64,000 nucleotides of DNA from Algoriphagus sp. TR-M9. Its GTDB lineage: Bacteria; Bacteroidota; Bacteroidia; Cytophagales; Cyclobacteriaceae. Location: the NCBI RefSeq assembly GCF_027594545.1, contig NZ_CP115160.1:3109001-3173000 (forward strand). Direction: 5' to 3'. Made by a program: the position numbers and the translations under genes. The notes beneath the pieces are model-generated. The model was not told where the DNA came from and made no database searches. It was given only the letters and a program-made list of their open reading frames with translations. Below are positions 1 through 64,000 of the stretch, piece after piece (position 1 is the first letter of the stretch; each line of letters opens with the position of its first letter).

Positions 1-2
1 TT

Positions 3-170
3 TACAAAGCCGGTGAAGGCAATCCTTGGAAAAGTGAAGGAAAAAACGGTCAACAGTGGATACTCGTTGACTATGTAAACGTCGTGGCCCACATCTTCCT
101 GAAGGACAAACGCAGCTTCTACGGACTCGAAGACCTCTGGGGCGATGCCAAAGTCACCCGTATCACATAA
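3..170 (+). CDS. rsfS: Ribosome silencing factor RsfS, C-terminal end (partial)
   Basis: The first 56 codons of the window form the end of an open frame that stops with TAA. The tail contains QWILVDYVNVVAHIF, then FYGLEDLWGDA and a terminal threonine, which is the conserved C-terminal half of the RsfS/YbeB/Iojap family. RsfS binds ribosomal protein uL14 and blocks subunit joining in slow growth. The gene lies 67 bp upstream of ftsH on the same strand, a pairing often seen in Bacteroidota. The start is outside the window. Confidence 0.88.
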   Translation, partial: YKAGEGNPWKSEGKNGQQWILVDYVNVVAHIFLKDKRSFYGLEDLWGDAKVTRIT

Positions 171-207
171 AATCCACAAACTTTAAGCTACTGCTTCCGT
201 TTTACTT

Positions 208-215
208 TAAGTTTG
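208..215 (+). promoter_or_regulatory. Candidate -7 box of the ftsH promoter
   Basis: TAAGTTTG matches the Bacteroidota primary-sigma -7 consensus TAnnTTTG and lies 22 bp before the ftsH start codon. No clear TTG -33 element is present; a TTTA sits at 182-185. ftsH may therefore be transcribed both from here and by readthrough from rsfS. Confidence 0.4.
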
Positions 216-237
216 TAGAATTACCCTATCAAAGAAC

Positions 238-2301
238 ATGAGCGACACAAAAAATAAAAATAAAAAATTCACTCCAAAGGCACCTCAGAAGCCTAACTTC
301 CAACTGTGGCTGATCATAGCCGCAGTACTGGTGCTACTTGGACTTACCTGGATTCAAAACAGAAATGCTGTAATTGATATCACGCAGAAGAAATTTGAAG
401 ACATGTACCTGGCCGGTGATGTAGCTAAAGTCACCATGGTCAAAAACATGGAAAGGGTAGACGTCACACTGAAATCCGCAGCATTAGGCAAGGACAGTTA
501 CAAAACAGAACTAGAGGCAAATTCTACCTTCTTCAATCCATCTGGCCCGCACTACTCCTTTCAAGTAGCCTCAGTAGAAAAGTTTGCTAACGATTTCGAC
601 ACCTTAAAAGAGCAACTTCCCCAGGAAGACCGCATAGAACTCTCGGTGGCAACAGAGGAAAACTGGAGCAACTACTTCGGAAGCTTTGGCTTCTTGATTC
701 TATTATTCGTCCTCTTCTGGTTTATGATGAGAAGAATGGCTGGACCATCTGGCCCAGGCGGACAAATCTTCAATGTAGGAAAGTCCAAAGCACAGCTTTT
801 CGATGCTGAAAACAAAGTCAAAATTACTTTTGACAATGTGGCAGGTCTAGACGAAGCCAAAGAGGAAGTTCAGGAAATCGTAGAATTCCTTAAAAACCCA
901 GGAAAATTCACCAAGCTTGGCGGTAAAATCCCCAAAGGAGCACTACTGGTAGGCCCTCCGGGTACAGGTAAAACCTTGCTGGCTAAAGCCGTAGCTGGTG
1001 AGGCTGGAGTACCATTCTTTACCCTGTCAGGTTCTGACTTTGTAGAGATGTTCGTAGGTGTGGGTGCAGCGCGTGTTCGTGACCTGTTCAAGCAGGCCAA
1101 AGAAAAAGCCCCATGTATCATATTCATAGATGAGATTGATGCCATAGGCAGATCCAGAGGAAAAGGTCAGATGCCAGGCTCAAACGATGAGCGAGAAAAC
1201 ACCTTAAACTCACTCCTAGTAGAAATGGACGGTTTTGGTACCGACACCGGAGTGATCGTAGTCGCTGCTACCAACAGACCGGACGTCTTGGACACTGCCT
1301 TGCTCAGACCTGGACGTTTCGATAGACAAATCTCCATAGACAAGCCGGACATCAACGGTAGAGAAGCGATTTTCAAAGTTCACCTGAAGCCTATCAAAAC
1401 TGCTGACGATGTAGATCCCAAAAAATGTGCTGCTCAAACTCCAGGGTTTGCCGGAGCTGAAATTGCCAATGTATGTAACGAAGCCGCACTGATCGCAGCC
1501 AGAAGAAACAAGACCGCTGTGGATATGCAGGATTTCCAAGATGCAGTAGATAGAGTGATCGGTGGCCTGGAAAAGAAAAATAAAATCATTTCTCCTGAAG
1601 AGAAAAAAATAGTAGCATTCCATGAAGCAGGACATGCCGTAGCCGGCTGGTTCCTGGAGCATGCGGATCCATTAGTCAAAGTAAGTATAGTACCTAGAGG
1701 AGTGGCGGCTTTGGGCTATGCCCAATACCTTCCAAAGGAACAATTCCTCTACCAGACTGAACAATTGCTCGACGAAATGTGCATGACATTAGGTGGTAGA
1801 GCAGCCGAAGAAATTATTTTCGGAAAAATTTCTACTGGAGCACTAAGTGATCTGGAAAGAGTCACTAAAATGGCTTACTCCATAGTTTCAGTATATGGTA
1901 TGAACGAGAAGATTGGCAATGTATCCTTCTACGACTCAAAAGGAGACAATTACAAAATGACCAAACCTTACTCGGAAACCACCGCTGAAGTGATTGACGA
2001 GGAAGTGCGACAGTTGATTCAAAAAGCTTACGAAAGAACCAAAGAGTTATTGACTAAGCGTAAGAATGAACTGGATATTCTAGCCAAAGAATTGCTAGAA
2101 AAGGAAATCCTGTTCCAGGCCGACCTAGAGCGATTGATAGGCAAGCGACCTTTCGAAAAGGAAACTACCTACCAAGCTTTTACGAATAAAAAGGAAGATC
2201 AAAAAGAACCGGATGTGGTTTCAAAGGACAAAGACTCTGGGTCTTCTGATCCATTGAAAGATCCTATCCCGGAGCCAAATTCTGATAACCAGATATTATA
2301 G
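238..2301 (+). CDS. ftsH: ATP-dependent zinc metalloprotease FtsH
   Basis: Membrane-anchored AAA+ protease that degrades misfolded and regulatory membrane proteins; in many bacteria it also controls lipid A enzyme levels. Two membrane helices (about 23-40 and 148-164) flank a periplasmic FtsH-extracellular domain. The AAA module follows, with Walker A GPPGTGKT at 239-246, Walker B IIFIDE at 294-299 and the second region of homology ending RPGRFDR. The zinc site HEAGH lies at 462-466. The 687-residue length is normal for Bacteroidota, and the acidic low-complexity tail after about residue 640 is typical. The ATG start gives a lysine-rich cytoplasmic N-terminus. A strong terminator follows directly. 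Confidence 0.97.
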
Positions 2302-2303
2302 TT

Positions 2304-2332
2304 AAAGCCCCGATCGATTCGGGGCTTTTTGT
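2304..2332 (+). terminator. Rho-independent terminator after ftsH
   Basis: A 10-bp perfect stem, AAAGCCCCGA (2304-2313) with TCGGGGCTTT (2319-2328), encloses a 5-nt loop and runs into a T-rich tract. It separates ftsH from lpxH. Confidence 0.9.
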
Positions 2333-2360
2333 TTTTGTATCCGCTCTTTTATATTTAGTC

Positions 2361-3137
2361 ATGCATTCTATTCCGACGGATTTTTCGCTCCAGGGCAAAA
2401 ACCTTTATTTCGCTTCTGACTTTCATCTGGGGGCTCCTAGTGAAGCAGAAAGTAAAATCCGTGAAAAACGTATTATTCGCTGGCTCGAATCAATTGAGGA
2501 TCAAGCGGCAGGTGTTTTCCTGGTAGGCGACATTTTTGACTTCTGGTTTGAATACAAGCAGGTCGTACCTAAAGGTTTCATCCCTTTCATTGCTAAAATC
2601 AGCCAACTGAGAGATCGTGGCATCCCGGTGTTCTTTTTTACCGGAAACCACGACTTATGGATGAAAGACTACTTCACACATGAACTCGGGATTCCAGTTT
2701 ACACCGAACCAATTACTATTGCCGTAGCGGGTAAATCAATCCTGATCGGCCACGGAGATGGACTGGGACCAGGTGATCACTCTTATAAGTTGATTAAAAA
2801 GGTGTTTACCAATCCGCTGGCCAAGTGGCTCTTCCGCTGGTTACATCCGGATATCGGCATCAAACTAGCCAAGCTTTGGTCAGGACATAGCCGAATTTCC
2901 AACATAGAAAAAGATGAAAACCGGTTCCTTGGTGATGATGAATGGCTTTGGGCCTATTGCAAGGAAATGGAAGCTAAAACCCATCATGACCTGTACATCT
3001 TTGGACATAGGCATCTCCCGCTGGAACTTGAAGTAGGCGAAAACTCCACTTATTACAATCTGGGAGAATGGGTTACACAAAACACTTTCTTGGAATTTGA
3101 CGGAAAGGAAGCGCAATTAAAAACCTTTGAGCATTGA
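2361..3137 (+). CDS. lpxH: UDP-2,3-diacylglucosamine pyrophosphatase LpxH-type
   Basis: Calcineurin-like metallophosphoesterase expected to hydrolyse UDP-2,3-diacylglucosamine to lipid X in lipid A biosynthesis at the inner membrane. The metal-binding motifs appear in order: D20/H22 in the SDFHLG segment, GDIFD at 56-60, GNHD at 95-98, HGDG at 131-134 and GHRH at 215-218. Length (258 aa) fits LpxH/LpxG-like enzymes. GNHD in place of the E. coli GNRD, and the insert around 141-190, are usual for Bacteroidota members. The next gene begins inside the stop codon, so the two are probably co-transcribed. The family is secure; the exact substrate is inferred. Confidence 0.85.
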   Translation: MHSIPTDFSLQGKNLYFASDFHLGAPSEAESKIREKRIIRWLESIEDQAAGVFLVGDIFDFWFEYKQVVPKGFIPFIAKISQLRDRGIPVFFFTGNHDLWMKDYFTHELGIPVYTEPITIAVAGKSILIGHGDGLGPGDHSYKLIKKVFTNPLAKWLFRWLHPDIGIKLAKLWSGHSRISNIEKDENRFLGDDEWLWAYCKEMEAKTHHDLYIFGHRHLPLELEVGENSTYYNLGEWVTQNTFLEFDGKEAQLKTFEH

Positions 3138-3964
3138 AGCCCATCGCTACCCTTTTCATTTTCCTGATTTCTTCCCTGGGGATGGCACAGGATGATAACA
3201 CCCTCGGCAATCCTCTCGCTGCCATCAGTTTAGAAAATCCAGACCTGGTTGCTATAGACACCAAAGACCAAATTTTCATCAGCAACAGTTCTGGCGATAT
3301 TTATTTATATGCTAAGGAAGGTGAACAACTTAACCTATTTTCCCCTTCCCGCCAGGGGAAACTCGACCAGCTAGAGGCTGCCTGGACGGTTAATATTTTT
3401 AGCTTTTCAGCAGATCTTCAACAGTATAGAATACTGGACAGATTTTTAAACCCTCTGGCAGAACAAGGATTCCTCGGTACAGAAGTCAATCTGGCAAAGG
3501 CCGCCACCCTGGGAAACAACAATGTGGTTTGGGTTTGGGATGAATCAGACCTAAGCTTGAAAAAAGTCGATTTTCTCAGAAACATAGTCACGGAATCCCA
3601 GCCTTTAAACCTGATCCTAGACTCAAGCGATCTGAGCATTTCAGAAATCAGAGAGTTTAAAAACCGACTATTTGTCAATGTACCGAAAAGCGGAGTGTAC
3701 ATTTTTGACAATCAAGCCAATCTAATGGGTAAGCTCAATCTGAGTGGAGTAAGCAAACTGTGCTATTATCAGGAGCATTTGCTCTGGATACAGGATAATG
3801 AATTGAAAGCGATGGATCTGGGGACTCAAAGCATCAGCACCCTCGCTAAGGTAGCTGAACCTAAGGCACAGTACATCCAAATCGGCCAGGAAATCCTTTC
3901 GATCGTTACCTCCGAAAAAGTATATGTCTATCAGATCCCGGACTGGCTCAAAGCAATCGAATAA
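3134..3964 (+). CDS. Secreted protein of unknown function, probable beta-propeller
   Basis: The protein has an N-terminal signal peptide (a hydrophobic stretch after MKP ending near GMAQ). The rest is rich in repeated beta-strand patterns such as VAIDTKDQIFISNSSGDIYLY and LYYQEHLLWIQDNE-like segments, suggesting a lipoprotein-free periplasmic propeller. The start is TTG, overlapping the lpxH stop as TTGA, which implies translational coupling. No catalytic motif is recognisable. Placement after lpxH could hint at an envelope role, but that is inference from context only. Confidence 0.75.
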   Translation: MKPIATLFIFLISSLGMAQDDNTLGNPLAAISLENPDLVAIDTKDQIFISNSSGDIYLYAKEGEQLNLFSPSRQGKLDQLEAAWTVNIFSFSADLQQYRILDRFLNPLAEQGFLGTEVNLAKAATLGNNNVVWVWDESDLSLKKVDFLRNIVTESQPLNLILDSSDLSISEIREFKNRLFVNVPKSGVYIFDNQANLMGKLNLSGVSKLCYYQEHLLWIQDNELKAMDLGTQSISTLAKVAEPKAQYIQIGQEILSIVTSEKVYVYQIPDWLKAIE

Positions 3965-4000
3965 AAAAAGGCTGATTCGTTAAAACCAGCCTTTTCTTTT
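3965..4000. terminator. Bidirectional terminator between convergent genes
   Basis: The stem GGCTG (3970-3974) with CAGCC (3987-3991) is flanked by an A-run on the left and a T-run on the right. It can therefore end transcription of the plus-strand secreted-protein gene and of the minus-strand FKBP gene. Confidence 0.75.
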
Positions 4001-4015
4001 TCCTTGAAATTAATA

Positions 4016-4441
4016 TCAATTGACCTTCACCAATTCGATATCAAAAATCAAATCCTTACCTGCCAGTTGATGATTGGCATCCAAGGTAATTTTCTTCTCA
4101 TCGATATCAGTGACAGTTACCGGCATAGGCTGGCCATTACCGCCCTGCAAAGTCAATTGCATTCCGACCTCAGGCTTGATGTCAGCTGGCACTTGTTCTA
4201 TAGGCACATCGATCATCATATCATCTCTGCGCTCTCCATAAGCCTCAGCCGCAGGAATAGTCACCGTCTTTTTATCACCAATTGCCATACCGTCCACTGC
4301 AGTATCGAATCCTTTGATCATATTGCCATCGCCTAAGGTAAATCCTAGTGGTTCGCGATTTGCAGAAGTATCAAATACGCTTCCATCTTCTAATTTTCCA
4401 GTGTAATGCACTTGAACTGCATCCCCTTTTTTAGCTTGCAT
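4016..4441 (-). CDS. FKBP-type peptidyl-prolyl cis-trans isomerase (SlyD-like)
   Basis: Cytoplasmic prolyl isomerase/chaperone. The N-terminal FKBP half contains VHYTGKLEDGSVFDTS and GNMIKGFDTAVDGM. It is followed by an inserted flap domain (about 70-120) and the returning strand LAGKDLIFDIELV, which is the SlyD/archaeal-FKBP arrangement. The histidine-rich metal-binding tail of E. coli SlyD is absent. I chose the internal ATG giving MQAKKGDAV, since the nine upstream codons add nothing conserved. About 141 residues, as expected. Confidence 0.9.
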   Translation of the reverse strand: MQAKKGDAVQVHYTGKLEDGSVFDTSANREPLGFTLGDGNMIKGFDTAVDGMAIGDKKTVTIPAAEAYGERRDDMMIDVPIEQVPADIKPEVGMQLTLQGGNGQPMPVTVTDIDEKKITLDANHQLAGKDLIFDIELVKVN

Positions 4442-4504
4442 AAGTATTTCATTTTTAGTAAAGCACAAAGGTACAAAAATCTATTAGGGGATAAAACCCC
4501 AATC

Positions 4505-4539
4505 AAAGTGTACGATTTCAATATAAAAGCGTACATTTT
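4505..4539. promoter_or_regulatory. Inverted repeat in the fkbp/response-regulator intergenic region
   Basis: AAAGTGTACG (4505-4514) and CGTACATTTT (4530-4539) match as an inverted repeat at 9 of 10 positions, separated by 15 bp. It sits between the divergent FKBP and sigma54-regulator genes and has the size of a dimeric regulator operator. The bound protein is unknown. Confidence 0.35.
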
Positions 4540-4582
4540 TGGACACAACTTCATAAAAAACGGACATTTAAGGCCTATTTTC

Positions 4583-4602
4583 GCATTGGCATCATTTTCA
4601 CA
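4583..4602 (+). promoter_or_regulatory. Weak sigma54-like promoter candidate
   Basis: A TTGGCA element is followed at roughly the right distance by TTTCACA, resembling the -24/-12 pattern TTGGCAC-N5-TTGCA. The -12 GC dinucleotide is imperfect. It lies just upstream of the sigma54 activator gene, which would allow autoregulation. The match is marginal. Confidence 0.2.
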
Positions 4603-4625
4603 CTAAGGAAACCAAACAATGAACC

Positions 4626-6008
4626 ATGGAAAACCAAGACTTAGGAAAGATTTTAATCATAGACGATAACGAAGATTTACTTTTTGCTGCCAAAATGCTC
4701 CTGAAAAAGCACGCAAAGGAGGTGATGATTGAAAAAGATCCAAGAAGAATCCCTTTTTTGGTTAATAATAACAATTACGATGTGATCCTGCTGGACATGA
4801 ACTTCCGGGAGGATACCACCTCCGGCAAGGAAGGATTCCACTGGCTGAAGCAAATCAAAGAAATTGACCCCAAAGCCGTGGTGATTCTCATCACCGCTTT
4901 TGGTGATGTGGAGATGGCAGTCCAAGCTCTTAAGGAAGGTGCTACAGACTTTATCTTGAAACCTTGGCAAAACGAAAAGCTGCTTGCAACGCTTTCTGCG
5001 GCCATCAAACTCAAAGAAAGTTACAACGAAGTGGACAAGCTGCAGAAGAGGCAAAAGCAAATGCAGTCCGACATGAAAAAGCCTTACACCGATATCATCG
5101 GTCAAAGTGCCTCCATGAAAAATATTTTTTCCATAATCGACAAGGTAGCCCAAACGGATGCTAATGTGTTGATTTTGGGAGAAAACGGAACCGGAAAAGA
5201 ACTCATCGCCAGAGCTATCCATGAACGCTCGCTACGTAAAGATGAAATCTTCGTAGGCGTTGATATGGGAGCGATCACGGAAAGCCTATTTGAGTCCGAG
5301 CTTTTTGGACATAAAAAAGGCGCATTTACCGATGCAAAAGACGATAGAGCAGGACGTTTTGAGGTAGCCGATAAGGGATCGCTTTTCCTGGATGAAATCG
5401 GAAACCTATCCATTCCTCTGCAGTCCAAACTCCTCACGGTGCTCCAGAAAAGAGAAGTGACCAGGATAGGCACCAATAAAGCCATACCAGTGGATATTCG
5501 CCTCATCTGCGCGACCAATATGCCTTTGCACGAAAGTGTCATGGACAATACTTTCCGCCAGGATTTACTTTACAGAATCAATACGGTGGAGATTTTCCTT
5601 CCTCCTTTGAGAGAGAGACAGGACGATATTCCGATTTTGGCCAATCACTTTCTGAAAAGCTATAGCCAGAAGTACCGAAAGAACTTCACCGGCTTCACCC
5701 CTGCTGGCATAGATTTGCTACAGCACTACAGCTGGCCCGGAAACATCCGTGAACTCCAGCATGCCATAGAACGAGCCATTATCATGGCTGAAGGGAATGA
5801 GTTGGACTCTAGGGATTTCTTCTTTCTATCTGCCAAACCAGCCTCAGACAAAGCCCCTACCTCTGCCACTTTGAACCTAGACGACATGGAACGCACTACC
5901 ATTCAGCGCGCCATAGACAAAAATGGAGGCAATATCTCAAAAGCTGCAAAAGAGCTGGGACTGACCAGAGCTTCCCTGTACAGAAGGCTGGAAAAATATG
6001 GATTATAA
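4626..6008 (+). CDS. NtrC-family sigma54-dependent response regulator
   Basis: Cytoplasmic transcription activator. The receiver domain (8-125) has acidic pair D13-D14, phosphoacceptor D57 in ILLDMNF and K112 in LKPW. The AAA+ sigma54-interaction domain has Walker A GENGTGKE at 185-192. The C-terminal Fis-type helix-turn-helix contains GGNISKAAKELGLTRASLYR. The sigma54-contact loop reads GAFTDA (232-237) instead of GAFTGA, a variant also known in natural activators. The gene overlaps the following kinase gene by 11 nt, so the two form a two-component operon. Target genes cannot be read from the sequence. Confidence 0.93.
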   Translation: MENQDLGKILIIDDNEDLLFAAKMLLKKHAKEVMIEKDPRRIPFLVNNNNYDVILLDMNFREDTTSGKEGFHWLKQIKEIDPKAVVILITAFGDVEMAVQALKEGATDFILKPWQNEKLLATLSAAIKLKESYNEVDKLQKRQKQMQSDMKKPYTDIIGQSASMKNIFSIIDKVAQTDANVLILGENGTGKELIARAIHERSLRKDEIFVGVDMGAITESLFESELFGHKKGAFTDAKDDRAGRFEVADKGSLFLDEIGNLSIPLQSKLLTVLQKREVTRIGTNKAIPVDIRLICATNMPLHESVMDNTFRQDLLYRINTVEIFLPPLRERQDDIPILANHFLKSYSQKYRKNFTGFTPAGIDLLQHYSWPGNIRELQHAIERAIIMAEGNELDSRDFFFLSAKPASDKAPTSATLNLDDMERTTIQRAIDKNGGNISKAAKELGLTRASLYRRLEKYGL

Positions 6009-7341
6009 AGTAGGTTTACTCGGGAGGATAGCCTTCCTGGCTGCATCCCTTTTCCTTTTGGCGTATGCTATCATCGATAGTTGGGGAGTCTTTATGATCT
6101 CCCTTTTCTTGGTTTTGGTGGTGCTCCAGATCATTTACCTTTTGCGGTACTCGGAGGGTTCATTCAATAAGGTCCGGGTATTTCTGGATAATATTAAGCA
6201 GGACAACTATTCCGAGCTGTACCCAGTCAAGTTTGACGGCACAGAAACTGACGACCTCCATATAGAATTCAACGCCATTCTGGCAAAGCTCAAAGAAGAC
6301 CAAGCAGAAAAAGAAGCGAATTACCAGTACTTCCGCTCGGTGTTCAAACACCTGAGCATTGGCCTGATCACCTTTGGGGAAAATGGGGAAATTCAGATCA
6401 TCAATACCGCTGCCAAACGTATACTGGACGTAGAGGAAGTGAAGAACATCAGTGAGGTAGGCCAGATCAATAAGGAACTCCACCTCGCGATCAATAACCT
6501 TAGAACGGGGGGAAGCGAACTCATCAAAATCGCCCATCCAGACGGCATTATGCAGCTTTCTGTCTATGTGATCGAACTATTGATGAGAGGGGAAAAATTC
6601 AAATTGGTATCCCTGCAAAACATACAATCCGAGCTGGAAGAGAAGGAGATGGAGGCCTGGCAAAACCTCGTAAAAATACTGACTCACGAAATCATGAACT
6701 CCATAGCGCCAATATCTTCACTCGCAGGAACCATACAAGGTGAAATGGAAAGCAAGTTGGAAAACATGGAGAAAATCTCCAATCAGGACATGGAGGACTA
6801 CCTGATGGGCATCAGCACTATAGAAAAGCGAAGCCAAGGATTGATCAGTTTTGTGTCTGACTTCAGGAGCTTGGCACATATCCCATCGCCTAAATTCACC
6901 AGCATTGCCATAGCAAAACTATTTGATCAGCTGGAAGTCCTGCTCCAAAACCAACTGGAATCCCATGATATCGAACTGGTCAAAGACCTAAATCCCGAGG
7001 AGCTGGTCCTCTTTGGTGACCAGACCCAGATAGAACAAGTCTTGATCAACCTCGCCCAAAATGCAATCCAGGCCGTGGAAGACGCCCCGGAGAAAAGGGT
7101 GACCCTGCGGGCTTTTATAGATGAAGCAGGAAAGATCATACTGGAAGTAAGTGATACTGGGAAAGGCATAGAGGAAGAAGCACTAAGCAAGATTTTCATT
7201 CCTTTCTTCACCACCAAAAAGAAAGGCTCGGGCATAGGCTTAAGTCTCTCCAAGCAAATCATGAGACGTCACAAAGGCAATATTCAGGTGCGGTCTACTC
7301 AAGGAGAAGGCACCACCTTCAAGCTGATTTTCAATGGGTAA
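5998..7341 (+). CDS. NtrY/AtoS-like sensor histidine kinase
   Basis: Cognate kinase of the preceding regulator. Two close membrane helices (about 8-27 and 31-49) leave almost no periplasmic loop. A HAMP-like linker and a PAS domain (about 108-205) follow. The dimerisation domain carries phospho-histidine H230 in ILTHEIMNSIAPI, and the HATPase_c domain has N-box NLAQNAIQAV, G1 DTGKGIEEE and GSGIGLSLS. With so little outside the membrane, the signal is probably cytoplasmic or membrane-derived (inference). The start overlaps the regulator gene, supporting coupled translation. Confidence 0.92.
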   Translation: MDYKVGLLGRIAFLAASLFLLAYAIIDSWGVFMISLFLVLVVLQIIYLLRYSEGSFNKVRVFLDNIKQDNYSELYPVKFDGTETDDLHIEFNAILAKLKEDQAEKEANYQYFRSVFKHLSIGLITFGENGEIQIINTAAKRILDVEEVKNISEVGQINKELHLAINNLRTGGSELIKIAHPDGIMQLSVYVIELLMRGEKFKLVSLQNIQSELEEKEMEAWQNLVKILTHEIMNSIAPISSLAGTIQGEMESKLENMEKISNQDMEDYLMGISTIEKRSQGLISFVSDFRSLAHIPSPKFTSIAIAKLFDQLEVLLQNQLESHDIELVKDLNPEELVLFGDQTQIEQVLINLAQNAIQAVEDAPEKRVTLRAFIDEAGKIILEVSDTGKGIEEEALSKIFIPFFTTKKKGSGIGLSLSKQIMRRHKGNIQVRSTQGEGTTFKLIFNG

Positions 7342-7427
7342 TGTTGAAAATCAAAAGTATGAATCAGGAATCAATTCTAACCTAAGCTTGGAAAACTCAC
7401 TGGTCAAATTCTTTGCTTAAGCATCCC

Positions 7428-8960
7428 ATGAATCAGCGTAACCTCTTGCTATGCGGATTTATCCTCCTGAAGTTGGTACTTCAGTACCTACTCATAGATT
7501 CCGGCTACGACTTACACCGAGATGAATATCTTCATCTGGACCAAGCCCATCACCTGGCCTGGGGCTACATTTCTGTTCCTCCGGTCACTTCTTGGTTTTC
7601 CTATCTGATTTACCTTTTGGGTAACACTGGGTTTTGGGTAAAATTCTTTCCTGCTCTTTTCGGCGCTTTAACGATTTTGCTGGTTTGGAAAAGTATTGAA
7701 AAACTAGGAGGAAATTTATACGCCTGTTCCCTGGCTGCCACCGCTTTGACCTTTTCTGCATTGGCTCGTCTGAACCTACTTTTTCAGCCCAATTCCTTCG
7801 ACATTTTGGCCTGGACTTTTATCTTCTACACCCTCTTAAGACATATACAGACCGGAAAAGTTTCTTGGCTCTACTGGATGGGAGTTGGTTTCGGATTTGG
7901 TTTTTTGAACAAGTACACGGTACTCTTCCTTGCTTTCGGGGTTTTACTAGGCTTGATGCTGACACCCGAACGCAAAATCTTCAAAAACCCTCACCTCTAC
8001 GCCGGACTGGGCTTGGGCTTTTTGATCGCACTTCCCAATATCATTTGGCAAGTAGTGAATGATTATCCTGTGATCTGGCATATGAAAATGCTGAGCAAAT
8101 ATCAACTGGTAAATGTTTCTAGAGTGGATTTCTTGGCTGAGCAAGTGCTCTTTTTTCTAGGCTCCATCTTTATTCTGATCGCTGCATTCCTTTCCTTTTT
8201 CAGCTATTCTCCTTTCAAGAAATATAGATTCCTCTTTTTTACTTTGATCAGCACCTTGGTTACTTTCGCCATTTTCCGCGCCAAAGCATATTATGCCATT
8301 AGTCTTTATCCTATTTTCTTTGCCTTTGGGTCCATTTACCTTGCCCACTTGCTAGAGCTAGGCTGGAAGCGCTACCTGAAACCATTCACCTATCTTACCC
8401 CAATTGTTTTTTTTCTGCTGATACTCCCGTTAGTTTTCCCCATCAAACCACCAAAAAAACTCAAAGAAATCTATGCAAGCAATGCAGATCTAGATCTCAC
8501 ACGCTGGGAAGATGGGGAAGTGCACGATATCCCACAGGATTTTGCTGACATGCTGGGCTGGAAGGAACTGGCAGAGAAAGTAGACCTGGCTTATTCGAAA
8601 AGCCCTGAAACAGACCATACGCTGATTATTTGTGATAACTATGGGCAGGCTGGCGCCATCAACTTCTATACGAAAATCAAAGGTCTGAGAGCCGTCACCA
8701 TGAATGCTGATTATGTAAACTGGATTTCGCTGGATCAACCAATCAAGCATGTCATTTTGGTAAGGGAAGCTTCAGACCAAGTCAGCGAAAGGGAAATTTC
8801 TCTATTTGAAAAGTCAGCGCATATCGGATCCATCTCAGACAGCAATGCTCGGGAATTCGGAACTAACATCCATCTTCTTGTTGGCGCAAAATCGGATATC
8901 AACTCCATTTTAGCTAGTGAGATTGAGGAAAAGAAAGCAGAGTTAAAAATGGTGAAATAA
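7428..8960 (+). CDS. Glycosyltransferase family 39 (ArnT/PMT-like) membrane protein
   Basis: Polytopic inner-membrane enzyme with about 10-11 helices and a soluble C-terminal domain from about residue 345. The first loop carries DLHRDEYLHLDQ, the acidic catalytic motif of PMT_2/ArnT-type transferases, and PPVTSWFSYLIY follows as in the family. Such enzymes transfer a sugar from a polyprenyl-phosphate carrier to lipid A, protein or another lipid at the periplasmic face; the substrate here is unknown. I chose ATG at 7428 over an in-frame TTG five codons earlier. Confidence 0.82.
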   Translation: MNQRNLLLCGFILLKLVLQYLLIDSGYDLHRDEYLHLDQAHHLAWGYISVPPVTSWFSYLIYLLGNTGFWVKFFPALFGALTILLVWKSIEKLGGNLYACSLAATALTFSALARLNLLFQPNSFDILAWTFIFYTLLRHIQTGKVSWLYWMGVGFGFGFLNKYTVLFLAFGVLLGLMLTPERKIFKNPHLYAGLGLGFLIALPNIIWQVVNDYPVIWHMKMLSKYQLVNVSRVDFLAEQVLFFLGSIFILIAAFLSFFSYSPFKKYRFLFFTLISTLVTFAIFRAKAYYAISLYPIFFAFGSIYLAHLLELGWKRYLKPFTYLTPIVFFLLILPLVFPIKPPKKLKEIYASNADLDLTRWEDGEVHDIPQDFADMLGWKELAEKVDLAYSKSPETDHTLIICDNYGQAGAINFYTKIKGLRAVTMNADYVNWISLDQPIKHVILVREASDQVSEREISLFEKSAHIGSISDSNAREFGTNIHLLVGAKSDINSILASEIEEKKAELKMVK

Positions 8961-9013
8961 AGTATCATGCAGGCTTTTACGTTCGTCTTGGCTGCGAAAC
9001 TAAACTCATTTCT

Positions 9014-9568
9014 ATGCATTCTGCTTTTATGATTAGCTTAAGCCTAATAGCATGGCTCAATTTTGGTCAACCTGAAAAAAAAGGCTTTCCCCTTGCTGAG
9101 CATGCCTTGACAATTGTTCCCCTAGCACTACAGGACAGTACTGCCGCTTTTAGCAAACTGATTTTTCATACTAGCGATTGCTTTGGATCCTGCCCAGTGA
9201 TACATCTGGAGATTTTGGCAGATAGATCCATTCGATTTACTGGAAATTATAATAAAGAAAAGAACTATAGCGAGGCAGACTCTTTAGCTTATGGGAATTT
9301 TAGAGGAGTGCTCTCGGAGCAGGCTTTCAATGAACTTCTTGAACTCATCATTCAGTCCAAAATCACAGCTTTAGATTCTGAGCAGAACCCTTTGCTTTGC
9401 TGTGATGGAGCAATCAAAACCCTTGTTTTATACCAAAATGGCACAAGAACTTCCCATAATACCATGTTTGAATCAGGGGCTTTAAAACCGCTGATCGCCT
9501 ATCTATACTCCCTCGGACAAAATACTGACTTAACCCGCACTGAGGAAAATTTTCACTTCGAAAAGTAA
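9014..9568 (+). CDS. Secreted DUF6438-like protein
   Basis: The hydrophobic N-terminus (about 5-18) suggests export. The core FHTSDCFGSCPVIHLEI followed by a YxGNYN-like segment resembles the DUF6438 family, whose hallmark is a CFGSCP motif near a beta-strand. A second cysteine pair, LLCCDGA, occurs near residue 135 and could form disulfides with the first. No function is known for the family. The gene stands alone, 53 bp after the GT39-like gene. Confidence 0.65.
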   Translation: MHSAFMISLSLIAWLNFGQPEKKGFPLAEHALTIVPLALQDSTAAFSKLIFHTSDCFGSCPVIHLEILADRSIRFTGNYNKEKNYSEADSLAYGNFRGVLSEQAFNELLELIIQSKITALDSEQNPLLCCDGAIKTLVLYQNGTRTSHNTMFESGALKPLIAYLYSLGQNTDLTRTEENFHFEK

Positions 9569-9725
9569 ATGCATAAAATCAATAAAATTGGCTGACTATT
9601 ACTAATTTCAGGTATTTATAGCCCAATTCCCCATAATTCTCTTCTCATTTTGTTCCTTTGCGCTCAGCAAATCTATCACCCCCATCTCGGCTGCAGCATA
9701 GCAGCTCATCCCCGAAAACCAGCGC

Positions 9726-10730
9726 ATGAATACTTATTCTCACATAGTAAATGAAATTTTAGCAGCCTCCAATATTGTGATTACTGCTCATAAATCTGCC
9801 GACGGAGACTCTGTAGGCTCTTCTCTGGGACTTCTACACTTTATTGAAAAACTGGGAAAGGATGCGCTGGTCTGCCATCCTGACCAAGCACCTGATTTTT
9901 TGGATTTCCTGAATCTGAACCGCATTAAAACTATGGAACATGAGGCGGATAAAGTGGCCACAGCACTCCAAAAAGCAGATTTGATTTTCTGTCTGGACTA
10001 TAATTCTACTGAGCGGGTAGGTAAATCTATGCAGGAAATGCTTGAATCAGCCACCTGCAAAAAAATCATGATTGACCACCACCTAGACCCGCAGGATTTC
10101 TGCGACATTGCCGTATCTGCCCCCTCAGTATCTTCCACGGCAGAGTTGATAGTAGAATTAATCGAGCAGTCTGGAAATGGGAGTTTGTTGGATGAAAAAA
10201 CAGGAACACCACTTTATGTCGGTATATTGACCGATACGGGAAGCTTTCGATTCAATTCTGTCAAACCCAGAACGCATGAAATCCTCGCTAAATTGCTTGC
10301 CGCTGGAGTACAGCATCACCTTCTCCATGAAGCTCTTAACGATACCAATACTGCAAGTCGCCTACGTTTGCAGGGCTTTGCCATGGCAGAGAAAATGGAA
10401 ATTCTGGAAGAAAACTCGGTAGCAATTATCTCTCTGACGAAAGAAGAATTAGAAAAATATGACTACCAAAAAGGCGATACCGACAGCTTGGCAAACCAAG
10501 CCCTATCCATCAAAGGCATGAAAGCTGCCATTCTACTTTCGGAGAAAGATGGAATCATCAAAATATCCTTTCGGTCAAAAGGGGCAGACAACCCGGTTAA
10601 CCAACTTGCTGCTGGGCATTTTGATGGTGGCGGACATGCAAATGCTGCCGGCGGAAAAAGTGAGCTCCCTATGCCCGAAACATTAGCAAAAATCAAAAAA
10701 CTGGTAAAGGAGTTTTTTCCTGCAAAATGA
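9726..10730 (+). CDS. nrnA: DHH/DHHA1 phosphoesterase NrnA (nanoRNase/pAp phosphatase)
   Basis: Cytoplasmic enzyme that degrades 2-5 nt RNAs and in many species dephosphorylates 3'-phosphoadenosine 5'-phosphate. The DHH domain shows HKSADGDSVGSS (DGD 26-28), DYN at 91-93, the signature DHH at 117-119 and TDTGSFRF. The C-terminal DHHA1 domain ends in GGGHANAAGG, the RNA-binding glycine motif. Length (334 aa) is normal. It stands alone between terminator-like intergenic regions. Confidence 0.93.
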   Translation: MNTYSHIVNEILAASNIVITAHKSADGDSVGSSLGLLHFIEKLGKDALVCHPDQAPDFLDFLNLNRIKTMEHEADKVATALQKADLIFCLDYNSTERVGKSMQEMLESATCKKIMIDHHLDPQDFCDIAVSAPSVSSTAELIVELIEQSGNGSLLDEKTGTPLYVGILTDTGSFRFNSVKPRTHEILAKLLAAGVQHHLLHEALNDTNTASRLRLQGFAMAEKMEILEENSVAIISLTKEELEKYDYQKGDTDSLANQALSIKGMKAAILLSEKDGIIKISFRSKGADNPVNQLAAGHFDGGGHANAAGGKSELPMPETLAKIKKLVKEFFPAK

Positions 10731-10940
10731 AATGCACACTCAACCATTCACCTACTTTTTCTAAAGGAGAAAATATGGATATCGGCGTTCTTACCAGTAG
10801 TGATGTAAATTAAAGGTTGAGCTTACTTCAATGTGCAGTCGCCCGTGCGCTGTGGTCTCCACCTGGGGCAAAAAGCCTGGACGATTAGCTGCGACGGTCC
10901 TGGCGCAGCCTTACCTACCAGGCAACACTACAGCAAATCA

Positions 10941-10980
10941 GCAAAAAAAACTCCGTGCGAAATCAATCACACGGAGTTTA
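10941..10980 (-). terminator. Rho-independent terminator for the minus-strand lipoprotein gene
   Basis: A 10-bp perfect stem, AAACTCCGTG (10948-10957) with CACGGAGTTT (10970-10979), reads on the minus strand into a run of eight T. It lies 25 bp past the lipoprotein stop. The preceding stretch 10815-10930 is unusually GC-rich for this region and holds no convincing gene. Confidence 0.85.
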
Positions 10981-11004
10981 TTCTGAATTTTAAATCGAAT
11001 TTGA

Positions 11005-11808
11005 TCAGTCTGCCAAAGTCACCGTCCTGGTCACCTCATTAAATCCACCCGGAATTAAGTTTCCATCTGCATCAAGCAGTTCAAGCTTGATTGTCGCTTC
11101 TCCTTTGGGAAGCCCTTTGATGATGTATGGAGCCCATTCGGTAATCATAAATTCCTGACCGTTAACTGTAGCTCTTACCTTATTGCCTGTTTGGGATAGT
11201 TCAGTGTTCAACAAGAAGAAATCAAGCATCAGATTTTCTGTATCTGCTCCGCTGTATTCCCCTTTTGGACGGCTATAGATCAGCGTAGGCTCATCCAGAT
11301 TTACGCCCTTGTCATCACCAGCTTCGCCTACCACTATTTTCTTAGCTACGTAAGAGTTGGCATTTTTCACAGACTCATGATAAGATCTACTTAGAAAAGC
11401 GACCACATAGTGTGTCCCCTCTGGCAGATCCTTGCTAAACGAAGGCTCATAATGAGCTGAATAGGGATCATTGTTCAAAATAAAGTGAATGTGCTGACCC
11501 TTGCCTGAATTAGCTAGCATGGCAGCAACTCCACTTTTTTCGGTTTGAGCTCCCAGCTCGTAATCCCCCACTTCAAAGTTGAAAGTAGCCTCACCTGCAC
11601 TTGCTATGCTGGATCCGCTCGGTTCTGTCAGTTTCAAAGAAGAGCCTGCGTAAGCCGGAGACTCTGTGAATTTCTCAATAGAAATAGCAACCGGAGTAGT
11701 CATTTCCATTTCTTCCAGAACTACTTCTTCGTTTTCTGTTTTCTTAGATTGACAGCTCGCCGCCATTAAAAGTGCCACAGCGGCAGTTCCTAATATTTTT
11801 GCATTCAT
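11005..11808 (-). CDS. Lipoprotein of unknown function
   Basis: The N-terminus ends in the lipobox LLMAASC, so the mature protein should be a lipid-anchored periplasmic or outer-membrane protein. An acidic linker is followed by two apparent beta-sandwich segments. The first contains GQHIHFILNNDPYSAHY with closely spaced histidines that could bind a metal or ligand (inference). A similar arrangement occurs in small uncharacterised Bacteroidota lipoproteins. No operon partner. Confidence 0.75.
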   Translation of the reverse strand: MNAKILGTAAVALLMAASCQSKKTENEEVVLEEMEMTTPVAISIEKFTESPAYAGSSLKLTEPSGSSIASAGEATFNFEVGDYELGAQTEKSGVAAMLANSGKGQHIHFILNNDPYSAHYEPSFSKDLPEGTHYVVAFLSRSYHESVKNANSYVAKKIVVGEAGDDKGVNLDEPTLIYSRPKGEYSGADTENLMLDFFLLNTELSQTGNKVRATVNGQEFMITEWAPYIIKGLPKGEATIKLELLDADGNLIPGGFNEVTRTVTLAD

Positions 11809-12205
11809 AATCTTCTAGTTTGGTTTATGTGATTTTTGTTAAATAATATTCGCAAACGCCATTCCATGGTAAGGATAAAACACATTGACATGTTCGCAGC
11901 TTTTACTCAGCCACTAATTTTACTTGAAATCCAAACTTGGATCACCTCCACCCCTTGAAAAAAGCCATTTTTACCACCGTATATGCCTTTGTAAATATAC
12001 CTTCAGCCATTTAGGTAAAATTAAATCTCCTTTCAAAAAAAAGACAAATCTCTACCTTAGCAAAGACAGATCTACATTAGGGTCAAAAGACACCAAGTGG
12101 CGCGGGGCAAATTTACCCAGATTAGGGAATTTATTCCCTACAATCATAGATTTTATCCGCACGCTTAAATTCCAAAGTCTGTCTTAGCACTTTTCAACTC
12201 CTTAC
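11809..12205. other. Intergenic region without a recognised gene
   Basis: This 397-bp divergent region must contain the promoters of the lipoprotein gene (leftward) and of the DUF2183 gene (rightward). I see no convincing gene, repeat or structured RNA. An 87-codon open frame at 11924-12187 has no family resemblance and unlikely composition. Confidence 0.4.
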
Positions 12206-13342
12206 ATGACTGCTAAAAAAGGAAAGCTTTTCTTAACTATCATCTATGAGATCAAACTCAAAGTCAATCAAGTGATCTTATGGATTTCGATCAAACTTGG
12301 CTTAGTCAGCTCCATCATGATCGTCCCCTATCAGGGATTTGGTAATCAAAAAGAACTCTACCTGGCAGGGCGGGTAATTCGGAACAATAGAATTAACAAA
12401 TCCACTCCTAAGGATAGCATTTGGCAAAACATAGATAAAATGTTCCGCAGATTCAACACCGTGGTCATTCCCCACGTGCAGGTCAAAGCACTAATTGCAG
12501 GGCAAGAATTTTTCACCAAGACCAATGAAGAAGGGTATTTTGAATTTAAGGTAGCAATTGATACGAGCAAAATCTCAGGTTCCAGATGGCAAAACGTGGA
12601 AATAAACCTGGTGGATCAAATCATCAAAGGACAGGGATCTGTTACAGCCATAGGCAAGGTAGTAATCCCAAAGGGTACGCTGGACTTTGGCGTGATCTCA
12701 GACATAGACGACACCGTGATCCCCACAGGAGCCATGCGGCTTACGGAAATGCTCAAGACCACCTTTGCCAAAAATGCCTACTCCAGAGTGCCTTTTGCTG
12801 GAGTTTCTGCCCTGTACAAAGCGCTGGAAAAAGGAAGGGATGGATTGGAAAGCAACCCTTTCTTTTACGTATCCAGCAGCCCTTGGAATCTCTATGATTT
12901 CCTTACAGAACTACTCGAAGTACACGCTATACCTAAAGGACCGTTGATGCTTCGGGATATAGGCTTATCCAGAACAGAGCTGATCGCCGGTAGTCATGAA
13001 GCTCATAAGCTTGAGCAGATCAGGAAAATTCTGCTTTTTTATCCCCATCTTTCTTTTCTGCTTTTTGGGGATAGTGGTCAGGATGATCCCGAGATTTACC
13101 TGCAAATAGTAAAGGAATTTCCGGGTCGAATCCTAAAAGTTTTCATACGGGATATTCACGCCTCAAGACATGAATTTGTCAAGCAAAAGAGTAAGGAGAT
13201 AGCACAGTACGGGGTAGAAATGCAATTGGTAGAGGACACCATAGCCGCTACTCGGATCGCTATTGAGAATGGCTGGATACTTCCTGATGGTTTGGAAAAT
13301 GTAGCAGTAGAAAAAGCAATAAATGAGAAAGCAATAGAATAA
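12206..13342 (+). CDS. DUF2183/App1-like phosphatase
   Basis: HAD-superfamily protein related to the catalytic domain of yeast App1, a Mg-dependent phosphatidate phosphatase. The nucleophile motif is DIDDT at 166-170 (FGVISDIDDTVIPTG). Motif II is in FYVSSSPWNLYDFL, the lysine region in SHEAHKLEQIRKI, and the acidic motif in LFGDSGQDDPEIY. An N-terminal beta-rich region precedes it, and residues 21-42 are hydrophobic and may contact the membrane. Bacterial substrates are not established. A terminator follows. Confidence 0.85.
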   Translation: MTAKKGKLFLTIIYEIKLKVNQVILWISIKLGLVSSIMIVPYQGFGNQKELYLAGRVIRNNRINKSTPKDSIWQNIDKMFRRFNTVVIPHVQVKALIAGQEFFTKTNEEGYFEFKVAIDTSKISGSRWQNVEINLVDQIIKGQGSVTAIGKVVIPKGTLDFGVISDIDDTVIPTGAMRLTEMLKTTFAKNAYSRVPFAGVSALYKALEKGRDGLESNPFFYVSSSPWNLYDFLTELLEVHAIPKGPLMLRDIGLSRTELIAGSHEAHKLEQIRKILLFYPHLSFLLFGDSGQDDPEIYLQIVKEFPGRILKVFIRDIHASRHEFVKQKSKEIAQYGVEMQLVEDTIAATRIAIENGWILPDGLENVAVEKAINEKAIE

Positions 13343-13355
13343 GGCTAATAGCACA

Positions 13356-13390
13356 AAACAGCCACTTCTCTATTGGAAAGTGGCTGTTTC
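13356..13390 (+). terminator. Terminator-like hairpin after the DUF2183 gene
   Basis: A perfect 12-bp stem, AAACAGCCACTT (13356-13367) with AAGTGGCTGTTT (13378-13389), encloses a 10-nt loop. The T-tract is short, but A-runs on the left make it potentially bidirectional toward metB. Confidence 0.75.
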
Positions 13391-13614
13391 TATGCAATTA
13401 AAATAATATGTAAATCCGCTTTTCTGCCAGTAAGGGTGCAAAAGCTGCATAGGATATGTTAAACTTAAGAATTGAGGCCACTTCAGCCTGTACCGCTCCT
13501 GCAGGTGTCTTCGGCTACTTATACTGAGCGCAGTCGTAGGATCGGTCTTATGGCCGGTTGAGCAGAGAATTATTGGTTACTGGCATCATTCTGAATATCC
13601 ATGTAAAATAATCC

Positions 13615-14760
13615 TCAAATCTTCGAGAGTGCATTGGCCAGGTCATTCTTCAGATCCTCGGCATCTTCCACGCCTACACTCAGCCGGATGAGGGAATCCA
13701 CCAGCCCCACTTTTTCCCGCTCCTCCTTCGGGATACTCGCATGTGTCATGGATGCTGGATGACCGCAGAGAGATTCCACTCCTCCGAGAGATTCTGCCAA
13801 AGCAAAAAGCCGGAAATTTCCCATCACCTTCACCGCATCTGATTCTTGATTCCCCACCAATGTAAAAGAAATCATCCCCCCGTAATCCCGCATCTGCTTT
13901 TTGGCGATGGCATGATTTGGGTGATCCTCAAATCCCGGCCAATAAACCTTTTCTACTTTGGGATGATTTTTCAGATAGGCCGCTATTGTCTTCCCATTTT
14001 GGGAATGGCGCTCCATGCGCAAATGTAAGGTTTTGATCCCTCTCAGTACCAAAAAACAATCCTGAGGCCCCGGAGTCGCACCAGAAGCATTTTGAATGAA
14101 CACTAATTTTTCTGCCAATTCATCATCATTGACCACTAAGGCTCCCATGACTACATCTGAGTGCCCACCTAGATACTTGGTCACGGAGTGCATGACCAGA
14201 TCAGCCCCTAGGTCCAAGGGGTTTTGCAGGTAGGGAGAAGCAAAAGTATTGTCCACAGCTACCATGATCTTCTTGCCCTTGCCCAACTTGGCGACGGCTG
14301 CGATATCGATGATATTCATCATGGGATTGGTGGGCGTCTCCACCCAGATCATCTTGGTTTTCTCGGTGATATGCGCTGCGATACTGGCCGGATCAGCCAT
14401 TGGCACAAACTTAAATTTGATCCCAAATCGCTCATAGATTTTCGTAAAAAGCCGATAAGTCCCTCCGTACAAATCATTGGAACTGATGATCTCATCTCCG
14501 GGGTTGAAAAGTTTCAGTACCGCATCTATGGCCCCTAGACCTGAAGAAAAGCAAATCCCATGTTTCCCATTTTCCAACTCAGCCAGGCTGGACTGCAAGG
14601 CAGTACGGGTAGGATTATGTGTCCTGGAATATTCATACCCCTTATGATCTCCCGGTGACTGCTGCACATAGGTAGAGGTTTGGTAGATCGGGGTCATAAT
14701 GGCTCCTGTGCTAGGATCAGGCTCTATTCCGGCATGTATGGCTTTGGTTCCAAATTTCAT
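13615..14760 (-). CDS. metB: Cystathionine gamma-synthase (Cys/Met metabolism PLP enzyme)
   Basis: PLP-dependent enzyme of transsulfuration, expected to make cystathionine from an activated homoserine ester and cysteine. The fold-type I signature is complete: [11 protein letters not shown], the cofactor region [19 protein letters not shown] and the PLP lysine K195 in [12 protein letters not shown]. The C-terminus has [17 protein letters not shown]. Length (381 aa) is normal. Cystathionine gamma-lyase and O-acetylhomoserine sulfhydrylase share these motifs, so the exact reaction is less certain than the family. It stands alone and divergent from the VTT gene. Confidence 0.88.
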
Positions 14761-14875
14761 TTGATATTGGTTTAGCTTGTTAATGGCTTATTGTGATGAA
14801 AACTTTTTAGATTTTCGGGGTGATTTAAAGGGATGCGTATTAAACTTGCATTCTTAACTGTATGATGAATCAAAT

Positions 14876-15571
14876 ATGACAAAAAAGGGCAGGATATTCA
14901 AAACTATCCGCTCGTACTTTGGTAGGCATCCATCTGGCATCTTCGCTTGGCTTTGGGTGAGCATTATGCCTTTTATCGGCAGTACTATTTTTGCGGTAAA
15001 TTATCAGGTATTAGGGGATGTCCGGATCGAATCGGCGTTGGACTTCCTGGCATACACCCTTATCGGCGCCTTACTGATGGGACTAGCGCTATTGCCCACC
15101 ACTTTGATTGCATTAGCTTCTGGATTTTTCTTTGGCTGGATTTCCCTTCCCTTCTTGATTTTGGGATATTCACTGGCTTCTGTATTAGGCTACGGATTGG
15201 GAAAAATCACCAATATGGGACTGACCGAAAAACTATTCAGGAAAAACCCCAAGTTCAAGGCCGCACTAGAGTCCAGAAAAGAAAAAGAAGGTTCCTTGGT
15301 GTTTTTTGTACGAATATCTCCTGTGGTGCCTTTTGCAGTTTCCAACTTTCTCTTTGCCAATCTGAATATCAAACTTTGGAAAGTGCTGGTCTATGGAATT
15401 CCCGGCATGCTAACCCGCACGGTGATTGCTTTTGCGGCAGGAGTAGCAGCGAGCAGTTACATCGCCGCTAAGCAGTCCATGAACAGCCCCTTGCAGTGGG
15501 GAATCGGACTCGCCTTATTGGTAATAGGTCTGGGAGGGATTTATAGCTATGTAAAAAAATCGAGGAAGTGA
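14876..15571 (+). CDS. TVP38/TMEM64-family (VTT domain) membrane protein
   Basis: Polytopic inner-membrane protein with about five to six helices. The VTT/SNARE-associated core is visible: LPTTLIALASGFFFG, then RISPVVPFAVSNFLFANLNI with its proline-containing re-entrant segment, then YGIPGMLTRTVIAFAAG. Relatives of the DedA/VTT superfamily act as lipid scramblases or transporters; no substrate can be assigned. Its stop codon lies 21 bp before the outermost attC-like site of the neighbouring cassette array, so it marks the chromosomal edge of that array. Confidence 0.85.
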   Translation: MTKKGRIFKTIRSYFGRHPSGIFAWLWVSIMPFIGSTIFAVNYQVLGDVRIESALDFLAYTLIGALLMGLALLPTTLIALASGFFFGWISLPFLILGYSLASVLGYGLGKITNMGLTEKLFRKNPKFKAALESRKEKEGSLVFFVRISPVVPFAVSNFLFANLNIKLWKVLVYGIPGMLTRTVIAFAAGVAASSYIAAKQSMNSPLQWGIGLALLVIGLGGIYSYVKKSRK

Positions 15572-15592
15572 ACTAAGTCACCACTTAGATTG

Positions 15593-15725
15593 GCCTAACG
15601 GTCCGCGGCTAAGAAACGTGGGGCATTCGAAGCGTTTAACAGCAGACCTAAGATAAAAGTAAATACGAGAAATATACTTGCATTTTAGAATATCTGCCCC
15701 ATGTTTTCTTAGGTGCTGTTAGGGC
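15593..15725 (-). repeat. attC-like site A (distal end of array)
   Basis: Read on the minus strand: R'' GCCCTAAC (15725-15718), six bases after the last cassette gene's stop; L'' at 15712-15695; L' at 15625-15609; R' GTTAGGC (15599-15593). The L arms pair over 17-18 bases with one extra base on one side, like the extrahelical base of attC sites. R'' is exactly complementary to the 5' end of its own cassette (GTTAGGGC at site C). Confidence 0.7.
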
Positions 15726-15731
15726 ATGTTT

Positions 15732-16280
15732 TCATTTTCTGTACACGATTTCAAAACAACCATAGCAATCTTCAGTATTTGAATTCAAAGGAATTAAACT
15801 TTTATCTACTAAAAGCCATTCATTATTAAAATTGCATTGGTTGCAATCAAAACTTTCTATTATAAGTGTATCGTTTTTTAGCAGATAATTCCCTTCATAG
15901 TCTTTAAATCCACCAAGTCCTGACCTTCTTACTAGGTATTTGTCGTTTTCAAAAATTTTTATATTCCAAGATGACCTCTCTTCATTTAAATGAGCTTCAA
16001 GAATTACCCCTTGTTCCATTTTTTCGGGAAGAAATGGAATGGTTAAGAAACCCAGTAAAAGGAATGAGTTGTAGTAATTGAGAGGTTTTGGAATTTTTTT
16101 AAAGTTCAAGAAAAGATTTCCAATGATAACCATCAGAATTATAGGGTAGGTAATAATCCATAGGATTCCAAAATTTTTAAATCCGCTTTCGGAGCCAAAA
16201 TAGCGGATCACCATATAAGTAAGTATTATTGAAAATACTATTCTGAAAATTATATAAATATGGTTTGGTGTTAATTTCAT
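15732..16280 (-). CDS. Membrane protein of unknown function (cassette gene)
   Basis: The 182-residue protein has three predicted N-terminal membrane helices (about 8-25, 36-57, 70-82). A C-terminal extracytoplasmic beta-rich domain follows, containing two close cysteine pairs, FDCNQCNF and EDCYGC. No family was recognised. The coding DNA is AT-rich relative to metB and porU. It shares a cassette with the 114-aa gene upstream, since no attC-like site separates them, and its stop lies 6 bp before site A. Confidence 0.7.
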   Translation of the reverse strand: MKLTPNHIYIIFRIVFSIILTYMVIRYFGSESGFKNFGILWIITYPIILMVIIGNLFLNFKKIPKPLNYYNSFLLLGFLTIPFLPEKMEQGVILEAHLNEERSSWNIKIFENDKYLVRRSGLGGFKDYEGNYLLKNDTLIIESFDCNQCNFNNEWLLVDKSLIPLNSNTEDCYGCFEIVYRK

Positions 16281-16368
16281 AATTTTTCCTGATAAATTAG
16301 GTAAAAGTAGTTGTAAATACCTTGTGCCTAATTTAGAGGGGTTTAGTTTGTGAATTTCTTTAAATTTT

Positions 16369-16713
16369 TCATTTTTTTAAGATACCCAGTCCTGCGACCA
16401 AACTTGGAATACAAAGGGGGATTGAACAATATAAAATAATTTTATTATCCAGTGTCAAGTAAATCGATATTGTTATTATTAGGATTCCTAAAATGGGCAA
16501 TAGCAAATATTTTGGAGGCGTTCGTTTTTTTAAAACAAGAACTCCAATTAGAACTACATGTCCAATTAAAAGTCCATTTGCTATTAATCCAGTTGCCAAC
16601 AATCCTGTTCTGATACTGTACGAAAAACTCACGATTGCTAAAAATATAATTAACCAAAGAACCCATGTATTCTTAAATAGAAATTCTTTAGTTTGTGTGA
16701 GTGTCGTATTCAT
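16369..16713 (-). CDS. Small four-helix membrane protein of unknown function (cassette gene)
   Basis: 114 residues, almost entirely hydrophobic, with four predicted helices (about 17-35, 37-59, 68-87, 91-110) and a basic KKRTPPKY loop between the second and third. No family was recognised. It is the first gene of the two-gene cassette that begins at the GTTAGGGC end of site C. The 88-bp gap to the next gene has only an 11-bp inverted repeat (16293-16303 and 16325-16335), not an attC plan. Confidence 0.65.
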   Translation of the reverse strand: MNTTLTQTKEFLFKNTWVLWLIIFLAIVSFSYSIRTGLLATGLIANGLLIGHVVLIGVLVLKKRTPPKYLLLPILGILIITISIYLTLDNKIILYCSIPLCIPSLVAGLGILKK

Positions 16714-16748
16714 TTCCTATATGCTTGTAGGTCTGTTTCTTTAAATGT

Positions 16749-16882
16749 GCCCTAACGATTTGGCTAGCGGTCAGGCCGGCCATGTTTGCGTTTTCTATTC
16801 GTGTTTCATTGTTAGAACTTAGAGCAAAAAGCAACCAAATTTCTTTTCAACTTAGGCTTGGCGCTAGCTTTTGTTGTGGGGC
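16749..16882 (-). repeat. attC-like site C, overlapping a gene's 3' end
   Basis: Minus-strand order: R''-like GCCCCACAAC (16882-16873), L'' GCTAGCG (16868-16862), L' CGCTAGC (16769-16763) and R' GTTAGGGC (16756-16749). The upstream gene's last codons and TAG stop lie within R'' and L''. R'' fits its own cassette end (GTTGGGC) only with an insertion, making this the least regular of the internal sites. Confidence 0.6.
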
Positions 16883-17343
16883 GTTTTCACACATTCAAAT
16901 ATATATTCATTACTAGGGGTCATACTGTAAATTATCAAATCCCCCTTTTTCCATTTTTCTTGATGTTGATCCATTTGCCAAACCTTGGTCCCATCTACTA
17001 GAGTAATTTTTCTGTTAAAAACATTTATTGATTCAATTTCAGAATGCCCAATTAGCTTAGTTTGATTAGATAAATCGTTTTTCATTTTCTTTATAGGCTT
17101 GTACGCAAAAAACCAAGCTATTAAAGAAATTAATATCATCAGTAGTCCAAGTCCAGCACATGGAATAATTATCTGACTAAACTTTAATCCTTTGTTGAAA
17201 ATAAGAATTGTAGCTGAAAGTATGACCCCTCCGATAACCATGAGCGTTACTTCTTTCAGTTTCTTTGTTCGATAATCCTCAGCATGACTAATTTCTTGTT
17301 GAAGAATAGATATTTCTTCGTCTGTTAATTGAACTTCCTTCAT
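16864..17343 (-). CDS. Two-helix membrane protein of unknown function (cassette gene)
   Basis: 159 residues. A polar N-terminal helix is followed by two membrane segments (about 29-47 and 52-73). A soluble C-terminal domain contains NRKITLVDGTKVW and a WKKGDLIIY strand pattern, perhaps a small beta-barrel. No family was recognised. The C-terminal codons run into the attC-like site, a layout known from integron cassettes in which the reading frame ends inside attC. Confidence 0.65.
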   Translation of the reverse strand: MKEVQLTDEEISILQQEISHAEDYRTKKLKEVTLMVIGGVILSATILIFNKGLKFSQIIIPCAGLGLLMILISLIAWFFAYKPIKKMKNDLSNQTKLIGHSEIESINVFNRKITLVDGTKVWQMDQHQEKWKKGDLIIYSMTPSNEYIFECVKTPHNKS

Positions 17344-17382
17344 TTAACTTTCTTTTCCGCTCTTACAATTTTAAATCCTAAT

Positions 17383-17453
17383 GCCCAACAACGGCCCGGC
17401 TAAAAAGCGTTGCTGTCCCGAAGGGCAGCTATGATTTTTTAGCCATTGTTGGC
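17383..17453 (-). repeat. attC-like site D
   Basis: Compact 71-bp site. Minus-strand order: R'' GCCAAC (17453-17448), L'' GGCTAAAAA (17444-17436), an inner hairpin GGGCAGC/GCTGTCCC around 17412-17429, L' TTTTTAGCC (17406-17398) and R' GTTGGGC (17389-17383), which fits GTTRRRY exactly. R'' with its flank is complementary over 10 bases to its own cassette start (GTTGGCGGTA at site E) but mismatches the neighbour's GTTGGGC. Confidence 0.72.
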
Positions 17454-17467
17454 GGTATGTGCTTTTT

Positions 17468-18349
17468 TTAATTTGTCCAATTTTCAATTTTACCGTTGTC
17501 TTCAACCCAGATTTCGATATAGATGTCTTCAGATATTGGCTTTCCCTTATCCAAGATGATGTCGAATTTCAAATCTTTTAAAGCTGTCGTCATTTTGTCA
17601 ATACAAAAGTTTAATTCGTCTGGGTCGTAATATTCATCAATCTGTTCGTCAGATAGGGCCATTCTGACCTTTGAAACAACTCCTTTTTCATCAATTGTCA
17701 CAAAATATGTTTCAGAACAGTCGAATTCATCGGGGTTTTTCCATTTAGCCTTTTTCAGCTTCTTAAATAGCAAGTCGGATATTTTACTCTTATCACGTCT
17801 ATCGATTCTTTTCGGGTCGTCAACATAATTGTCAAAATCTTCTTCGTTTTTAACAAGTCCATTTTTAATAGTTAAAACTTTTTCTCTTTCAAATATTGTG
17901 TAGAAAACTCCGTCCCACCTTATGACTTCATCGTTCAATGGAAAATTTATGTATCCATCAAACCAGTCAATAAAAACTTTTCCATTTTTCAACTTTTCTC
18001 CAAAAATGGATTTCATTTTTTCATGGGATTGACTTTTATCTATTTTTCCATTTCTTAATTCGCCACAATTGATTATGTCAATCAAGAACAAACGGTTATT
18101 CTCAATCTGGTAGATTGCCTGATAACCCCGCCAGCAATTAAAAGATGCTCCGTCTCGAAACGTGAGTCCAAAAAGTTTTTCTGTTTCTGCTGAGTCTTGT
18201 CGTTGCAAATATTGCTCAAGAATTAGATTATAAGTGGCTATCGTGTCCTTTCCATAAATCACATAGTCGGGCATTTGTGGACTCGCAAAAACTCCTGTCG
18301 TCCACATGGTCAGAAGGCAAATTATAATATGTTTGATTGTCTCTTTCAT
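17468..18349 (-). CDS. Secreted protein of unknown function (cassette gene)
   Basis: 293 residues with a signal peptide (hydrophobic core about 8-20, likely cleavage after VFAS). The mature protein is polar and rich in D, E and K. It has aromatic stretches such as FNCWRGYQAIYQIE and KVFIDWFDGYINF, and a C-terminal segment FVTIDEKGVVSKVRM resembling a small TonB-like or energy-transducer-like strand pattern; that resemblance is weak. No family assigned. The start codon lies 15 bp after the cassette junction. Confidence 0.7.
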   Translation of the reverse strand: MKETIKHIIICLLTMWTTGVFASPQMPDYVIYGKDTIATYNLILEQYLQRQDSAETEKLFGLTFRDGASFNCWRGYQAIYQIENNRLFLIDIINCGELRNGKIDKSQSHEKMKSIFGEKLKNGKVFIDWFDGYINFPLNDEVIRWDGVFYTIFEREKVLTIKNGLVKNEEDFDNYVDDPKRIDRRDKSKISDLLFKKLKKAKWKNPDEFDCSETYFVTIDEKGVVSKVRMALSDEQIDEYYDPDELNFCIDKMTTALKDLKFDIILDKGKPISEDIYIEIWVEDNGKIENWTN

Positions 18350-18358
18350 TGCATTACC

Positions 18359-18489
18359 GCCAACGGTCTCGTATAACCGTCAGTTACGGGTTAATATGCG
18401 TTAATTTTCGGTTTATAACAGATCTTAGCAATTCCGAGAGGATTCGGACGTAGTCGAATCCTCCGTAATTGCGGTTATACATTGTTGGC
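18359..18489 (-). repeat. attC-like site E (best-formed)
   Basis: Minus-strand order: R'' GCCAAC (18489-18484); long L'' arm 18480-18463; a 9-bp hairpin in the variable middle (18438-18446 with 18455-18463); L' arm 18389-18371; R' GTTGGC (18364-18359). The L arms pair over 18 bases with one unpaired base and one mismatch. R'' plus flank (GTTGCCAAC) is the exact complement of its own cassette's 5' end (GTTGGCAAC at site F). Confidence 0.78.
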
Positions 18490-18501
18490 AACTGGCTTTT
18501 T

Positions 18502-19311
18502 TTATTTAGTTCCATTTAAAAATCTTGTGTCGTTCATATTATATTCGTTATCAAAAGTTCCGATTTTTTTTAAATAATAATATCTTAATCTTTCCGAACA
18601 AGATTTATAATTGTCATATCCTGTCACAGAATATTTCAGCATTGTTATTGGTTTTAAGTCGTTTTTGTCAAACCTAAATCCTTTTCCAAAATATTCAATT
18701 TCGCCTTTTGGATAATCTTGATATTCATTAAAGACTTTGCTTATTAATAATCCTGCTACAATTTCATTTCCGTTTTCCGAGTAAAATAATGTGTCAATAA
18801 TCGATTCTTTATACTCAACTTTTTCAGGTAAATCAATTGCCCAGTCTCTTTCGATTGTGTCGTTATAAGTTTTACCGTTAAAATATCTCAAAGCTAATTC
18901 TGCTGGTCTTTCAACTGTTTTAACTTTTAGTAAACTGTCAACTAATTTTTGAATTTTTATTTTATCAAGTTCATAAGTTTTCTGGTCGACTTTTAAATTA
19001 TAAACAAATTCTTTTGGCGTTGTTGTTTCTGTTATTTTAAGAGAATACTCTTTTGTCAAATGAGTCATTGACATAACAGCAAGTGGACAACTTAAAACCA
19101 GAAGAAACCAAACACTTATTTTTCGAATGTGCTTTTTGAATGATAGAAAAATAAAAAGGATGGTTGACAGAAATAGAATTATTGAAGTAATAGTTAAAGT
19201 ATCTATTATGTTGCCTAAAGCAGAACCACCTTGGTCATTTAGAATATGAAATATTGAAACTAATATTCCAATCATTAAAATTCCATATAAAATCTTGATT
19301 CCGTGTTTCAT
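18502..19311 (-). CDS. Membrane-anchored protein of unknown function (cassette gene)
   Basis: 269 residues. Three N-terminal membrane helices (about 7-23, 34-55, 66-84) precede a long extracytoplasmic domain rich in lysine and tyrosine. It includes RDWAIDLPEKVEYKESI and a C-terminal CSERLRYYYLKKIG segment. No family was recognised. The DNA is strikingly AT-rich. The start lies 19 bp inside the cassette and the stop 13 bp before site E, leaving no room for other genes. Confidence 0.68.
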   Translation of the reverse strand: MKHGIKILYGILMIGILVSIFHILNDQGGSALGNIIDTLTITSIILFLSTILFIFLSFKKHIRKISVWFLLVLSCPLAVMSMTHLTKEYSLKITETTTPKEFVYNLKVDQKTYELDKIKIQKLVDSLLKVKTVERPAELALRYFNGKTYNDTIERDWAIDLPEKVEYKESIIDTLFYSENGNEIVAGLLISKVFNEYQDYPKGEIEYFGKGFRFDKNDLKPITMLKYSVTGYDNYKSCSERLRYYYLKKIGTFDNEYNMNDTRFLNGTK

Positions 19312-19324
19312 TTTTCAGCTTGTT

Positions 19325-19457
19325 GCCAACGGTCTAGTATATGAAAAGTAGGCGATTTCGAAGCACGAAACTTTCAGTTAAGCACAAAGTTTGATACGAG
19401 CCTAAGCCATTGAATTTACTACTACTTCGCCTATTTTTTATATATATTGTTACCTGC
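19325..19457 (-). repeat. attC-like site F
   Basis: Minus-strand order: R'' GCAGGTAAC (19457-19449), L'' arm TATATAAAAAATAGGCGA with partner TCGCCTACTTTTCATATA nearer 19350, then GACC and R' GTTGGC (19330-19325). R'' does not match the adjacent GTTGGC. It is the exact 9-base complement of GTTACCTGC at the 5' end of its own cassette (20282-20274). Confidence 0.72.
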
Positions 19458-19478
19458 TGGCTTTATTTTTAGTCGATT

Positions 19479-20252
19479 TTATGGTTTCAAAAACTCTGTA
19501 TTTCCATTTAGTTCTTCTTTTGTCCAAGTCAAATGGTTTTTAAGTTCATTGCCGCCAAATTGCTTTATTGTTATTGACTTCAATTCCGTAAATCTGAAAT
19601 TCTTTGAAATTCTTGTGTTTTGAAGAAAATACCTTCCTTGATAAAATTCTCCAAATTCTTTTATTTGGTCTTCAAGCTCTTCTGATTCTGCCTTGACGAC
19701 AAATGTTCTTGAGTCAGCAAATCCTGGTTTGCAGTTCAAAATAATTTCTCCGTTGTCCGATATTTCTGCATCAATAAATATGTTGTCGTAATAGTTTTGA
19801 TTTTGTCTGTCAATAATTGCAAAAATGAAATTGCCAATAGAAAAAGCTGTTGCACCAATTTGGAAAATCCTTTTCTGTCCTAGGCTTTGTGTCAAATAGG
19901 TTATTGTAAGCGGAATAAGTGTCAAAAATGCAAGATATGGCAATAGTAAAACTGCTAATAAAACTGAATTTTTGAAATTAAATACCAAAAAATATCCTAC
20001 TTCACTTGTCAGCATAATTGAGTATGTCAAAGCCGTTAAAAGTGTCAGAATGTAACCAAGTCGGATATTAGCTATAACTAATATTGTCGATAGAATGAAA
20101 GTCGGATAAAGTAACAAAATTGGTATTGTATTGTCTCCAATTCCATAGGCGAATGTTGTAACAGTAAATGAGAAAGAACTCAGAATTCCAACTATACTTG
20201 TTAGTATGATTGCAAGTTTAATTTTCTTTCTTGCTTTTGTCGTTTCTTTCAT
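19479..20252 (-). CDS. Polytopic membrane protein of unknown function (cassette gene)
   Basis: 257 residues. The first about 150 residues contain five hydrophobic helices, and the remainder is a soluble C-terminal domain (IDAEISDNGEIILNCKPGF onward) with alternating beta-strand patterns. No family was recognised. The gene opens the array next to porU, 148 bp beyond the porU stop and in the same orientation. It may therefore be transcribed from the porV promoter by readthrough (inference). Confidence 0.68.
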   Translation of the reverse strand: MKETTKARKKIKLAIILTSIVGILSSFSFTVTTFAYGIGDNTIPILLLYPTFILSTILVIANIRLGYILTLLTALTYSIMLTSEVGYFLVFNFKNSVLLAVLLLPYLAFLTLIPLTITYLTQSLGQKRIFQIGATAFSIGNFIFAIIDRQNQNYYDNIFIDAEISDNGEIILNCKPGFADSRTFVVKAESEELEDQIKEFGEFYQGRYFLQNTRISKNFRFTELKSITIKQFGGNELKNHLTWTKEELNGNTEFLKP

Positions 20253-20273
20253 TCTGTGTCGTTCTTTTAGCTT

Positions 20274-20395
20274 GCAGGTAACTTATTTATTTACGCCACT
20301 TTATGGCGTTTATTCCTATGATTCGGGCAGATAAACGCCACAAATAGCAATATTCTATGGCGTTTATTTTCATCTCATCCATAACTCTGACCTGC
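20274..20395 (-). repeat. Boundary site G between porU and the cassette array
   Basis: The cassette-proximal end is GTTACCTGC (minus, 20282-20274) and the porU-proximal end is GCAGGT (20395-20390), 4 bp after the porU stop. The two ends are complementary over six bases. The interior holds four alternating copies of a TAAACGCCA/TGGCGTTTA word (20290-20298, 20304-20312, 20332-20340, 20358-20366). These form two hairpins rather than one attC-like cruciform. It may be a decayed attC or the original insertion site. Confidence 0.45.
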
Positions 20396-20399
20396 CTTA

Positions 20400-23300
20400 T
20401 CACCTCAGTAAATACATTTTCCCATACCCCTTCTTAAATGCCTTGTCACCTGTAGTAGGCCTATGCTCCATAAACTGCCCGTTTTGGCGAACCAACACCC
20501 GGTAGATATAAACGCCATTGGCGAGTTGGTCCCCAAATTCATCCTTTCCGTCCCAAGCATACTCGGTCAGGTTGTTACCGATTCGGATCGGTCCCAGCTC
20601 AGTCTGCAAAATCTCCCGGACTACCTTGCCCGTTACCGTCATAATCTGAATTTTGATTTCATCAGGCACTTCCATTCCCGTCACTGTAAAGACAAATCGC
20701 ACACTGGTACTGAAAGGATTCGGATAAGGGTAGAAATTCGTGATCTGGGATTCGTTGATCACTTCAAATGTAATTTCATAAGGCTCCGTAGAGTCTTCAT
20801 TGGCTATTCTTAAGGTATAAACCCCATCTTCCAATGGACCCGGAATCATAGAAACTTTAAAGTCCTCGTCCTCCGATGCAGGTGTCCAGGTGAGGTTTGG
20901 ATCGGAAAAATTGATCCGTCTGAAGTCACAGGATTCACAGTTTTGCTTGAGGTATAAATCCAAGCCTACTGTGTCCTTTTTATAAAGCAGTGTCTGGTCA
21001 TTTTTTAGCAATGCGGTGATCATCACATTGGGTGAAACTATATCTCCATCCATAATATATATCCCATCGAAATTTACATCCAGCAGGGCCGTAGACTGAT
21101 CTCCCTCCACGAGGAAGTAAGACTCCAAGTCCACCTGGTTGTTCCTAAAAGTCTGCTCCCGTTGTATCCTAGGATTGGCAAAAATCTCCAGGCTATTCTC
21201 GCCCACTTTTCCCACAGAACCAAACTCAATCGTAAAATCAAAAGCCTCACCGGCCTTTAGGGCAGGAAATTTTTCAGAAAACTGCTCTACCTTATTGCTA
21301 CTTTCGTTAGTCAAAGTCCAGTCTACCTGAATGGAGTCCAGGAAGTTGTACTTAGAAATATTCTTGAATTGCAGTTCCAAAATACCAGATTCACCCTCAC
21401 GCAGGTTCACCTGAACTTGGGCTGATTTGAGCATCAAAACACCCTCTGGCACGCCGGTATAGTTCACCTGCCACTTGTCCAGCTGAGCCGGAGCCGTGGA
21501 CTCAGGATCATCCATGCTGTACCTCAGTTTTAAGTACGGGTATACCGCTGTGCTGATAAAGGAAAGATCCATTTCCCGATCAAATGAATTTCCTATCAGC
21601 AAATCCTCTTCACCATTTTCTTTCACCCCTATAATGTCAAAATAGGTTTTCTCCTCCTCATTGATCCAGTTTCTTGAATTTACATTTTGGAAAAAACGCT
21701 CCCAACTAGACGCTGGCCCCACCCTAGGCGTCAGGATCATTCCGGAAGTGAGGTAACCATTCATTTCGGTATCAAAGGATAGTGTTTGCTGTGAGGCCGG
21801 TACTTCCATAGTTTTATCGCCCAGGATTTCTATAGCCTCCCCGGGTCGCATGCCTTTTCTACCATACAATATGTAAGGGTCACCTGTCTTCAGCGCCCTG
21901 AGGGTTGCTTCGCTGGCGCCAAACTCCTTTAGCTTTTCGTAAGCTATATCCGGCCAATCCTCAAAAGTCACATTGCCTACAGAAAAAATAACCACATAAT
22001 CCCCCTCAGGCACATTATTCACATATTCCTGTAACATGGTTTGCCCTGGTGTGGTAATCCAAGAATTACGAATGCTCTGGATCATCTGAGGCACTCTCCC
22101 GCAGGCTCTGGAGTCCAAAATATCAAAACCCGGTACGGGAATCGCCAGGTAAGGCATCAAACTTTTTTGCTCAAAAGCCACCAAACCCAGGGAACCATTG
22201 GGGCAAAGCCTACTATTGGCATTGTTTACATTATCGATGATCTGAGGAATCTGATTGAGGTAAAACTGTGTATTTCGGAAAGAAAGGCTATCCACTCCAG
22301 CTCCCACTGTAAATACCTCCACCTGCGACTGAATATCTTCATACTTCCAGGTTCTGTCCGACTCCTTTATTTCCAAATTCCTCAGTTGATCATCATCTAG
22401 CTGATAAGTGGTTCGCTGGGTCCACCCTTCAGGCCCATCCGGGATGTAGGAAAAGGATGATTGAGTCCAGGCCTCGGACTCTCCAGGCTTGGCGTCCTGA
22501 TACTTTGACCTCCAATAAAAGGTGGTGCTGTCCGAAAATGCCGTTAAAGAAAAGGGCATTTCCGCCAAACCGCGCGTAGTTACTCTCACCTCTTTTCTGT
22601 AGGCTGAGTTAAATCCTGCGGCACTGTCCAACTGGATGATTACAGTCCGGTCTTCGGATACCTTACCTGGCACCTGCGCGATCAAATTGATATTTTCCTC
22701 ACTGACTATCCCATAGTCCAGGGGATATAGATTTAAGGTACCACTCAGGGGAACAAACTTCGAATAGGTTACTGAGTTGTTGGCAAAAGTCATCTCCTGC
22801 ACCTCCATGCTTGGATTCAAGGTTACAGTGAAGGTGTTTTCCCCAGCTGAATTCCTGCCCGTATTCGGTATAGTAAAAAACAGAGAATCTATCCTCGCTA
22901 CAAATGGGATTTTCACCGGATCAAATGTTTCTGTGGTGCCATCCGGCAATTTTCTACTCACTTGGTATTCAATAGAATCTGTATCTACCCTACCTATATT
23001 TCTAATGACAAAACTCAGTTTCAAACTATCAGAAAGCACTGAAACAGGCACCTCGTCAAAGCTATCCACTGCCACTTCCTCCACTTTTATAGCATAATCT
23101 GCTTTGTCCGCAGGAAATATCCTCAAGCCCGGATCACCGTAATTGATCATCTGCTCCATGTGCGAATAGGACAGTGGGCTTGTGCCATAATTTTCCACAT
23201 AAGCCTGCTCCGCCTCACGCTTCACCTCGCCAAGTGTTCTGTAGATCAAGGTACTATCGCCGAATGCTTTTCTATAAAACATATCCGAATACCTGCGCAG

Positions 23301-25421
23301 ATAGACATCCACTCCAATTGCCGAATTAGCCATCACAGATACTGCTCCTTTTTCGGGAGTAATCACCCAGTCTTCACCTTGGGTGTAGCTATTGCCGTAG
23401 GCGCTGCCATAGTCACAGCCATTAAATAACATGACCGGATACTTGCCCTTGTTTTGATAGTTCAAAGTAGGATCAGAGGCAAAACCTATCTCTATATCAA
23501 TCACCGTAGGAGATCCGTGCCCAAAAAACGTAAGCATAGACCGGCCTTCATTCAAATCCCCAGTGATATCAATCACCTCTACGGTGGAATTGGAACGCTT
23601 TCTATAGGTTGTTACATTCCCTCCCAAAAAGGGGCTTTCGGCAATGGTTTTGAAGCCATTCATAAAGTTGAAATACCTTTCCAATTCAAACTCCGAAACT
23701 CCCCCACTCAGATGCACCAGTTCCTTTTGCCAGGAATCCGAAATCCCCACCGCATCCTTTTCTATGGCCTTATTGAGGTAATCCGATAGTTGTTGCGAAT
23801 TCCGGGCAGGGATACGCCCCACGGCCATAGCGGGCACCAATGGCTTCTCCGAATCCAAACCTATCACAAATACATTGTCCGAAAATGGAAAACCACCTGC
23901 CGGCACCATCTCCTGAAAACTAAAAGCCTCAGGGTTATTTCTGTAAAAATAGTTGACCCCACCCTGCCTGGCGGTAGAGTAAGTGGCCAAAGCCCTTCCT
24001 GCAAGAAGTAAATGCGTTGGCTTGTGAATAGGATAGTAAGCCCGGAGAAATTCATATATGGCTACAGGAGACTTTTCCCCATAGGCAAATTGATTATAAA
24101 TGTCCTCCATTCTTACAGTCAAGGTATCAAAGCCTCCACCAGCAGGAGAAGCCCTATGCTCGGCATAGGCCTTTAGAGGATTCTCAAATTGCTCGCTGGC
24201 CTGCTCCAAAGCCCGGTTTCCTACCAAGATGTAATTCGCCGCCTGTCCCAGGTAATCCCTGAACCGTACAGCTTCTAAGTTTTCTACCCTATGGATTGAC
24301 TCCTCACTTTGCAGCCACACTTTGCTGCTGTCTGATGCCATAGCCCCACGAAAAGAAAGTACTTGCCCATCGGTAGCAAAGCTCACTTTTTCTACATTTC
24401 CCAAATCAGAAATCTCATATCCTACATAAGAAGAAGTAGCTTGGTTGAGCTGAATGCGTTGATTTCCGGGAGGGGAAAGCATCAGTTTCGATTCAAATTC
24501 CCCTGTGGGTAAGTTGGATTGATAGAGCAGTTTCAAATAAGCTATGGATACATTGTCCACAGATTCAGATCCAGCAGACTGCACGCCGATCACTATACTT
24601 CCATCAGCATTAAAATCGCTCATGGACAGGTCCAAAATCAGATGCGGGTACTCGTAGTTTGAAAACGAAGCTGTAGAAATCAACCGCTGGTTTCCTGCCG
24701 TAGGTCCGGCTAATATGCGGGTACTATGTGGATGAAATGACCTGCCGACCAGGCCAATTTCCAGTTTTGCGCCTCCAGAATTCGTCACTTCTCCCAGACC
24801 ATCCAGCGTCACCTGCCGTGTATTCCCCTTACTGATCACGGCACTCATCCATCCTTGTCCTTGATCATATTTGGACAGGCGGAAGTCTAGGGCATACCCT
24901 ATTCCTAAGGAGTATTGCTCCCCAAATACCTGAAGCTTTTCTGTGTAAAAAGTATTGATTACAGGCTGATTGGCCTCGGGAGCAGCTCTGGACGCCATGC
25001 GTTTTCCTAATCGTGAAGAATTTACCGTCAGGAAAAAAGCCGTGGTATCAGAAGTGGTATTATAGTAGGGGTTTGGCAACTCCTCGAAGTCCGTATAAAG
25101 TAAACGGTCCAAGGTGCCATCATTTCTCAGGCCATAAAACTCAATGTAATCTTCCCCATCTAAGGTACCATCGCTTTCTCCGGATATGTAAACCGCCACT
25201 TCCTTACCCCTATGGTAGAGGCTGATATTCCTCGGGTCAAGTGTGGAAAGATTCACTCCAGAACCTGCCAGCGCTTCCGCTGTCACCCGGTACACCCCGT
25301 CTTTGGCAGTGGGAATTTTGTAGTAAGTCTGCTCATAATTATACCAAGCTGCCTGCTGGGCATTGGTCAAGCCGGTAAAAACCAGAATTGTCAGCAACAC
25401 ATAAAGTAGATTTCGCATCAT
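20400..25421 (-). CDS. porU: Type IX secretion C25 sortase, PorU-like long form
   Basis: Exported cysteine peptidase of about 1673 residues, longer than classical PorU (about 1150-1300); it may be the form called PorU2. After a signal peptide comes a PorU-type N-terminal region (DPRNISLYHRGKEVAVY). The C25/gingipain catalytic domain follows, with the histidine in FFGHGSP (H635 in this numbering) and the cysteine in LFNGCDYG (C669). Several CARDB-like beta-sandwiches and a C-terminal sorting-like domain (FYPYPNPF and WDGKDEFGDQLANGVYIY) complete it. In T9SS the sortase removes C-terminal signals and attaches cargo to the outer membrane. I chose ATG at 25421, which overlaps the porV stop as TGATG. 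Confidence 0.82.
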   Translation of the reverse strand: MMRNLLYVLLTILVFTGLTNAQQAAWYNYEQTYYKIPTAKDGVYRVTAEALAGSGVNLSTLDPRNISLYHRGKEVAVYISGESDGTLDGEDYIEFYGLRNDGTLDRLLYTDFEELPNPYYNTTSDTTAFFLTVNSSRLGKRMASRAAPEANQPVINTFYTEKLQVFGEQYSLGIGYALDFRLSKYDQGQGWMSAVISKGNTRQVTLDGLGEVTNSGGAKLEIGLVGRSFHPHSTRILAGPTAGNQRLISTASFSNYEYPHLILDLSMSDFNADGSIVIGVQSAGSESVDNVSIAYLKLLYQSNLPTGEFESKLMLSPPGNQRIQLNQATSSYVGYEISDLGNVEKVSFATDGQVLSFRGAMASDSSKVWLQSEESIHRVENLEAVRFRDYLGQAANYILVGNRALEQASEQFENPLKAYAEHRASPAGGGFDTLTVRMEDIYNQFAYGEKSPVAIYEFLRAYYPIHKPTHLLLAGRALATYSTARQGGVNYFYRNNPEAFSFQEMVPAGGFPFSDNVFVIGLDSEKPLVPAMAVGRIPARNSQQLSDYLNKAIEKDAVGISDSWQKELVHLSGGVSEFELERYFNFMNGFKTIAESPFLGGNVTTYRKRSNSTVEVIDITGDLNEGRSMLTFFGHGSPTVIDIEIGFASDPTLNYQNKGKYPVMLFNGCDYGSAYGNSYTQGEDWVITPEKGAVSVMANSAIGVDVYLRRYSDMFYRKAFGDSTLIYRTLGEVKREAEQAYVENYGTSPLSYSHMEQMINYGDPGLRIFPADKADYAIKVEEVAVDSFDEVPVSVLSDSLKLSFVIRNIGRVDTDSIEYQVSRKLPDGTTETFDPVKIPFVARIDSLFFTIPNTGRNSAGENTFTVTLNPSMEVQEMTFANNSVTYSKFVPLSGTLNLYPLDYGIVSEENINLIAQVPGKVSEDRTVIIQLDSAAGFNSAYRKEVRVTTRGLAEMPFSLTAFSDSTTFYWRSKYQDAKPGESEAWTQSSFSYIPDGPEGWTQRTTYQLDDDQLRNLEIKESDRTWKYEDIQSQVEVFTVGAGVDSLSFRNTQFYLNQIPQIIDNVNNANSRLCPNGSLGLVAFEQKSLMPYLAIPVPGFDILDSRACGRVPQMIQSIRNSWITTPGQTMLQEYVNNVPEGDYVVIFSVGNVTFEDWPDIAYEKLKEFGASEATLRALKTGDPYILYGRKGMRPGEAIEILGDKTMEVPASQQTLSFDTEMNGYLTSGMILTPRVGPASSWERFFQNVNSRNWINEEEKTYFDIIGVKENGEEDLLIGNSFDREMDLSFISTAVYPYLKLRYSMDDPESTAPAQLDKWQVNYTGVPEGVLMLKSAQVQVNLREGESGILELQFKNISKYNFLDSIQVDWTLTNESSNKVEQFSEKFPALKAGEAFDFTIEFGSVGKVGENSLEIFANPRIQREQTFRNNQVDLESYFLVEGDQSTALLDVNFDGIYIMDGDIVSPNVMITALLKNDQTLLYKKDTVGLDLYLKQNCESCDFRRINFSDPNLTWTPASEDEDFKVSMIPGPLEDGVYTLRIANEDSTEPYEITFEVINESQITNFYPYPNPFSTSVRFVFTVTGMEVPDEIKIQIMTVTGKVVREILQTELGPIRIGNNLTEYAWDGKDEFGDQLANGVYIYRVLVRQNGQFMEHRPTTGDKAFKKGYGKMYLLR

Positions 25422-26551
25422 CAGTATTCCCAACTTTTAAATTTCCGAAACTCATCGTCTAGCTTTTCCAAACTCACTTTCACGCTGAACACATGGGAGT
25501 AAGGAGTTTCTGACACATTTCCTATATCCGAGAGCGCATAATCAATATGGAACTTCTGGCTCAGCAGCACCCCTACCCCCATGCTAGGCTGCATATTCAA
25601 ACTCCTTTCGCCTTGAAAATCCTTGATGTATTGAAAATTGCTAATCCCTGCACGGATAAAAGCCACATTTTGAAAGCCTGCTTCCAAGCCAAATTTGGGA
25701 TCAATGCTCATCAGTGAACTGCTGATCAGGGTATTTCTCTCCCCGTCAAAGGTCATATCCAAATCCAAAGCTGTCAACAAGGAAAACTGCTCCCCAAACT
25801 GAAATGCGTAAGAAATACTGGAAATAGCCCTTGGCAAGGTCAGTTCAACAGAATTTACAGGAATCTCATTGTCAGTCTGTGCATAGATTTCGCGCACCAG
25901 GTCTGCATTGTGTGACCAGGCATTAAAGGTCGTGGTAATGTCCCGGACCATCAGCCCAAGCGTCAGCCTATCCTTGATGTAAATCCCACCCACGTCCAGT
26001 CCGAACCCCCATGCCTGCGCAAATTTCCCCACATTTCTATGAATCACTTTGGCGTTAAGTCCTACTTTGAAATGGTCTGACAAGTCTCTGGCATAGCTCA
26101 GCAAAAGCGCGTAATCTGCCGCATTGAAAAACTGGATATTGTTATAATTCAAGGCTCCATTAGCATCGTAGAGAAAACGGGTATCCGGAATATCATCCAC
26201 TCCAAAACGGATCAGAGAAACAGCTACTTGACTTTGGCCTTTGATCGGCATGGAAAAGCTGAGGTAGTCGTACTGCGCTACTCCTGCAAAATACTCCGAA
26301 TGCATCAAGCTAAATTCATATTTATGCCCTATACCCATCAAAGCTGCTGGATTCCAATAGGCCGCTGTCACGTCACGCACAGCGGAGACTTGCGCGCCTC
26401 CCATTCCCAAAGCTCTGGCGCCTACCCCTATGTTCAGAAATTCATTGGAATACTTAGGAGTAAGATCCTGCGAAAAAACATAAGTATTACCTGAAGCCAG
26501 GAAAACCAGAAGAATGAAATAAAAAGTGTTTGTCGCTCTGTTTGAATTCAC
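25421..26551 (-). CDS. porV: PorV/PorQ-family outer-membrane protein
   Basis: 376-residue FadL-like beta-barrel with an N-terminal signal peptide ending near VFSQ. The PorV/PorQ signature GVGARALGMGGAQVSAVRD and TAAYWNPAALMG follows the signal sequence, and amphipathic strands run to the C-terminus. In T9SS, PorV is the shuttle that accepts cargo from the translocon and presents it to PorU. Its stop codon overlaps the start of the sortase gene, so the two are translationally coupled. Order here is porV then porU. PorQ cannot be excluded from sequence alone. Confidence 0.82.
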   Translation of the reverse strand: MNSNRATNTFYFILLVFLASGNTYVFSQDLTPKYSNEFLNIGVGARALGMGGAQVSAVRDVTAAYWNPAALMGIGHKYEFSLMHSEYFAGVAQYDYLSFSMPIKGQSQVAVSLIRFGVDDIPDTRFLYDANGALNYNNIQFFNAADYALLLSYARDLSDHFKVGLNAKVIHRNVGKFAQAWGFGLDVGGIYIKDRLTLGLMVRDITTTFNAWSHNADLVREIYAQTDNEIPVNSVELTLPRAISSISYAFQFGEQFSLLTALDLDMTFDGERNTLISSSLMSIDPKFGLEAGFQNVAFIRAGISNFQYIKDFQGERSLNMQPSMGVGVLLSQKFHIDYALSDIGNVSETPYSHVFSVKVSLEKLDDEFRKFKSWEY

Positions 26552-26908
26552 ATTTCAAAATAAACCAAATATTCAGTCCTACGGTAAAACCATCACAAAA
26601 TATTGACTTTGTCGCAAACACCTGTCCGCCTGCGTACAGAAAATTGTTCAAATATTTAACATTTCCGGGAAGCGCTGTACTTTGAGAAAAAGAGGGGGGA
26701 TTTTTTTCTGGAAAAAACATAATTCACCTAACCTGCCTTAAAATCAAATTAACAGGCATTTTTTACCAAAGATCCTGAGGAACCGACTCTACATCGCAAG
26801 GAATTAGGTAATACAAGGTAGCTTGGAAAAGATTGGTATCATTTTTCTGAATATAGATCACAGCGGGAACAACCCATTCCCAAAAATTGAAATAAATCAC
26901 CTGTACAA
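26552..26908. other. Divergent promoter region, porV / padR
   Basis: This 357-bp stretch has no supported gene and must drive porV leftward and padR rightward. On the minus strand a TTTG word at about 26615 and a TATTTTG word near 26603 are spaced roughly like -33/-7 elements, but the -7 lacks one base of the TAnnTTTG pattern. I see no repeat or structured RNA. Confidence 0.35.
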
Positions 26909-27244
26909 ATGAATGTCGCCAACACACAGATTCAAATGCGCAAAGGACTCCTGGAGTTTTGCGTGTTGCATATCATCTCACGAGGTGAGGTTTACACTTC
27001 GGATCTGATCGAAGAGCTGACAGAAGCTCAAATGATCGTGGTAGAGGGCACGCTGTATCCCTTACTCAATCGCCTGAAGTCTGCCGCGTTGGTGGAATAT
27101 CGCTGGGTAGAATCCGAATCGGGACCACCAAGAAAATATTACTCCATCACTGAGGAGGGTAAAGCTTTTCTGGAAGTGCTGGTCAGCACCTGGGATTCCC
27201 TGGTCAATTCCACCCATCTAATCACCTCAAAAATTTCATCATGA
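26909..27244 (+). CDS. PadR-family transcriptional regulator
   Basis: 111-residue winged-helix DNA-binding protein. It has the PadR pattern: MRKGLLEFCVLHIIS, a recognition-helix region EGTLYPLLNRLKSAALVEY and the wing SGPPRKYYSITEEG. The short C-terminal dimerisation helix marks the PadR-s1 type. In Bacteroidota such a gene commonly precedes a PspC-domain gene, as here, and probably represses its own operon in response to envelope stress or a small molecule (inference). Confidence 0.92.
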   Translation: MNVANTQIQMRKGLLEFCVLHIISRGEVYTSDLIEELTEAQMIVVEGTLYPLLNRLKSAALVEYRWVESESGPPRKYYSITEEGKAFLEVLVSTWDSLVNSTHLITSKISS

Positions 27245-27369
27245 AACCCAGCGCTTACCAAACATCATACGGAATGAAGGATTTCCGTACTGCAAGATTC
27301 TCCCGAATCAAGCCTTCCTATAGATCAGGCAGGATCGGGACAGGCTATCTGACCTTTGAAAGAAAATAA
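27241..27369 (+). CDS. Possible 42-aa peptide in the padR-pspC leader
   Basis: An ATG overlapping the padR stop as ATGA opens a 42-codon frame ending in TAA seven bases before the pspC ATG. The C-terminal half contains TARFSRIK and GTGYLT. A 24-codon frame at 34384-34458 has the same pattern (ARFSRNK and GRGYLT). This could be a translated leader peptide or a relic of a repeated leader element. Coding status is uncertain. Confidence 0.3.
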   Translation: MKPSAYQTSYGMKDFRTARFSRIKPSYRSGRIGTGYLTFERK

Positions 27370-27376
27370 CACACCC
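27263..27376 (+). repeat. Leader element copy 1 (before pspC)
   Basis: Contains GCAAGATTCTCCCGA, an inverted partner TCGGGA about 30 bases later, and the conserved TATCTGACCTTT block close to the start codon. The same order of words occurs before three genes of the sigma-factor cluster (copies at 32369, 34369 and 34464). Confidence 0.45.
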
Positions 27377-29359
27377 ATGAAAAAGACGATAAGCATCAAC
27401 ATCAGTGGAATTCTTTTCCACATCGAAGAAGACGGTTATGATACGCTGAGGAAATACCTGGATGCGATCAATCGCCATTTTTCTTCCTATAAAGACAATC
27501 AGGAAATCATTTCTGATATAGAAAACCGTATTGCGGAGATCTTTCTGAGCAACCTGAAAAACAACAAACAGGTCATCACTGCCGAAAATGTGGACAAACT
27601 CATTGAAAAAATGGGAACCATAGCAGACTTTGCTTCTGTAGAGGAAGAGAAAATCATAGCCGAAGAGGAGGAGCAAGCGCAAAGCAAAGAAGATTTCTAT
27701 AAGTACGTCACCCCTCCTAACACAGAAAAAGGCGGCTATAAAAAGCTCGTACGCCTGGAAACCAAGAAAATACTAGGTGGAGTTTGCGCCGGCATCGCCA
27801 ATTACTTTGCCATAGACCCACTATGGCCAAGGCTGATAGCCATCTTGTTGCTTTTCTCAGGAAACCTCCACTTCAACTTAGGCTTCCTGGACATTCTACC
27901 TTTTGATGACTTTAGACTAAACCTAAGTTTCGGCTTGTTTGCAGCCATTTCTTACATAGTCCTTTGGGTGATTTTACCGGTTTCCTATGAGGTCATTGAA
28001 GATAAAAACATCAAGAAACTGTACCGTAACCCTGACGATAAGGTCATCGGCGGAGTAGCCAGCGGGCTTGCTGCGTATTTCGGAATCGAGGTGCTGTATA
28101 TTAGGCTTGCTTTGGTTTTGTTGATTCTGGCAGGTGGTTCAGGTTTCCTGATTTACCTGATCCTATGGATCATTACTCCGGTAGCTAGTTCTATTACAGA
28201 GAGAATCCGAATGAAAGGCGGGGAGATCACCCTGGACAATATAGACTCTACCATCAAGCAGAACATGAATCCCATCCCAGAAAAACCGGAATCCAAAACC
28301 CGGCAGATTCTGCTGACCCCTTTTCGCATCATCGGGCAGATCATAGAAGCCATAGGCAAAGCCTTAGGCCCAGTGGGACGACTCTTGCTTAACATCATCC
28401 GAGTGATATTCGGCCTATTCGTATTCTTCCTCGGATTAGCACTTACGATTGCCCCCATATTCAGCATGGCGGTGTACCTGGGCATCTTCTCCAACGACGA
28501 CTACAGAGTACTTATGGATAATTTCCCAATAGAGTTATTTTCTAACCTGATCCCGATCTGGTTGGTGATAGGAGCATCTTTCCTATTGATCATTCCAGGA
28601 ATCATTATCATCCTATTGGGACTGAGTGTGCTCATGCAAAAAAACCTGATCAATGGCAGGTTTGGATTGATAGCCCTGGGACTATGGTTACTCTGTGTAG
28701 GTATATGTGCTTTCCAGATCCCGAGAATCGTGGCTCAGTTCAAAGAAGAAAACTGGCATAAAACCGAGCAGACTATCCCTGTCACTTCAGGTACTATGAT
28801 CCTGCGGACCAATCCGATCGGCGAAGAGTCCACTTTCAACAATGTTAATCTCAAATTGGAAGGTACCGCTGACAGCCTAGTAACGCTGAGAGAGGATTTC
28901 TTCTCCCGAGGCAGAACCAAAGCTGAAGCCATGAACAATGCTAAAATGATCACCTATAATTACAGCATTTTGGATTCCATGGTGACCTTTGAAGAGGGCT
29001 ATGATATCAGCAGTCTGGATGTATTCCGGGACCAAAAGCTCAACCTGTATCTTGAGATTCCTTATGAGAAGCCATTTATTATGGAGCAGTCGCTTCTAGC
29101 AATCCTGAGAAACACCATTTATAGAAATGGCTATAGATCCAGTGATGTCTCTTCCAACAATGTCTGGGCATTCAACGAAAAAGGGCTGGTTTGCCTGACC
29201 TGTAGAGAGGAAATAGACATGGACGAAGCAGAAGAGGAGGAGGACGCTGAATCTTACGAGGTGGATGAGGTTACCCGAGAGGAACTCGACAGCATCAGCA
29301 GGGCAAAATACGAGCTCAGCAAAATCAAAGTAGACAGTTCCCAAGTGACCCTGGACTAA
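27377..29359 (+). CDS. PspC-domain membrane protein
   Basis: 660-residue membrane protein. An N-terminal cytoplasmic domain (about 1-95, MKKTISINISGILFHIEEDGYD) is typical of Bacteroidota PspC fusions. Two PspC domains follow (near 122-190 and 204-275), each beginning with a KKxxR/IGGVxxGxAxYFxI pattern, then further membrane helices and a C-terminal extracytoplasmic domain. PspC proteins sense envelope stress. The ATG start is preferred to a TTG seven codons upstream. It forms an operon with padR and ends at a strong terminator. Confidence 0.9.
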   Translation: MKKTISINISGILFHIEEDGYDTLRKYLDAINRHFSSYKDNQEIISDIENRIAEIFLSNLKNNKQVITAENVDKLIEKMGTIADFASVEEEKIIAEEEEQAQSKEDFYKYVTPPNTEKGGYKKLVRLETKKILGGVCAGIANYFAIDPLWPRLIAILLLFSGNLHFNLGFLDILPFDDFRLNLSFGLFAAISYIVLWVILPVSYEVIEDKNIKKLYRNPDDKVIGGVASGLAAYFGIEVLYIRLALVLLILAGGSGFLIYLILWIITPVASSITERIRMKGGEITLDNIDSTIKQNMNPIPEKPESKTRQILLTPFRIIGQIIEAIGKALGPVGRLLLNIIRVIFGLFVFFLGLALTIAPIFSMAVYLGIFSNDDYRVLMDNFPIELFSNLIPIWLVIGASFLLIIPGIIIILLGLSVLMQKNLINGRFGLIALGLWLLCVGICAFQIPRIVAQFKEENWHKTEQTIPVTSGTMILRTNPIGEESTFNNVNLKLEGTADSLVTLREDFFSRGRTKAEAMNNAKMITYNYSILDSMVTFEEGYDISSLDVFRDQKLNLYLEIPYEKPFIMEQSLLAILRNTIYRNGYRSSDVSSNNVWAFNEKGLVCLTCREEIDMDEAEEEEDAESYEVDEVTREELDSISRAKYELSKIKVDSSQVTLD

Positions 29360-29365
29360 ATCACC

Positions 29366-29394
29366 GAGGCATCCAAATGGATGCCTCTTTTTTT
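29366..29394 (+). terminator. Rho-independent terminator after pspC
   Basis: A perfect 9-bp stem, GAGGCATCC with GGATGCCTC, has a 4-base loop AAAT and is followed by seven T. Confidence 0.92.
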
Positions 29395-29423
29395 GTATCT
29401 TTTGCTGTTAACATAAAGTAGCA

Positions 29424-30824
29424 ATGGACGTAACCGTAAAGTTTCTTGGTGCCGCGGGTACCGTGACTGGCTCCAGGTATTTAGTGGATCTAGGAGATTT
29501 TGAATTTCTAGTGGATTGTGGACTCTTTCAGGGCAAAAGAGAATTGAGAAGGAGAAACTGGGACAAATTCCCCATGCCTCCTACCGACATGGAGGCCATC
29601 ATTCTCACCCACGCGCACATGGATCATATCGGCTCCTTGCCCAAACTCGTGAAAGATGGATTTTCAGGGCCGATTTATTGCACACCTGCTACTGCGGAGC
29701 TTGCGAAGGTACTTTTACTAGACTCTGGTAAATTGCAAGAAGAAGAAGCTGAATATGCTCGCAAAAAAGGGTATTCAAGGCATGAGAACCCAGAGCCCTT
29801 ATACACGGTAGAAGATGCCGAGGCTGTTTTCCCGCTTTTTGCACCGCAGAATTTCAAAAAACCATTTGAAATCCACCCCTCAGTCAAAGTTACGTACTAC
29901 CATGCAGGTCATATTCTGGGCGCCGCCTCTGTCAAAATCCAAATCCTAGGAGACTCCCAGTCCAAAAACCTGGTGTTTTCGGGAGATCTGGGCAGGTATC
30001 ATGACCCCATCTTATTTCCCCCTACCTTGATTCCTGAAGCAGACGCCGTGTGGATAGAATCCACCTACGGGGATAGGATCTCCAAGCCCGTCAAAGCCGA
30101 GGAAGAACTAGCCAATGCCATCAATGAGATATTTGAAAAGGATGGGGTAGCCATCATACCAGCTTTTGCCGTAGGCCGTACGCAGCTTGTGATGTACTAT
30201 TTGTACCAGTTGCTGCGCAAAGGAAAAATCCCATCCGTACCCATCTACTTGGATTCACCCATGGCGATCAATGTCTCCAAGCTCTACAAGGATTTTCATC
30301 AGGACCACCAGCTCATAGCCGTACTTGACGAAAAGGATCAGCACCCATTTCAGCATGCTCAGCTTCATTATTATAGAAAACAGGAGCAGTCCCGTACGCT
30401 CAATGAACTCAAAGGAAAGGCAATCATCATTTCAGCGAGTGGAATGGCCACGGGAGGCAGGGTACTTCACCATCTTTTTCATCACTTGCCACATGAGAAA
30501 AACGGGGTGATTTTCGTGGGGTATCAAGCCGAGGGCACACGCGGAAGAAGACTGGTAGACGGAGAGCCTGAAGTAAGGATCTTCGGTTTGGAAGTCCCGG
30601 TGAAGGCAAAAATCTACAGCATAGAAGGACTTTCGGCCCATGCGGATCAGGATGAACTGATGGAATGGGCAGAGGGCTTCAGCGAAAAACCAAAGCTGGC
30701 TTTTATAGTACATGGGGAGCCGGATAGCGCCGAACTACTGGCAAACAAGCTATCGAATGAACTGGGCTGGAATACCATAATCCCGAATTACCTGGAATCA
30801 GTCCTACTTTTCAAAAACATTTAG
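29424..30824 (+). CDS. MBL-fold beta-CASP ribonuclease (RMMBL family)
   Basis: Metallo-beta-lactamase fold nuclease of the CPSF73/YSH1-like group, predicted to act on RNA. The zinc motif HAHMDH lies at 63-68 and HAGHILG near 155. A beta-CASP insert contains PAFAVGRTQ and SASGMATGGRVLHH, and the C-terminal RMMBL motif is LSAHADQDELMEW. At 466 residues the length matches archaeal-type and bacterial homologues. A single-gene unit follows the pspC terminator. Confidence 0.92.
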   Translation: MDVTVKFLGAAGTVTGSRYLVDLGDFEFLVDCGLFQGKRELRRRNWDKFPMPPTDMEAIILTHAHMDHIGSLPKLVKDGFSGPIYCTPATAELAKVLLLDSGKLQEEEAEYARKKGYSRHENPEPLYTVEDAEAVFPLFAPQNFKKPFEIHPSVKVTYYHAGHILGAASVKIQILGDSQSKNLVFSGDLGRYHDPILFPPTLIPEADAVWIESTYGDRISKPVKAEEELANAINEIFEKDGVAIIPAFAVGRTQLVMYYLYQLLRKGKIPSVPIYLDSPMAINVSKLYKDFHQDHQLIAVLDEKDQHPFQHAQLHYYRKQEQSRTLNELKGKAIIISASGMATGGRVLHHLFHHLPHEKNGVIFVGYQAEGTRGRRLVDGEPEVRIFGLEVPVKAKIYSIEGLSAHADQDELMEWAEGFSEKPKLAFIVHGEPDSAELLANKLSNELGWNTIIPNYLESVLLFKNI

Positions 30825-30947
30825 AGAGATTAACCCCTTCTTTTTTAACCATTTATAAGGTTACGTAGAAAAAAATTAACTTTTTTTCACTGGACTAAGC
30901 AACCATTTCTCCCTAAGGGACATCTACCTAATTGAAAGCTAAAAGTA

Positions 30948-31517
30948 ATGTTCAGCAGAACCAATTTTTCTACAGAATCAGGATTGATCAAAGGTTGCCT
31001 CAAAGGCGACAGGATGGCGCAGCGCCATCTGTATGATTCCTACTCCGGGAAATTTCTGGCCATCTGCATCCGGTACCTCAAAGACCGGGAACATGCCGAA
31101 GATGTGATGCTAGAAGGCTTCATGAAAATCTTTGAAAAACTGCCTCAATACCAAGCAAAGGGCAGTTTCGAAGGATGGATGAAGCGCATCATGGTCACTC
31201 AGGCTTTGATGACATTGAGAAGCAATCGTCATCTCATGATGGAGGTCAATATGGAAAGCGGTTCTGAATACCAGGATCAAAACTATGAGCTCAATCACAT
31301 GGAAACCGCAGATTTGATGCAAATGGTGGAAAGTCTCCCGGTAGGTTACCGGACAGTTTTCAACCTGTACGCCATCGAAGGTTTCTCCCACCAGGAAATA
31401 GCAAATCTCCTGGGTATAACAGAAAGTACCTCAAAGTCCCAGCTGAATCGAGCTAGAAAGACTTTGAAGGAAAAAATCGCCAGTCAAAACCCAATAAAAA
31501 GGAAAATCAATGGCTAA
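30948..31517 (+). CDS. ECF-type RNA polymerase sigma factor
   Basis: 189-residue sigma-70 family protein of the extracytoplasmic function class. Region 2 contains LYDSYSGKFLAICIRYLKDREHAEDVMLEGFMKIF. Region 4 contains LPVGYRTVFNLYAIEGFSHQEIANLLGI and the recognition helix STSKSQLNRARK. Region 3 is absent. It overlaps the next gene by 8 nt, the usual layout for a sigma factor and its membrane-bound antagonist. The downstream barrel and DUF4097 genes are plausible targets (inference). Confidence 0.93.
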   Translation: MFSRTNFSTESGLIKGCLKGDRMAQRHLYDSYSGKFLAICIRYLKDREHAEDVMLEGFMKIFEKLPQYQAKGSFEGWMKRIMVTQALMTLRSNRHLMMEVNMESGSEYQDQNYELNHMETADLMQMVESLPVGYRTVFNLYAIEGFSHQEIANLLGITESTSKSQLNRARKTLKEKIASQNPIKRKING

Positions 31518-32340
31518 GAACTCAAATAATCTCGACAAGTTTTTCAAGGAAAGACTAGAAGACCATACAGTAGCACCGAGCCATTTGGCTTGGGAAAGAC
31601 TAGAAGCAAAACTTCCACAAAAATCAAATTCCAACCTGGGAATCTGGTGGGCAGCAGCTGCTTCCTTGACCATTATTCTCACAGCCGGATACTTTCTGAT
31701 GAAAGAAACTGAGTCAGAAAACACCGAGCCACTATTGGCAGAGAACAAAACAGAGACGGTAACAGAACAACCAAAAACCAGCACCGACACTCCGACTGTA
31801 AGCGATACCACAGACTTAATCGAAAGCACAGAAAACACTACTGAAGAAAAACCACAAACAACAGAAAATCAGCAGGCTACACCGAACACCAATACTAAAC
31901 CAACTATCCCTGCCCAACAGGAAACCGAAAAGCCTGCTGATTCTTCTGCCAGCTTTGACCCAGTGGATCCAGCCAGCACTCACCTGGTGGCTATGGAAGA
32001 GGAAAAGCCCAAAGCTGAACTCATCCCTCAGGTAGAAATAAGCACTCCGGAGATTGAGCCTTTGGAAGTTATCATTCCTCAATCACCAGAACTATCTCTG
32101 GAAAACAGCCTGGCAGATGCTACGCCAGAGGAAGAAGAGCCAGCTTACCGAGTGAAAATCTATTCCTCTGGACTAAAAGAAGAACCAAAAGATAAAAACC
32201 TAATTGCCGGGATAGGTAAAACAGTGAACGAAGTAGAAGGATTGCTCAACAAAGTAGATCAGGGATTTGCAGACCTGCAGGATGCAAAAAACAATCTCTT
32301 TGCCACCATTACTTCTAAAAAATCCCGGTCAGAAGAATAA
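31510..32340 (+). CDS. Single-pass membrane protein, probable anti-sigma factor
   Basis: 276 residues. An N-terminal cytoplasmic part (1-43) contains LDKFFKERLEDHTVAPSHLAWERLEAKL, a segment common at the N-terminus of Bacteroidota anti-sigma-like proteins. One membrane helix (about 45-63) leads into a long low-complexity periplasmic region rich in T, E and P. The overlap with the sigma factor gene and the topology argue for an antagonist role, but no zinc-binding anti-sigma motif is present. Confidence 0.65.
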   Translation: MAKNSNNLDKFFKERLEDHTVAPSHLAWERLEAKLPQKSNSNLGIWWAAAASLTIILTAGYFLMKETESENTEPLLAENKTETVTEQPKTSTDTPTVSDTTDLIESTENTTEEKPQTTENQQATPNTNTKPTIPAQQETEKPADSSASFDPVDPASTHLVAMEEEKPKAELIPQVEISTPEIEPLEVIIPQSPELSLENSLADATPEEEEPAYRVKIYSSGLKEEPKDKNLIAGIGKTVNEVEGLLNKVDQGFADLQDAKNNLFATITSKKSRSEE

Positions 32341-32368
32341 CCACCACTCTTGAAAAAAAACGGTCACT

Positions 32369-32473
32369 TGAAATCTAGCCTATCTGAGACCAGGCCTGTC
32401 GAAAACGACACACTGGAATGATATAAAGCCATGCGAGATTCAATCTGACCCTAAAAAATCAAATTACAAAAAG
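32369..32473 (+). repeat. Leader element copy 2
   Basis: Contains a hairpin TGTCG-AAAA-CGACA, then ATGCGAGATTC, AATCTGACC and an A-rich run up to the start codon. It aligns over about 95-105 bp with copy 4 before the DUF4097 gene. The hairpin stem is identical while its loop differs. Both copies include the five-codon frame MRDSI followed by TGA. Confidence 0.55.
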
Positions 32474-33505
32474 ATGAAAAAATACCTTCTATTATTTTGC
32501 CTGATGGCCCTAGTACAGGCAAGCTTTGCGGCTAGCTGGCCATCCACAGACCCAGTCACTCCTAGCGATAGCGTGGTGGTAGAATTTGGGAAATCCGGTC
32601 GAATCGTCATCCTGGTAGAGAGCAAAGAAGACTTTGAAAAGCTCAAACTGATGAATATCAATCAAATCATCCGGGAATTAGATCTCGAAGAAGATGATGA
32701 ATCAGGAGAAATAACCATAGTAGAAATCAAGAAAAAAGACGGTACCTCTAAGCAAGTAGTCAAAGTAACCGAAGACGGAGCTGAGACAGAAGTTTATATA
32801 GGCGGAATGCGACTGCTGGTGGACGAAACCGGTTCCAGTACCAAGGTGCGCCTGGAGCCTGGCCTCAGGAGAAAGCAAGACCCTCCGTTCAGAACCTATT
32901 TCAACCTGGACCTAGGTGTGAATAACTACCTGGAAGACGGTAACTTCCCTACCTCAGATAAACCATACTCCGTCAAAGGATGGGGAAGCTGGAATGTAGG
33001 CATCAATTGGATGGCTGCACAGCGCATCTCCAAAGGATTCTATTGGGATTTCGGACTCGGATTTCAGTTTTACAATTTCAAGTTTGAAAACAGAGACTAC
33101 CAGGCAGTACGTGGGGATGACCAGGTAGCGTTTATCCAAAGAAACGATGTGGATGGTTTCAAAAGTAAAATCTCCGCCTCTTACATTACGGCTATGACCA
33201 TGCTGGAACTGGATTTTGGTAAGATGAATGACAATGGACGCCGTGGACTCAGAGTAGCTGCCGGACCCTATGTAGGTTATAGATTAGGTGGTCAATCAAA
33301 GTATGTCTATCGTGAGCTGGGCGGATCCGGACGTCGCAAGGACAAGCAAGACACCGGACTTTACCTGAATAATCTTCGGTACGGAATCAGAGGAGAAATA
33401 GGCGTAGGGAGGATAAACTTCTTCACCACCTACGATCTGAACACCCTGTTCCAAGAAGGCAAAGGTCCAGAGCTTAACCCGATTACTTTCGGAATAGTAT
33501 TTTAA
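32474..33505 (+). CDS. Outer-membrane beta-barrel protein
   Basis: 343 residues with a signal peptide (cleavage near SFAAS). An N-terminal acidic periplasmic region (about 25-135) precedes a C-terminal barrel of alternating strands ending in an aromatic residue. The barrel contains GWGSWNVGINW, FYNFKFENRDY, KSKISASYI and LRYGIRGEIGVG. These blocks recur in the next gene, so the two are tandem paralogues. No function is known. Likely co-regulated with the upstream ECF sigma factor. Confidence 0.78.
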   Translation: MKKYLLLFCLMALVQASFAASWPSTDPVTPSDSVVVEFGKSGRIVILVESKEDFEKLKLMNINQIIRELDLEEDDESGEITIVEIKKKDGTSKQVVKVTEDGAETEVYIGGMRLLVDETGSSTKVRLEPGLRRKQDPPFRTYFNLDLGVNNYLEDGNFPTSDKPYSVKGWGSWNVGINWMAAQRISKGFYWDFGLGFQFYNFKFENRDYQAVRGDDQVAFIQRNDVDGFKSKISASYITAMTMLELDFGKMNDNGRRGLRVAAGPYVGYRLGGQSKYVYRELGGSGRRKDKQDTGLYLNNLRYGIRGEIGVGRINFFTTYDLNTLFQEGKGPELNPITFGIVF

Positions 33506-33550
33506 AAACTAACGGGGAGTCCCCTCCCCTTCACACCTTTTTTAGAAAAA

Positions 33551-34348
33551 ATGAAAACTACCATACTACCGCTAATAATTTTCTTTTTGGTCATAGGCAA
33601 AGCTTTTGCCCAAGAACCAGACACCGTCATCTACACCAAAACTAAGGTCATCAAGGTTTTTGGAAACACTTGGTCATACAAGCAAAAGGAGGATGGCAAG
33701 TGGATCCTTGACATCGAAGAAAACGACGAGGTGAAAGTAGATGAAATCCACAAAAGAAGTCGCTTCCACATGGATTTGGATACAGAACTGGGTATCAACC
33801 TGGTGAATCCTACCGACCAAATGCCCACCGTAAAACCATGGGGATCCTGGTACTATGCCATCAACTTATTAGGTACTACCAAAGTCTCTAAAAACTTCCA
33901 CATTCTCTCCAGTTTGGGCGTAAACTGGTACAATTTCAAGCTAGAAGACAGAAGCCTGATCGCCATCAAAACTCCCGAGGGCATAGAATGGGAAGAATTT
34001 CCAGGTCCTGGCACAGGTACTAAATCCAAGATCTCGGCATCTTATCTGAATTTCACGCTGGTTCCTACCCTCCTTTCCAACAATAATAAACTTCGATTAG
34101 GACTAGGTGGATATGCCGGAGTGAGAATAGGCGGACGCGGCAAGTTTGTCTATGATGATGAGAATGGAAAAAAACAAAAACTCTTCGAAAAGTCTAACAT
34201 GTACGTTGACAACTTTCGCTATGGTGCCAGAGCAGAATTCGGTGTGGGTGAGGTGACCCTCTTTTTCAATTACGATTTAAACAACCTTTTCCAACCAGAT
34301 CTTGGACCTGAAGTACAGGCCATGAGCTTTGGTGTAACCTTACGATAA
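33551..34348 (+). CDS. Outer-membrane beta-barrel protein, paralogue of preceding gene
   Basis: 265 residues with a signal peptide ending near AFAQ. It is shorter than its neighbour because the periplasmic region is reduced to about 60 residues. Shared barrel blocks are PWGSWYYAINL, WYNFKLEDRSL, KSKISASYL, VRIGGRGKFVYD and FRYGARAEFGVG, and it ends with MSFGVTLR. Separated by 45 bp from the first copy, consistent with tandem duplication and co-transcription. Confidence 0.78.
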   Translation: MKTTILPLIIFFLVIGKAFAQEPDTVIYTKTKVIKVFGNTWSYKQKEDGKWILDIEENDEVKVDEIHKRSRFHMDLDTELGINLVNPTDQMPTVKPWGSWYYAINLLGTTKVSKNFHILSSLGVNWYNFKLEDRSLIAIKTPEGIEWEEFPGPGTGTKSKISASYLNFTLVPTLLSNNNKLRLGLGGYAGVRIGGRGKFVYDDENGKKQKLFEKSNMYVDNFRYGARAEFGVGEVTLFFNYDLNNLFQPDLGPEVQAMSFGVTLR

Positions 34349-34368
34349 TTAATAGAGCATGACTCAAT

Positions 34369-34462
34369 AAGCCGCATACTGGCATGAAATTAATTTCTGC
34401 GAGATTCTCCCGAAACAAGTTCGGGAGAGGCTATTTAACCATTAAAAAACAATTATAAACAC
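34369..34462 (+). repeat. Leader element copy 3 with perfect hairpin
   Basis: Contains GCGAGATTCTCCCGAA with a perfect 9-bp stem (34406-34414 with 34420-34428, loop ACAAG), then TATTTAACC and an A-rich run ending ACATGAAA. Copy 4 begins directly at this ATGAAA, so two leader copies stand in tandem before one gene. Confidence 0.5.
34384..34458 (+). CDS. Possible 24-aa leader peptide
   Basis: ATG to TAA frame of 24 codons inside leader copy 3. It contains ARFSRNK, then GRGYLTIKK, and resembles the end of the possible peptide at 27241-27369. Coding status is uncertain because both lie inside repeated leader DNA that also forms a hairpin. Confidence 0.25.
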   Translation: MKLISARFSRNKFGRGYLTIKKQL

Positions 34463-34463
34463 A

Positions 34464-34554
34464 TGAAATCGAGCATGTCGTAAGCGACACACAGAGGGAT
34501 GATTATCAACCATGCGAGATTCCATCTGACCTTTTAAAAACAAATTACAAACAG
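34464..34554 (+). repeat. Leader element copy 4 (before DUF4097 gene)
   Basis: Contains the hairpin TGTCG-TAAG-CGACA, then CATGCGAGATTCCATCTGACC and an A-rich run to the start codon. It is the close relative of copy 2 at 32369. Confidence 0.55.
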
Positions 34555-35484
34555 ATGAAACAATTCTTCAAATTTTCGACTTTGGCAATAGCCATGACAC
34601 TGATTTGCCTGGGTGCCTATGCTCAGGAGGTAATAGTAGACACGCAGAAATCCTATTCCAACATAAGCGCGATCGAAGTTAGCGGTGGCTGGCTGGATGT
34701 ATCGTATACAGGTGGTAGCAGCTCTGAGGTCAATGTAGATGCCTACTTAGAATCCAACGATGAAGAGCAGGATATAATCTTTGTCACGGTGGGTGATGTA
34801 CTGAAAATCTCATACGAACGCAGCAGCAGAAACTCTTCCTGGGGAAACAACCGCAACAAGGGATACATCAAAATCACCGGCCCAAAAGAAATTGCGCTTA
34901 GCCTTAAAAACTCATCAGGAACAGTGGACGTGGACGGTGTGAGCAATGAAGAAACCAATCTACGCGTATCCTCCGGCAAAGTAAACGCTCAGAACATTAT
35001 GGGAGACCTGAGAGTAAAAGCCAGTTCTGGTTCCCTGAACCTAAACAACATCTCCGGAGATGTCATAGCTGGAGTCACTTCTGGCAATGCCAATATCAGC
35101 AATGTCAATGGCAACCTGGATTACGAGTCCACCAGTGGCTCACTAGACGCAGATAGCATTGACGGGGAGCTCAGCGTATCCCTTACTTCTGGCAATGCCA
35201 AACTGAGCAACATTGGCTCCCTGGGCAGACTAAAGTTCACCTCGGGTAATATCCGGGCCAGCAATGCCGGACTTAGCGGAAACACCGAATTCAACGGAAC
35301 TTCAGGAAACTTTAAAATCCAGACAGATTCAGACCTCAAAGCCTTCAATTTTTCCCTTCGGGCCTCATCTGGAAACCTAAAAGTGGGGGGAATCAATACG
35401 GGAAGGAATCTAGAAATCGACAATGGCGCAGCTGACTGGGTGAAAGGCTCCATCTCCTCAGGAAACATTACTATAGACAACTAA
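34555..35484 (+). CDS. DUF4097-type secreted beta-helix (head GIN-like) protein
   Basis: 309 residues with a signal peptide ending near AYAQE. The mature protein is a run of short strands with a repeated serine-glycine turn: NSSGTVDVDGV, SSGKVNAQNI, SSGSLNLNNI, TSGNANISNV, TSGSLDADSI, TSGNAKLSNI and so on, about every 18-20 residues. This is the DUF4097/putative adhesin right-handed beta-helix pattern. Such genes accompany PspC and ECF modules in Bacteroidota and may report on the envelope. Function unproven. Confidence 0.85.
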   Translation: MKQFFKFSTLAIAMTLICLGAYAQEVIVDTQKSYSNISAIEVSGGWLDVSYTGGSSSEVNVDAYLESNDEEQDIIFVTVGDVLKISYERSSRNSSWGNNRNKGYIKITGPKEIALSLKNSSGTVDVDGVSNEETNLRVSSGKVNAQNIMGDLRVKASSGSLNLNNISGDVIAGVTSGNANISNVNGNLDYESTSGSLDADSIDGELSVSLTSGNAKLSNIGSLGRLKFTSGNIRASNAGLSGNTEFNGTSGNFKIQTDSDLKAFNFSLRASSGNLKVGGINTGRNLEIDNGAADWVKGSISSGNITIDN

Positions 35485-35505
35485 TTAGCCATAATAACTG
35501 AAAAG

Positions 35506-35532
35506 ACCAGCGCTGAAAGTGCTGGTTTTTTT
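35506..35532 (+). terminator. Rho-independent terminator after DUF4097 gene
   Basis: The stem ACCAGCGCT (35506-35514) with AGTGCTGGT (35518-35526), one G-T pair, has loop GAA and is followed by a T-run. It ends the sigma-factor cluster. Confidence 0.88.
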
Positions 35533-35629
35533 ATGCCCTATTATTAACCCGGATTTTGTGTGCGTATTTGGTGATGCGGGCAGTAATCACTGGTGCTGTG
35601 GCCTAGAATGGCTAATGCATAATTTGGGT

Positions 35630-36112
35630 TTAAGGACGGGATGCCAGTTCTACCAATTCTTTCTCCTCATCACTGATCTTAAGTAGTTTTTGAATACGGA
35701 GCGGACTGGGTTTTCCCAAGGAGAAAAACAAGAGCGCAACAGCAAAAATCAAGTTGAAAATAGCAGATCCAAAAAACAATAAGCCTAGCGCACTAAGCAT
35801 TGAGACCAGAAAAAGAAGAAAATACCGTTCTTTCACAGCCCGGGAGAATGCCTGCATTTTCAGAATAAAATCGGGAGCCTGCTGACTGCCCTTGATCCGC
35901 TTTCTAAATAAGAGAAATTGACTGACCAAAAGTCCTATACCCGCTCCCCAGAGCAATTCTTCTACAAAATCGGGCAAGTCTGGAAGATTCCAGTTTTGCT
36001 CACCGGAACTTTGGTACAGATAGATCATACCATAAACTGGCAATGCGACCACCATCAGAATAGTGATCAGCAGCTCATAGCTTTTGATCAATTTTCGTAG
36101 TTCTCCCTCCAC
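35630..36112 (-). CDS. Four-helix membrane protein of unknown function
   Basis: 160 residues with four hydrophobic helices (about 14-32, 50-67, 95-111, 115-132) and a basic central loop FRKRIKGSQ. The C-terminal cytoplasmic tail is charged (KISDEEKELVELA). No family was recognised. It starts 9 bp after the PaaE-like reductase gene on the same strand and is probably co-transcribed with it; a functional link is not evident. Confidence 0.75.
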   Translation of the reverse strand: MEGELRKLIKSYELLITILMVVALPVYGMIYLYQSSGEQNWNLPDLPDFVEELLWGAGIGLLVSQFLLFRKRIKGSQQAPDFILKMQAFSRAVKERYFLLFLVSMLSALGLLFFGSAIFNLIFAVALLFFSLGKPSPLRIQKLLKISDEEKELVELASRP

Positions 36113-36121
36113 TTATCCAGC

Positions 36122-37225
36122 TTATTCTATGGTGACTTTCACATCATCAGTCAGTGGCCGGGACACACAGCAAAGTACATAACCTGCTTCCTTCTCATTG
36201 GGACTTAGGCCTGCATCTTCGTCCATTTTCACCTCACCACTCAGCAGTTTACCTCTACATGCGGTACAAAGTCCACTTTGGCAGCTGTAAGGCATATTTA
36301 AGTCCTGCGCCAGTCCGGCTTCTAATATGGTCTTGTCCGGCGTGACTGTCACTGCATGCTCCTCTCCTTCCAATACTACCGTAATATCCCGAGTCAAAAT
36401 ACCTCCAGTTTGACCATGTGTAGCAGCCTCATGCGCTTGATCTGCCGCTGCAGAATAAAAACTTTCACGGTGAACCTGCCCAGATGGCACGCCAAGCTCC
36501 TGAAGCACCTCTTCGAAATTATCCATGATTCCCTCGGGTCCACAGGCAAAGTATTCCTTTTGGAAAGAAGCATCAGATTCGGCACTTTGAGCAAACTCAC
36601 GTAACTTTTCTTTACTCAGGCGGCCCCTCATTCCGGTCCAGGATTCAGCTGGTTGGCTCAGATTATGAATCACTTCAAGTCTAGCAGGATTCTTTTCCAC
36701 CAGGGCATCCAATTGCTTCTTGAAGATGATCTGCTCTTCGTTTCTACTACAATACAAAAGCGTAACCTTGGACTTAGGCTCATTGACCAAAACTGACTTT
36801 AAGATCCCCATGATGGGGGTAATTCCAGATCCTGCTGCGACCAGGAAAAAGTGCTTTTGGTTTTGGGAATGAAAATCAGTGGTGAAGTTTCCCAGTGGCT
36901 TCAACACATTGATGGTTTTGCCTGGAAATACTTTTTCGTTCAGAAAATTGGAAAACAAACCCTCAGAAACCCGCTTGACGGATATTCCCGGAAATGGATC
37001 TACAAAAGGCGAAGTGCAAAGACTGTAAGATCTGCGCTGCTCCTTGCCTTCAAAATCCATCACCAAAGTCAAAAACTGCCCCGGTTTGTATTCTAAAAAT
37101 GGCTCTGGCTGTTCAAAATAAATGGTGACCGTATCCGATGTTTCCTTGACTACCTCTCTCACTTTCAGCGGCAAGTAAGTATTTGACTTGGCCGCCGGTT
37201 TCTTTTTCTTGAATAAATTGAACAT
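36122..37225 (-). CDS. PaaE-like ferredoxin-NADP reductase with C-terminal 2Fe-2S domain
   Basis: Three-domain electron-transfer flavoprotein. The N-terminal FAD-binding barrel has RRSYSLCTSP, the central NAD(P)-binding domain has FLVAAGSGITPIMGILKS, and the C-terminal plant-type ferredoxin has cysteines C315, C320 and C323 plus C352 or C353. This matches PaaE and related oxygenase reductases, but no paaABCD oxygenase genes are nearby, so the partner is unknown. Length 367 fits the family. The basic KKKKPAAK N-terminus is common in Cytophagales versions. Confidence 0.88.
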   Translation of the reverse strand: MFNLFKKKKPAAKSNTYLPLKVREVVKETSDTVTIYFEQPEPFLEYKPGQFLTLVMDFEGKEQRRSYSLCTSPFVDPFPGISVKRVSEGLFSNFLNEKVFPGKTINVLKPLGNFTTDFHSQNQKHFFLVAAGSGITPIMGILKSVLVNEPKSKVTLLYCSRNEEQIIFKKQLDALVEKNPARLEVIHNLSQPAESWTGMRGRLSKEKLREFAQSAESDASFQKEYFACGPEGIMDNFEEVLQELGVPSGQVHRESFYSAAADQAHEAATHGQTGGILTRDITVVLEGEEHAVTVTPDKTILEAGLAQDLNMPYSCQSGLCTACRGKLLSGEVKMDEDAGLSPNEKEAGYVLCCVSRPLTDDVKVTIE

Positions 37226-37403
37226 TCCTGATCTAAGCGTTTATCTGATTTTCGACTGCAAAATTAACCCCCAAAGTGAATTTATCAGGGTTGCTGTCAA
37301 ATATTTCAAGGGATAACCGAGATAATGCCCGAGAGGTTCAGCTATTTTTCAGCTTAATCCGGTTTTTAATCTGATTCACACAGGAGTATTGGCTCCAAAA
37401 AAT

Positions 37404-37411
37404 TAACTTTG
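37404..37411 (+). promoter_or_regulatory. Candidate -7 box of the purB promoter
   Basis: TAACTTTG matches TAnnTTTG and lies 30 bp before the purB ATG. It overlaps an upstream in-frame TTG at 37409, which argues that translation starts at the ATG instead. The -33 element is unclear. Confidence 0.4.
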
Positions 37412-37441
37412 CACCTTCCTTTTAACCAACGATTCAAAGTA

Positions 37442-38785
37442 ATGGAATTAAATGCACTGACTGCGGTCACCTCTGTAGATGGACGCTACGCCGGCAAAAC
37501 GGCACCTTTGAGAGCTTATTTTTCAGAATTTGCCCTGATCAAGTACCGGGTACATGTGGAAGTGGAGTATTTTATCGCGCTTTGCGAGCTGCCTTTACCA
37601 CAGTTGGCGGATTTTGACCCCGCGCTGTTCACCGAGCTCAGAGGCATTGTCTCCAACTTTTCCCTAGAAGATGCTCATACGATCAAGGAAACCGAGAAAA
37701 TCACCAATCATGACGTGAAAGCGGTAGAGTATTTTCTCAAAGAAAAATTCGATGGTTTGGGACTGGAGAAATACAAGGAATTCATACACTTTGGCCTGAC
37801 TTCTCAGGACATCAATAACACGGCCACGCCACTGATGCTTAAAGAAGGCTTAGAGCAAGTGATTTTGCCTCAGCTGGATCAGGTAATCAGCAAACTAAAG
37901 ACCCTAGCCATAGAATGGAAAGCTATTCCTATGCTTGCCAAAACGCATGGACAGCCGGCCTCTCCTACCCGACTCGGTAAAGAACTGGAAGTATTTATTG
38001 TGCGCCTGCAAAAGCAAGTGGAGCTGCTAAACCATGTGCCATATTCGGCCAAATTTGGCGGAGCCACAGGGAATATGAATGCCCATCAGGTCGCCTATCC
38101 TTCCTTTGCCTGGAATGAGTTTGCATTCAAATTCGTCAGTGAATACCTAGGTTTAGAGCGCAGCTATCCCACCACACAAATCGAGCATTACGACAACCTA
38201 GCGGCTACTTTTGACAGCCTAAAACGCATCAACACCATTCTCTTGGATCTGGCAAAGGATGTATGGCAATACGTGGCTATGAACTATTTCAAGCAAAAGA
38301 TCAAAGCCGGAGAGATAGGTTCCTCAGCCATGCCGCACAAGGTCAACCCCATTGATTTTGAAAATGCGGAAGGGAATCTAGGCATTGCCAATGCGCTTCT
38401 GGAACACCTGGCTGCCAAGCTTCCGATTAGTCGACTGCAGCGGGATCTGACGGACAGCACTGTTTTGAGAATTATAGGTGTGCCACTGGGGCATATGCAG
38501 ATTTCCTTCGAATCTCTCCTGAAAGGCCTAGGTAAACTGGAATTAAACCAAGCTGCTATACAAGCGGATCTGGAGGATAACTGGGCAGTAGTAGCAGAAG
38601 CAATCCAGACCGTATTGAGAAGAGAAGGCTTCCCGAAACCTTACGAAGCCCTGAAAGACCTGACCAGAACCAACACCAAAATCACGGAACAGTCAATTTC
38701 AGAATTCATCTCTAACCTGCCTATTTCAGATGAGCTGAAAAAAGAGCTGAGCCTAATCTCACCCTTTAATTATACCGGAATCTGA
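37442..38785 (+). CDS. purB: Adenylosuccinate lyase
   Basis: Fumarase/aspartase-superfamily enzyme catalysing two fumarate-releasing steps of purine synthesis (SAICAR to AICAR, adenylosuccinate to AMP). The N-terminus is MELNALTAVTSVDGRY as in E. coli-type PurB. Active-site segments are LTSQDINNTA, KTHGQPASPTRLGKE and the signature GSSAMPHKVNP. Length 447 residues. I chose ATG at 37442, since the upstream TTG extension would overlap the promoter box. Monocistronic, with a terminator after it. Confidence 0.97.
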   Translation: MELNALTAVTSVDGRYAGKTAPLRAYFSEFALIKYRVHVEVEYFIALCELPLPQLADFDPALFTELRGIVSNFSLEDAHTIKETEKITNHDVKAVEYFLKEKFDGLGLEKYKEFIHFGLTSQDINNTATPLMLKEGLEQVILPQLDQVISKLKTLAIEWKAIPMLAKTHGQPASPTRLGKELEVFIVRLQKQVELLNHVPYSAKFGGATGNMNAHQVAYPSFAWNEFAFKFVSEYLGLERSYPTTQIEHYDNLAATFDSLKRINTILLDLAKDVWQYVAMNYFKQKIKAGEIGSSAMPHKVNPIDFENAEGNLGIANALLEHLAAKLPISRLQRDLTDSTVLRIIGVPLGHMQISFESLLKGLGKLELNQAAIQADLEDNWAVVAEAIQTVLRREGFPKPYEALKDLTRTNTKITEQSISEFISNLPISDELKKELSLISPFNYTGI

Positions 38786-38820
38786 CCCGAAAAGAATCCC
38801 GATTTTTTTGAAATTTAAAG

Positions 38821-38851
38821 AAGCCGGAACTTAAGTGTTTCGGCTTTTTTT
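38821..38851 (+). terminator. Rho-independent terminator after purB
   Basis: Stem AAGCCGGA with TTTCGGCTT (about 38821-38829 and 38838-38846), then a run of T to 38851. Confidence 0.8.
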
Positions 38852-39020
38852 ATCTGCCAAAAACCCTATTTCAACTGTAGGCTAAAACCAAGACAATCAA
38901 CTTTTTACCGGAAACAGATTACATTCTCGACAAAAAGCCCTAAATTATTTTCATAAAGTTTAAAATGTATTTTATAACTAAAAATCCGTTTTATAAACCT
39001 GAAACTTAACTTTAGAAATC

Positions 39021-39158
39021 ATGGCCAGAAAAAAACTAGTAGACCCCAGCATCAACGAATCTTCAAACACTACCCAGGAGGACACTCAAGCTCTAAAGGT
39101 CAATTTGACTTCGCCAGAGTTAGTGCGTAAAAAAAGAGTAGATCCCTCTGACTCTTAA
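39021..39158 (+). CDS. Small 45-aa basic protein with terminal repeat motif
   Basis: ATG to TAA frame of 45 residues. The N-terminus reads MARKKLVDPSIN and the C-terminus VRKKRVDPSDS, so a RKKxVDPS word appears at both ends around a polar middle (TTQEDTQALKVN). A TAACTTTA box sits 7 bp upstream. It ends 7 bp before the convergent ctlX stop. No family recognised. The internal repeat and clean spacing argue for a real small gene. Confidence 0.5.
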   Translation: MARKKLVDPSINESSNTTQEDTQALKVNLTSPELVRKKRVDPSDS

Positions 39159-39165
39159 GTAAGCC

Positions 39166-40098
39166 TCAGTTCTTCTTTGGCAGGAACAATTCGGCCATCA
39201 TGCACCTAGCACTTCCTCCCCCCAGTTTTTCAATGGTGGGAATGGAAGGACTGATGATTGTTGTGTATTTTTCTATCAACTGAATCTGCCCTACATTCAG
39301 GCTATCAAGGGCAGTCTGGGACATAACAGTGAATTTCTCTCCCCCATCATTGCTGACTTCAAGCATATTGCCTGCAAAATTAAACTTTTGTTTTCCCGTG
39401 ATCGGAATCACCTTTTTGCCGGTTTGGGTCAGACTCCGCTGTACACTTTGTTTTTCAGAAGCTTTGGGGATTGCATCCAGGCAAACTACCGCCAAATCCG
39501 TCCCAATATGCATCATAACATTAGTATGATAAATGGGTGCCAGCTCACCCTTGACTTCCTGTACCGCATGAAAGCCCACCACGCTATACCCCAAAATCTC
39601 CCCTACATAGCGCAAAGGAATAGGATGAGTGCGATCAGAATAAGAAGCAAATATCGTTTTGCTCTCATGATCCATCACCATGCTTCCAGTTCCCTCGAGA
39701 AACTGCGCATCCTTTTCAAAAAAACTAATGTCCAATATCTCACTGACCTGATAGCCTTTTTTCATTAAGCGCTCAATCAGATCCTTTCGCCTTTCCGGCC
39801 TTCTATTTGGAGAATACATGGGATAGAGTAGCATCTTCCCATCCGAATGCGTGCTGATCCAGTTATTTGGGAAAAGCGCATCAGGTTTCACAGGCTTGGC
39901 AGTATCCTCCACCACCTCCACATTCACGCGCTGATCCCTGAGCATGGCCACAAATGCATCAAACTCCTGCATCGCTAGTTTTTGGATTTCCTCAGAACTC
40001 CTGGCATCACTTTTCTGATAAAAATTATCCATAGCAGTCTCCGGATTAAACCCAAAGTTGGATGGGCGAACCATCATGATGTGAGGAGTAGTCTGCAT
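39166..40098 (-). CDS. ctlX: Citrulline utilization hydrolase CtlX-type amidinotransferase-fold enzyme
   Basis: 310-residue member of the guanidino-group-modifying superfamily (ADI/DDAH fold). Visible motifs are PDALFPNNWISTH, LEGTGSMVMD, YHTNVMM and the C-terminal nucleophile GGGSARCMMAE (C299). The CtlX subgroup is linked to citrulline or arginine use in Francisella and Bacteroidota; the physiological substrate here is not proven. The start lies 1 bp after the stop of the upstream secreted-protein gene, so the two probably share a transcript. Confidence 0.87.
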   Translation of the reverse strand: MQTTPHIMMVRPSNFGFNPETAMDNFYQKSDARSSEEIQKLAMQEFDAFVAMLRDQRVNVEVVEDTAKPVKPDALFPNNWISTHSDGKMLLYPMYSPNRRPERRKDLIERLMKKGYQVSEILDISFFEKDAQFLEGTGSMVMDHESKTIFASYSDRTHPIPLRYVGEILGYSVVGFHAVQEVKGELAPIYHTNVMMHIGTDLAVVCLDAIPKASEKQSVQRSLTQTGKKVIPITGKQKFNFAGNMLEVSNDGGEKFTVMSQTALDSLNVGQIQLIEKYTTIISPSIPTIEKLGGGSARCMMAELFLPKKN

Positions 40099-40099
40099 A

Positions 40100-40957
40100 T
40101 TAATGAGTCAAAGGATATCGGTAAAGTACCGGAATAATATTGAACCTGCGCTCGCTTAAGGTAAAATAACCTGGTTTTCTACTGTCAAAACCTATCGCCT
40201 CTCCCTGCGGTTCGGGATCGTATGGCAATAGCTCCGATTCACTTTCTAAGGTTTCTGCTATAGATTCCCCTACTTTTCTATTCCAATAATGAACTTCGAG
40301 ATAAGTTTTGATGAGGATTTTGGTACCATCAGGCGAGATATCTCCACCTACAGAACCACCAAAATCCAATTCCGCCACATTTTCCAATTCCACCTTCCCC
40401 TTTGGGAAATCCTCAAATTTGAGTCGAAATACGTTATTGGACTTATCCCGTTTACTCACTATAAAAACATCCTTGGAAATGGGGTCCACCATCAAAGTCT
40501 CCGCATCCCTAGGCCCCTTAGGATAGGTCAAAACCACCTTTTCCATAGAGACAGTCTGGGTTTTGAGCAAAGTTTCTGGCTCCATTACCCTGTAGACCAC
40601 CACCTGATCGCGTACTGCAAGATTATCACCTATATCACCCAAGTAGATGTAACTTTCTTCACCTGGTCCAGGGCCCACCGCAATATCTTCCCAGTCTATG
40701 TTTTCTGCGCCTTCTAAAACCAACTCAGCAATAAGCTCCTTTTCCAGACTGAGCACATAGATGATAGGCTCTCCACCGCTGTCATTGTGTACATATATCC
40801 TGTCTGTATCTATTCGGCTTTGAGCAAGCCCACTGATTTCTTCCAGTGTCTGAGATTGGATCTCCTTTAGTGCCAAGGGAGCTTGAGAGCTGGTATCCTG
40901 AGCGAAAGCCCAAATCGAATATTGTAAGGTAACTAGTAGTAAAAGACCGAATTTCAT
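40100..40957 (-). CDS. Secreted beta-propeller-like protein of unknown function
   Basis: About 285 residues with a signal peptide (cleavage near AFAQ). Propeller-like strand blocks recur: ISGLAQSRIDTDRIYVHND, IDWEDIAVGPG, YIYLGDIGDN and RDAETLMVDPISKDVFIVSKR. The IDWEDIA and LGDIGDN words resemble bacterial proteins related to phytase/esterase-like propellers, but no activity can be claimed. The internal ATG (second Met) is preferred as start. It directly precedes ctlX on the same strand. Confidence 0.75.
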   Translation of the reverse strand: MKFGLLLLVTLQYSIWAFAQDTSSQAPLALKEIQSQTLEEISGLAQSRIDTDRIYVHNDSGGEPIIYVLSLEKELIAELVLEGAENIDWEDIAVGPGPGEESYIYLGDIGDNLAVRDQVVVYRVMEPETLLKTQTVSMEKVVLTYPKGPRDAETLMVDPISKDVFIVSKRDKSNNVFRLKFEDFPKGKVELENVAELDFGGSVGGDISPDGTKILIKTYLEVHYWNRKVGESIAETLESESELLPYDPEPQGEAIGFDSRKPGYFTLSERRFNIIPVLYRYPLTH

Positions 40958-41022
40958 AAACATATAGTAGAGCGTAGTAGGTAAATTAATGAAAACAACG
41001 ATTGATCACACCGGACAGGAAC

Positions 41023-41136
41023 ATGAGTAAGCCCAATCATGCTAACAGTAAAAACAGGCTCCGAGATTCCTTTTTAGAAGAAAAATTGGATTTAATCAAA
41101 GATGATTTCAATCCTAAAGCTTTATTCAAAAAATAA
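41023..41136 (+). CDS. Possible 37-aa small protein
   Basis: ATG to TAA frame of 37 residues, charged and probably helical (RDSFLEEKLDLIKDD, ending KALFKK). An AGGA word lies a few bases upstream. The rest of this 310-bp gap holds the tRNA promoter. No family was recognised, and the short length makes coding status uncertain. Confidence 0.35.
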   Translation: MSKPNHANSKNRLRDSFLEEKLDLIKDDFNPKALFKK

Positions 41137-41200
41137 GTAACTGAGCATGAAGCAAAAAGAAAGAAGGAGTAAGAAAATCACATTTTTTTTAGGGTGAGGG

Positions 41201-41233
41201 TTTGGAATAAATCATATAGCCTCCTACATTTGC
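41201..41233 (+). promoter_or_regulatory. Promoter of tRNA-Asn
   Basis: TTTG (41201-41204) and TACATTTG (41226-41233) are separated by 21 bp and match the Bacteroidota -33 TTTG / -7 TAnnTTTG arrangement. The tRNA begins 40 bp downstream. Confidence 0.65.
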
Positions 41234-41273
41234 ATCACCAATTCGGAAAAAGCTCCGGGTTAAACATAAAATT

Positions 41274-41347
41274 CCTTCTTAGCTCAGTTGGTTAGAGCAT
41301 CTGACTGTTAATCAGAGGGTCCTTGGTTCGAGCCCAAGAGAAGGAGC
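41274..41347 (+). tRNA. tRNA-Asn (anticodon GTT)
   Basis: 74-nt cloverleaf. The acceptor stem TCCTTCT pairs with AGAAGGA, with discriminator G. The D-arm is GCTCAGTTGGTTAGAGC and the anticodon arm CTGAC-TGTTAAT-CAG with GTT. The T-arm is CTTGG-TTCGAGC-CCAAG. CCA is not encoded. The 3' part is duplicated exactly 396 bp downstream, around the GIY-YIG gene. Confidence 0.95.
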
Positions 41348-41349
41348 AT
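41317..41349 (+). repeat. Direct repeat, left copy (inside tRNA-Asn 3' part)
   Basis: A 33-bp stretch from the anticodon-stem/variable loop through the T-arm and acceptor 3' strand to two bases past the gene. It is repeated exactly at 41713-41745. Confidence 0.9.
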
Positions 41350-41352
41350 ATA

Positions 41353-41385
41353 AAGCCTCATTTCGGAAGATCTGAGGCTTTTTTT
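41353..41385 (+). terminator. Terminator after tRNA-Asn
   Basis: A 9-bp perfect stem, AAAGCCTCA with TGAGGCTTT (41353-41361 and 41374-41382), is followed by T. It differs from the terminator that follows the duplicated tRNA end. Confidence 0.85.
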
Positions 41386-41402
41386 GGTTTTAAAGATATG
41401 CC

Positions 41403-41696
41403 ATGGATTTTTCAGTATATATCCTGTATTCCAGGAGTTTGGACAAATTCTACATTGGATATACAGCTAATTTCACAGCAAGGTTAGCTTATCACAACAG
41501 TACCCAAAATAAAATCTGGACGAAAAGAGGACAGCCTTGGGAAGTTCATCTGCTAATTGACAGGCTAGAAAAATCCCAAGCTTTGAAGATGGAAAAACAC
41601 CTAAAAAAAATGAAGTCCAGAAATTATCTTATTAATCTAAAAGCCGATCCTTCGGCAATCGATGCGCTGATACAAAGATTTAGGAAAAGCATCTGA
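41403..41696 (+). CDS. GIY-YIG nuclease superfamily protein (URI type)
   Basis: 97-residue single-domain protein. The first strands carry YILYSRSLDKFYIGYT, the GIY-YIG motif in its YIL-YIG form. The catalytic arginine is probably in ARLAYHN (R27), and the glutamate in the helix KSQALKMEKHLKK. The size equals standalone UvrC/URI-like bacterial GIY-YIG proteins. It sits alone between tRNA-Asn and the duplicated tRNA end, suggesting a homing-type or element-encoded role (inference). Confidence 0.88.
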   Translation: MDFSVYILYSRSLDKFYIGYTANFTARLAYHNSTQNKIWTKRGQPWEVHLLIDRLEKSQALKMEKHLKKMKSRNYLINLKADPSAIDALIQRFRKSI

Positions 41697-41712
41697 TCCC
41701 GATTCATCGGGA

Positions 41713-41745
41713 AGGGTCCTTGGTTCGAGCCCAAGAGAAGGAGCA
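41713..41745 (+). repeat. Direct repeat, right copy (tRNA-Asn 3' duplicate)
   Basis: Exact 33-bp copy of 41317-41349. The 5' half of the tRNA is absent, so this is not a second functional tRNA gene. Confidence 0.9.
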
Positions 41746-41776
41746 AAACCTGATACGAAAGTGTCAGGTTTTTTTA
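41746..41776 (+). terminator. Hairpin terminator after the tRNA fragment
   Basis: An 11-bp stem AAACCTGATAC with GTGTCAGGTTT and a GAAA tetraloop is followed by T. Probably the original tRNA-Asn terminator displaced by the inserted unit. A near copy occurs at 42904-42934. Confidence 0.85.
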
Positions 41777-42238
41777 TGCCAACATTTTTTCAATTAATCA
41801 GAAAAGGATACTTTCTCAAGACAACATTCAAGACAAGCCTAACCAACCTTGACCGGGTAGGTATTGCTCGAAATGAAAGGATAAGAGACTCGAATTCTTT
41901 GTCAGGCTGAGCACTGGAGCTACGGGGGTAGCGGATATCGAAGCCTTTGTATCTATATCAAGTTCAGGGAAAATTAATAATTGTGAGAGGTAAGCATAAT
42001 TAACAGCTATTCTTGTTCTCGACTACGCTCGAACTGACATGATTGGTGATTTGATTTCCATTTCTAAATTCTCGACCACATGACTATTGGATTGAGAGAA
42101 GAAGCAAAAGCCACTCATTTCTAAAAGGCTTTTACTTTACCTTCAACTTTGCTTTTTCTATTTCCTCCCCTGCTTTCCTACAAAATCCTTATTTTTAATC
42201 TTCTTATGTTCTAAGAATTCCCAAACCCAGCTTCGACT
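41777..42238. other. Intergenic region with repeat fragments
   Basis: No gene is supported in this about 460-bp stretch. It contains TGTCAGGCTGAGC near 41900 and CTCGACTACGCTCGAACTGACA near 42020. These resemble the arms of the palindromic element at 53280-53384 and the CTGAGCGCAGTCG fragment near 13530. It appears to be a graveyard of a dispersed intergenic repeat. Confidence 0.4.
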
Positions 42239-42679
42239 ATGAAAAAATCATTTTTGTACCTCATTTCACTAACACTCATTTTTATTGGAAATGAAACCTG
42301 TTTTGGTCAGACAATCCTTAAAAAAGAAACCGTTACCGACCTCAGTAAAACACCAAACTACGCCTTTGGAGTAAAAGACGAAGATGGTTTCAAAAGCGCA
42401 TTATCGATATATGATACCTTCATAGAAAATGGAGTCGAGATTGAAAATTTTGAAATTGTAATGAAAGGCCCAGTAGTCAAAACGATGGTGAAAGACTCTG
42501 AACTTGAGAAGTATTTTGAGAAATATAATGGCAAAGTTCGTGTTAGTATTTGTAGTGTAGCGATGAAAAGACTTGGAGTTTCCAAAGAGCAGCTTTTTCC
42601 TGGATTGGAAGTGGTAGAAACTTACACGATACGCATTCTTCAATTACAGGCTTTGGGCTATAATTCGATTATATACTGA
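42239..42679 (+). CDS. Secreted DsrE-like protein
   Basis: 146 residues with a signal peptide (cleavage near CFGQT). The mature part follows the DsrE/DsrF fold pattern: FKSALSIYDTFIENGV, IVMKGPVVKTMV, VRVSICSVAMKRLGV and the end LQLQALGYNSIIY. The cysteine in VSICSVAM occupies the usual DsrE Cys position. The periplasmic location implied by the signal peptide is common among Bacteroidota DsrE-like proteins. Sulfur transfer activity is not established. Confidence 0.72.
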   Translation: MKKSFLYLISLTLIFIGNETCFGQTILKKETVTDLSKTPNYAFGVKDEDGFKSALSIYDTFIENGVEIENFEIVMKGPVVKTMVKDSELEKYFEKYNGKVRVSICSVAMKRLGVSKEQLFPGLEVVETYTIRILQLQALGYNSIIY

Positions 42680-42903
42680 GAAAAAAAGCAGCACTCGGCA
42701 AGAGTAAATTTCAAATAAAATAGTGCCCTAGGTTTAACTGTTCACAGAAAACTCCTATTTACTTTCGAAGAATACCTGTTCGGGTTCCATTATTTAAAAG
42801 GAAGTAATTCACTTCATATCACCTGAATTACCCAGCTGAAGAAGTACACCTTTAAATATCGAAAAAACCTTAAATGGTTGCCCTTTCATTGATAGGAGAA
42901 GAA

Positions 42904-42934
42904 AAACCTGACACGAAAGTGTTAGGTTTTTTTA
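42904..42934 (+). terminator. Hairpin terminator, near copy of 41746-41776
   Basis: Stem AAACCTGACAC with GTGTTAGGTTT, loop GAAA, then T-run. Two base differences from the hairpin after the tRNA fragment, including one that keeps pairing. The surrounding 330-bp gap between the DsrE-like and barrel genes holds no supported gene. Confidence 0.8.
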
Positions 42935-42981
42935 TGTTCTAATTTTAATAAATCTAGTATATACTATTTTTAGTTTATTTC

Positions 42982-43001
42982 GTTAAAACTAAAGTTTTAA
43001 C
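42982..43001. promoter_or_regulatory. Perfect palindrome before a barrel gene
   Basis: GTTAAAACT (42982-42990) and AGTTTTAAC (42993-43001) are exact inverted copies with a 2-bp centre, ending 8 bp before the start codon. The size and position suit an operator or a start-proximal hairpin; the partner is unknown. Confidence 0.4.
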
Positions 43002-43009
43002 TTTTAGCC

Positions 43010-43807
43010 ATGAAGACAATTCTACTATTCGTGTTATTTATGATTCCAAACATCATTTTTTCTCAAGTAAAGGATCATGCTGCATACACTATGAACAATC
43101 TTTCTTCATACGAAAAAAGAAAATTAAGATATAGCGAAAGCCGGGAGGATGGCAAATATTTCCTATTTCAGGCAGGACTCCGAAAACATAAAACCACACC
43201 AGGAGAAAACCTATACTTTGACATCAATGGTGAATTGGACGGAGTGGTAAGTGGGCTTTATGGGTTTAGAAAAGGCAATCTCTCTTTTGAAACTGGCTTT
43301 GGCTTCATTTGGCACAATTCTACTATCAATCATTTTTTAGGTAATACAGGTGAAAAACTTGAGACCTATGTAAATTTCAACTCCGGATATTTGCCAGTAG
43401 GGTTTAGGTACGATATTCCTTTAGATGACAAAAAAAGTGTCAGATTTGGTGCTCATGCCTCGGCAAATATCATCCTTTTTTCAACAGATAAGCCTGATGA
43501 GTTTGGATCAACCTCCTATTCTAAAACCGCAGGAACCGAAAATATTTACCTTGACATGCAAATAGAAGAGAAAAAGTTTCCAGCCTTTTTTAAGGTTGGC
43601 CTACATTCAGAAATAGCCATTTTTAAATCTTCTTTCTTGGTCATTCGAGGCAGCTATATTTTATCTCCAACTACCTACAGGACAATTTTATATAATTGGG
43701 AACTAAACAATGAATCTGGCTCATTTCGGAATGAAACAAAAATCGATGGATTGATTTTTGAAATTGCTTACAAACTACCTTTGAATATTTTTAATCTCGA
43801 AAAGTAA
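43010..43807 (+). CDS. Outer-membrane beta-barrel protein
   Basis: 265 residues with a signal peptide (cleavage near IIFSQ). The mature chain alternates amphipathic strands with polar loops: KYFLFQAGLRKH, NLSFETGFGFIWHN, VRFGAHASANIIL and FEIAYKLPLNIFNL. It lacks plug or peptidoglycan-binding domains. No family name can be given. The palindrome just upstream may regulate it. Confidence 0.68.
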   Translation: MKTILLFVLFMIPNIIFSQVKDHAAYTMNNLSSYEKRKLRYSESREDGKYFLFQAGLRKHKTTPGENLYFDINGELDGVVSGLYGFRKGNLSFETGFGFIWHNSTINHFLGNTGEKLETYVNFNSGYLPVGFRYDIPLDDKKSVRFGAHASANIILFSTDKPDEFGSTSYSKTAGTENIYLDMQIEEKKFPAFFKVGLHSEIAIFKSSFLVIRGSYILSPTTYRTILYNWELNNESGSFRNETKIDGLIFEIAYKLPLNIFNLEK

Positions 43808-43862
43808 AAGCGTAGAACTTCAAGGAGAAATTACAGAAACCAATAAACATCAACTTTTAATA

Positions 43863-44130
43863 CCCTTACCCCAACAAGCTACTTACCTCCGCTCTATACG
43901 TCTGCCCGATTGGAATTTCATTCCTATCAGTTTTGATTCGATTACCCTTGATGGTTTGGATTTTAGCAGTATTGACCCAATAGGATTTCTGAACCCTTAG
44001 GGAATTTCCCTGTACCAATTTCTCTTCTATCTCAGAGATTTTCTCTGGAAATATTATCATACCTCCAGAGTGAAAACCTTGCAGTAATTCCCCAAGGCTT
44101 CCACCAAGAAAATATAATCAGCTCCAAACC
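43863..44130 (-). pseudogene. LytTR response-regulator remnant (truncated and frameshifted)
   Basis: The C-terminal LytTR domain is recognisable: VEALGNYCKVF in one frame, then, after a shift, HSGGMIIFPEKISEIEEKL, RVQKSYWV and PIGQTYRAEV. It matches the intact regulator at 56709-57398, which reads EALGNYCKVFHSGGMIICPEKIS without interruption. The shift is explained by a run of four A (44073-44076) where the intact gene has five. The receiver domain is missing. Part of the alignment is nearly identical at DNA level. Confidence 0.75.
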
Positions 44131-44160
44131 AGCAACATTCCAAAGATGATATTCAGCCGA

Positions 44161-44811
44161 TTAGAAGTTTACTCCAAAGTAAAGATTGGGTTCAAACAGG
44201 AAATAATTCTTCCATTTATCATCCAGTTGTTTGAATCCTTCAGGAGTATTGGTATCAAAAACCCAAAACTGGGAATGAATCTGAGGCTCGATGAAAAATC
44301 GCTTTTTATTGCCAAAGTCCAAATGATAGCCAAGATGAAATGAATTATATAGTTTAAAGCCATTCCCAATTTTGTTATTATCTTCATCTAAATAGGTTTT
44401 ATACTGTGGCAATACTTCCACTGTGGCAAATAAGCCCTTCCAAAGCATTCGCTGATAACTTATTCCTATACCGGTTTCTCGTACATGCCCAGGATAGAAT
44501 TCAGTTTCAGAATCTACTTTATCCAAAAGTCCATCCCACCAGAGGATACCCATTGGCTGAAATAATCGCCAGGTGGCAAACTTTACCCCAACTATATTCT
44601 TATTATCCAGATTGCGCTTCAAATGAAATTCTATGTGCTGAGTATTTGTCCTATCATTCCAGGATTTTTCAACTAATTGGGGGACAATAATCACGGGGAA
44701 ACTGACCCTATATTGATGGGCTAGTAAAGGTTCCTTGCTAGTTTTTTGGCTGTTTTGAGCAGACGCACTTAGTGTTATAAGCGTTAGAATAATGATCAGT
44801 ACGTTTTTCAT
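44161..44811 (-). CDS. Outer-membrane beta-barrel protein of unknown function
   Basis: 216 residues with a signal peptide (cleavage near ASAQ). Strand-rich mature part with many aromatic residues (VGVKFATWRLFQPMGILWWDGLL, LGYHLDFGNKKRFFIEPQIH, YFLFEPNLYFGVNF) and a C-terminal aromatic, as in small barrels. The pattern with YPGHVRETGIGISYQRML suggests a lineage-specific surface protein. The upstream gap to the serine hydrolase is short (38 bp), so it may share its transcript. Confidence 0.68.
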   Translation of the reverse strand: MKNVLIIILTLITLSASAQNSQKTSKEPLLAHQYRVSFPVIIVPQLVEKSWNDRTNTQHIEFHLKRNLDNKNIVGVKFATWRLFQPMGILWWDGLLDKVDSETEFYPGHVRETGIGISYQRMLWKGLFATVEVLPQYKTYLDEDNNKIGNGFKLYNSFHLGYHLDFGNKKRFFIEPQIHSQFWVFDTNTPEGFKQLDDKWKNYFLFEPNLYFGVNF

Positions 44812-44849
44812 TTTTTTAATTTTTAGTAGTGAGATAGTTTAATTAAGAA

Positions 44850-46091
44850 TTAATAGTTCGTTGTGAATTCCTTAATTGCGTCTTGAATCATTTCGGCCAA
44901 TTCAAAATAGGCCGTTTCATTTTCTTCAGTAGAAGCATCCATATTGGTCAAAAGGAGATAGCCCGTATTTTCAGTCATGTCGAACTGTAAACTGCAAGTT
45001 GTTCCAGGGTCGCTGCCATCATGTTTGACTTCGCTTCCATCCAAAAACCAGAAAATACCTTGATTTGCAGCCAACCCTGCTGGCAATTCGCCATGGGGAA
45101 GCATAGCTTCAAAAAGCATTTGATAACCCGCTTCTGAAAACAAATTGGATGACTTTCCCATTGCACCAGACATCATATCCATCAGGTATTTTGCTAAGTC
45201 TTCGTTGCTGCTGTAAATACTGCCATCTGGGTAGGAATCATTGGCGTACTTTGGGAGAGGAGTGTTTTTGTCCCAATATAATATTGCGAGGTCAGCAGGA
45301 TTTAGATTAGCCACCTCATAAGCGGTTTGAAACATATCCAAAGGCTGAAAAATGTTTGCATTTACGTACGCTTTGAAGGGTAGGCCTGTAGCTGACTCAA
45401 CTAAATAGGCCGCCAAAGAAGTAGCGACATTGGAGTAACTCCAAGTTTCACCTGGAGCAGTCTCAGCAAAATTATCCAAGCTGTAGAAGGCTCCTCCTTC
45501 TTGATAGTATTCAGCCAAGAATTCATTTAGAGGCAAAGTTTCCCTTTGTTGGATACCAAAACCATCAGTCAACAATTGAGCGCCTACAGTGGATAAATTT
45601 TCGCCAGGCAAAATATGGTAGGCTTTAAAGTACACATCAGGATTATCGAGCAGTCCAGAGGTGTGGGTAACGAGATGCTTTATCTGAATAACAGCATTAG
45701 GCAGTTTGGGATTTTGTATGGTGAAAGGCAAAATGTCATTGATGTCCGTATCTAAAGAAAAATACCCCTGCTCAATCGCTTTCACGATAGCCGCCCCAAC
45801 AAAAGTTTTGCTGATTGACCCTATAGGTTGGGTAGTGTGATTGGTGTAGGCTATGCCGTTTTGGAAATCTGCTTTTCCAAATGGTTGTTGGTAAAGAAGT
45901 GAATCGTCTTTTACCACTGAAACTGCAAAACCTGGTGCTTTCGCTTTGATATAAATTTCAGCTAAAACTGCTGTTAATTCCGAAGGTGTTGAAATGGAAC
46001 CTGAGTGTGGGAGTGGATTTTCCTCAAATTTGTTGCATGAAAAAAGAATTGGTATCATGAAAAATGAGAGAACGATAAAAGGCTTTTTCAT
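44850..46091 (-). CDS. Lipoprotein serine hydrolase (beta-lactamase/DD-peptidase fold)
   Basis: 413 residues. A lipobox at IPILFSC gives a lipid-anchored mature protein. Class C fold motifs are present: SxxK as SISK in PIGSISKTFVGA, YxN as YSN in WSYSNVATSLA, and a C-terminal HDG in KHDGSDPG. This matches bacterial serine hydrolases related to DD-carboxypeptidases and esterases rather than resistance enzymes. The substrate is unknown. It is transcribed away from the AraC-type gene. Confidence 0.85.
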   Translation of the reverse strand: MKKPFIVLSFFMIPILFSCNKFEENPLPHSGSISTPSELTAVLAEIYIKAKAPGFAVSVVKDDSLLYQQPFGKADFQNGIAYTNHTTQPIGSISKTFVGAAIVKAIEQGYFSLDTDINDILPFTIQNPKLPNAVIQIKHLVTHTSGLLDNPDVYFKAYHILPGENLSTVGAQLLTDGFGIQQRETLPLNEFLAEYYQEGGAFYSLDNFAETAPGETWSYSNVATSLAAYLVESATGLPFKAYVNANIFQPLDMFQTAYEVANLNPADLAILYWDKNTPLPKYANDSYPDGSIYSSNEDLAKYLMDMMSGAMGKSSNLFSEAGYQMLFEAMLPHGELPAGLAANQGIFWFLDGSEVKHDGSDPGTTCSLQFDMTENTGYLLLTNMDASTEENETAYFELAEMIQDAIKEFTTNY

Positions 46092-46420
46092 AGATTGACT
46101 TTATTAAAATTTTAATTCAATAGGATGCTTTCCCCCTGTCTCCTACCGAAAAATCAGCAGAAAAAGAAATCCTTATCAACTGATCTGAAATGCTGATTGA
46201 TCAAATTGACATTGCAAAAATGAAGTTGAATAACAGGTCAATCGTCCCAAAATGTAATTGTGGACATTTTGATGAGATTCGGGGCTTTTTGGCAAGAGTG
46301 GTAAGTCGGAATAAGCAGCTATGCTTTACAATTCCTAAAAAAACCTTGAAGAATCCATAAAGAGTCTTCCAGAAATAAATCTATTTTTTTGGGTAATATT
46401 ACTTGACCAGAAAGAATAAT
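46092..46420. other. Divergent region, serine hydrolase / AraC regulator
   Basis: No gene. It contains a 24-bp sequence at 46243-46266 (CGTCCC...GGACA) that matches the motif copies near 53.5 kb at about 17 of 24 positions, and TTTTTG words further right. Confidence 0.4.
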
Positions 46421-47398
46421 ATGGATTTTGTAAACGCAAGCATCTACCTAAAAGCCAAATCTTTAGCCATTAAAGAAGGGATGCCTACGCTTCAATTCCT
46501 TAAGAAACACTCAACCGTTAACCCTACCTATTTACCAATTGATTTCCTTTATGACATTTATGAATGGGCCAGAGACAACCTTTCACCGGGATTCAGTGTG
46601 CGTCAGGGAGAGCAACTGAATTCAGAAGACTATGGTACCTTGGGGCTATCCTGGAAAACCAGCTGGCAGGCAAAGGATATCCTGGAAAGATTGCAGCGAT
46701 ACATGGTATTGGTCACTGATCAGGGAACTATACAGTTACTGAAAAAAAATACTCACTCTCAGCTCTTTCTCCACCGACCTCCCCGTCGAAAAGGAATCGA
46801 AATGGCAAATGAAGTTTCCTTTGTCATGCTGACGGGAGTTTTGCAGGAAGTGACAGGGCAAAAAATCCAGCCAAATCAAGTGACTTTTCAGCATTCAGAA
46901 TCCTCCTCTCAAAAAGCGCTTGAAGATTTTTTTCAATGTTCGGTGGAATTCGGAGCTTCTCAAAATATGCTTCGATTTCGAACAGAATTACTAGAAATTC
47001 GGACAATAAAAGCCGATAAAAGTATTCATCGATTTCTTTTAGATCGTTTGGAAGAGGAGAAAAAAGGAATTTTCTCGCAAGCAGATCACCTACTAATGGA
47101 CATTCAGCAACTGATCACAGAGGTTCTACCCAGTGGTATCCCTAGTATCATTCAAATTGCAGATCAACTCAATATGAGTGCCCGAACGCTCAAGCGTAGA
47201 CTTGCTGAGAAAGAATTGACCTTTCGGAATCAGGTTCAACTGATTCAGCAAGAAACTGCACAGGATTTATTACTGAATTCCCCCCTTAGCATAGCAGAAA
47301 TCGCCTTTCAGACAGGTTTTTCCGAGCAAAGTGCTTTTAACAGGGCTTTCAAAAGGTGGACCCAACTTTCCCCTTTGGAATATCGCAAAACTCAGTGA
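46421..47398 (+). CDS. AraC-family regulator with N-terminal arabinose-binding-type domain
   Basis: About 325 residues. The N-terminal half matches the Arabinose_bd (OruR/ArgR-like) sensor region: LPIDFLYDIYEWARDNLSPGFSVRQGEQL and YGTLGLSWKTSWQAKDIL. The C-terminal AraC double helix-turn-helix includes IIQIADQLNMSARTLKRRLAEK and SIAEIAFQTGFSEQSAFNRAFKRWTQLSPLEYR. I chose ATG at 46421 rather than TTG six codons earlier. It is divergent from the lipoprotein hydrolase, a possible target. Confidence 0.88.
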   Translation: MDFVNASIYLKAKSLAIKEGMPTLQFLKKHSTVNPTYLPIDFLYDIYEWARDNLSPGFSVRQGEQLNSEDYGTLGLSWKTSWQAKDILERLQRYMVLVTDQGTIQLLKKNTHSQLFLHRPPRRKGIEMANEVSFVMLTGVLQEVTGQKIQPNQVTFQHSESSSQKALEDFFQCSVEFGASQNMLRFRTELLEIRTIKADKSIHRFLLDRLEEEKKGIFSQADHLLMDIQQLITEVLPSGIPSIIQIADQLNMSARTLKRRLAEKELTFRNQVQLIQQETAQDLLLNSPLSIAEIAFQTGFSEQSAFNRAFKRWTQLSPLEYRKTQ

Positions 47399-47615
47399 AT
47401 GAGTTCGAGTGGTCTTAAATGTCAAAGAATTGGCACAAAGCGTCAATCTTACTTTTTTACCCTGCTTTACTTTTACACCTATCAATTAAACAGATTTTGA
47501 ATCAAGGAAATCCTCAAGATTTTACCTCATTTCCGGAAATGGACTTCCGAGTAGAAAAGTAATGGAATGATTATTTCCTGATTTGAAGCACAACCAAGCA
47601 AAAACCCCTAGAATA

Positions 47616-48320
47616 ATGGGAAATCAAATTCAAAATACCCCATCGGTCAGACTTATTGGAATACTTTATGTCTTTGTTATCATTTTGGCAGGTTTTAGTC
47701 AGGGATATGTGAGGGAGGGAATTTTTGTAGCAGGAGATGCTCTCAATACTTCCGAGAATATCCTTGAAAATGAGGGGCTATTCCGCCTCGGACTCTTGAC
47801 GGATCTTTTAGCTTTTTTATTAGATGCCATCATTTCTGTAATGCTTTATTTACTTTTAAAACCCTACGGAAAAACGCTGGCCCTTATTTCTTCTTCCCTA
47901 CGGCTTTTGGCACATCCCGCGATTGGAACGCTCAATCTACTCAACCACTACCTTGCACTTCATGTGTTGAAAAGTGAACCTTTGTCTTTGTCTTTTAATC
48001 AGGATCAAATAGCCTCTTTAAGCCATCTCTACATGGATGCACATAGCTATGGGTACCTGATCGCAGGAGCTTTTTTTGGGATTCATTGTCTTTTACTGGG
48101 AGTTCAGCTCTTCCAAAGTGGTGTTTTTCCTAAATTTCTTGGCATCCTCATGTTTTTTGCCGGTTTGGGCTATTTAATTGAAACATTTGGTGACTTTGCT
48201 TTTCCCGGAAACGAGGCGCTATTCGCTTGGATCGTTGGCATAGCTGCTGCTTTAGGCGAAGTCACCCTGGCATTTTACTTCCTGATCAAAGGCTCAAAAA
48301 TCAAATCCGTTTCAGCATGA
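47616..48320 (+). CDS. DUF4386 integral membrane protein
   Basis: About 234 residues with six predicted helices. The DUF4386 pattern is visible: RLIGILYVFVIILAGFSQGYVREGIFV at the start, RLGLLTDLLAFLLDAIISVMLY, and HLYMDAHSYGYLIAGAFFGIHCLLLG. Function of the family is unknown. The last codons overlap the next gene's ATG as ATGA, so the two are co-translated, a pairing that may reflect a redox or membrane-lipid context (inference). Confidence 0.85.
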   Translation: MGNQIQNTPSVRLIGILYVFVIILAGFSQGYVREGIFVAGDALNTSENILENEGLFRLGLLTDLLAFLLDAIISVMLYLLLKPYGKTLALISSSLRLLAHPAIGTLNLLNHYLALHVLKSEPLSLSFNQDQIASLSHLYMDAHSYGYLIAGAFFGIHCLLLGVQLFQSGVFPKFLGILMFFAGLGYLIETFGDFAFPGNEALFAWIVGIAAALGEVTLAFYFLIKGSKIKSVSA

Positions 48321-49273
48321 AAGCAATAATCTATCAAGAATATGGTTCCACAGAAAACCTCAAACTTCAAGAGATAAATCAGCCTGAACCCAAAGCAGAT
48401 GAGGTTTTAATCAAGGTTCTGGCGGCATCGGTCAATCAAGCTGATAGACATCTTTTGAGTGGAACTCCCTTTCCGGTTCGTTTTACCGCTGGATTGTTTC
48501 GACCGAAGTTTCAAACGCTTGGGGCAGATGTTTCGGGAGTGATTAAGCGCATTGGGAAAAACATCAGCCAGTTTAAGGTAGGTGATGAAGTTTATGGGGA
48601 TCTTTCAGGGATTGGCTTTGGAGGCTTTGCTGAATATGCTGTAGCCAAAGAAGAGATCCTGGCAATAAAGCCCAAAAATCTATCATTTGGGGAAACAGCA
48701 GCCATGCCCATGGCCTCGGTAACGGCTTTGCAGGGATTAAGGGATTTGGGAGAAATTCAAAAAGGAGATGAGGTACTTATCAACGGAGCTTCAGGAGGTG
48801 TAGGTGGTTTTGCCGTCCAAATCGCCAAGGCCTACGGTGCCCGGGTAACAGCAGTCTGTAGCGGAAGAAATGAGGAGCTGGCTAAAATACAGGGGGCTGA
48901 TGAAGTCATAGATTATTCCCTTCGCGATTTCACCAAAGAAGATCGAAAATTCGACTTGATTCTAGATGGACCAGTCAATCATTCACTCAGTGAAATAGAA
49001 AGAGTTTTGAAAGAAAATGGAAGGTATGTTGCCTTTGGCTTTTCCATGGAGGCGCTTCTTCTGGGATCTTGGAAATCTTTCCGAACTGGGAAGAAATTCA
49101 AAACCCTTCTTGCAAAAGTGAAACAAGCCGACCTTAAGCTAATGGCAAACCTTGCTGATGAAGGAAAGATCAAACCTTATATCCAACAAAGCTTTACGCT
49201 CGATGAAGTTCCTCAGGCTTTGGATTTGTTGATAAATGGAAAGGTTTCAGGAAAATTGGCAATTACCATCTAA
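48317..49273 (+). CDS. MDR-family NAD(P)-dependent oxidoreductase (quinone oxidoreductase-like)
   Basis: 318 residues of the zinc-independent medium-chain dehydrogenase group. The N-terminal GroES-like domain begins MKAIIYQEYGS and has LAASVNQADRHLLSG and GADVSGVIKRIG. The Rossmann domain has the GASGGVGGFAVQIAKA nucleotide motif. The catalytic cysteine/histidine zinc ligands of classical ADH are absent. The true start is the ATG overlapping the DUF4386 stop, not an upstream in-frame ATG within that gene. Confidence 0.9.
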   Translation: MKAIIYQEYGSTENLKLQEINQPEPKADEVLIKVLAASVNQADRHLLSGTPFPVRFTAGLFRPKFQTLGADVSGVIKRIGKNISQFKVGDEVYGDLSGIGFGGFAEYAVAKEEILAIKPKNLSFGETAAMPMASVTALQGLRDLGEIQKGDEVLINGASGGVGGFAVQIAKAYGARVTAVCSGRNEELAKIQGADEVIDYSLRDFTKEDRKFDLILDGPVNHSLSEIERVLKENGRYVAFGFSMEALLLGSWKSFRTGKKFKTLLAKVKQADLKLMANLADEGKIKPYIQQSFTLDEVPQALDLLINGKVSGKLAITI

Positions 49274-49501
49274 TCTTATGATTGGGATTTTAGAATTCAG
49301 CTACCTTTTCTACTATTGAATTGTAAGTAAATAGGCAATAAATGATTGCCAAAAAAAGTATCAATTAAAGACTCAATAAATCCACTTTATCTATGTTTTT
49401 AGCTTTAACATTTAGCCAAAAACTTCAGGAAGTTTTATCTTGAGTGCTATTTATGACCTAATTTCAATTACCAAGATGTTCTTGGGCTTTTTTTCCTTTG
49501 G

Positions 49502-51283
49502 ATGAATCAACGCTCCATCGCAGTACTCCCTTTTGATAATCTCAGTTCAGATCCGGAAAATGAATATTTTTCTGACGGAATGGCTGAGGAAATCATCAAT
49601 GCACTAAGCAAAATCCAAAGCCTAAAAGTAATAGCCAGAACTTCTTCCTTTGCCTTTAAAGGTCAAAAAATCGACGTACGTATTATTGGCAATAAACTGG
49701 GCGTCGCTTCTGTCATCGAGGGTAGTATTCGAAAAGCGGGAAGCCGGGTTCGGATCGCAGTACAACTTATTCGCACAGACAATGGATTTCATATCTGGTC
49801 CGAAACCTTTGACCGGACTTTGGAGGATATTTTTGACCTACAGGATGAAATCAGCCTTTTGGTCGCAGATCGAATTCGAGAGAATTTTGGGCATATGGAT
49901 ATTGAGGACAGCCTTGTATCTTCCAAAACAAGTAACCCGGAGGCATACGACCTTTTCCTTAAGGCAAGTCATCACTTTAAGCGAAAAGACTTGGCCGATG
50001 TCAAAGAAGCTCTCCTGTTGTTTACCAAAGCCACCGAACTAGACCCCGAATTTACCGAGGCTTATTCTTACATCGGAGAAACCTACCTTCACCATGCTGG
50101 TTTCAATTTAATTTCTGCCAAAGAGGGTTTTCAGAAATCCAGAGAATATGCTCAAAAAGCACTGAATATTAATCAAAAAGATAGGCGTGCCCATAAGGTC
50201 ATGGCATATGTCCACCTCTTTCATGACTGGAATTGGGAAGCAGCCATCCAATCCTATAATCAAGCAGTGGCAGCAGGACTGAATAACGAAATTGATTTTA
50301 TTACCAACTACTATATTTTCATCCAAAAGGATTACGACTTGGCCATTGCTATCGCCAAAGAAAATCAATCTAGGGATCCACTTCACATCATAAGCTACTG
50401 GTGGTTAGGACTCTGTTATTACCTCTCGGGCAGATTTAAAGAAGCTCTTTCTGCATTTGAAGAAAGCTTACGGATCGACCCTGATTTCAGTGAAGCTCTT
50501 CGCTGGAAAGGTTTGGTTTTAGGGTACCTGGGAAGATTTGAAGAGGCCTTTCAGACCCTCGACAAAGCGATCGAATTGACCAAGGGGGAAGGCTTGGTCA
50601 AACTGGATCTGATGACAGTAAAAGTACTCAGCGGAGAGATCGAAGGAGTGCTCGAGGAGCTCGAAAACAGTCACTACATTGACCCTTGTGACCCCGCGGC
50701 TTTATACAGTTTGATGAATCGACCAGAGGAGGCGGTTTACTTTCTTCAGAAAGGCTTGGAAGAAAAATCAAGTATGATGGTAAGCCTAAAATACTGGTGG
50801 GTCTGGGACAATATCAGAGATGATAATCGATTTAAGGAAATCTACAACCAGATGAATTTCCAAGATCATAAACCTCATCGACATCACCCTACCAACCAAC
50901 AACTGGTCATTACCCAATCCAGTCAAATGAGTGAGGAAGAATGCGAGCATTTTTTACAAGTCTTACAGGAGAAAATGGCATCGGAGGAGGCAGTGACTGA
51001 CACCAATCTTACCTTACGCTCTTTGGCCGGGCAGATTGAGCTGCACCCCAACAAGCTTTCTTGGCTAATCAACATGAAACTGGGTCAAAATTTTAATGAC
51101 TATGTCAATTCCCATCGCCTTTCTATCTTCCAGCGAAAAGTCATTGACAAAGCCAATGCACATATTACCTTGTTGGGAATGGCATATGAAAGTGGATTTA
51201 CATCCAAATCAGTGTTCAATGACTTTTTCAAAAAATCAACTGGATTTACTCCAAAAGCCTGGGTAAAAGCTCATAGAAATTAA
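49502..51283 (+). CDS. TolB-like/TPR protein with C-terminal AraC helix-turn-helix
   Basis: 593-residue fusion. Residues 4-125 match the FlgO/TolB-like domain common after a membrane segment in TPR signalling proteins (SIAVLPFDNLSSDPENEYFSDGMAEEI). About six TPR repeats follow (150-420). The C-terminus (about 490-593) is an AraC-type DNA-binding domain ending FTSKSVFNDFFKKSTGFTPKAW. No membrane helix precedes the TolB-like part, so this version should be soluble. A TTCCTTTG box lies only 2 bp before the ATG, which suggests a very short leader or a different promoter. Confidence 0.85.
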   Translation: MNQRSIAVLPFDNLSSDPENEYFSDGMAEEIINALSKIQSLKVIARTSSFAFKGQKIDVRIIGNKLGVASVIEGSIRKAGSRVRIAVQLIRTDNGFHIWSETFDRTLEDIFDLQDEISLLVADRIRENFGHMDIEDSLVSSKTSNPEAYDLFLKASHHFKRKDLADVKEALLLFTKATELDPEFTEAYSYIGETYLHHAGFNLISAKEGFQKSREYAQKALNINQKDRRAHKVMAYVHLFHDWNWEAAIQSYNQAVAAGLNNEIDFITNYYIFIQKDYDLAIAIAKENQSRDPLHIISYWWLGLCYYLSGRFKEALSAFEESLRIDPDFSEALRWKGLVLGYLGRFEEAFQTLDKAIELTKGEGLVKLDLMTVKVLSGEIEGVLEELENSHYIDPCDPAALYSLMNRPEEAVYFLQKGLEEKSSMMVSLKYWWVWDNIRDDNRFKEIYNQMNFQDHKPHRHHPTNQQLVITQSSQMSEEECEHFLQVLQEKMASEEAVTDTNLTLRSLAGQIELHPNKLSWLINMKLGQNFNDYVNSHRLSIFQRKVIDKANAHITLLGMAYESGFTSKSVFNDFFKKSTGFTPKAWVKAHRN

Positions 51284-51287
51284 CCCC

Positions 51288-52514
51288 ATGCGAGAAAAGG
51301 AAGAATTCACTTCTTATCAAAAGTTAGTCATTTTGGGCCTGGGCAGCCTCCTTTTTACAGTTGTATTAGACTACATGCTATTGCCAGCCTTGAGCAGTAC
51401 TCTTCTCGATAAGCTCAATCTCAGCACGGAAGAATTCGGTTTGGTTGCTTCTGCCTATGCCGTAAGTGCCGGGATTTCCGCCATTCTTGCATCTGGTTTT
51501 GCGGATAGATTTGATCGAAAATCCTTTCTGATCGTATTTTACAGTGGATTTTTAATGGGAATCATTTTCTGTGCTTTGTCGCCCTCATTTCCCATGCTTT
51601 TGGGAGCCAGAATTATTACTGGGGCTTTTGGAGGAATGATTGCCTCGATTTCTTATGCCCTTGTGGCTGATTTGTTTACCTTAGAACAAAGAGGTCAAGT
51701 GATGGGATGGATCCAAATGGCTTTTGCTGCCAGTTTAGTGATAGGCCTTCCTTTGTCCCTATTTCTAGCCAGTTCTTTTTCCTGGCAATTATCTTATGGG
51801 TTGATCTTTGGTTTGGGAAGCTTGGCTCTATTGCTTGTTAGTTTTATTATTCGTCCTTCAAAAAAACATAGCACAAGACTTTCTTCCCCCTGGGCACATC
51901 TTTTTCAAAGTTTAAGAAGGTCTTCCTATTGGACTGTTTTTGGAGCCAATATTTTGATTGTAGGAGGAGATGTGATTTTTATGACATTCAATGCGGCTTA
52001 CCTTACTTACAACCTTGGAATTGAAGAAAGTGAACTTCCATGGGTTTATGGAGCCATTGGTCTGACTACATTGATTTCAGCTCCTGTATTTGGAAGGATT
52101 TCGGATAGGATTGGGAAATGGGTTGTTTTTTCCACGGGGACTTTGATAGCCATTTTAGCAGTTCTGGTTTACACCTGGTCAAATACTGCATCTTTTGAAT
52201 GGATTATTTTGCTCCATGTAATTTTATATTTGGGAATAAACGCAAGAATGATCTCCCTTTCTGCTTTGGCAACAGCGATCCCTGCAGCTTCCAACCGTGG
52301 TGCTTTCATGGCCATTGATTCATCTATCCAGCAATTGGCTGGAGGTTTAGCTGCTGCAGTTGCTGGCTGGGTTATTTTTCAAGATGCGGATGGCAGATTA
52401 CTTCATTATCCTCAAATAGGTTCGCTGATTGCAGTATTGATGGTCCTTTCTTCGGTATTGGTGCTTTTGGTAAACATAATAGTCAATACCAAATCTACCT
52501 CCGAAGAGAACTGA
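51288..52514 (+). CDS. Major facilitator superfamily transporter
   Basis: 408 residues with 12 predicted helices. The MFS loop motif is seen as GFADRFDRKSFLI after helix 2 and repeated as GRISDRIGKWVVF after helix 8. The helix 5 region and LGARIITGAFGGMIASISYALVADLF resemble DHA1-type drug exporters. It starts 4 bp after the TPR-AraC gene and is probably in its operon, so that regulator may control an export function. Substrate unknown. Confidence 0.88.
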   Translation: MREKEEFTSYQKLVILGLGSLLFTVVLDYMLLPALSSTLLDKLNLSTEEFGLVASAYAVSAGISAILASGFADRFDRKSFLIVFYSGFLMGIIFCALSPSFPMLLGARIITGAFGGMIASISYALVADLFTLEQRGQVMGWIQMAFAASLVIGLPLSLFLASSFSWQLSYGLIFGLGSLALLLVSFIIRPSKKHSTRLSSPWAHLFQSLRRSSYWTVFGANILIVGGDVIFMTFNAAYLTYNLGIEESELPWVYGAIGLTTLISAPVFGRISDRIGKWVVFSTGTLIAILAVLVYTWSNTASFEWIILLHVILYLGINARMISLSALATAIPAASNRGAFMAIDSSIQQLAGGLAAAVAGWVIFQDADGRLLHYPQIGSLIAVLMVLSSVLVLLVNIIVNTKSTSEEN

Positions 52515-52537
52515 TTTAGGAGAGATCTTTCCTAATA

Positions 52538-52561
52538 CGTCCGAAATCATAAACCCGGACG
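52538..52561. promoter_or_regulatory. 24-bp inverted-repeat motif, copy 1
   Basis: Arms CGTCCG and CGGACG are exact inverted copies with a 12-bp middle AAATCATAAACC, upstream of the acetyltransferase gene. Twenty-five bases after its last base lies a TTTTA word at the position where copies 2 and 3 have TTTG. Confidence 0.55.
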
Positions 52562-52618
52562 CTTATTATCACTTTTTTGGGCACTTTTACTTCATTCCCA
52601 TCAAAAAACGATCTTATT

Positions 52619-53239
52619 ATGACTGGTCCAGATAAAGAACAAGCCTTTCCCCTTGCCGGCTATAAGCGACTTTGCTTTCTAAAGAACCTGATCAAAAACC
52701 CACAAATTCAAGTAGGGGACTTTACCTATTATGATGATTTTGAAGATGTTCACAATTTTGAAAAAAATGTCAAATACCTCTTCGATTTTGTAGGCGACCG
52801 GTTAATCATCGGAAAGTTTTGCATGATCGCTTCAGATGTGACCTTCCTTATGAACGGAGCCAATCACCTTTCCAAAGCTCTATCCTCTTATCCTTTTGCA
52901 ATTTTTGGGAAAGGCTGGGAAAAAGCCATGGAAGGCAAAAGCTATCCTCAAAAAGGTGACACCATCATCGGGAATGATGTGTGGATCGGATATGCTGCAA
53001 CCATCATGCCCGGCGTCAAAATCGGAGATGGAGCTATCATTGCGAGCAAGTCGGTCGTCACGAGAGATGTAGAACCTTACAGTATTGTAGGAGGCAATCC
53101 TGCCCAAGAAATCAGAAAGCGCTTTTCTAAAGAAAAAATAGAACAGCTATTGAAGTTGAAATGGTGGGATTGGCCGATTGAGCGAATCACCCATAACGTA
53201 CAGCATCTTACCGGCGATCGAGTAGCGAATTTGCTTTGA
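52619..53239 (+). CDS. Xenobiotic acetyltransferase, Vat/CatB-like left-handed beta-helix
   Basis: About 206 residues. Hexapeptide-repeat acyltransferase with the XAT layout: IGKFCMIASDVTFLMNGANH, the loop-catalytic histidine in NGANHLSK, then GNDVWIGYAATIMPGVKIGDGAIIASKSVVTRDV and GNPAQEIRKRF. This fits the Vat(streptogramin A)/CatB group, but many chromosomal members acetylate sugars or unknown substrates, so resistance should not be assumed. The ATG at 52619 is favoured over a TTG 14 codons upstream. A motif copy lies 58 bp upstream. Confidence 0.88.
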   Translation: MTGPDKEQAFPLAGYKRLCFLKNLIKNPQIQVGDFTYYDDFEDVHNFEKNVKYLFDFVGDRLIIGKFCMIASDVTFLMNGANHLSKALSSYPFAIFGKGWEKAMEGKSYPQKGDTIIGNDVWIGYAATIMPGVKIGDGAIIASKSVVTRDVEPYSIVGGNPAQEIRKRFSKEKIEQLLKLKWWDWPIERITHNVQHLTGDRVANLL

Positions 53240-53279
53240 GCAGGAGCTTACCTTATTCCCATTAATTCAAATGAGACTT

Positions 53280-53384
53280 TATCAAAAGTAAAGTTTGTCA
53301 CATTGAGCGAAGTCAACTTGTTGTCCAGAATGCTGGAAACGGGCTTCGACTCCGCTCAGGCTGACAGCAGAATGACTTTTGATA
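53280..53384. repeat. Imperfect palindromic intergenic element (REP/MITE-like)
   Basis: Three nested inverted pairs are visible. TATCAAAAGT (53280-53289) matches ACTTTTGATA (53375-53384). The 19-base arm 53297-53314 region (TGTCACATTGAGCGAAGTC) matches GACTCCGCTCAGGCTGACA (53348-53366) at about 16 of 19. A small hairpin TCCAG-AATG-CTGGA lies at the tip. The whole could fold as one long hairpin. Fragments of the inner arm recur near 13530, 41900 and 42020. Confidence 0.6.
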
Positions 53385-53470
53385 CAGCCTCATCTTTTTT
53401 TTATATGAATTGCTCTGCAGGCTGATTTTTCATTCCTCAATTTCCTCCAAAGTCCGGGATTTCACGAAAA

Positions 53471-53494
53471 CGTCCCAAATCATAATTCAAGACG
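53471..53494. promoter_or_regulatory. 24-bp inverted-repeat motif, copy 2
   Basis: CGTC at 53471-53474 and GACG at 53491-53494 with middle CCAAATCATAATTCAA. The wider 51-bp context 53449-53499 aligns with copy 3. A CAACTTTG box (TTTG at 53519-53522) starts 25 bases after the motif. Confidence 0.65.
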
Positions 53495-53558
53495 ACTGGA
53501 GACGCTCTATACCCCAACTTTGTCACAGTTATTTATCAAAAACCTAACACATACAACG

Positions 53559-53774
53559 ATGAAAAATAAAGCAATCACACTAGGAACAAGTATTGGTATC
53601 GCCATTGGAACACTGCTCGGAGTAGCAATAGGCACATCCATCGGCATCATCGCACTCGGATTATTGGGAGTGGACTTTGACAATCAAATCACTTTCTGGA
53701 TCAGCACCGGAATGGCTGTAGGTGGAGGAATCAGCCTGGTCAACTTTATGCTCAAATCCTCCAAAGAAGAATAA
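53559..53774 (+). CDS. Small two-helix membrane protein (glycine zipper-like)
   Basis: 71 residues with two membrane helices. The first is glycine-rich with regular spacing (GTSIGIAIGTLLGVAIGTSIGIIALGLLG, a glycine-zipper pattern). The second is near 48-62 and the tail is charged (KSSKEE). No family assigned. I chose ATG at 53559, because an upstream in-frame ATG would overlap the promoter-like box. It shares the 24-bp motif with both neighbouring genes. Confidence 0.65.
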   Translation: MKNKAITLGTSIGIAIGTLLGVAIGTSIGIIALGLLGVDFDNQITFWISTGMAVGGGISLVNFMLKSSKEE

Positions 53775-53814
53775 TCAGACATCAATTGGGTTAAAGTCCG
53801 GAATCTCACCAAAA

Positions 53815-53838
53815 CGTCCTTAATCATATTTCAAGACG
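53815..53838. promoter_or_regulatory. 24-bp inverted-repeat motif, copy 3
   Basis: CGTC at 53815-53818 and GACG at 53835-53838. It matches copy 2 over a 51-bp context (53793-53843). A CAAATTTG box (TTTG at 53863-53866) again begins exactly 25 bases after the motif. Confidence 0.65.
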
Positions 53839-53915
53839 ACTGCCCACCCCCTTTAGCCCAAATTTGTCCCATCAATTTTGAAACAGACACAAGTAAAACT
53901 TAAACAACACAAAAA

Positions 53916-54476
53916 ATGAAAAAGCTAATCTTTATCTTCTTCTTTGGCCTGATCACCACTCTGAATATTCAGGCCCAAACTGAAAACCCCATCCGCAAAG
54001 GCTTCACCGCCGGAGCCTCTGTCGGTGTAGGAGTACTACACTTCACAGATGGGATGTCCGAAAAAGCCACCCGGGGAGGAATCTCCCTCCCTAACCTAAA
54101 AATGGGTTGGTTTGTATCTCCCCGAACGGCAATTTATGTCAATACCGTTGGTCAAATCTATGATTCAGAGGGAGTTGACCGAAGCTTCGAGGGCATTATC
54201 CCATCCATCCAATACTGGGCTACGGATAAGTGGTGGATCAGCGGCGGTTATGGTGCATCTCTTGATATGCGAGCACTTTATGAATCAAAGGCTGATTCCA
54301 AAAAAAATGAATGGGGAAAAGGAGTTTTGATCTCTACAGGTTACGAAGTTCTACAGCGTGAAAAGTGGGCCCTGGATATCCAAAGCCGTATTTATATGGC
54401 TCGGGTAACCCGAATTGAAGGTGGTAATCTGGATGCAACCAATTTCTCCATCGGAGTAGGTATTACGCTTTTCTAA
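53916..54476 (+). CDS. Outer-membrane beta-barrel protein
   Basis: 186 residues with a signal peptide ending near NIQAQ. The mature chain is a small barrel of about eight strands (GFTAGASVGVGVLHFTDG, TAIYVNTVGQIYD, WWISGGYGASLDM, FSIGVGITLF) with a terminal phenylalanine typical of BAM substrates. It is the third gene in a row preceded by the 24-bp motif. Confidence 0.75.
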   Translation: MKKLIFIFFFGLITTLNIQAQTENPIRKGFTAGASVGVGVLHFTDGMSEKATRGGISLPNLKMGWFVSPRTAIYVNTVGQIYDSEGVDRSFEGIIPSIQYWATDKWWISGGYGASLDMRALYESKADSKKNEWGKGVLISTGYEVLQREKWALDIQSRIYMARVTRIEGGNLDATNFSIGVGITLF

Positions 54477-54565
54477 AATCAGAAAATCATTTAAAAAGAA
54501 CCAGCTAGGACAGTCATGTTTCATTCATAGGCTATCCTTCTGGATTTCTCCAAACCAATTAAGCC

Positions 54566-55720
54566 ATGAAATCCCAAAATATTTTCCTATTCCTTTTTGC
54601 TATGTTCAACTTTCAATTCCTCTTTGCTCAAAACATCCTTAAAAAGGAAAAAAACCTAGACAGTCTTTTCCAGGAAACAATGGAAAATGATTTGCTTCAT
54701 AATGCCCTCTTTCGGCTTGAATCCAAAACGCTGGAATTTCAAAAAAGCTGGGCTCATGGACACTTTAATGACGGCAAAAAAGTAGAAATCAATAGCCCAT
54801 TCCATATTGCCAGCCTGGGAAAAACCTTTACAGCAGTGACTATTGCCAAATTGGCAGAAGAAGGAAAACTGAGCTATGATTCTCCCATGCATCATTATTT
54901 ACCGAAGAAATTCACTCAAGGACTTCATATCTGGCAAGGAAAAGAATGGACTCGAGAGATTACAGTTTCCCACTTGTTACAACACCTCTCCGGACTTTCC
55001 GATTACTTCGAAGACCTGACCAGCAACGGCGAAAACATGCTCGCTGTAGCTTTTGAAAATCCAGATAAGTTTTGGACGCCGCAGGAAATCCTGGACTTCT
55101 ATAAAGCGGGGTTCCATGCTCGATTCCCTCCCGGAACTGATTACCACTATACTGACACGGAGTACTTATTGCTTGGATTGATCATTGAAGAATTAGAGGA
55201 AAAACCACTCCACAAGGTATTCCAAGAGAGGATCTTCAGTCCGCTAGGCATGGTCAATACTTCCATGCATTTGCGATCTAAACCTTTCGAGCAGCCCGAC
55301 ACACCATTGACCGAGATCTACTTTGGAAATGAGGAGGTATCGGGGATGAAAAGCCTTTCAAGTGATTGGGCAGGCGGCGGTATTCAAAGTACTACCATGG
55401 ATATTTTAATCTTTTTGAGATCGCTTTTTGAAGGAAAACTGATTCAAAAAGAAAGTTTGGAGATCATGCAAGAATGGACTCCTGCCAGCAAAGGGACTTA
55501 TTATGGCTTTGGCCTGATGCAATGGAAACTTAAGGAACTATTCCCAAGTTTACCCAAGCTTACCCTGATTGGGCACCACGGTTTTACAAGTTCCTTCATG
55601 TACTATTGCCCAGAATTGGATGCTTATTTCAGCGGTACTTTCAACCAATCTGAATACCAAAAAGGATCTATGGACTTTTTGGTCAAGGTATTGATGGAGC
55701 TAAAAAACACTAAAATTTAG
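54566..55720 (+). CDS. Periplasmic serine hydrolase (beta-lactamase/DD-peptidase fold)
   Basis: 384 residues with a signal peptide (cleavage near FAQN). Motifs are SxxK as SLGK in IASLGKTFTA, Y-x-[ND] as YTD in YHYTDTEYLLLG, and a C-terminal HHG in LIGHHGFTSSF. The loop LQHLSGLSDYFED is typical of class C-like hydrolases. It differs from the lipoprotein hydrolase at 44850 in anchor and in having YTD in place of YSN. Substrate unknown. Confidence 0.84.
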   Translation: MKSQNIFLFLFAMFNFQFLFAQNILKKEKNLDSLFQETMENDLLHNALFRLESKTLEFQKSWAHGHFNDGKKVEINSPFHIASLGKTFTAVTIAKLAEEGKLSYDSPMHHYLPKKFTQGLHIWQGKEWTREITVSHLLQHLSGLSDYFEDLTSNGENMLAVAFENPDKFWTPQEILDFYKAGFHARFPPGTDYHYTDTEYLLLGLIIEELEEKPLHKVFQERIFSPLGMVNTSMHLRSKPFEQPDTPLTEIYFGNEEVSGMKSLSSDWAGGGIQSTTMDILIFLRSLFEGKLIQKESLEIMQEWTPASKGTYYGFGLMQWKLKELFPSLPKLTLIGHHGFTSSFMYYCPELDAYFSGTFNQSEYQKGSMDFLVKVLMELKNTKI

Positions 55721-55764
55721 GCTTAGATAACCCTCTGAATTTAAAAGACCAAACTCAAAGAAAC

Positions 55765-56634
55765 ATGCAAGGAAAAATAATTCTGGCAGGAGCCACCGGG
55801 TATTTAGGAGGTTATATCTCCAAGGAGATCAAGTATCAAAAATTTGATTTTTTAGCTTTTGGACGTAGCGAAGAAAAGCTCAAAAAAATGGGCTTAGCAG
55901 ATAAGCAATTTCAAGTCCTCGATGTTACGAAATTGGATACTTTTCCAAAAATCGAGGAACCAATAGACACAGTTATTTCAACTGTTGGAATCACCCGTCA
56001 AAAGGACGGACTAAGTTATATGGATGTGGATTATCAAGCCAATCTCAATCTTTTAGAGTTTGCCATACGGCACCGAGCAAGAAAGTTTGTTTATGTATCC
56101 GTGCTAAATGGAGAACAACTGCGTCACTTGAAAATAACTGCAGCTAAAGAACGCTTCGTCGATTCCTTGAAAGATTCAGGATTGGAATACAGCATCATTA
56201 GACCTAACGGTTTTTTCTCCGACATGAAGGACTTCTTGGCAATGGCAAAATCAGGGCGCGTATTTCTGTTTGGAAACGGGGGATTCAAACTCAATCCCAT
56301 TCACGGAATGGATCTGGCTCGAGTGGTCATTGACAGCATTGCGTCCCCTCAAAAGGAAATCGAAGTTGGCGGCCCGGATATTTTTACACAAAATGAAATC
56401 GGGAAACTTGCCTTAGAAGCCTTGGGTAAAAAAATAAAAATCGTCCATCTTCCTGATTGGATGCGGAGGACTGCATTAGCCTTCATGCGTACCTTTACAA
56501 GTTCTAAGACTTATGGGCCAATAGAGTTCTTTTTAAGTATGATGGCTCAGGATAATATAGCTCCACGGCATGGCGTACATCGTCTCGAAACTTTTTTCCG
56601 GGAAGAGAGCGATCATACAAAAGAAGCAGTGTAG
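55765..56634 (+). CDS. NmrA-like NAD(P)-binding protein (atypical SDR)
   Basis: 289 residues. The Rossmann motif is GATGYLGGYISKE at 9-21. VISTVGITRQKDGLSYMDVDYQANLNLL follows, with YSIIRPNGFFSDM as in atypical extended SDRs related to NmrA and NDUFA9-like proteins. The catalytic YxxxK of classical SDRs is not clear, so it may act as a redox sensor or isomerase. It lies 44 bp after the serine hydrolase and is probably co-transcribed. Confidence 0.85.
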   Translation: MQGKIILAGATGYLGGYISKEIKYQKFDFLAFGRSEEKLKKMGLADKQFQVLDVTKLDTFPKIEEPIDTVISTVGITRQKDGLSYMDVDYQANLNLLEFAIRHRARKFVYVSVLNGEQLRHLKITAAKERFVDSLKDSGLEYSIIRPNGFFSDMKDFLAMAKSGRVFLFGNGGFKLNPIHGMDLARVVIDSIASPQKEIEVGGPDIFTQNEIGKLALEALGKKIKIVHLPDWMRRTALAFMRTFTSSKTYGPIEFFLSMMAQDNIAPRHGVHRLETFFREESDHTKEAV

Positions 56635-56680
56635 CTAGTTTTCCTGGAAAATAGATTGATGAATTCTTAAATAACTAGCT
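56633..56680. terminator. Possible bidirectional stem between convergent genes
   Basis: AGCTAGTT (56633-56640) and AACTAGCT (56673-56680) are exact inverted copies separated by 32 bp, located between the convergent NmrA-like and LytTR genes. There is no T-tract, so a terminator role is uncertain. Confidence 0.25.
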
Positions 56681-56708
56681 CATTCTACGACAATTATAGG
56701 ACAAAAAG

Positions 56709-57398
56709 TCAAGTCAAATACCCTAAAAGATTTGCTTTATAAGTCTGACCAACAGGAACTTTTATCCCAGAAATACTGATTTGGTTTCCTTCCACATATT
56801 CTATTCGATGCCGATTGATCAGATATGACTTATGAACACGAATAAAATTGTGTGAAGGGAGCTTGGATTCCAAATCTGAAATCTTTTCAGGACAAATTAT
56901 CATACCTCCAGAGTGAAAAACCTTGCAGTAATTCCCCAGTGCCTCCACATATAAAATCTCCTGCATTTTAAGCTGGACATGCTTTTTGTCCGACTTAAGA
57001 AAAATCCGCTCTGGTTCATCCTCTTTTTTGGAAGCTGGAGTATTTGAAGAGGTCACCTTATTAATGGCCTTGATAAACCGATCCAGACTAAATGGTTTCA
57101 GCAAATAATCGGCAATATCCAGCTCATAACCTTGGAGGGCAAACTCCTGATGAGCAGAAGTTACAATCACCTTGGGAGGGTTTGGCAGAGATTTCAATAA
57201 TTCAAAGCCTGTAAGTTTTGGCATATTGATATCTAAAAAGATCAGATCTACCTGATTACTCCTGAAATACTCCAGAGCCTCAAATCCATTGTAGAAATTG
57301 CCCGCTTTTGCCAAAAAGGAAAAGTTCTCACAATAGCCTTCAATAATACGATGCGCGATAGGCTCATCATCCAAAATCACATAGGTTACCTGCTCCAT
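56709..57398 (-). CDS. LytTR-family response regulator
   Basis: 229 residues. The receiver domain has acidic DD at 10-11, phosphoacceptor D56 in LIFLDINMPKL and lysine in LLKPF. The C-terminal LytTR DNA-binding domain has EALGNYCKVF, PEKISDLESKL, FIRVHKSYLINRHRI and the end VPVGQTYK. It overlaps the kinase gene by 13 nt. Targets are not shown by sequence, but the divergent ABC-peptidase operon and the motif-bearing genes near 53 kb are candidates (inference). Confidence 0.93.
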   Translation of the reverse strand: MEQVTYVILDDEPIAHRIIEGYCENFSFLAKAGNFYNGFEALEYFRSNQVDLIFLDINMPKLTGFELLKSLPNPPKVIVTSAHQEFALQGYELDIADYLLKPFSLDRFIKAINKVTSSNTPASKKEDEPERIFLKSDKKHVQLKMQEILYVEALGNYCKVFHSGGMIICPEKISDLESKLPSHNFIRVHKSYLINRHRIEYVEGNQISISGIKVPVGQTYKANLLGYLT

Positions 57399-58648
57399 AA
57401 GATTTCCAAAACCAAAGTATAGATACCGTTCTTTTGAGTGATTTGCAAGGAATGTTCCCCGGGATAAGTTAATTCCAGTCTTCTCTTTAAGTTCTCCAAA
57501 CCGATTCCATTTCCCTTATTCTTACCTTCCAAATCATAATTATTGGCCACTTTCAGGCTAAGCTTTTCCAGATTTGCAGACAAATCAATGGTAACAAAAG
57601 CGCCTTCAGTAAGTTTTTCCACCCCATGTTTAAAAGCATTCTCAACCGGAACAATAAAAAGCAAAGGGGCGATTTTTAGATTTTCAATGATAGCAACATT
57701 AAATTCAATGGTAGGCTCATTCCGGTGACGCAATTTGTGCAAGGCCAAAAAACTCTCAAGGTATTCCACCTCCTTGCTCAACAAAACCTCATTTTCTTTT
57801 CCCTCATAAATGGTGTACCGCATCATTTCCGACAGCTTCAGCACCACCTCAGGCGCTGCATCGGATTTTTCCACGCAAAGTCCATAAAGGTTATTTAGGG
57901 TATTGAAGAGGAAATGGGGATTGATCTGATTTTTCAACATGGCTAGCTCGGCCTGATTTTTTTGATTTTCCAGATCTTTGATCCTTTTCCACTGTTCGAA
58001 AACCCAAAGCAGCAGGAAAACAGGAATAGGCATCAGCAGCATTAAAATCACCCAATCATGGTTTTCCTGCATGAAAGTCTCATCCCATCGAATCAACGTA
58101 AATCCTATCCAAATCACCCCATAAACAAAGAAAATGACCTTTTGGTATTTTTTGAAAAAAGCCGGAGCCACAAAATGGGCTATCCCCATCCAAAATAGAA
58201 TCAGCAAAAAGATGGATACAGGATTGTCAGGAACGGACATCCATTGGTCCAAAAGCAAGGCCCCCGTGAGAAAAAGTGCCAGATAAAGAATCCTGAGTAA
58301 GCTCTGCTTACGCAATCGGATTTTGCGGCTGTAATAAAACACCAAACTGCTCAACATCCACCAAGAACCTAGGATCAGGATATTCTCCAGGTATTCATCA
58401 AAGTCAATCCTGATAAACCCCATTCTTTGGAACAAAAAGGTGACTAGCAAGGTCACTGCAAAACCCCAGCCCAGTGCCTTGTAAAAAGAAGTTTTTGGAA
58501 ACATTCTTCTAAGATAAGTAAGCCCGTATAGTTTGAAAATATAGATGACCAACCGGAACATATTGATGACGAACGCCAAGAAAATTACGATCAGGTTGTA
58601 TCTGCTGTTTTTTTCCAAGTTCATCCTCAATACTAGCCTGTTCGACAT
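57386..58648 (-). CDS. LytS/YpdA-like sensor histidine kinase
   Basis: 420 residues. About six membrane helices occupy residues 1-210. A short coiled segment (LENQKNQAELAMLKNQ) precedes the His_kinase domain with QINPHFLFNTLNNLYGL (phospho-histidine in PHFLFN). An HATPase domain with NAFKHGVEK and NGIGLENLKRRL follows. No extracytoplasmic sensor domain is present. The start may be the second ATG at 58624. It is divergent from the ABC operon with only 58 bp between starts. Confidence 0.9.
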   Translation of the reverse strand: MSNRLVLRMNLEKNSRYNLIVIFLAFVINMFRLVIYIFKLYGLTYLRRMFPKTSFYKALGWGFAVTLLVTFLFQRMGFIRIDFDEYLENILILGSWWMLSSLVFYYSRKIRLRKQSLLRILYLALFLTGALLLDQWMSVPDNPVSIFLLILFWMGIAHFVAPAFFKKYQKVIFFVYGVIWIGFTLIRWDETFMQENHDWVILMLLMPIPVFLLLWVFEQWKRIKDLENQKNQAELAMLKNQINPHFLFNTLNNLYGLCVEKSDAAPEVVLKLSEMMRYTIYEGKENEVLLSKEVEYLESFLALHKLRHRNEPTIEFNVAIIENLKIAPLLFIVPVENAFKHGVEKLTEGAFVTIDLSANLEKLSLKVANNYDLEGKNKGNGIGLENLKRRLELTYPGEHSLQITQKNGIYTLVLEILWSR

Positions 58649-58706
58649 ATTAATTAGACCAAGCCATGCGGATTTTTAAGATTTACCGGAGTAAAAAACA
58701 CAGGCC

Positions 58707-59585
58707 ATGAACCAACTTGAAATTCGCAATCTCAGCAAAACTTACCCAAATGGTGTAAAAGCATTAAATGATATTTCCATCACGATCCAAAATGGAATGT
58801 TTGGACTTTTGGGCCCCAATGGAGCAGGAAAATCAAGTTTGATGAGAACCCTTGCCATGCTCCAGGAGGCTGGGTCAGGGGAGATACTTTTTAACGGCCA
58901 GGAGGTGCAAAAAAAGCCAGAGCAAATCCGGTCTGTATTAGGCTATTTACCTCAAGAGTTTGGCGTCTATCCCAAAGTCTCTGCCTTGGATTTATTGGAT
59001 CATATCGCTGTCCTCAAAGGGATCACGGATGCTGCACAGCGCAAAGAGCAGGTGCATTATCTTTTGCAACAAACCAATCTCTACGAACATAGAAAAAAGG
59101 CGGTACACTCCTATTCAGGAGGGATGAGACAACGCTTTGGAATCGCTCAGGCGCTTCTCGGTGAACCCAAATTGATTATCGTAGACGAGCCTACAGCCGG
59201 CTTGGATCCTGAAGAAAGAAATCGATTCCTGAACCTTCTGAGTGAAATCGGAGAAAATATCATTGTCATTCTTTCTACCCACTTGGTGGATGATGTCTTT
59301 GAGCTTTGCTCCCAAATGGCAATCATGAATCGAGGGCAAATTTTGGTTCAGGGAAATCCTGCTGCTCTCACCTCCAGTCTGGACGGAAAAATCTGGGCTA
59401 AAAAAGTCAGCAAAGCAGAATTGCTTCATTTCAAAGAAAAACTTCAGGTGATCTCTTCTAAGCTGATCGCTGGAGAAACCTTGATTCATGTTCAGGCAGA
59501 GGACTTGCCTGATGTCGGTTTCGAGCAAATCAGCCCAAGTCTAGAAGATTTCTATTTCTCAACCTTGACTTCCTCCCAGAAATGA
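58707..59585 (+). CDS. ABC transporter ATP-binding protein
   Basis: 292-residue nucleotide-binding subunit. Walker A is GPNGAGKSS, the Q-loop is in GYLPQEFGVYPK, the signature is YSGGMRQR, Walker B is LIIVDEPTAGLDP, and the H-loop is in STHLVDD. The C-terminal extension is of the DrrA/CcmA-like export type. It overlaps the next gene by 4 nt, which supplies the permease fused to a peptidase, so the pair forms one transporter. Confidence 0.95.
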   Translation: MNQLEIRNLSKTYPNGVKALNDISITIQNGMFGLLGPNGAGKSSLMRTLAMLQEAGSGEILFNGQEVQKKPEQIRSVLGYLPQEFGVYPKVSALDLLDHIAVLKGITDAAQRKEQVHYLLQQTNLYEHRKKAVHSYSGGMRQRFGIAQALLGEPKLIIVDEPTAGLDPEERNRFLNLLSEIGENIIVILSTHLVDDVFELCSQMAIMNRGQILVQGNPAALTSSLDGKIWAKKVSKAELLHFKEKLQVISSKLIAGETLIHVQAEDLPDVGFEQISPSLEDFYFSTLTSSQK

Positions 59586-62500
59586 ATACTTCCCGATTTC
59601 CCTCACTTCTGTTATTCGAATTGAAATACCAGCTTAAAACCAAAGCGGTCTATCTTTTTTCATTGATCTATTTTGGGTTTTCCTACTTGATGGGAACCCA
59701 AGGCGCAGTTCCGGCCGGAGTCAATTTCAATTCAGAATATGTGCTGTTTTTTAAAATGGGGCTACTGAGTTTAGGAGCAGTTTTTTCCATTATGTTTTTT
59801 GTGATTACGGCCATCCAAAGAGATCACAAGCATGGGATGGAATCACTGATTTACTCCACCTCGCTCAGCAAATCTGAATTTTTCCTGAGCCGTTTTGCTG
59901 GCGCTTGGATCGTCTCAATCCTAGTCATTCTGATGGCAATTCCAGGGTTTTATTGCGGACTTTTCCTTTCCGAATTGGACCCAAACCGGATTACACCTCT
60001 TCAATGGAATGATACAGTTGCAGTGGCTTGGATGCTGTTGATTCCTTCTGTTAGCATTTGCACAGTCCTGCTATTCTCCGTTTGCCTGCTCACCAAAAAC
60101 TCCTTGGCCACCTATTCCGTGGCGGTTTTAATCTATGCTTTGTATTTCATATCTGCCATTTTTCTGAACTCTCCGCTCTTGGCAAATGCAGCTCCGGTTT
60201 CCAGTGAAAGCTTATTTCCTGCGGCACTGGCAGATCCTTTTGGGTTGTCTGCTTTCTTCGAGCAAACCAATCTTTGGACCCCATTTCAAAAAAACCAAGA
60301 GCAGGTTTCCTTCATCAGTTTACTGGGATTGAATAGGCTGATCTGGCTTGGGTTTAGCGGATTGATTATGGCTGTTAGCTATCGCAAATTCTCTTTTAGA
60401 ATTTCCCATAAAAAACTACCTAAAAGTGATGATTCTATAGAATTCGAAAATTCGAAGCAAGCCTATTTTACCCAACCCAAAAGGATCAAAACATCAATCC
60501 ATAATTACTTCCCAATCCTATCTTCCCTGATCCGAATGGATCTGAAATTTATTCTTCAAAGCATTCCTTTTTGGGCAGTGTTGGGAACTTGGGTGGTACT
60601 GGCTATCACCGAAATTTATACTAAAATCTACTCAGGCGGAGCTTATGATGAAAACTACTTTCCAGCCAGCCAATTGCTATTGGAGCAAGTGCAGCAACCT
60701 TTGTACTTGTTTGGAATCTTGCTGTTGGTGTTTTTCTCCGGTGAACTGGTCTGGAGAGTGAAGAACGGGAAATTCCATGAAATCATAGGGGCCACTCCTA
60801 CCCCAAACGCCTATTTTTTCCTTTCAAAATTGGGAGCGCTTTCGCTTCTTTTGATGCTTTTGATCGGGATTACCATGGCTATTTCCTTCAGTTTCCAGTT
60901 GGTCGAAGGCTATCTCAGTATGGACAGCTTCGCAATTTTCAGCATGTTGCTCTTCCCGGGAATCCCCCTGCTCTTTTATACTTGCTTATTTCTCCTGATT
61001 CAGAATTTCAGTAGAAACAATTACCTGGGAATGGGGTTTTCGGTCATTGCCTTTGCTTTATTTACCGGACCTCTGGGAACAGCAATTGGCTTAAATCATA
61101 CCCTTTGGAAAATGGGTGATCTACCTCCTCTAAGCTACAGCCAGCAAGCGGGATGGGAAATGAACAGTGCAGGTTTTTGGATTTTGGCCTTGCTATGGTC
61201 TGTGCTGGCATTGTCGGCATTGCTGCTTTCGGCCAAGCATTGGAAAGGTGGATTAAATAGGATCAAAGTAGCGCCAGCCTGGGATAAACCCACATTCCTA
61301 GGGCTAGGAGCTTTCTTGGGATTTATCGCTTTATCGGGTTTCTGTGCGTATCAGATCAACTTCATCGAAGGATATCAAAGCAGAAATCAGCTACTGGATC
61401 AGCAGGAAGCCTATGAGCTAACATACAAGCAATTTGAGAATGATCCGGAGTTGACTTACTCTTCCCTACAATTGAAAGTGGACCTTTTCCCTTCCAATGG
61501 GACCTATCAGGCTCTGGTGAAAGGAAAATTGAAGAATAATTCTGAGGAAGCTATTGATAAAATGCTTCTCACAGAGAAAGAACTTTTAGAAAACCTCTGG
61601 ATAGCGCAAGCTTCTAAATTGACTAAAAATGAGTACCTGAAGGTCTACGAAATAGAATTTGAAAACCCTATTTCTCCAAATCAGGAAATAGAATTCTCTT
61701 TTGAGGTAAAAACCAAGTCTGAGTTATTCCATAATAATCCAGGCGTTATTCAAGATGGTTCTTACCTCAATTTCAGGGATTTCGCCCCTTATTTTGGCTA
61801 TTCGGAAGGAAGGGAAATCAGGGATAATCAGGAAAGAAAAAAGCGGGATCTCCCACTCAAGCCTGATAGCTTTTCAACTCAGGATCACCCCGAGATGCTG
61901 GAGGTCAACCTAATGAAAGTGGATTTCGAAGCTGAGATCAGTACCGAATCAGGACAAACAGCGTTAACCTCTGGTGATTTAGTTGCGAAAAAAACGGAAG
62001 GAAACAGGGAGTTATTCTTTTTCAAAAGCCCTGAGAAAATTATGCCTGCAATCGCCATTTTCTCTGGCATTTATCAGAAGGAGATCCTAATCTCAGATTC
62101 CGTACAACTCGAGGTTTATTCCCATCCAGCGCATCAGTTTGCTTCCAAGAAAACTTTGGAAGTGATGGACCAAAGTCTCCGAATTTTAACAGAAACCTTT
62201 GGTCCTTACCCTTTCAAAAAACTCTCCATTTTGGAGATTCCTTCCTACTGGGGATTTGGCGGATTTGCCCATCCGGGGATGATCAGTATGGTGGAAGACA
62301 ACTATTTTCTGGTAAAGCCCAACCCTAAAAATCAGTTTGACCTTCAATCCAAAAGGGTAATTCACGAGGTTGCGCATCAATGGTTCGGACATTTGCTGGC
62401 GCCTAGAAATCTTCCTGGCGCATCCTTTTTTGTAGAGGGTCTGGCAAAGTACTCGGAGGCTTTGGTTTTGGAGAAAACGGTAGGAAAACAAGCGTTTTGG

Positions 62501-63145
62501 AACATAACTGATAATGCCAATCGGAACTATTTTTCAGGGAGAGCATTTGCCACGGAGACTGAACCTGCACTCAGCGAAATGAGGGGCCAAAACTATTTAG
62601 CTTATGGGAAAAGTGTCTTGAGTTTATTGGCAATGGAGGACTTAATCGGATCAAAAAAACTGAACTCCGTAATCCGAAAGATGGTCGATAAAAGTCGAGA
62701 AAATAGTATTCCAAGCATCGCCTTTCAGGATTTCCTCAAGGAATTAGATGCCAATTGCAAGGCTTCCGAAATGAGGTTAATCCGGGATTGGCTGGAAAAA
62801 GTAATCCACTACGACATCAAAATCGAGTCTTTACAATCCAGCGAATTTGACAATGGAAATTTCGAGATTAGAGTGGCTTATGCTGCAAAAAAACTCGAAA
62901 CGCTAAGTGATGGATCTATCCGGGAAATAGAATTGAATGAGCCGATAAGAATTGCTCTTTTTGAGAATCACCCAAATAAAAACATCATGGAGAAAGAGAT
63001 TATTTCATCAGAGATATTTACCCTAGAAAGTGGCAAAAACGAGCTGATCTTACATTCTAGAGTAAAGCCAAAATGGATAGGAATCGATCCTTGGGGAACC
63101 AGACCAGATCAGGATAGAAGGGATAATTTCATCAGGCTAGATTGA
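59582..63145 (+). CDS. ABC-2 permease fused to M1-family aminopeptidase
   Basis: 1187 residues. The first about 600 residues contain two sets of six helices, each in ABC-2 permease style, with cytoplasmic linkers. The remainder is a periplasmic M1 gluzincin domain with zinc motif HEVAHQWF (about 928-935) and the third ligand glutamate in FVEGLAKYSEAL (about 950). The GAMEN exopeptidase motif is replaced by GFGGFAHPGM, so peptidase specificity is unclear. This fused family recurs in Bacteroidota beside LytTR systems, as here. Confidence 0.9.
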   Translation: MNTSRFPSLLLFELKYQLKTKAVYLFSLIYFGFSYLMGTQGAVPAGVNFNSEYVLFFKMGLLSLGAVFSIMFFVITAIQRDHKHGMESLIYSTSLSKSEFFLSRFAGAWIVSILVILMAIPGFYCGLFLSELDPNRITPLQWNDTVAVAWMLLIPSVSICTVLLFSVCLLTKNSLATYSVAVLIYALYFISAIFLNSPLLANAAPVSSESLFPAALADPFGLSAFFEQTNLWTPFQKNQEQVSFISLLGLNRLIWLGFSGLIMAVSYRKFSFRISHKKLPKSDDSIEFENSKQAYFTQPKRIKTSIHNYFPILSSLIRMDLKFILQSIPFWAVLGTWVVLAITEIYTKIYSGGAYDENYFPASQLLLEQVQQPLYLFGILLLVFFSGELVWRVKNGKFHEIIGATPTPNAYFFLSKLGALSLLLMLLIGITMAISFSFQLVEGYLSMDSFAIFSMLLFPGIPLLFYTCLFLLIQNFSRNNYLGMGFSVIAFALFTGPLGTAIGLNHTLWKMGDLPPLSYSQQAGWEMNSAGFWILALLWSVLALSALLLSAKHWKGGLNRIKVAPAWDKPTFLGLGAFLGFIALSGFCAYQINFIEGYQSRNQLLDQQEAYELTYKQFENDPELTYSSLQLKVDLFPSNGTYQALVKGKLKNNSEEAIDKMLLTEKELLENLWIAQASKLTKNEYLKVYEIEFENPISPNQEIEFSFEVKTKSELFHNNPGVIQDGSYLNFRDFAPYFGYSEGREIRDNQERKKRDLPLKPDSFSTQDHPEMLEVNLMKVDFEAEISTESGQTALTSGDLVAKKTEGNRELFFFKSPEKIMPAIAIFSGIYQKEILISDSVQLEVYSHPAHQFASKKTLEVMDQSLRILTETFGPYPFKKLSILEIPSYWGFGGFAHPGMISMVEDNYFLVKPNPKNQFDLQSKRVIHEVAHQWFGHLLAPRNLPGASFFVEGLAKYSEALVLEKTVGKQAFWNITDNANRNYFSGRAFATETEPALSEMRGQNYLAYGKSVLSLLAMEDLIGSKKLNSVIRKMVDKSRENSIPSIAFQDFLKELDANCKASEMRLIRDWLEKVIHYDIKIESLQSSEFDNGNFEIRVAYAAKKLETLSDGSIREIELNEPIRIALFENHPNKNIMEKEIISSEIFTLESGKNELILHSRVKPKWIGIDPWGTRPDQDRRDNFIRLD

Positions 63146-63240
63146 ACTGTATACTGTAATTTTCAGCATTCAATTCCTCTTCAAGGAATGGTATGATCTT
63201 GGCAAATCAATTATCTTCAAGCTGCAATTGGATCTAATCT

Positions 63241-64000
63241 ATGTACAGAATATTCTTCATTCTCCTACTATTTCTCCCTTTCATCTCCTCAGCCCAAACC
63301 GTTTGCACCCTAGAAAGCCGTGAAAAACTGGAAGGTTTTTTGGCCAAACTAGAGGAAAGCGATTTTTCCGTCAAATCCCCAAATGAATTGAATATAGAAA
63401 TTGGACAGTGGTTTCTGGCGACTCCTTATGTGGAAAAAACGCTGGAATTACCGGGCACAGAAAAGCTGGTTATCAATACCACTGGTGTTGATTGCACCAC
63501 GTTTTTGGAAACGGTGGTTACGCTCAGTAGAATTGCCAAATCCGGAACAGTTTCCTTTGAGGACTTTGAGAAAGAACTGGAAAACCTGCGATACCGAGCA
63601 GGAAAAAATCAGGGATATTCCTCCCGTCTTCATTATTTCTCCGATTGGATCTTTGAAAATGAAGCAAAGGAAATTATCACTGATGTCACCCAGGAAATAG
63701 GTGGCTCTCCTTATGCCAATGCTCCTACTTTTTATGTCTGAAAACCCACAATTTTACAGGCAACTAAGCGAAACTGAGAATCTGGACGCAATCAAAGAGG
63801 CGGAAACCAAAATTGCCAAACGAGGATATTTCTACATCCCAAAAGCGGAAATTCAGTCCCTAGAGAAAAATATCCAATCCGGCGACCTGATCGCAATTAC
63901 GACCTCCATGACTAATCTGGACATCGTCCACACGGGCTTCGCTATTGAGAAAAACGGAAGAATCCATTTGCTACATGCCAGTTCGAAGAGTATGGAAGTG
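63241..64000 (+). pseudogene. DUF1460 (amidase-like) gene, frameshifted; runs off the window
   Basis: The signal peptide ends near ISSAQ. The DUF1460 pattern follows: GVDCTTFLETVV with probable catalytic C85, then RLHYFSDWIFENE and EIGGSPYANAPTF. The frame then hits TGA at 63741. The family's C-terminal half continues at once in another frame (SENPQFYRQLSE, then KRGYFYIPKAEI and DLIAITTSM, LHASSK). Removing one T from the run of five at 63729-63733 restores a continuous protein. Either a real mutation or a sequencing error in the homopolymer. The end lies beyond the window. Confidence 0.75.

Follow-up and report, generated by a model that had tools for sequence, protein, structure and literature searches.

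The minus strand of the 64,000-nucleotide stretch of Algoriphagus DNA analysed here (the window) holds, at positions 15590-20370, a copy of an attI site and then five cassettes with attC-like sites. We take this to be the attI-headed cassette array of an integron-like system of Bacteroidota, worked by a XerA-like recombinase with an extra N-terminal domain, and would put the probability of that reading at about 0.88. Judged by its sequence, the system behaves like an integron yet lacks one of the features by which IntI integrons are defined. In the mechanism that we propose, the XerA-like tyrosine recombinase would insert circular cassettes at the adjacent double-stranded attI, at AAG^TT, and attC sites would be where it cuts them out again. 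From approximately 175 kb away it would serve the window array in trans.

The array in the window

The five units and six minus-strand ORFs delimited by a first-pass annotation of this DNA are all present, at the coordinates listed below. The genes were described there as AT-rich and of unknown function, and both descriptions hold: the array stretch has 32.6% GC, vs 42.9% in the rest of the window and below each of 100 overlapping comparison windows, and none of the six ORFs has a match in Pfam, NCBIfam or PADLOC at E up to 0.001. An Rfam scan of the window returned nothing but a tRNA. In the following list, R1 is a covariance model of the site family, built from 37 sequences.

20279..20370, minus strand: attI copy (site F of the first-pass annotation), ends AAATAAATAAG^TT; integrase not adjoining
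19331..20282, minus strand: cassette 1, ORF 19479-20252 (257 aa), ends GTTACCTGC / GCAGGTAAC complementary
19321..19458, minus strand: attC E, R1 111.5 bits, in the R1 training set
18365..19330, minus strand: cassette 2, ORF 18502-19311 (269 aa), ends GTTGGCAAC / GTTGCCAAC; cassette also in another Algoriphagus genome
18355..18493, minus strand: attC D, R1 61.1 bits, in the R1 training set
17390..18364, minus strand: cassette 3, ORF 17468-18349 (293 aa), ends GTTGGCGGTA / TACCGCCAAC
17382..17457, minus strand: attC C, short type, R1 28.4 bits, outside the R1 training set
16757..17389, minus strand: cassette 4, ORF 16864-17343 (159 aa), ends GTTGGGCA / GTTCTAAC mismatched
16748..16818, minus strand: site B, degenerate attC, folds poorly, no R1 match
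15600..16756, minus strand: cassette 5, ORFs 16369-16713 (114 aa) and 15732-16280 (182 aa), ends GTTAGGGCA / TGCCCTAAC
15590..15727, minus strand: attC A, array end, R1 83.9 bits, in the R1 training set, spacing 118

Four of the five cassettes have complementary GTT.../...AAC ends of 9-10 bp; when the array stretch was Markov-shuffled 2000 times, six shuffles had a chain of three such units, attI being disregarded. With its threshold set to 7, the script used for these ends recovered from a class 1 control plasmid both cassettes (at 195-689 and 763-1344 of the slice) and one chance 7-bp pair; the control cassettes have ends of 8 bp each, in contrast to the 9-10 bp that prevail here. Cassette 4, between sites C and B, may be a hybrid or decayed, given its mismatched ends. 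The inner arms of site C resemble, by eye, those of one site of the integrase-side array described below.

The integrase, its attI and its spread

Site F had been annotated as a further attC. It is rather a copy of attI, 81% identical over 92 bases to the stretch directly 3' of an integrase gene located outside the window of the same genome (G000:C1:2951563-2952666), and it aligns with nine other attI regions. Column counts over 36 loci place the attI core ATAARNAA before GTT (36 of 49 loci were used; L057 was left out, as were 12 loci of a more distant group with differing attI sequences). The array's designation as integrase-less is correct locally, all seven PF00589 matches of the genome lying outside the window, but 172-177 kb off (177 kb from attI to attI) the genome does have an integrase with an attI and a further array. 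The genome-wide search for a tyrosine recombinase that the first-pass annotation had proposed turned up this XerA-like integrase followed by the same attI and the second cassette array, whereupon the notion of a simply integrase-less array was dropped.

Is this arrangement peculiar to one genome? Chains of at least two cassettes starting 30-220 bases after the integrase stop occur at 20 of 43 integrase loci and chains of at least three at 12 of the 43, the longest having 17 cassettes; 860 Markov shuffles gave 7 chains of at least two and none of at least three, and unrelated window DNA gave no chain of two or more from 400 overlapping starts. (Seven of 40 fetched loci, L063, L075, L080, L082, L084, L089 and L091, have little downstream DNA and were omitted from the count.) Of 28 further loci, the best matches of a phylum sample (two come from the same family; our own genome and L025, already used, were excluded), 18 have a first cassette in that place vs 17 in 560 shuffles, and the signature extends to other families of Bacteroidota. 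Within the family, attC sites are found in 53 of 59 sampled genomes, one per genus, with dozens in some. As in the IntI integrons, class 1 and chromosomal, a tyrosine recombinase gene adjoins attI, the first cassette stands there, and the cassettes are in tandem and mostly of a single gene; ORF and array run in the same direction for 69 of 75 cassette ORFs, the median ORF cover is 0.91, and some cassettes carry defence-like genes (AbiU-like, AAA proteins, methyltransferases). In most IntI integrons the integrase gene diverges from the cassettes, whereas here it reads in their direction.

Short homologs of approximately 280 aa, which match residues 98-368, were at first counted as integrase; one kind accompanies, as its recombinase, an element with a transposase that we call IS91-type by analogy with annotated plasmid copies. 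Because short homologs were counted in, the integron integrase can be no more frequent than the tallies 79/118, 82/394 and 26/30.

The integrase itself barely passes the XerA model NF040815 (220.7 vs a cut-off of 220). It differs from the XerA recombinases (NF040815; PDB 5hxy, 4a8e) in its genomic setting of attI and cassettes and in approximately 95 additional N-terminal residues. R225, H315, R318, H341 and Y350, which we take to be the catalytic residues, do not vary among the 44 sequences aligned. What defines an IntI integrase, an added I2 domain within the catalytic core, is absent: an alignment gap covers the IntI insert with its I2 helix in the ten family members shown, and 2A3V aligns to the integrase only on either side of that insert. 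The extra N-terminal domain is weakly HARP-like. A HARP domain calls for PF07443 above its cut-off and a five-stranded sheet packed on two helices; PF07443 scores at best 15.4 on five N-terminal pieces, below its cut-off of 25, and matches 9 of 44 family members at E up to 0.1, the structure model shows two helices beside five strands, and a Foldseek search with that model places 4o66 second, behind an eIF1-like protein (E 0.08, probability 0.84).

Folded sites and cassette exchange

From 61 sites of attC length, removal of two chance links left 59, of which 37 were aligned (A1). GTT and AAC are in all 59 by construction of the finder; A after AAC, C before GTT, a purine after GTT, the stem and its mismatch are independent of that construction. 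AACA, CGTT and the purine following GTT are the marks common across the 59 sites. Their sequence otherwise varies: 16 of 17 stem pairs have changed on both sides, with 184 double-change cells where shuffles average 65 and slid controls give 28-64, and an A.C mismatch is present in 31 of 37 sites. Like the attC of IntI integrons, these are imperfect inverted repeats with AAC and GTT ends, a stem with unpaired bases and a variable loop, and their structure is more conserved than their sequence. Among the sites originally described as folded on the attC plan, C, D and E conform and A does so on one strand; B does not fold well, and F drops out. The string GACCGTTRGGC, which had been read as a mark of sites A, E and F with a variant in D, is a local variant: GACCGTT is indeed in A and E, but it is also in D and is absent from F.

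The R boxes of IntI attC sites follow the consensus RYYYAAC and GTTRRRY; here four of the 59 sites fit RYYYAAC, four likewise GTTRRRY, and 55 lie outside. This bears on a very improbable alternative, that the array is the remnant of a canonical integron (a CALIN): its cassettes would be those of ordinary IntI integrons, next to which the XerA-like enzyme is a bystander. The succession of AAC, a stem with an unpaired base, and GTT is the attC plan, and the enzyme is related to IntI. Against a bystander role, it stands directly before attI and cassettes in many genera; no protein of the genome passes the IntI model (TIGR02249, best 201.8 bits, cut-off 265), and R1 matched none of the class 1 sites of the control plasmid. 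A CALIN calls for at least two attC sites that lie less than 4 kb from one another with no intI (PMC9668308) and that the attC model of IntegronFinder detects. Our own model, R1, finds four attC sites in the window, three of them from its own training set, and the window array shares with CALINs the lack of an adjoining integrase; it differs in being headed by an attI copy and in having its matching enzyme elsewhere in the genome.

Since little is conserved beyond AACA/CGTTR, the stem and the A.C mismatch, attC would be recognised as a folded single strand. That the recombinase acts on attC as double-stranded or cruciform DNA, in which case the system would be integron-like and not single-strand, is unlikely, although it deserves serious weight. 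Speaking for it, the enzyme does without the I2 helix, to which reading of the extrahelical bases in the folded strand is ascribed (PMC7790495). Speaking against it, the stem varies with compensating changes and has a conserved mismatch, which reading of duplex sequence would not require; a cruciform would.

Genome comparison points to recombination of the cassettes, with gain and loss exactly at G^TT, as in the IntI integrons. Cassette 2 of the window recurs behind a different integrase in another Algoriphagus genome, G168, where homology begins exactly at CGTTGGCAAC (CGTT). Between our own genome and A. locisalis, whose integrases agree at 99%, homology stops at AAATAAATAAGTT and the cassettes beyond differ (2 of 10 loci, L058 and L059, were left out of this comparison); at the porU locus, homology with genome G137 stops at ATAAATAAGTTA. 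Three genomes share one 1055-base cassette at 97.6-99.9%, each time in another context; it is cut at (C)GTT. The refuting condition set by the first-pass annotation included the lack of any cassette-precise gain or loss, and the comparison came out in favour of the array: such junctions exist, one of them that of a window cassette, and another where a second species has the corresponding chromosomal locus.

These breakpoints, exactly on complementary ends, make it scarcely credible that ordinary genes merely lie between dispersed palindromic repeats, with no cassette system. Such repeats might be suggested by the degeneracy of site B and by five lone R1 matches elsewhere in the genome, but the complementary ends sit at opposite ends of one gene unit, and controls seldom yield chains of such ends. 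For the lone cassette at G000:C1:1.176 Mb no matching empty site was found in 14 other Algoriphagus genomes, so its insertion point is taken from our own genome sequence; the remaining four lone matches appear, by eye, decayed.

Relation to known integrons

The cassette-array reading draws on three observations: 1) the order integrase, attI, cassettes in many genomes; 2) exchange that is precise to the cassette; 3) a stem conserved in varying sites. The XerA-like enzyme would carry out the reaction, and its N-terminal domain, weakly like the HARP fold of fork-remodelling enzymes, may take over the role of the I2 helix. The first-pass proposal of an integron-like array with a distinct attC subtype and an unknown integrase holds as far as sequence can tell.

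A more tentative proposal, to which we give somewhat less than even odds, is that of a second integron lineage across Bacteroidota, with single-strand recombination without I2, a HARP-like domain that reads the folded attC, and a XerA-like origin independent of IntI or before the gain of I2. A quick tree of 49 IntI, XerA-like and array-group sequences, with long branches, sets the array group (SH-aLRT 95) apart from IntI (99). IntI is joined (88) by a Rhizobium recombinase that lacks the insert, and this tree does not settle the deeper branching, so that an independent origin is not established.

No description of this system was found in the published papers searched. Bacteroidota are listed among the phyla with integrons in two reviews (PMC8618304, PMC9668308); a large IntI-based survey at first had only In0 elements in Bacteroidetes and then names one complete Bacteroidetes integron, in Salinibacter ruber (PMC9024848). 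An IntI-built search would probably miss the present system, and this kind of gene capture, although widespread in Bacteroidota, seems so far to have escaped notice.

If folded single strands recombine here without I2, this would directly test the view that I2 enabled single-strand recombination, for which PMC7790495 appears to say that direct proof of causality is lacking; cassette recombination without I2 would make the need for it testable. One can think of the genes of the array as putative swappable cassettes, which would be shuffled like the resistance-spreading integron cassettes of other bacteria, by an enzyme without a part thought essential to the reaction.

A cassette array and its distant integrase

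The array adjoins the ends of a VTT-domain gene and of a Peptidase_C25 gene, which we take to be porU; its integrase is encoded elsewhere in the genome (G000, contig C1).

14876-15571, plus strand: VTT-domain gene, its end flanking the array
15590-20370, minus strand: array (attI copy, then five cassettes)
20400-25433, minus strand: Peptidase_C25 gene, its end flanking the array
2951563-2952666 (G000:C1): integrase, 368 aa, closest model XerA

The first-pass annotation had described an array of cassettes whose genes are AT-rich and without assigned function, and this description holds: start and end are complementary in four of the five cassettes (GTTACCTGC/GCAGGTAAC, GTTGGCAAC/GTTGCCAAC, GTTGGCGGTA/TACCGCCAAC, GTTAGGGCA/TGCCCTAAC), the GC content is 32.6% vs 42.9% in the surroundings, and the cassette genes have no match in Pfam, NCBIfam or PADLOC. 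The cassette running from site C to site B is a misfit at its ends, and site B is degenerate. The AAC-to-GTT spacing in sites D, E and A (118-119 bases) is the common spacing of the attC family; site C is of a short type.

"Integrase-less", the annotation's other description, is right for the window, which holds none of the genome's seven tyrosine-recombinase matches, but not for the genome, which encodes an integrase at 2951563-2952666 before an attI and cassettes. This protein is 99% identical to its Algoriphagus locisalis counterpart. Directly behind its stop lies a stretch ending AAATAAATAAG^TT, and behind that come cassettes (GTTATAGGCA...TGCCTATAAC onward; four chained by script, two further by eye), the second and third of which encode an AAA protein and an AbiU-like protein, kinds seen in phage defence. 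Only one other place in the genome matches the post-integrase stretch (81% over 92 bases): site F, which had been counted as an attC-type site and is instead the attI copy.

Attachment sites and their order in relatives

The attC plan claimed for the sites is borne out by a 17-pair stem and a mismatch kept within it. All 59 sites from 20 arrays have AACA and CGTTR, the AAC and GTT being present by construction of the site finder. RNAalifold draws from 37 aligned sites a stem of 17 pairs, 16 of them with changes on both sides and 87.3% of the alignment cells paired. Double-change cells number 184, vs a shuffle mean of 65 and 28-64 in slid controls (counts inflated by kinship of the sites); pairs with double changes and the number of pair types show no clear excess over shuffles in this 37-site stem. 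An A opposite C inside the stem is kept in 31 of the 37 while neighbouring positions covary, as would be expected of an extrahelical base.

A covariance model (R1) trained on these 37 sites, A, D and E among them, finds 11 matches in the genome (six in two arrays, five alone), none in a class 1 control, and matches in 53 of 59 genomes sampled one per genus of the Cyclobacteriaceae (up to 55 candidates scored per genome). One of these, G049, has at least 50; a 167-residue integrase fragment lies about 26 kb beyond the outermost of its sites listed. Many of these matches fall in G049:C3:305114-378173 (about 73 kb), with only that fragment nearby, which reads as an extensive array whose enzyme has decayed.

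The order integrase, attI, cassettes recurs at the loci of related integrases, both within Algoriphagus and in other genera of its family. When 43 loci were read for chains starting 30-220 bases past the integrase stop, 20 had at least two chained cassettes, 12 at least three and one 17; the remainder had a lone first cassette (11) or none (12). Markov shuffles gave chains of two in 7/860 and of three in 0/860, and unrelated window DNA a chain of two in 0/400 overlapping starts. In a phylum-wide sample of 28 loci (three of the 28 with <150 bases downstream, two of them from Cyclobacteriaceae itself), a first cassette is present in 18, vs 17 of 560 shuffles. The attI core preceding GTT is ATAARNAA, with -8, -7 and -6 kept in 35 of 36 loci and -1 in all 36; twelve loci of a more distant integrase group (about 40-47% identity) have different attI sequences. 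Of 75 cassette ORFs in 14 array-bearing loci, 69 are oriented with the array; the median fraction of a cassette taken up by ORF is 0.91.

Two side observations belong here. The attI stretches of loci L050-L057 and L060-L079 contain inverted repeats, seen by eye, that are very divergent in sequence among relatives with pairing kept. A Chryseobacterium oryzae plasmid carries an integrase copy (L141:13821-14864; 57% identity over 78% of length), behind which the chain search detected no cassette chain.

Cassette exchange and mobile elements

Comparing relatives at GTT junctions, as the annotation had proposed, reveals cassette-exact breaks at GTT. Homology with A. locisalis spans integrase and attI to GTT, and the first cassettes beyond differ. 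One cassette of 1055 bases, bearing a nucleotidyltransferase-like gene, shows 99.9% identity when G040 is compared with G082 and 97.6% when it is compared with A. kandeliae (L051), the identity bounded by (C)GTT at both start and stop. In one array this cassette occupies the fourth place; in the other two it comes first, after attI of two different types, one of them accompanied by an integrase only 41% identical to that of the present genome. In G168, window cassette 2 recurs in second position behind an integrase of this 41% type; the two cassette copies are 81% identical over 551 columns, and the homology begins exactly at CGTTGGCAAC. Compared next to porU, G137 and the window have the attI in common and part at ATAAATAAGTTA; an attI-like end, along with matches to the model, is present there in G159 as well. 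Among 30 genus loci, our own included, 17 have a VTT match at most 130 bases after porU and no array; the ten left besides the present genome, G137 and G159 showed no VTT match within 1.5 kb and no attI motif.

The 1055-base cassette was met in L051, L146, L067 and L088; L146 (G161) is identical to L051 over 1800 bases, and the two are probably one genome. The L051 product is a putative nucleotidyltransferase with a LinB-like C-terminal domain, of a family that includes drug-modifying enzymes. A lone cassette with complete attC at L131:891-1629 (G000:C1, about 1.176 Mb) has no GTT following (AAAACG|AAGAG) and apparently went into a secondary site that is not an att site. Elements of about 2.4 kb (L065, L083, L062, L073; start GTTGAACTAAACC or similar) with a short XerA-like recombinase and an IS91-kind transposase are placed exactly at attI or attC GTT in several genomes, and may home to these sites. 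Group II introns are known from attC sites, and matches downstream of an integrase (L083:6136-7935, L083:12966-14765) and next to a solitary, decayed attC in the present genome (L135:1102-1400) are reminiscent of them.

The enzyme, a proposed mechanism and classification

Is this, then, an integron? The integron integrase model gives the enzyme 201.8 bits, vs a cut-off of 265. Unlike IntI, the ten integrase-family members shown in an alignment (with IntI1, a second annotated integron integrase and an Acinetobacter frame resembling IntI) wholly lack the IntI-specific insert; XerA lacks it too. A passage of PMC8138268 describes the insert as not fully conserved in an integron-like subgroup, yet essential for integron function, and one in PMC7790495 credits its helix I2 with recognition of extrahelical bases and with the step to single-strand recombination. 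The family has instead about 95 extra N-terminal residues, in which AlphaFold predicts five strands plus two helices (pLDDT 88 when the domain is modelled by itself). Sequence and structure matches suggest, and only suggest, a resemblance to HARP, described in PMC4666394 as a five-stranded sheet packed on two helices in fork-remodelling enzymes; the VIA-align list is topped by eIF1-like and XPB N-terminal folds.

The pattern of sites, read with general knowledge of integrons, probably reflects the following steps. The enzyme would bind attI as duplex DNA and the attC of a cassette as a folded strand; one strand would be exchanged at G^TT, inserting the cassette beside attI in a single orientation; and the attI copy next to porU would let a second array grow in trans. 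Because the cut would fall inside the R box, each cassette would keep its own complementary ends and each array site would be a hybrid of two neighbours; the 7-base arms are fully complementary in only 6 of 59 sites.

Judged by its sequences, the system is one that works like an integron. It is outside the IntI integrons, because the domain that defines their integrase was tested for and is absent. It is best filed as an integron-like system of Bacteroidota whose integrase is XerA-like and lacks I2.
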